From positions 1-9,684 of the forward strand of contig RFHZ01000751.1 in the NCBI GenBank assembly GCA_003696125.1: 9,684 nucleotides of DNA, written 5' to 3'. Positions 1 to 9,684 of this stretch are shown here, in pieces. Every line of letters starts with the position of its first letter. The first letter of the stretch is position 1. Below the pieces are notes generated by a model. It saw nothing but the letters and a program-made list of their open reading frames with translations. It was not told the origin of the DNA and ran no database searches. The position numbers and the translations under genes were made by a program. The stretch is from Nitrospinota bacterium (lineage in GTDB: Bacteria > Tectomicrobia > Entotheonellia > J063).

Positions 1-1575
1 CTCCTGCGGCTCCTGGAGGAAGGCCGGGTGCCAGGCCCACAGGGCACGATCCGGGTGGGGACGGGGAGAGCGGTCCTCCTCCTGTCTGTTGGGGGCTGGC
101 GACGTGAATATGACCCGTTCCGGCAGGGTCCCCATGACCCGCTGCAGTTGCAGGGAGGCCCGCTGGATGGCGTAGTCCCGGCGGATGAGCTGCTGGTGTG
201 CTTCGCTCTGCTTGATCTGGGCGGCCAGGAGGGTGAACCGTTCCTCTCCTTTCCCCCACCGGTCAACTGCCCGGGCGATACGCAGCGCTTCCCTGGCCTC
301 TTCGCTCTGCTTGACCGCTGTGACAAAGCGTTTTTGCGCTTCTTGCAGTTTTTGGTAGGCCTCCACCGCCTCCACGGCCAGTCGTGTCTGCCAGGCCGCC
401 ACCTCCATCTCGAGCTGTTTCACCAGGGCAGCCTCTCGTGCCGACCTCGCCTTTTGCAGGGGCCAGATGAGGAGAGGGGTGGAGAAGCGCAGCCCGGTAC
501 TCGATCCCATGAAAAAATCGCCCCTCCCTTCCCTGCTCGAAGCTCCATAGGTGGTGCGCAACTCTATGCGGGGGAGCCGGGTCCTGATGATCTCGTGTCC
601 GGCCTGGGCTTCGGCCAGTTGAGCCTGGGCTTCCTGGAGCTCTGGGCGTTGAGACCGGGCACGGGTGATCGCCTGCCGGACATCTTCCGGGACAGCCACC
701 ACCACCCGCTTGGGCTGGAGGGAGAGGGGAGCGTCGACCCTCCTTCCCATCAGGCCGTTTAAGGTGGTCCTGGCCACTTCGAGACTTTTCCGGGCTTCTG
801 CCAGCTTCTGCTGCGTTGCGGCCAGCCCTTGTTCGATGGCCAGGAGATCCGGGGAGAGCAGAGTGCCGTGCTGGGAGCGGAGGGAGGCCACCCGGCGCTG
901 TTCCTCTCGCACCTGGAGTTCGGCTTTCAGGACCTCTATCAGCTCTTCTGCTTCCAGGAATTGAAGATAGGAGTTCAGGGCGCTATCGAGGATGGCCATT
1001 CTCACCCGGGTATAATTGGCTACTGAGGCCAATAGGGACTCCTCTGCCTGGTGCATCCGTGCCTTTCTCCCCCAGATACCGTCCAGGATCGACTGGGTCA
1101 GGGTGGTAAAAACACCCAGGGGATGAAAGCGGGTCAGGAGAGAGAATTCAGGGCCAAAGTCTACCTGGGCCTCTCGCAGGCGGGCCCGGGCTTCTATGAT
1201 CTGGAAGATGGCCTTCCGGATCTCAGGGTTGCGTCCCAAGACGATTTGCATGATGCGCTCCGGACTGGCCGGTTGGGGGAGGAGGAGGGTGAGAGGAGGG
1301 GGAGGAGAGAGGGCCAGAGAGCCCCCCTTCTCCTGGTACACGGCCTGCAGCAGGTCTCGCGCCCGCAGGTCCTCCGGATGGGAGCGGATCACCTCCTGCA
1401 GATCAGCCGTTGCCTGCTCCAGGTCTCCCCGCACATAGGCCATCAGGGCCCGCTCAAAGGGATCGGCCGGGAGAGGGGGAGGCGCTTTGCGCACCCCTAC
1501 CGTGGCGCAGGCAGGGAGGAGTCCCAAGGCCAGCATTCCGCATAGGAATCGCAGGTGATGCGTTATGGCTACCAT
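1..1575 (-). CDS. TPR/TolC-family outer-membrane efflux lipoprotein, partial (C-terminus beyond window)
   Basis: The minus frame stays open for 525 codons from ATG 1575 to base 1, so the C-terminus is outside the window. Residues 1-23 form a signal peptide with a hydrophobic core and a lipobox-like L-P-A-C; C23 would be lipidated, and Ala at +2 fits outer-membrane sorting. Residues about 40-84 resemble a single TPR helix pair (AYVRGDLEQATADLQ). From about 105 to 490 there are two outer-membrane efflux protein (OEP/TolC) repeats: long, charged, Ala/Gln/Glu-rich helices around 120-275 and 297-482, with beta-like segments near 143-160 and 337-368. TolC-family proteins form the outer-membrane duct of tripartite exporters. 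ATG 1575 lies 4 bases after the glycosyltransferase stop, so the two are almost certainly cotranslated, and polysaccharide export is the likely role (inference). The frame continues past the normal end of the second OEP repeat into a Pro/Arg-rich linker and a Trp-rich stretch (ALWAWHPAF), hinting at an extra C-terminal domain. Confidence 0.85.
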   Translation of the reverse strand, partial: MVAITHHLRFLCGMLALGLLPACATVGVRKAPPPLPADPFERALMAYVRGDLEQATADLQEVIRSHPEDLRARDLLQAVYQEKGGSLALSPPPPLTLLLPQPASPERIMQIVLGRNPEIRKAIFQIIEARARLREAQVDFGPEFSLLTRFHPLGVFTTLTQSILDGIWGRKARMHQAEESLLASVANYTRVRMAILDSALNSYLQFLEAEELIEVLKAELQVREEQRRVASLRSQHGTLLSPDLLAIEQGLAATQQKLAEARKSLEVARTTLNGLMGRRVDAPLSLQPKRVVVAVPEDVRQAITRARSQRPELQEAQAQLAEAQAGHEIIRTRLPRIELRTTYGASSREGRGDFFMGSSTGLRFSTPLLIWPLQKARSAREAALVKQLEMEVAAWQTRLAVEAVEAYQKLQEAQKRFVTAVKQSEEAREALRIARAVDRWGKGEERFTLLAAQIKQSEAHQQLIRRDYAIQRASLQLQRVMGTLPERVIFTSPAPNRQEEDRSPRPHPDRALWAWHPAFLQEPQE

Positions 1576-1579
1576 GAAG

Positions 1580-2914
1580 CTAGTATACCTCTATCTGGTT
1601 TCGGACTTTCTCCGGGGCAAAAGGGTCACGATACGACCAGCGAAAGAAGAGTTCTTGCAAGAGGGCAGCAATCCTTATCAGCTTGAGGAATAGCATCCGG
1701 TAGAGCTCAAAAAGCGGAAGATAGAACACCAGGGAGATGTACTCCCCTTTTCGTTCTGAAATGATAAGAGCGATCAGGAATTGCAGGAGTTTTGCCGAGA
1801 GGTGCAGGAAGTAGTTTATCAGCAGGATTTTGGTGTACCAGTTCGGATAATGGAGAATGATGTCGATGAAATATACCAGCCAGACTAAGGAGAGAAATAC
1901 GGCAAAGAAAATGGTGTCTACAAAGGAGACGAGATTGCTGAGGCTAAAATGGGCCAGGAATATATTATAGGTGTCTTTATGCTTTCGCAGGCGATTCCTG
2001 ATGATATTCCTGTTCCAGCGCATACGCTGTTTTATCAGCCGTCGGAGATTGTGAGGGACATTGGTGAGACAGATGGCTGTGGGAGCAAAGGCGACCTGTT
2101 TGCGCAGCTTTCTCGTCCGGATGGTGAGGTCCGAATCGTTTCCTGGTCCGGGTTCATGACCCCCGATCCGCGCAAGGAGATCCCGCCGAAACGCCCCGAA
2201 TGCTCCTGGAACGATCGATAAGATGCCCATTGCCCCTCTAAAATATCTTCCTACCATGATGGAGATCAGGTACTCAATGGTTTGCAGTTTCGTTAAGAGG
2301 TTTACATGGGGATTCCGCACTCTTAGTGTTCCACTCACCGCCCCGATTCGTTCGTCGGCAAAGTAGGGGATGAGGTTCCGTATGGCATGGCGATCGAGGG
2401 TAGAGTCTGTGTCCATGAAGACGATAAACTCTCCTCGCGCGGCTTTTAGGCCGTGGTTCAACGCTGCGGATTTCCCCTGACGGGTCTGCAGCCGGAAAAA
2501 CCGGATGAGGCCCTGGTTGGCAAAATTTTGACAGATCTCTGGGGTCTGGTCTGTAGACCCGTCATCGACCACGATGATCTCCAGATTCGGATAGTCCTGG
2601 TGCAGCAGAGAGCGAATCGTATAGGCTATTGTTTGCTCCTCGTTCAGCGCGGGGAGGATAACGGATACCAGAGGGAAATCCGTAAGCTCTGCGTCCAGAG
2701 GCCTCCTCTCTCGTCGCAACAAAACCTGGAAGAGGACATAGAAGTCGGTAAGGAGATAGCGGGGAACTTCCAAGAAGATAAACGCCCAAAACATCCTGGC
2801 AAAACGGTCTGGCCAGAGAGGGAGTAGACGGTCTATCAGGGCTCCTCCCCTGTCCAGCAGGTCGTGGATGAACAGAAACAGCGTTTCTACAGGCATCTCC
2901 AGGATTTCGATCAC
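1580..2914 (-). CDS. Membrane glycosyltransferase family 2 (PgaC/NodC/HasA-like processive synthase)
   Basis: This 444-residue inner-membrane GT2 has one N-terminal membrane segment (about 42-66), a cytoplasmic catalytic domain (about 80-300) and several C-terminal membrane segments (about 316-352, 363-388, 391-420). Motifs are complete: VVDDGSTD at 115-122 (nucleotide binding), DTDS at 168-171 (DxD metal site), GNDSDLT at 258-264 (the G[DE]DxxLT acceptor/base motif, with Asn replacing the first acid and D260 kept) and QRMRW at 296-300 (the QxxRW motif of processive enzymes). The family polymerises UDP-sugars, often UDP-GlcNAc, while threading the chain through the membrane; the sugar here is unknown. 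The start is GTG 2914, whose GTGA overlaps the stop of the preceding gene (translational coupling); ATG at residue 7 is an alternative. The downstream TolC-type gene points to a secreted polymer. The C-terminal half is markedly AT-richer than the rest of the window. Confidence 0.9.
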   Translation of the reverse strand: MIEILEMPVETLFLFIHDLLDRGGALIDRLLPLWPDRFARMFWAFIFLEVPRYLLTDFYVLFQVLLRRERRPLDAELTDFPLVSVILPALNEEQTIAYTIRSLLHQDYPNLEIIVVDDGSTDQTPEICQNFANQGLIRFFRLQTRQGKSAALNHGLKAARGEFIVFMDTDSTLDRHAIRNLIPYFADERIGAVSGTLRVRNPHVNLLTKLQTIEYLISIMVGRYFRGAMGILSIVPGAFGAFRRDLLARIGGHEPGPGNDSDLTIRTRKLRKQVAFAPTAICLTNVPHNLRRLIKQRMRWNRNIIRNRLRKHKDTYNIFLAHFSLSNLVSFVDTIFFAVFLSLVWLVYFIDIILHYPNWYTKILLINYFLHLSAKLLQFLIALIISERKGEYISLVFYLPLFELYRMLFLKLIRIAALLQELFFRWSYRDPFAPEKVRNQIEVY

Positions 2915-4023
2915 GGTTGAGGGCGCACACAGTCTCCCCCGGCTTGCCGGGCTTCCTGCAGCCGCTGGTGGGCCAGGTCGATCAGTTGCTGGGGACTCTC
3001 CACCCCGTCGGTGAGACTCGATAGCCCCACGGAAAGGGTGATCTTGGGCTCTCGGGTATTCAAGGCCAGGACCTGCTGCCGGATACGATCTGCCGCGCTG
3101 TACGCTCCGGCCAGGGGGGTGTCTGAGAGGAGAATGATCAGTCCCCTGTCCCCGTACAGGGCCGGGATATCACTGTTGCGCAACGATTCCTTTATGAGCA
3201 GGGTTATGGCCTTGACCATGCTCGCTGCTGCCTCTTTCCCAAAGGCGGCTTCGTAGTCCTCCAGGTGGTCCGGGCTGGTGATCATCAGTGAGAGGGGATG
3301 ATCGTAGCGGCGGGCACGACGGATCTCCTGTGCAAGCTGCTCTTCAAAGAAACGGAAGGTGTAGGTGCCGAAAGTCGGATCGATGAAGATCCCTGCCATC
3401 CCTGCCTCTTCCAGGACCCCTCTCCGGGCTGCCAGCACTCCCTGGGTGGTTAGGCGATAGGTATAGAGGACCCGCACTATCGCCTTTTCCACGGCAAAGG
3501 TTTGTCCACAGGTGAGGGAGAAGCAGGAGACCACAGGCTCAGAGAAGATATGCTGGCAGGCGGCGCACAGGTAGTTTGTGCTCGGCTGCTCGTAATCGAC
3601 ACCGATATGACGCAGGGTGTGTTTGCATTTGGGGCAGGTATACCGGATCCCGTCACGAAACTCGACCTCTGGGGCCACATAGCCGCAGCGGAAATGGTGG
3701 AGCATTTCCACCATCTCGATATGGGAACTCGTGCACTGTGGGCAGACCTCACGGAAGTTGAGGGCAAAATGGGAGCAGAAGGGACAGAGGTGGATCTTGT
3801 CAAAAAAATGACGACTAAGGTAGCCCAACCCGGCCAGATAATCGAGGTGCTCCACCTCCTCCCCCGGTCTGGTTTCCAAGATGGCCTGGGCCTCCGGATA
3901 CCAGTATCCGTAGGAGGATTCGAGGTTGGGGTGGGGGGAAAGCTGGGCATGTTCTCTCTGGCTGAGTTCTCTAAGCAAGAGGATCCTTTTGTCCATTGTC
4001 AAGAACTCCACAGCAGGACTCAT
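2911..4023 (-). CDS. TackOD1 zinc-ribbon protein with degenerate GGDEF domain, probable c-di-GMP receptor
   Basis: The protein has 370 residues. Residues about 56-180 match, from memory, the TackOD1 domain (Thaumarchaeal output domain 1). They carry cysteine pairs C80/C83, C94/C97, C130/C133 and C153/C156 plus C113, C167 and C172, with landmarks DYLAGLGYL, HHFRCGY and LRHIGVDY; several zinc ions are probably bound. Residues about 215-365 have the length and pattern of a GGDEF domain (FGTYTFRFFEEQLAQEIRRA at the start, ITLSVGLSSL near the end). The signature is GDRGL (291-295) after Y290 instead of GGDEF, and the first metal-binding Asp is missing (MITSPDHLEDY), so cyclase activity is unlikely. 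RNSD (282-285) sits exactly where the RxxD inhibitory c-di-GMP site lies. There is no signal peptide or membrane segment, so it is cytoplasmic. It overlaps the glycosyltransferase by 4 bases, which suggests it controls polymer synthesis. ATG 3996 (residue 10), with GGAG 9 bases upstream, is an equally plausible start. Confidence 0.8.
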   Translation of the reverse strand: MSPAVEFLTMDKRILLLRELSQREHAQLSPHPNLESSYGYWYPEAQAILETRPGEEVEHLDYLAGLGYLSRHFFDKIHLCPFCSHFALNFREVCPQCTSSHIEMVEMLHHFRCGYVAPEVEFRDGIRYTCPKCKHTLRHIGVDYEQPSTNYLCAACQHIFSEPVVSCFSLTCGQTFAVEKAIVRVLYTYRLTTQGVLAARRGVLEEAGMAGIFIDPTFGTYTFRFFEEQLAQEIRRARRYDHPLSLMITSPDHLEDYEAAFGKEAAASMVKAITLLIKESLRNSDIPALYGDRGLIILLSDTPLAGAYSAADRIRQQVLALNTREPKITLSVGLSSLTDGVESPQQLIDLAHQRLQEARQAGGDCVRPQP

Positions 4024-4032
4024 CGATTTGAC

Positions 4033-4060
4033 AGGTCCTCCTGCCTCCCCGGGAGGACCT
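4033..4060 (-). promoter_or_regulatory. Hairpin overlapping the Shine-Dalgarno of the TackOD1-GGDEF gene
   Basis: Arms of nine perfectly paired bases (4033-4041 and 4052-4060) enclose a 10-base loop in the 48-base gap between the hisS stop and ATG 4023. On the minus-strand transcript the 3' arm contains GGAGG, part of an AGGAGG Shine-Dalgarno at 4042-4037. That lies 13 bases before ATG 4023, which is rather far. No T-run follows, so it is a poor intrinsic terminator. It could mask the ribosome site or stabilise the processed hisS 3' end. If the true start is ATG 3996, the masking role would not apply. Confidence 0.4.
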
Positions 4061-4071
4061 CTGCCTACCCG

Positions 4072-5337
4072 TTACACCAGAGCCAGTTTTTGCTGGAGGA
4101 AGGGGACTACCTGGGACAGGTCTATCCTCTCCTGGCCCTCTCCTTGCATCTCCTTGATCACGATCTTCCCGCTGGACAATTCATCCTCACCCAGAATCAG
4201 GGTGTAGCGGACTCCGAGCTTATTCGCTCTGCGCAACTGGCTCTTCAGGCTTTTGGGCTCGTACTCCATCTCGATGGCGATCCCCAGGCGTCGGAGGGTG
4301 CAGACCAGTTGAAACGCTTTCGTTTGGGCTTGCTCGCCCAGGGCAGCGAGAAAGACCATGGGTTGAGGGGAGGGGAACACCACCCCCTTCTCTTCCAGCA
4401 ACGCGATCAGTCGTTCCATACCTATAGCAAAACCGATGCCAGGAGTGGAGGGACCCCCGATGGCTTCGACCAGTCCATCGTATCTCCCTCCCCCGACAAC
4501 CGCATTCTGGGCGCCCAGGCCGGGGGCGAGAATTTCAAAGGTGGTGCGGGTATAGTAGTCGAGTCCTCGTACCAGGCGGGCATCGAGCACATAAGGAACG
4601 TCTACGGCGGTTAAAAGCTGGAGAACCGTCTCAAAGTGCTGGCGACAGGCGGGACAGAGATAGTCCTGCACGGTGGGAGCCGTGGTCAGGATCTGCTGGC
4701 ACTGGGGATTCTTACAATCCAGGATGCGCAGAGGATTCCGCTCGTACCGTCCCTGGCAGTCAGGACAGAGCCGAGAGAGGTGGGCGCCGAGGAAGCGCCT
4801 GAGTTCCTCACGGTAGAGGGGACGACACTGGGCATCCCCTAAGGTGTTGAGGTGGAGGGCTAGCTGCTCGAGGCCTAGCTCGTGCAGCAGGGTGATCAGC
4901 ATCACGATGATCTCGGCATCGATGTACGGGCTGCTGCTCCCCAGGGCTTCGGCATCGATCTGGTAAAACTGCCGGTACCGCCCGGCCTGGGGACGCTCGT
5001 AACGGAACATCGGGCCGATACAGTAGACCTTAAACACGCCGGGAGGGAAGTAGAGCTTGTGCTCGGTATAGGCCCGGGCAATGGCTGCCGTGGCTTCAGG
5101 ACGCAGGGTCAGCATCTCCCCGCCCTTATCGGCAAAGGTGTACATCTCCTTTTCCACAATATCCGTGGTTTCCCCGATGCCTCGCGTAAAGAGGGCGGTC
5201 TTTTCGAAGATCGGGGTACGGATTTCCTGATAGCCATGCGTTTCTAAGACACGACGCGCTATGCGCTCCACATAGTGCCACTTCGGCATATCCTCGGGGA
5301 GAATATCTTTCACCCCTCTTACAGCCTGAATCGCCAT
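4072..5337 (-). CDS. hisS: Histidyl-tRNA synthetase (HisRS, class II)
   Basis: This cytoplasmic enzyme charges tRNA-His with histidine using ATP. The 421 residues are the usual bacterial length. Class II motif 1 is at about 35-45 (GYQEIRTPIFE). Motif 2 is at 104-130 (GPMFRYERPQAGRYRQFYQ). The histidine-binding HisA loop LVRGLDYYTRT is at 255-265 with GGGRYDGL at 282-289, and motif 3 GIGFAIGMERL is at 300-310. The anticodon-binding domain follows from about 325 to 421. The insertion between motifs 2 and 3 has cysteines C191/C194, C208/C213 and C228/C231, a pattern seen in many bacterial HisRS and able to hold a metal. ATG 5337 is supported by GAGAGGGGA at 5354-5346, 8 bases upstream. It is the first gene of the leftward unit and its promoter may also drive the polysaccharide genes. 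No T-box leader is visible. Confidence 0.97.
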   Translation of the reverse strand: MAIQAVRGVKDILPEDMPKWHYVERIARRVLETHGYQEIRTPIFEKTALFTRGIGETTDIVEKEMYTFADKGGEMLTLRPEATAAIARAYTEHKLYFPPGVFKVYCIGPMFRYERPQAGRYRQFYQIDAEALGSSSPYIDAEIIVMLITLLHELGLEQLALHLNTLGDAQCRPLYREELRRFLGAHLSRLCPDCQGRYERNPLRILDCKNPQCQQILTTAPTVQDYLCPACRQHFETVLQLLTAVDVPYVLDARLVRGLDYYTRTTFEILAPGLGAQNAVVGGGRYDGLVEAIGGPSTPGIGFAIGMERLIALLEEKGVVFPSPQPMVFLAALGEQAQTKAFQLVCTLRRLGIAIEMEYEPKSLKSQLRRANKLGVRYTLILGEDELSSGKIVIKEMQGEGQERIDLSQVVPFLQQKLALV

Positions 5338-5576
5338 GGAAACAATCCCCTCTCTTTTCCCTGCTGGTTTATGCCCCCTGGACTCTACAGACAGGGGTAA
5401 CGGTTAGAGGAAACGGTGTGGCCACCTCGTGGTCCCTTCTGCTATCGCCAGGAGTCCTGCTAAGGGGAGAACGATGCATACAGATTGTAACAGAAGGGGA
5501 GAAAGGCTGTCAATTTTTGTTTGCATTATGCCCCGCTTATTCGTTAGGATACTGGAGGAAGAGAGAAGAGCAGGAT
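5338..5576. promoter_or_regulatory. Divergent intergenic region between hisS and mutY
   Basis: These 239 bases separate two genes read in opposite directions, so both promoters should lie here. On the plus strand TTGCAT (5521-5526) and TAGGAT (5545-5550), 18 bases apart, form a weak sigma-70-like pair ahead of mutY. No convincing pair is visible on the minus strand. Small dyads occur at 5422-5432 (CCAC, 3-base loop, GTGG) and 5449-5459 (CAGGA/TCCTG around one G), possible operator sites. The plus frame is open back to GTG 5418, but those 53 codons do not look like MutY. Confidence 0.35.
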
Positions 5577-6389
5577 ATGGGATCGGTAGAGGAGAGGAGC
5601 ATTCTGGAGCAAAGGCGCAAGCGCTTCTTCCAGCAGCAGTTGATTCGCTGGTTTTCCCTCTGGGGACGAGACCTCCCCTGGCGGCGGACCCAAGACCCCT
5701 ATGCCATTCTGGTATCCGAGGTGATGCTGCAGCAGACGCAGGTGGAGCGGGTGCAGGAATACTATACCCGCTTCTTAGACACCTTCCCCACGCTACAGGC
5801 GCTGGCAGAGGCTCCCTGGGAGCAGGTCCTCGCCTGCTGGCAGGGATTGGGATACTATCAACGGGCTCGCCACCTTCACCAGGCGGCACGGGAAATTGTC
5901 GAGCGCTACGGCGGCCTGTTCCCCACCACGCTCCAGGAACTGACCCGGCTGCCTGGGGTGGGACGCTATACGGCAGGGGCTATCCTGAGCTTTGCCTTTC
6001 ACCAGGAGGTTCCCATCCTGGATACCAATGTGAAGCGCCTGCTCCAGCGTGTCTTTGTCCGCCGGGTGTCACGTCAACCGGCCCGTATGGAGAAGCGGTT
6101 GTGGCGCATGGCGCGAGCGGTTATTCTTCCCGGCAAAGCCTGGATCATCAATCAGGCCATGATGGATTTTGGGGCAACCGTCTGTACCGCCCGTAAACCC
6201 CGCTGTGCTCACTGCTGTCTGCAGACGATCTGTATCGCGTACCAGAGGACAACGACCCAGCTTCCCCTCTTCGCTGCGGAATACGAGATGGCAGAGGAAG
6301 AGGAGATCGAAGCACTGGTGGCAGAAACGCTGGAGCGGTATGGGCAGACAAAAACCTGGAACCATTCACGTGGAGGGAACGATGAGTAG
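5577..6389 (+). CDS. mutY: A/G-specific adenine DNA glycosylase, short form
   Basis: MutY removes adenine mispaired with 8-oxoguanine or G. In the 270 residues counted from ATG 5577, SEVMLQQTQV carries catalytic E48, the helix-hairpin-helix is LPGVGRYTAGAI (125-136), and D149 in LDTNVKR is the catalytic Asp. The 4Fe-4S cluster has the spacing Cx6Cx2Cx5C (C203, C210, C213, C219). After the cluster only about 50 residues remain, an acidic tail (AEEEEIEALVAETLERYG) in place of the roughly 120-residue NUDIX-like domain that recognises 8-oxoG in E. coli MutY (about 350 residues). This is a catalytic-core form. ATG 5577 is chosen because similarity starts just after it; GGAGGAAG lies 15 bases upstream and a closer AG-rich stretch at 5564-5570, so the ribosome site is unremarkable. 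It overlaps the next gene by 8 bases. The symbol rests on the catalytic core; a related HhH-GPD glycosylase with different specificity is possible. Confidence 0.88.
   Translation: MGSVEERSILEQRRKRFFQQQLIRWFSLWGRDLPWRRTQDPYAILVSEVMLQQTQVERVQEYYTRFLDTFPTLQALAEAPWEQVLACWQGLGYYQRARHLHQAAREIVERYGGLFPTTLQELTRLPGVGRYTAGAILSFAFHQEVPILDTNVKRLLQRVFVRRVSRQPARMEKRLWRMARAVILPGKAWIINQAMMDFGATVCTARKPRCAHCCLQTICIAYQRTTTQLPLFAAEYEMAEEEEIEALVAETLERYGQTKTWNHSRGGNDE
6372..6377 (+). promoter_or_regulatory. Ribosome binding site fixing the creatininase-family start
   Basis: GGAGGG inside the last codons of mutY lies 4 bases before ATG 6382. It decides this start over the longer open frame reaching upstream to 6169, whose extra codons only read the mutY 3' end in another frame. 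Confidence 0.7.
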
Positions 6390-7107
6390 GGTAGCAGAGA
6401 TGAGCTGGATCGCTTTTGAGAAGCAGACGCAACAGACCGATCTGGTCTTGCTCCCCCTGGGAGCGGTGGAGGTGTACGGACCGCATCTCCCCATGGGGAC
6501 CGATGGTTTCGTGGCCATGGCGCTTGCCACCAGGGTGGCAGAACGTATCCCTGCCCTGGTCGCTCCCCTGATTCCGGTCGGCTATTCCCGCTCCTTGCAG
6601 GACTTTCCGGGAACGCTGAACGTCTCCCCGGAAGCACTGAAAGCTTACGTGCAGGGGATCTGCGAGAGCTTCCTGCTGTGGGGATGCCGTCGCTTCCTCT
6701 TCCTCAACGGTCACCTGGGCAATGTCGCCCCGATCGCCCAACTGTGTGAGGAGCTCCGGCGGGTGCATGGGGCTACCTGTGCCCAGGTGGATATCTGGCG
6801 TTTCATCCAGCCGCTCACCCGGGATCTGATGGAGAGCGACACCCTGCCCTTTGGACATGCCAGCGAGGCGGGAACGAGTGTCATGCTCTATCTCCACCCG
6901 GAACTGGTCGATCTCCCTGCCGCCACCCGCACCCCGCCTCCGCCAGACCCGTTCCCAGACATCTTGCAGACGGGGAGTTACCGGGAGAAGAGTGGTACCG
7001 GTGTGCTGGGAGATGCCACCAGAGGAACGGCGGAGAAAGGGGAGGCGATTATCTCCCGCTCGGTAGACCGCCTGGTCGCGTTTGTTGAGAGCGAGGCGTT
7101 CCGTTAA
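6382..7107 (+). CDS. Creatininase-family amidohydrolase
   Basis: The 241 residues match the creatinine amidohydrolase family in length and motif order. GAVEVYGPHLPMGTD (28-41 region) corresponds to the GSxEQHGPHLPLGTD metal motif. NGHLGN (109-114) corresponds to NGHGGN, and GHASEAGTSVML (158-169) to GHAGExETS. GVLGDATRGTAEKGE (207-221) corresponds to the conserved GxxGDPxxATAEKGE. Probable metal ligands are E30, D41, H111 and E162. At the place of the usual metal-binding His of EQHG there is Y32, a substitution that may mark a subgroup. Members hydrolyse small cyclic amides or formamides (creatinine, FAPy compounds) or process peptides (MftE), so the substrate is unknown. It is cytoplasmic, with no signal peptide. 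The 8-base overlap with mutY means cotranslation; no pathway link to MutY is evident. Confidence 0.88.
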   Translation: MSRVAEMSWIAFEKQTQQTDLVLLPLGAVEVYGPHLPMGTDGFVAMALATRVAERIPALVAPLIPVGYSRSLQDFPGTLNVSPEALKAYVQGICESFLLWGCRRFLFLNGHLGNVAPIAQLCEELRRVHGATCAQVDIWRFIQPLTRDLMESDTLPFGHASEAGTSVMLYLHPELVDLPAATRTPPPPDPFPDILQTGSYREKSGTGVLGDATRGTAEKGEAIISRSVDRLVAFVESEAFR

Positions 7108-7181
7108 TCATTAAGTAGCTATTTTTGACCCTTTTGCACTTTGCTGCCTCTTGTGGCTACGCGTGACCAGGAAGACTTTCT

Positions 7182-7249
7182 ACCGCCGAGCCCGCAGAGA
7201 CCGCCGAGATGAACAGGCAAAAACCTGCATATTCGGCGTCCTTGGCGGT
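7182..7249. repeat. Nested palindromic element built from 9-base units
   Basis: Three direct 9-base units (7182-7190 ACCGCCGAG, 7191-7199 CCCGCAGAG, 7200-7208 ACCGCCGAG) are followed after 23 bases by two units in inverted orientation (7232-7249, reading ACCGCCAAG then GACGCCGAA on the minus strand). A small CAGG/CCTG hairpin (7214-7217 with 7224-7227) sits in the centre. CGCCGA/TCGGCG (7202-7207 with 7233-7238) and ACCGCC/GGCGGT (7182-7187 with 7244-7249) pair outside it. Tracts of this RCCGCnGAG type are dispersed non-coding repeats in many environmental bacterial genomes, from general knowledge. It occupies most of the complex part of the 232-base spacer 7108-7339. The rest of that spacer is AT-richer and shows no clear promoter or terminator. 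Confidence 0.65.
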
Positions 7250-7325
7250 GTAAACCGGCAGAGCGCTGGGTTCGTGGGGCAAAAACGTGTTCAAGCTGTT
7301 AGTCATACTTAAAAATTGCATGTGC

Positions 7326-7334
7326 AGGGAGGAG
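7326..7334 (+). promoter_or_regulatory. Ribosome binding site fixing the MaoC start
   Basis: AGGGAGGAG ends 5 bases before ATG 7340, an excellent Shine-Dalgarno. It selects this ATG over the in-frame TTG at 7316, which would place the same sequence inside the coding region. Confidence 0.75.
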
Positions 7335-7339
7335 ACGAC

Positions 7340-7795
7340 ATGGTGAAGTACTACGAAGATCTGGAGACCGGGGTCGAGTTTCGTTCCCCGGGACGGACCA
7401 TTACCGAAACCGATGTGATCATGTTTGCCAGCCTCTCCGGGGATTGGGACGTGATCCATACCGACGAGGAGTACTCCAAAAAACACTCCATCTTCGGCAC
7501 ACGGGTGGCGCATGGCCTCCTCGGCCTGGCCATCGTCGAAGGGTTAAAGAAGCGGATACCGTACTTCGCCGATGTGGATAACATCGCTTCCCTGGGCTGG
7601 ACCTGGAATTTTACCGGTCCCCTCTTCATCGGGGATACCATCTCTCTCAAGGTCTCCATCGCCCGCAAACGGGAGACCAAAAAACCGGACCGGGGGATCG
7701 TGTACGAGGCGGTTTCCATCGTTAACCAGCGGGATGAGGTGATCCAGCAGGGAGAGCATATCCTCATGGTGAAGCGACGCCCGACGAACACCTAG
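7340..7795 (+). CDS. MaoC-like (R)-specific enoyl-CoA hydratase/dehydratase
   Basis: The 151 residues form a single hot-dog domain, as in PhaJ/MaoC hydratases that add water to trans-2-enoyl-CoA. The signature SGDWDVIHTDEEY (33-45) matches the hydratase motif SGDxNPxHxD, with catalytic D35 and H40 at the correct 5-residue spacing; Asp replaces the usual Asn at 37 and Val replaces Pro at 38. GTRVAHGLLGLAIVEGL (53-69) is the conserved VAHGxL helix, and FTGPLFIGDTISLKVSI (91-107) the family's P-x-x-x-GDT strand. It is cytoplasmic. It is the first gene of a three-gene operon, ending 8 bases before the CoA-transferase A subunit, so the substrate is probably a CoA thioester handled by those partners. 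Nothing shows chain length or ring structure. Confidence 0.88.
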   Translation: MVKYYEDLETGVEFRSPGRTITETDVIMFASLSGDWDVIHTDEEYSKKHSIFGTRVAHGLLGLAIVEGLKKRIPYFADVDNIASLGWTWNFTGPLFIGDTISLKVSIARKRETKKPDRGIVYEAVSIVNQRDEVIQQGEHILMVKRRPTNT

Positions 7796-7803
7796 CAGGG
7801 GAG

Positions 7804-8673
7804 ATGAGGACAGTGATGAGGGAAAAATTATGTGCCCTCCAGGATCTTCGGAAATGGGTCTGGTCAGGGATGTTCCTGGCCGTGGGAGGAGGACCGCTGC
7901 GCATTACCCCTATGGCCCTGCTCCGCGAGGTCTTGCGAAGCGGGGTGCGCGATCTGGATCTCCTGGTGACCCCGACCGGAGGCCTGGGGGTCGATATGCT
8001 GATCGGTGCCGGAGTGGCCCGCTCCGTGGAGTTTGCCCAGATTGTGCTGGATGAGTTTGGTATGGCCCCCCATTTTCGCCGGCAGGCCGAAGCAGGACGG
8101 TTGCGCTGTAAGGATCACACCTGTCCCGCCCTCCTTTCCGGGCTCCAGGCGGCGGCCATGGGGATCCCCTTTATCCCGGTACGGGGGCTTATCGGTTCCG
8201 ATTATCTGCGGGTGCGCCCGGAGTTTAAGGTGGTGCAGGACCCCTATTCCGGAGAGGAGATCGTGGTGGTACCCCCTCTGGCACCCGACCTGGCCCTGAT
8301 CCATGCGATCAAAGGGGACCGGTACGGGAACCTCTTGCTCGAGCGCACCGAGGATGATCAGCTGCTGATCAGGGCGGCGAAACGGGTTGTGGCCTCGGTG
8401 GAGGAGCTGGTGGAACCAGAGGAACTCAGGCGAAGTCCCGAAGGGGTATGGGTGCCTTCGCTCTATGTGGATGCGATCATCCCCCTCCCATACGGGGCCC
8501 ATCCGACTGATTGCCGCGGGTACTATCCGATCGACGAGGACCATATCCGGGAGTATCTGGAAGCATCCCAAAGCCCGGAGGCTTTCCAGGAGTACCTGGA
8601 GAGATACGTGTACCGGGCTGCGGATCACGAGACCTATCTCGAAGTCATCGGGAGCAAAGCCACACCGGCTTAA
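7804..8673 (+). CDS. Family I CoA-transferase subunit A (GctA/IpdA-like)
   Basis: The 289 residues match the alpha subunit of glutaconate CoA-transferase-type enzymes. The VGGGPLRITP loop (27-36) stands for the glycine-rich GGFGxxRxP loop. LRSGVRDLDLLVTPTGGLGVDMLIGAG (44-70), SGLQAAAMGIPFIPVRGLIGSD (112-133) and APDLALIHAIKGDRYGN (160-176) are the other family landmarks. In this family the active-site glutamate sits in the partner B subunit, so A mainly shapes the CoA and acid pocket. ATG 7804 has AGGGGAG almost touching it; ATG 7816 (residue 5), with GAGGA 5 bases upstream, is a better-spaced alternative. The stop is 9 bases before subunit B, so the two are surely coexpressed and form a complex. 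Distinguishing transferase from IpdA-like hydrolase is not possible from this chain alone. Confidence 0.87.
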   Translation: MRTVMREKLCALQDLRKWVWSGMFLAVGGGPLRITPMALLREVLRSGVRDLDLLVTPTGGLGVDMLIGAGVARSVEFAQIVLDEFGMAPHFRRQAEAGRLRCKDHTCPALLSGLQAAAMGIPFIPVRGLIGSDYLRVRPEFKVVQDPYSGEEIVVVPPLAPDLALIHAIKGDRYGNLLLERTEDDQLLIRAAKRVVASVEELVEPEELRRSPEGVWVPSLYVDAIIPLPYGAHPTDCRGYYPIDEDHIREYLEASQSPEAFQEYLERYVYRAADHETYLEVIGSKATPA

Positions 8674-8682
8674 GGAGGACAG

Positions 8683-9417
8683 ATGCGGTATACACCAGCC
8701 GAGTTCATGGCTACGGTGATTGCACGAGAGATCGGGGATGGAGAGATGGTGGCGGTAGGGACCCTCTCCCCTCTGCCGGCCATGGGGGCGTTCCTGGCCC
8801 GGGAGACCCACGCTCCCCGGGCCACCATCATCATCCTGGGCAGTGATGACTGGTTTCCCCTCACGGGCGGGAGCAAGGAGTTTCACGACCTGGGGCAACG
8901 TGGGAGATTCGATCTTTTTTTCCTCAGCGGTGCCCAGATCGATCAGCACGGGAACATCAATCTGACCGTGATCGGGACCCACCAGCAGCCCCGTGTCCGG
9001 CTCCCGGGAGGGGCCGGTTCCGCCGTGCTCTATTTTATGGCCCGGCGGATCATCCTCTTCCGGCCTGAGCACACCCGCCGGACCTTTGTCCCCCGGGTCG
9101 ATTTCATCACCAGTCCCGGCTCCAGTCCCCCTCGCATCTTCCGGCCAGGGGGACCGTCCAAGGTGATCACCCCGCTGGCCACCCTGCGCTTTAACCAGGA
9201 GAAGAGGCGCCTGGAGCTGGCTACGCTTCATCCCGGGGTGACCCTGGAGGAGGTGGAGGCCAATACCGGTTTTCCCCTGTACCCCCCTTCTCCTGTTCCG
9301 ACCACGCCCCCTCCGACTCCCGAGGAGTTGCACGTGCTCCGTACCCGGGTACGGGCCGAGATGGAGCGCGTGTACCCGGCCTTTGCCCGTACCGCCTTTC
9401 TCTCCGCCACCGGATAG
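8683..9417 (+). CDS. Family I CoA-transferase subunit B (GctB/IpdB-like), catalytic Glu apparently missing
   Basis: The 244 residues align by memory with glutaconate CoA-transferase beta. VAVGTLSPLPAMGAFLARETHAP (23-45) is the N-terminal landmark. LSGAQIDQHGNINLTVIG (81-98) is the highly conserved GAxQIDxxGNxN segment, followed by RLPGGAGSA (106-114), VDFITSPG (139-146) and a C-terminal NTGF (194-197) common to the GctB/IpdB group. In GctB the catalytic Glu lies in a HIIVESG strand; here the matching strand reads TIIILGSDD (48-56), with Leu or Gly there. A Pro-rich stretch (about 198-212) precedes a last helix. A strong AAGGAGG at 8672-8678, overlapping the subunit A stop, drives translation. 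Together with A and MaoC it may act on a CoA thioester as a transferase or, as in IpdAB of steroid degradation, as a hydrolase. Confidence 0.87.
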   Translation: MRYTPAEFMATVIAREIGDGEMVAVGTLSPLPAMGAFLARETHAPRATIIILGSDDWFPLTGGSKEFHDLGQRGRFDLFFLSGAQIDQHGNINLTVIGTHQQPRVRLPGGAGSAVLYFMARRIILFRPEHTRRTFVPRVDFITSPGSSPPRIFRPGGPSKVITPLATLRFNQEKRRLELATLHPGVTLEEVEANTGFPLYPPSPVPTTPPPTPEELHVLRTRVRAEMERVYPAFARTAFLSATG

Positions 9418-9427
9418 TGTCTCTCCC

Positions 9428-9459
9428 CTTCCCGCCTCGCCAGGAGCAGAGGCGGGAAG
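9428..9459. terminator. Strong hairpin between convergent genes, probable bidirectional terminator
   Basis: An 11-base perfect stem (CTTCCCGCCTC with GAGGCGGGAAG) closes a 10-base loop, starting 10 bases after the subunit B stop and about 80 bases from the stop of the facing gene. Neither side has a real T-run, so termination may be factor-assisted or the hairpin may protect 3' ends. The remaining spacer up to 9540 holds nothing else recognisable. Confidence 0.5.
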
Positions 9460-9540
9460 CCTTCTCTGCCCGTGCCGCACGAATCAGGGAGGGTCTCCGG
9501 TTCGCCAACACGACCGGCTGGCAGGAGGGATGCTTCTCTG

Positions 9541-9684
9541 TCAGTCACCGGCCTCTGCACGGAGAAGCCGGCACAGCTCGGCGGGACGATACTTGCCGGG
9601 CGGCTCCTTTTTCTGTGCCATCTCTTGAACAAGAGCCAGCAGGCGGGCATTCAGTGGAGTAGGGATGCCGAGCTCTTTTCCCAG
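9541..9684 (-). CDS. 2-dehydropantoate 2-reductase-like protein, C-terminal fragment
   Basis: Only the last 47 residues are in the window; the gene starts beyond base 9684. The fragment opens with LGKELGIPTPLNARLLALVQ, which fits the conserved C-terminal helix of the ketopantoate reductase (PanE/ApbA) family, whose members carry a LGxxLGxPTPxN signature near the end. It then has a Lys/Pro-rich tail (KKEPPGKYRPAEL). PanE uses NADPH to make pantoate for coenzyme A, but the family has many paralogues of other function, so no symbol is given. It is convergent with the CoA-transferase operon and separated from it by the hairpin at 9428-9459. With the NAD(P)-binding half unseen, the assignment rests on this one signature. 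Confidence 0.6.
   Translation of the reverse strand: MGKELGIPTPLNARLLALVQEMAQKKEPPGKYRPAELCRLLRAEAGD

What the first reader, a model, noticed from the sequence alone, without database searches (positions are those of the whole stretch)
1..4023. Compact candidate exopolysaccharide system: TackOD1-degenerate GGDEF receptor, GT2 synthase and TPR/TolC lipoprotein
Three cotranslated genes (4-base overlap, then 4-base gap) combine a putative c-di-GMP sensor, a processive GT2 and an outer-membrane duct with a TPR. The logic resembles Pel (PelD degenerate GGDEF receptor, TPR plus outer-membrane pore), but the parts come from other families: a zinc-ribbon sensor instead of PelD, a PgaC/NodC-like synthase instead of PelF, and a TolC-type lipoprotein instead of a PelB barrel. 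I do not know a described system with this composition.
Basis: partly seen in the sequence, partly recalled or inferred. Interest (0 to 1): 0.7.

Follow-up and report, generated by a model that had tools for sequence, protein, structure and literature searches.

The report
Mxd-like polysaccharide machine with glycosidase-tailed duct
These genes most likely build a surface sugar polymer: a synthase switched on by the bacterial "stick-down" signal c-di-GMP makes the chain and pushes it out through a duct that carries its own sugar-cutting enzyme. It is an elaborated, very widespread version of a poorly understood biofilm machine (Mxd) known from Shewanella.

Summary
The three genes are real, on the - strand, with a 4-base overlap and then a 4-base gap: TackOD1 + degenerate GGDEF, processive GT2, and a TolC-type lipoprotein. 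The TPR is only a marginal single repeat. The TolC ORF runs off the window; its continuation on contig C949 fuses it in frame to a TIM-barrel glycosidase-like domain and a beta-propeller. A HlyD membrane-fusion gene follows. The module recurs: TackOD1 gene next to the same GT2 subfamily in 16 genome loci (at least six phyla) and all 10 plasmid loci inspected (Pseudomonadota), nearly always with HlyD. TolC is fused to the glycosidase in about 10 genomes. In the GGDEF half, the c-di-GMP inhibitory-site residues (RxxD, Arg+31) are invariant in the 16-protein alignment while catalytic GG[DE]EF is lost in every copy. Best explanation: a c-di-GMP-gated synthase-dependent exopolysaccharide machine with HlyD-TolC export. 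It is not undescribed in kind: receptor-GT2-HlyD order and part descriptions match Shewanella mxdABC, although I could not align to the Shewanella sequences. New: the TackOD1 link, the breadth, and the glycosidase-tailed TolC. Verdict: new variant of a known kind; interest 0.55.

The parts
2911..4023 (-). TackOD1-GGDEF protein (370 aa): predicted c-di-GMP receptor of the module (MxdA-like)
   Evidence: Pfam TackOD1 2.2e-50 and GGDEF 5.9e-21; AlphaFold2 model mean pLDDT 88.9, GGDEF fold by Foldseek
3451..3993 (-). TackOD1 zinc-ribbon domain, 11 of the protein's 12 cysteines
   Evidence: PF18551 E=7.6e-51 at exactly these bases; cysteines conserved in alignment A1; cysteine positions
2935..3354 (-). 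Degenerate GGDEF domain
   Evidence: PF00990 residues 224-363; NCBIfam GGDEF 2.6e-21
3169..3180 (-). I-site RxxD (RNSD, residues 282-285)
   Evidence: R282 and D285 invariant in all 16 rows of A1; aligns to the RKSD I-site of DgcR, which is mutated in the I-site mutant 6zxb
3085..3087 (-). I-site third residue Arg313 (RxxD Arg + 31)
   Evidence: invariant in A1; a third I-site arginine is required in PelD (PMC8461298, PMC7112168)
3139..3153 (-). Position of the GGDEF active-site motif, here GDRGL (lost)
   Evidence: lost in every family member
1580..2914 (-). Membrane GT2 synthase (444 aa), PgaC/NodC-like, MxdB-like
   Evidence: Glycos_transf_2 2.3e-41; best NCBIfam PgaC_IcaA 181 bits, below its cut-off of 422; invariant D118, D168/D170, D260/D262, Q296-R-x-R-W300 in A3; C-terminal TM segments
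1..1575 (-). TolC-type outer-membrane lipoprotein, 5' part of a gene that continues on contig C949 as TolC-glycosidase-propeller fusion (about 1150 aa)
   Evidence: OEP 7.7e-36, OprN 4.7e-7; in-frame continuation; same fusion in G067 (828 aa), G162, G472, G449, G334, G349
1507..1521 (-). Lipobox LLPAC (Cys23)
   Evidence: direct reading
1354..1479 (-). Single TPR-like stretch (residues 33-74), marginal
   Evidence: TPR_9 18.3 bits against cut-off 35
1..57 (-). Overlap with contig C949 (L033), start of the glycosidase-like domain; L033:1951-3141 beyond it is the HlyD-type membrane-fusion protein
   Evidence: 57-base match, 1 mismatch; glycosidase-like domain aa 519-725 of the joined ORF; HlyD_3 1.1e-18

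Best explanation
A c-di-GMP-gated, synthase-dependent exopolysaccharide machine of the Mxd type. (1) Cytosolic c-di-GMP binds the intact I-site (R282xxD285, R313) of a GGDEF domain that can no longer make c-di-GMP. (2) This changes the TackOD1 zinc-ribbon part, the only part of the receptor kept in every lineage, which acts on the adjacent GT2. (3) The GT2 polymerises an activated sugar, probably an N-acetylhexosamine and in some lineages a uronate, and extrudes the chain through its own membrane helices. (4) A HlyD-type adaptor bridges the periplasm to a TolC-type trimeric duct. (5) A glycosidase-like TIM barrel on the periplasmic C-terminus of TolC trims, edits or releases the chain, as PgaB and PelA do in PNAG and Pel export. 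Shown here: gene content, order, recurrence, co-inheritance, conserved motifs, domain folds by prediction. Inferred: c-di-GMP binding, direction of regulation, polymer identity, export path, glycosidase activity.
For: TackOD1 gene adjacent to the same GT2 subfamily in 16 loci of 15 genomes, with HlyD in 15 of them, and in 10 of 10 plasmid loci inspected. In 385 diverse genomes the eight GT2-subfamily hits above 490 bits (next best 277) all lie in genomes with TackOD1 (11 of 385), P about 1e-14, with the caveat that the models include those genomes. Pairwise distances of the four proteins correlate, r = 0.83-0.98. In the GGDEF half of A1 the invariant residues are R239, R282, D285, T302 and R313, i.e. 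the I-site triad plus two; GG[DE]EF is lost in all copies. GT2 catalytic residues are invariant. TolC-glycosidase fusion in about ten genomes, split genes in Methylocystis. Glycosidase model pLDDT 91, pTM 0.87; top Foldseek hit PgaB, then GH18 chitinases. No other transporter in the modules. A canonical GGEEF cyclase exists in the same genome. Mxd literature: MxdA degenerated GGDEF and c-di-GMP-binding, MxdB GT2, MxdC efflux-pump homologue, operon needed for 3D biofilm.
Against: No experiment on any TackOD1 member was found under that name. The I-site is lost in the alphaproteobacterial copies and the GGDEF half is absent in G476, so c-di-GMP is not the universal input. G017 and G367 have a short HlyD without hairpin and no TolC or glycosidase nearby. 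The glycosidase family is not resolved: VIA-align gives Z 16-20 to many TIM-barrel families. The GT2 is far below every NCBIfam equivalog cut-off, so the polymer is unknown. The C949 join rests on a 57-base overlap with one mismatch, supported by the homologous fusion in G067.
Confidence: 0.75

Rival explanations
1. The HlyD and TolC parts form a drug or small-molecule efflux system and the GT2/receptor pair merely sits beside it (for instance making a glycolipid or modifying the envelope).
For: HlyD scores best against EmrA/EmrK and RND adaptor models and TolC against OprN/MtrE.
Against: No MFS, ABC or RND pump in the module in the loci inspected; the only inner-membrane protein is the GT2. 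HlyD and TolC-glycosidase distances track those of receptor and GT2, r 0.83-0.98. A glycosidase fused to TolC makes little sense for drug efflux.
Confidence: 0.08
2. The TackOD1-GGDEF protein is an active diguanylate cyclase that feeds c-di-GMP to distant effectors rather than a receptor.
For: GGDEF fold and clear family score; NCBI annotates gammaproteobacterial members as diguanylate cyclase.
Against: GG[DE]EF lost in every copy while the I-site triad is invariant in A1; MxdA, the probable counterpart, is reported as a c-di-GMP-binding effector.
Confidence: 0.05
3. Same machine, but the main switch is TackOD1 itself (zinc or redox sensing, or a REC-type input), and the GGDEF remnant is a structural or dimerising domain with c-di-GMP secondary.
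For: TackOD1 is the constant part; the GGDEF half is missing in G476 and lacks the I-site in alphaproteobacteria, where REC domains are fused (Roseibium, Palleronia) beside Hpt and histidine-kinase genes. Eleven conserved cysteines; function called obscure in PMC5847659.
Against: I-site triad invariant in all 16 GGDEF-bearing rows of A1 at 23-36 percent identity.
Confidence: 0.2

Closest known systems
Mxd machinery of Shewanella oneidensis (mxdABCD)
   Same: Order receptor, GT2, HlyD/efflux-like protein; MxdA described as degenerated GGDEF and as c-di-GMP-binding effector; MxdB membrane GT2; MxdC efflux-pump homologue; needed for 3D biofilm (PMC3691769, PMC3409153, PMC7666153). Plesiomonas and Photobacterium loci with this order match the family models.
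   Different: The window genome adds a TolC fused to a glycosidase-like barrel and a propeller; MxdD (no known homology in the 2013 paper) was not compared. No direct alignment to S. oneidensis proteins was possible here.
Pel (PelD receptor, PelA/PelB)
   Same: Degenerate GGDEF with RxxD plus third Arg as c-di-GMP receptor; hydrolase and outer-membrane pore serve export.
   Different: No PelF (GT4-type), PelG, PelE, PelB barrel or GAF domain; receptor carries TackOD1 instead.
PNAG (PgaABCD)
   Same: GT2 nearest to PgaC/IcaA in NCBIfam; glycosidase-like domain nearest in Foldseek to PgaB.
   Different: GT2 far below the PgaC cut-off; no PgaD, no PgaA barrel, no deacetylase domain found in the module.
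Cyanobacterial XcsAB-TolC cellulose model
   Same: Synthase plus HlyD-like adaptor plus TolC proposed as a tripartite exporter, with an endoglucanase (PMC12430437).
   Different: XcsA is a PilZ-bearing cellulose synthase; this GT2 has no PilZ and scores 44 bits against a CelA cut-off of 699. Xcs and TolC genes are not in one operon; here they are.
BcsE
   Same: Degenerate GGDEF with working I-site controlling a GT2 synthase (PMC8461298).
   Different: No TackOD1; accessory regulator of Bcs.
TackOD1 proteins of archaea (REC-TackOD1)
   Same: Same zinc-ribbon output domain (PF18551).
   Different: Five haloarchaeal plasmid copies have no GT2 neighbour.

Membership tests
Mxd-type system | Operon order: degenerate-GGDEF c-di-GMP effector, membrane GT2, HlyD/efflux-like protein | tested here: met
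   Window plus C949 and 25 further loci have receptor next to GT2, HlyD adjoining in nearly all; features compared with descriptions in PMC3691769, PMC3409153, PMC7666153. In the window genome TolC lies between GT2 and HlyD.
Mxd-type system | Sequence homology to S. oneidensis MxdA/B/C (SO4180 and neighbours) | not testable with these tools
Mxd-type system | MxdD | not tested
Pel system | c-di-GMP receptor with degenerate GGDEF, RxxD and third Arg | tested here: met
   R282, D285, R313 invariant; GGDEF lost
Pel system | PelF-type glycosyltransferase (family 4), PelG, PelE, PelB | tested here: not met
   Synthase is GT2; no such genes in the module
PNAG (Pga/Ica) | PgaC/IcaA equivalog | tested here: not met
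   181 bits against cut-off 422
PNAG (Pga/Ica) | PgaB deacetylase and PgaA barrel-TPR porin in the operon | tested here: not met
   Module holds TolC-type OEP with glycosidase-like barrel, no deacetylase hit in Pfam
Cellulose synthase (Bcs/Xcs) | CelA/BcsA equivalog with PilZ | tested here: not met
   44 bits against cut-off 699; no PilZ
Active diguanylate cyclase | GG[DE]EF motif | tested here: not met
   GDRGL in the window; lost in all members
TackOD1 (PF18551) | Score over the curated cut-off with conserved cysteines | tested here: met
   171 bits against 32; cysteines conserved in A1
TolC/OEP family | OEP domains over the cut-off | tested here: met
   124 bits against 22, two stretches
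GH18 or GH153 glycosidase | Family assignment of the TIM barrel fused to TolC | tested here: inconclusive
   Pfam GH18 below cut-off; Foldseek top PgaB then GH18, VIA-align ties many GH families; LDxE and MxY invariant in A2
Drug-efflux tripartite pump | RND, ABC or MFS pump in the operon | tested here: not met
   None in the modules inspected; in Methylocystis a separate MFS-OMP-HlyD operon lies on the other strand

The most novel reading that the evidence does not exclude
TackOD1, a zinc-ribbon 'output domain' of unknown function, is a general on-switch for one clade of processive GT2 synthases: inputs swap between lineages (c-di-GMP I-site, REC phosphorelay, none) while TackOD1-GT2-HlyD stays. 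In many phyla this clade exports its polymer through a TolC duct that carries its own glycosidase, an architecture for which I found no description.
Probability: 0.45. Interest if true: 0.7.

Novelty: new variant of a known kind. Interest (0 to 1): 0.55.

Why it matters
Mxd is required for Shewanella biofilm structure, yet in the papers read here its polymer is uncharacterised and MxdD has no known homology; no outer-membrane exit is named. If the module here is the same machine, it supplies candidates for the missing pieces (TolC duct, glycosidase), assigns a job to the orphan TackOD1 domain, and shows the machine in at least six phyla plus many Pseudomonadota. It also gives a directly testable case of a GT2 synthase exporting through HlyD-TolC, an idea proposed for cyanobacterial cellulose but unproven.

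Tried and rejected
Pel, PNAG and cellulose membership: each fails a tested defining feature. Drug efflux: no pump in the module. Inverted repeat before the receptor gene: folding z only -1.84. TackOD1-GT2 link in archaea: 0 of 5 haloarchaeal loci. TolC-glycosidase fusion in plasmids: none. Mxd primary papers (Thormann 2006, Rakshe 2011) are not held, so the Mxd comparison rests on later papers. Exact glycosidase family could not be settled; a family not listed there is not excluded.
Full report
What is in the window. The window is the whole of contig C137 of a 4.18 Mb, 990-contig draft genome. On the - strand lie hisS (5337-4072), then after 48 bases a 370-aa protein (4023-2911), a 444-aa protein (2914-1580; GTGA overlap) and an ORF from 1575 that runs off the left end (4-base gap). 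Pfam gives TackOD1 + GGDEF, Glycos_transf_2, and OEP (TolC) far over their cut-offs. A TPR is only a sub-threshold single stretch.

What lies beyond the edge. The first 57 bases of the window match the start of contig C949 with one mismatch. Joined, the TolC ORF continues in frame to about 1150 aa: TolC, a glycosidase-like domain, and a PD40/TolB-like propeller. Twelve bases later begins a 396-aa HlyD-type membrane-fusion protein (HlyD_3 1.1e-18). The join is supported by genome G067, where one 828-aa ORF holds the same TolC-glycosidase fusion.

Recurrence. PF18551 is rare: over cut-off in 8 of 193 and 11 of 385 sampled genomes. I fetched the neighbourhoods and scanned them with profiles grown from the window proteins. 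The TackOD1 gene adjoins the GT2 in 16 loci of 15 genomes; HlyD adjoins in 15 of the 16 (the exception, G100, sits at a contig end). A TolC-type ORF fused to the glycosidase-like domain is present in G000, G067, G162, G116, G291, G283, G334, G349, G472 and G449, with the OEP domain confirmed by Pfam in eight of them. The genomes come from at least six phyla, since searches confined to the phyla of G067, G162, G116, G017, G100 and G000 returned separate sets. TackOD1 proteins of G138, G132 and G407 stand alone. On named plasmids, all ten loci inspected (Plesiomonas, Aeromonas, Photobacterium, Methylocystis, Aminobacter, Roseibium, Rhodobacteraceae M382, Alisedimentitalea, Phyllobacterium, Palleronia) have receptor then GT2, and HlyD next wherever the record continues. 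In Methylocystis a separate glycosidase-like gene and a TolC gene follow HlyD, the split form of the fusion. Five haloarchaeal TackOD1 genes have no GT2 neighbour, so the link is not a general property of TackOD1.

Co-inheritance. Pairwise distances among the four proteins correlate at r = 0.83-0.98 (Mantel, no permutation of 2000 reaching the value). In 385 genomes the GT2-subfamily model gives eight hits above 490 bits and then falls to 277; all eight are in genomes with TackOD1 (hypergeometric about 1e-14). The model was built partly from those genomes, so this is support, not an independent test.

The receptor. In alignment A1 (16 proteins, 23-36 percent identity to the window) the invariant residues of the GGDEF half are R239, R282, D285, T302 and R313. 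R282xxD285 aligns to the I-site of DgcR, which is mutated in the 6zxb structure, and R313 lies 31 residues on; RxxD and a further Arg are required in PelD (PMC8461298, PMC7112168). GG[DE]EF is lost in every copy. The model is confident (pLDDT 88.9) and the C-terminal half is a GGDEF fold. A canonical GGEEF cyclase is present elsewhere in the genome. Exceptions inform: alphaproteobacterial copies keep TackOD1 but lack the I-site, and two carry an N-terminal REC domain beside Hpt and kinase genes; G476 has TackOD1 with no GGDEF. TackOD1 is therefore the constant part and probably the one that acts on the synthase; this is inference.

The synthase. Invariant in A3 are D118, D168 and D170, D260 and D262, and Q296-R-x-R-W300, the pattern of processive GT2 synthases. 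The closest NCBIfam model is PgaC/IcaA at 181 bits, far below its cut-off of 422; NodC and CelA are lower. There is no PilZ. A UDP-glucose/GDP-mannose dehydrogenase-family gene adjoins in G367 and G346 (Pfam), with a similar gene in G017 and near G116 judged by sequence only, and GalE-type epimerases in two Rhodobacterales, which suggests uronate or epimerised sugars in some lineages.

The duct and its glycosidase. TolC termini face the periplasm (general knowledge), so a C-terminal barrel would sit beside the periplasmic end of the duct. The barrel model is confident (pLDDT 91, pTM 0.87). Sequence search finds one solved relative, 10yv, labelled a putative GH from Cellulomonas fimi. Foldseek ranks PgaB first, then GH18 chitinases; VIA-align gives Z 16-20 to several TIM-barrel families. 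L-D-x-E and M-x-Y are invariant in A2, at strand ends 4 and 6, as in GH18 (the GH18 comparison is from general knowledge). I call it glycosidase-like and leave the family open.

What it is. The most economical reading is a c-di-GMP-gated polysaccharide synthase that exports through HlyD and TolC with on-site trimming. Functionally it resembles Pel (receptor) and PNAG (synthase, PgaB-like barrel) but fails membership tests for both and for cellulose. The published descriptions that fit are those of Shewanella mxdABCD: MxdA, a degenerated-GGDEF protein (PMC3409153) that binds c-di-GMP and is thought to activate the machinery (PMC7666153, PMC11395469); MxdB, a membrane GT2; MxdC, an efflux-pump homologue; MxdD without known homology; mutants fail to build three-dimensional biofilm (PMC3691769). 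Gammaproteobacterial loci found here have that order. I could not obtain the Shewanella sequences, so identity with Mxd is a strong inference, not a test.

Novelty. The literature searches found no paper linking TackOD1 to polysaccharide synthesis (one paper in the library names the domain, calling its function obscure), none joining HlyD, TolC, c-di-GMP and GT2, and none with a TolC-glycosidase combination in this context; the library holds open-licence papers only. I rate it a new variant of a known kind.

Noticed in passing
L101 and L104 (Roseibium, Palleronia plasmids): TackOD1 receptors here carry an N-terminal REC domain, lack the I-site, and sit beside Hpt and histidine-kinase genes: an apparent swap of input from c-di-GMP to phosphorelay.
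   Followed up: partly
L069:2277-2933 (G476): A TackOD1 protein with no GGDEF half, between HlyD and the GT2.
   Followed up: partly
L064 and L065 (G367), L034 (G017): Short HlyD-like proteins without the helical hairpin and no TolC nearby; G367 holds two copies of the receptor-GT2-HlyD module on separate contigs.
   Followed up: no
L047:9042-9995 and its upstream part (G116): The family search reports one in-frame TAA inside TackOD1 and one TAG in the GT2 hit of this genome, and the TolC part is split into two ORFs: possible decay of the module.
   Followed up: no
L067 (G472) 1845-4397 and 13105-15270: Two canonical GGDEF plus HD-GYP proteins flank the module, a possible local c-di-GMP source and sink.
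   Followed up: partly
window 4024-4071: A 9-base inverted repeat (AGGTCCTCC / GGAGGACCT) between hisS and the receptor gene, one arm overlapping the likely ribosome-binding site; folding z only -1.84.
   Followed up: partly
L106-L110 (haloarchaeal plasmids): Stand-alone TackOD1 proteins of about 320 aa in Haloterrigena, Haladaptatus, Natronococcus and Halomicrococcus, with no shared neighbour.
   Followed up: partly
window 5580-9417 (+): Ordinary neighbours: MutY-like HhH-GPD glycosylase, creatininase-family hydrolase, MaoC-like dehydratase and a pair of CoA-transferase subunits.
   Followed up: no
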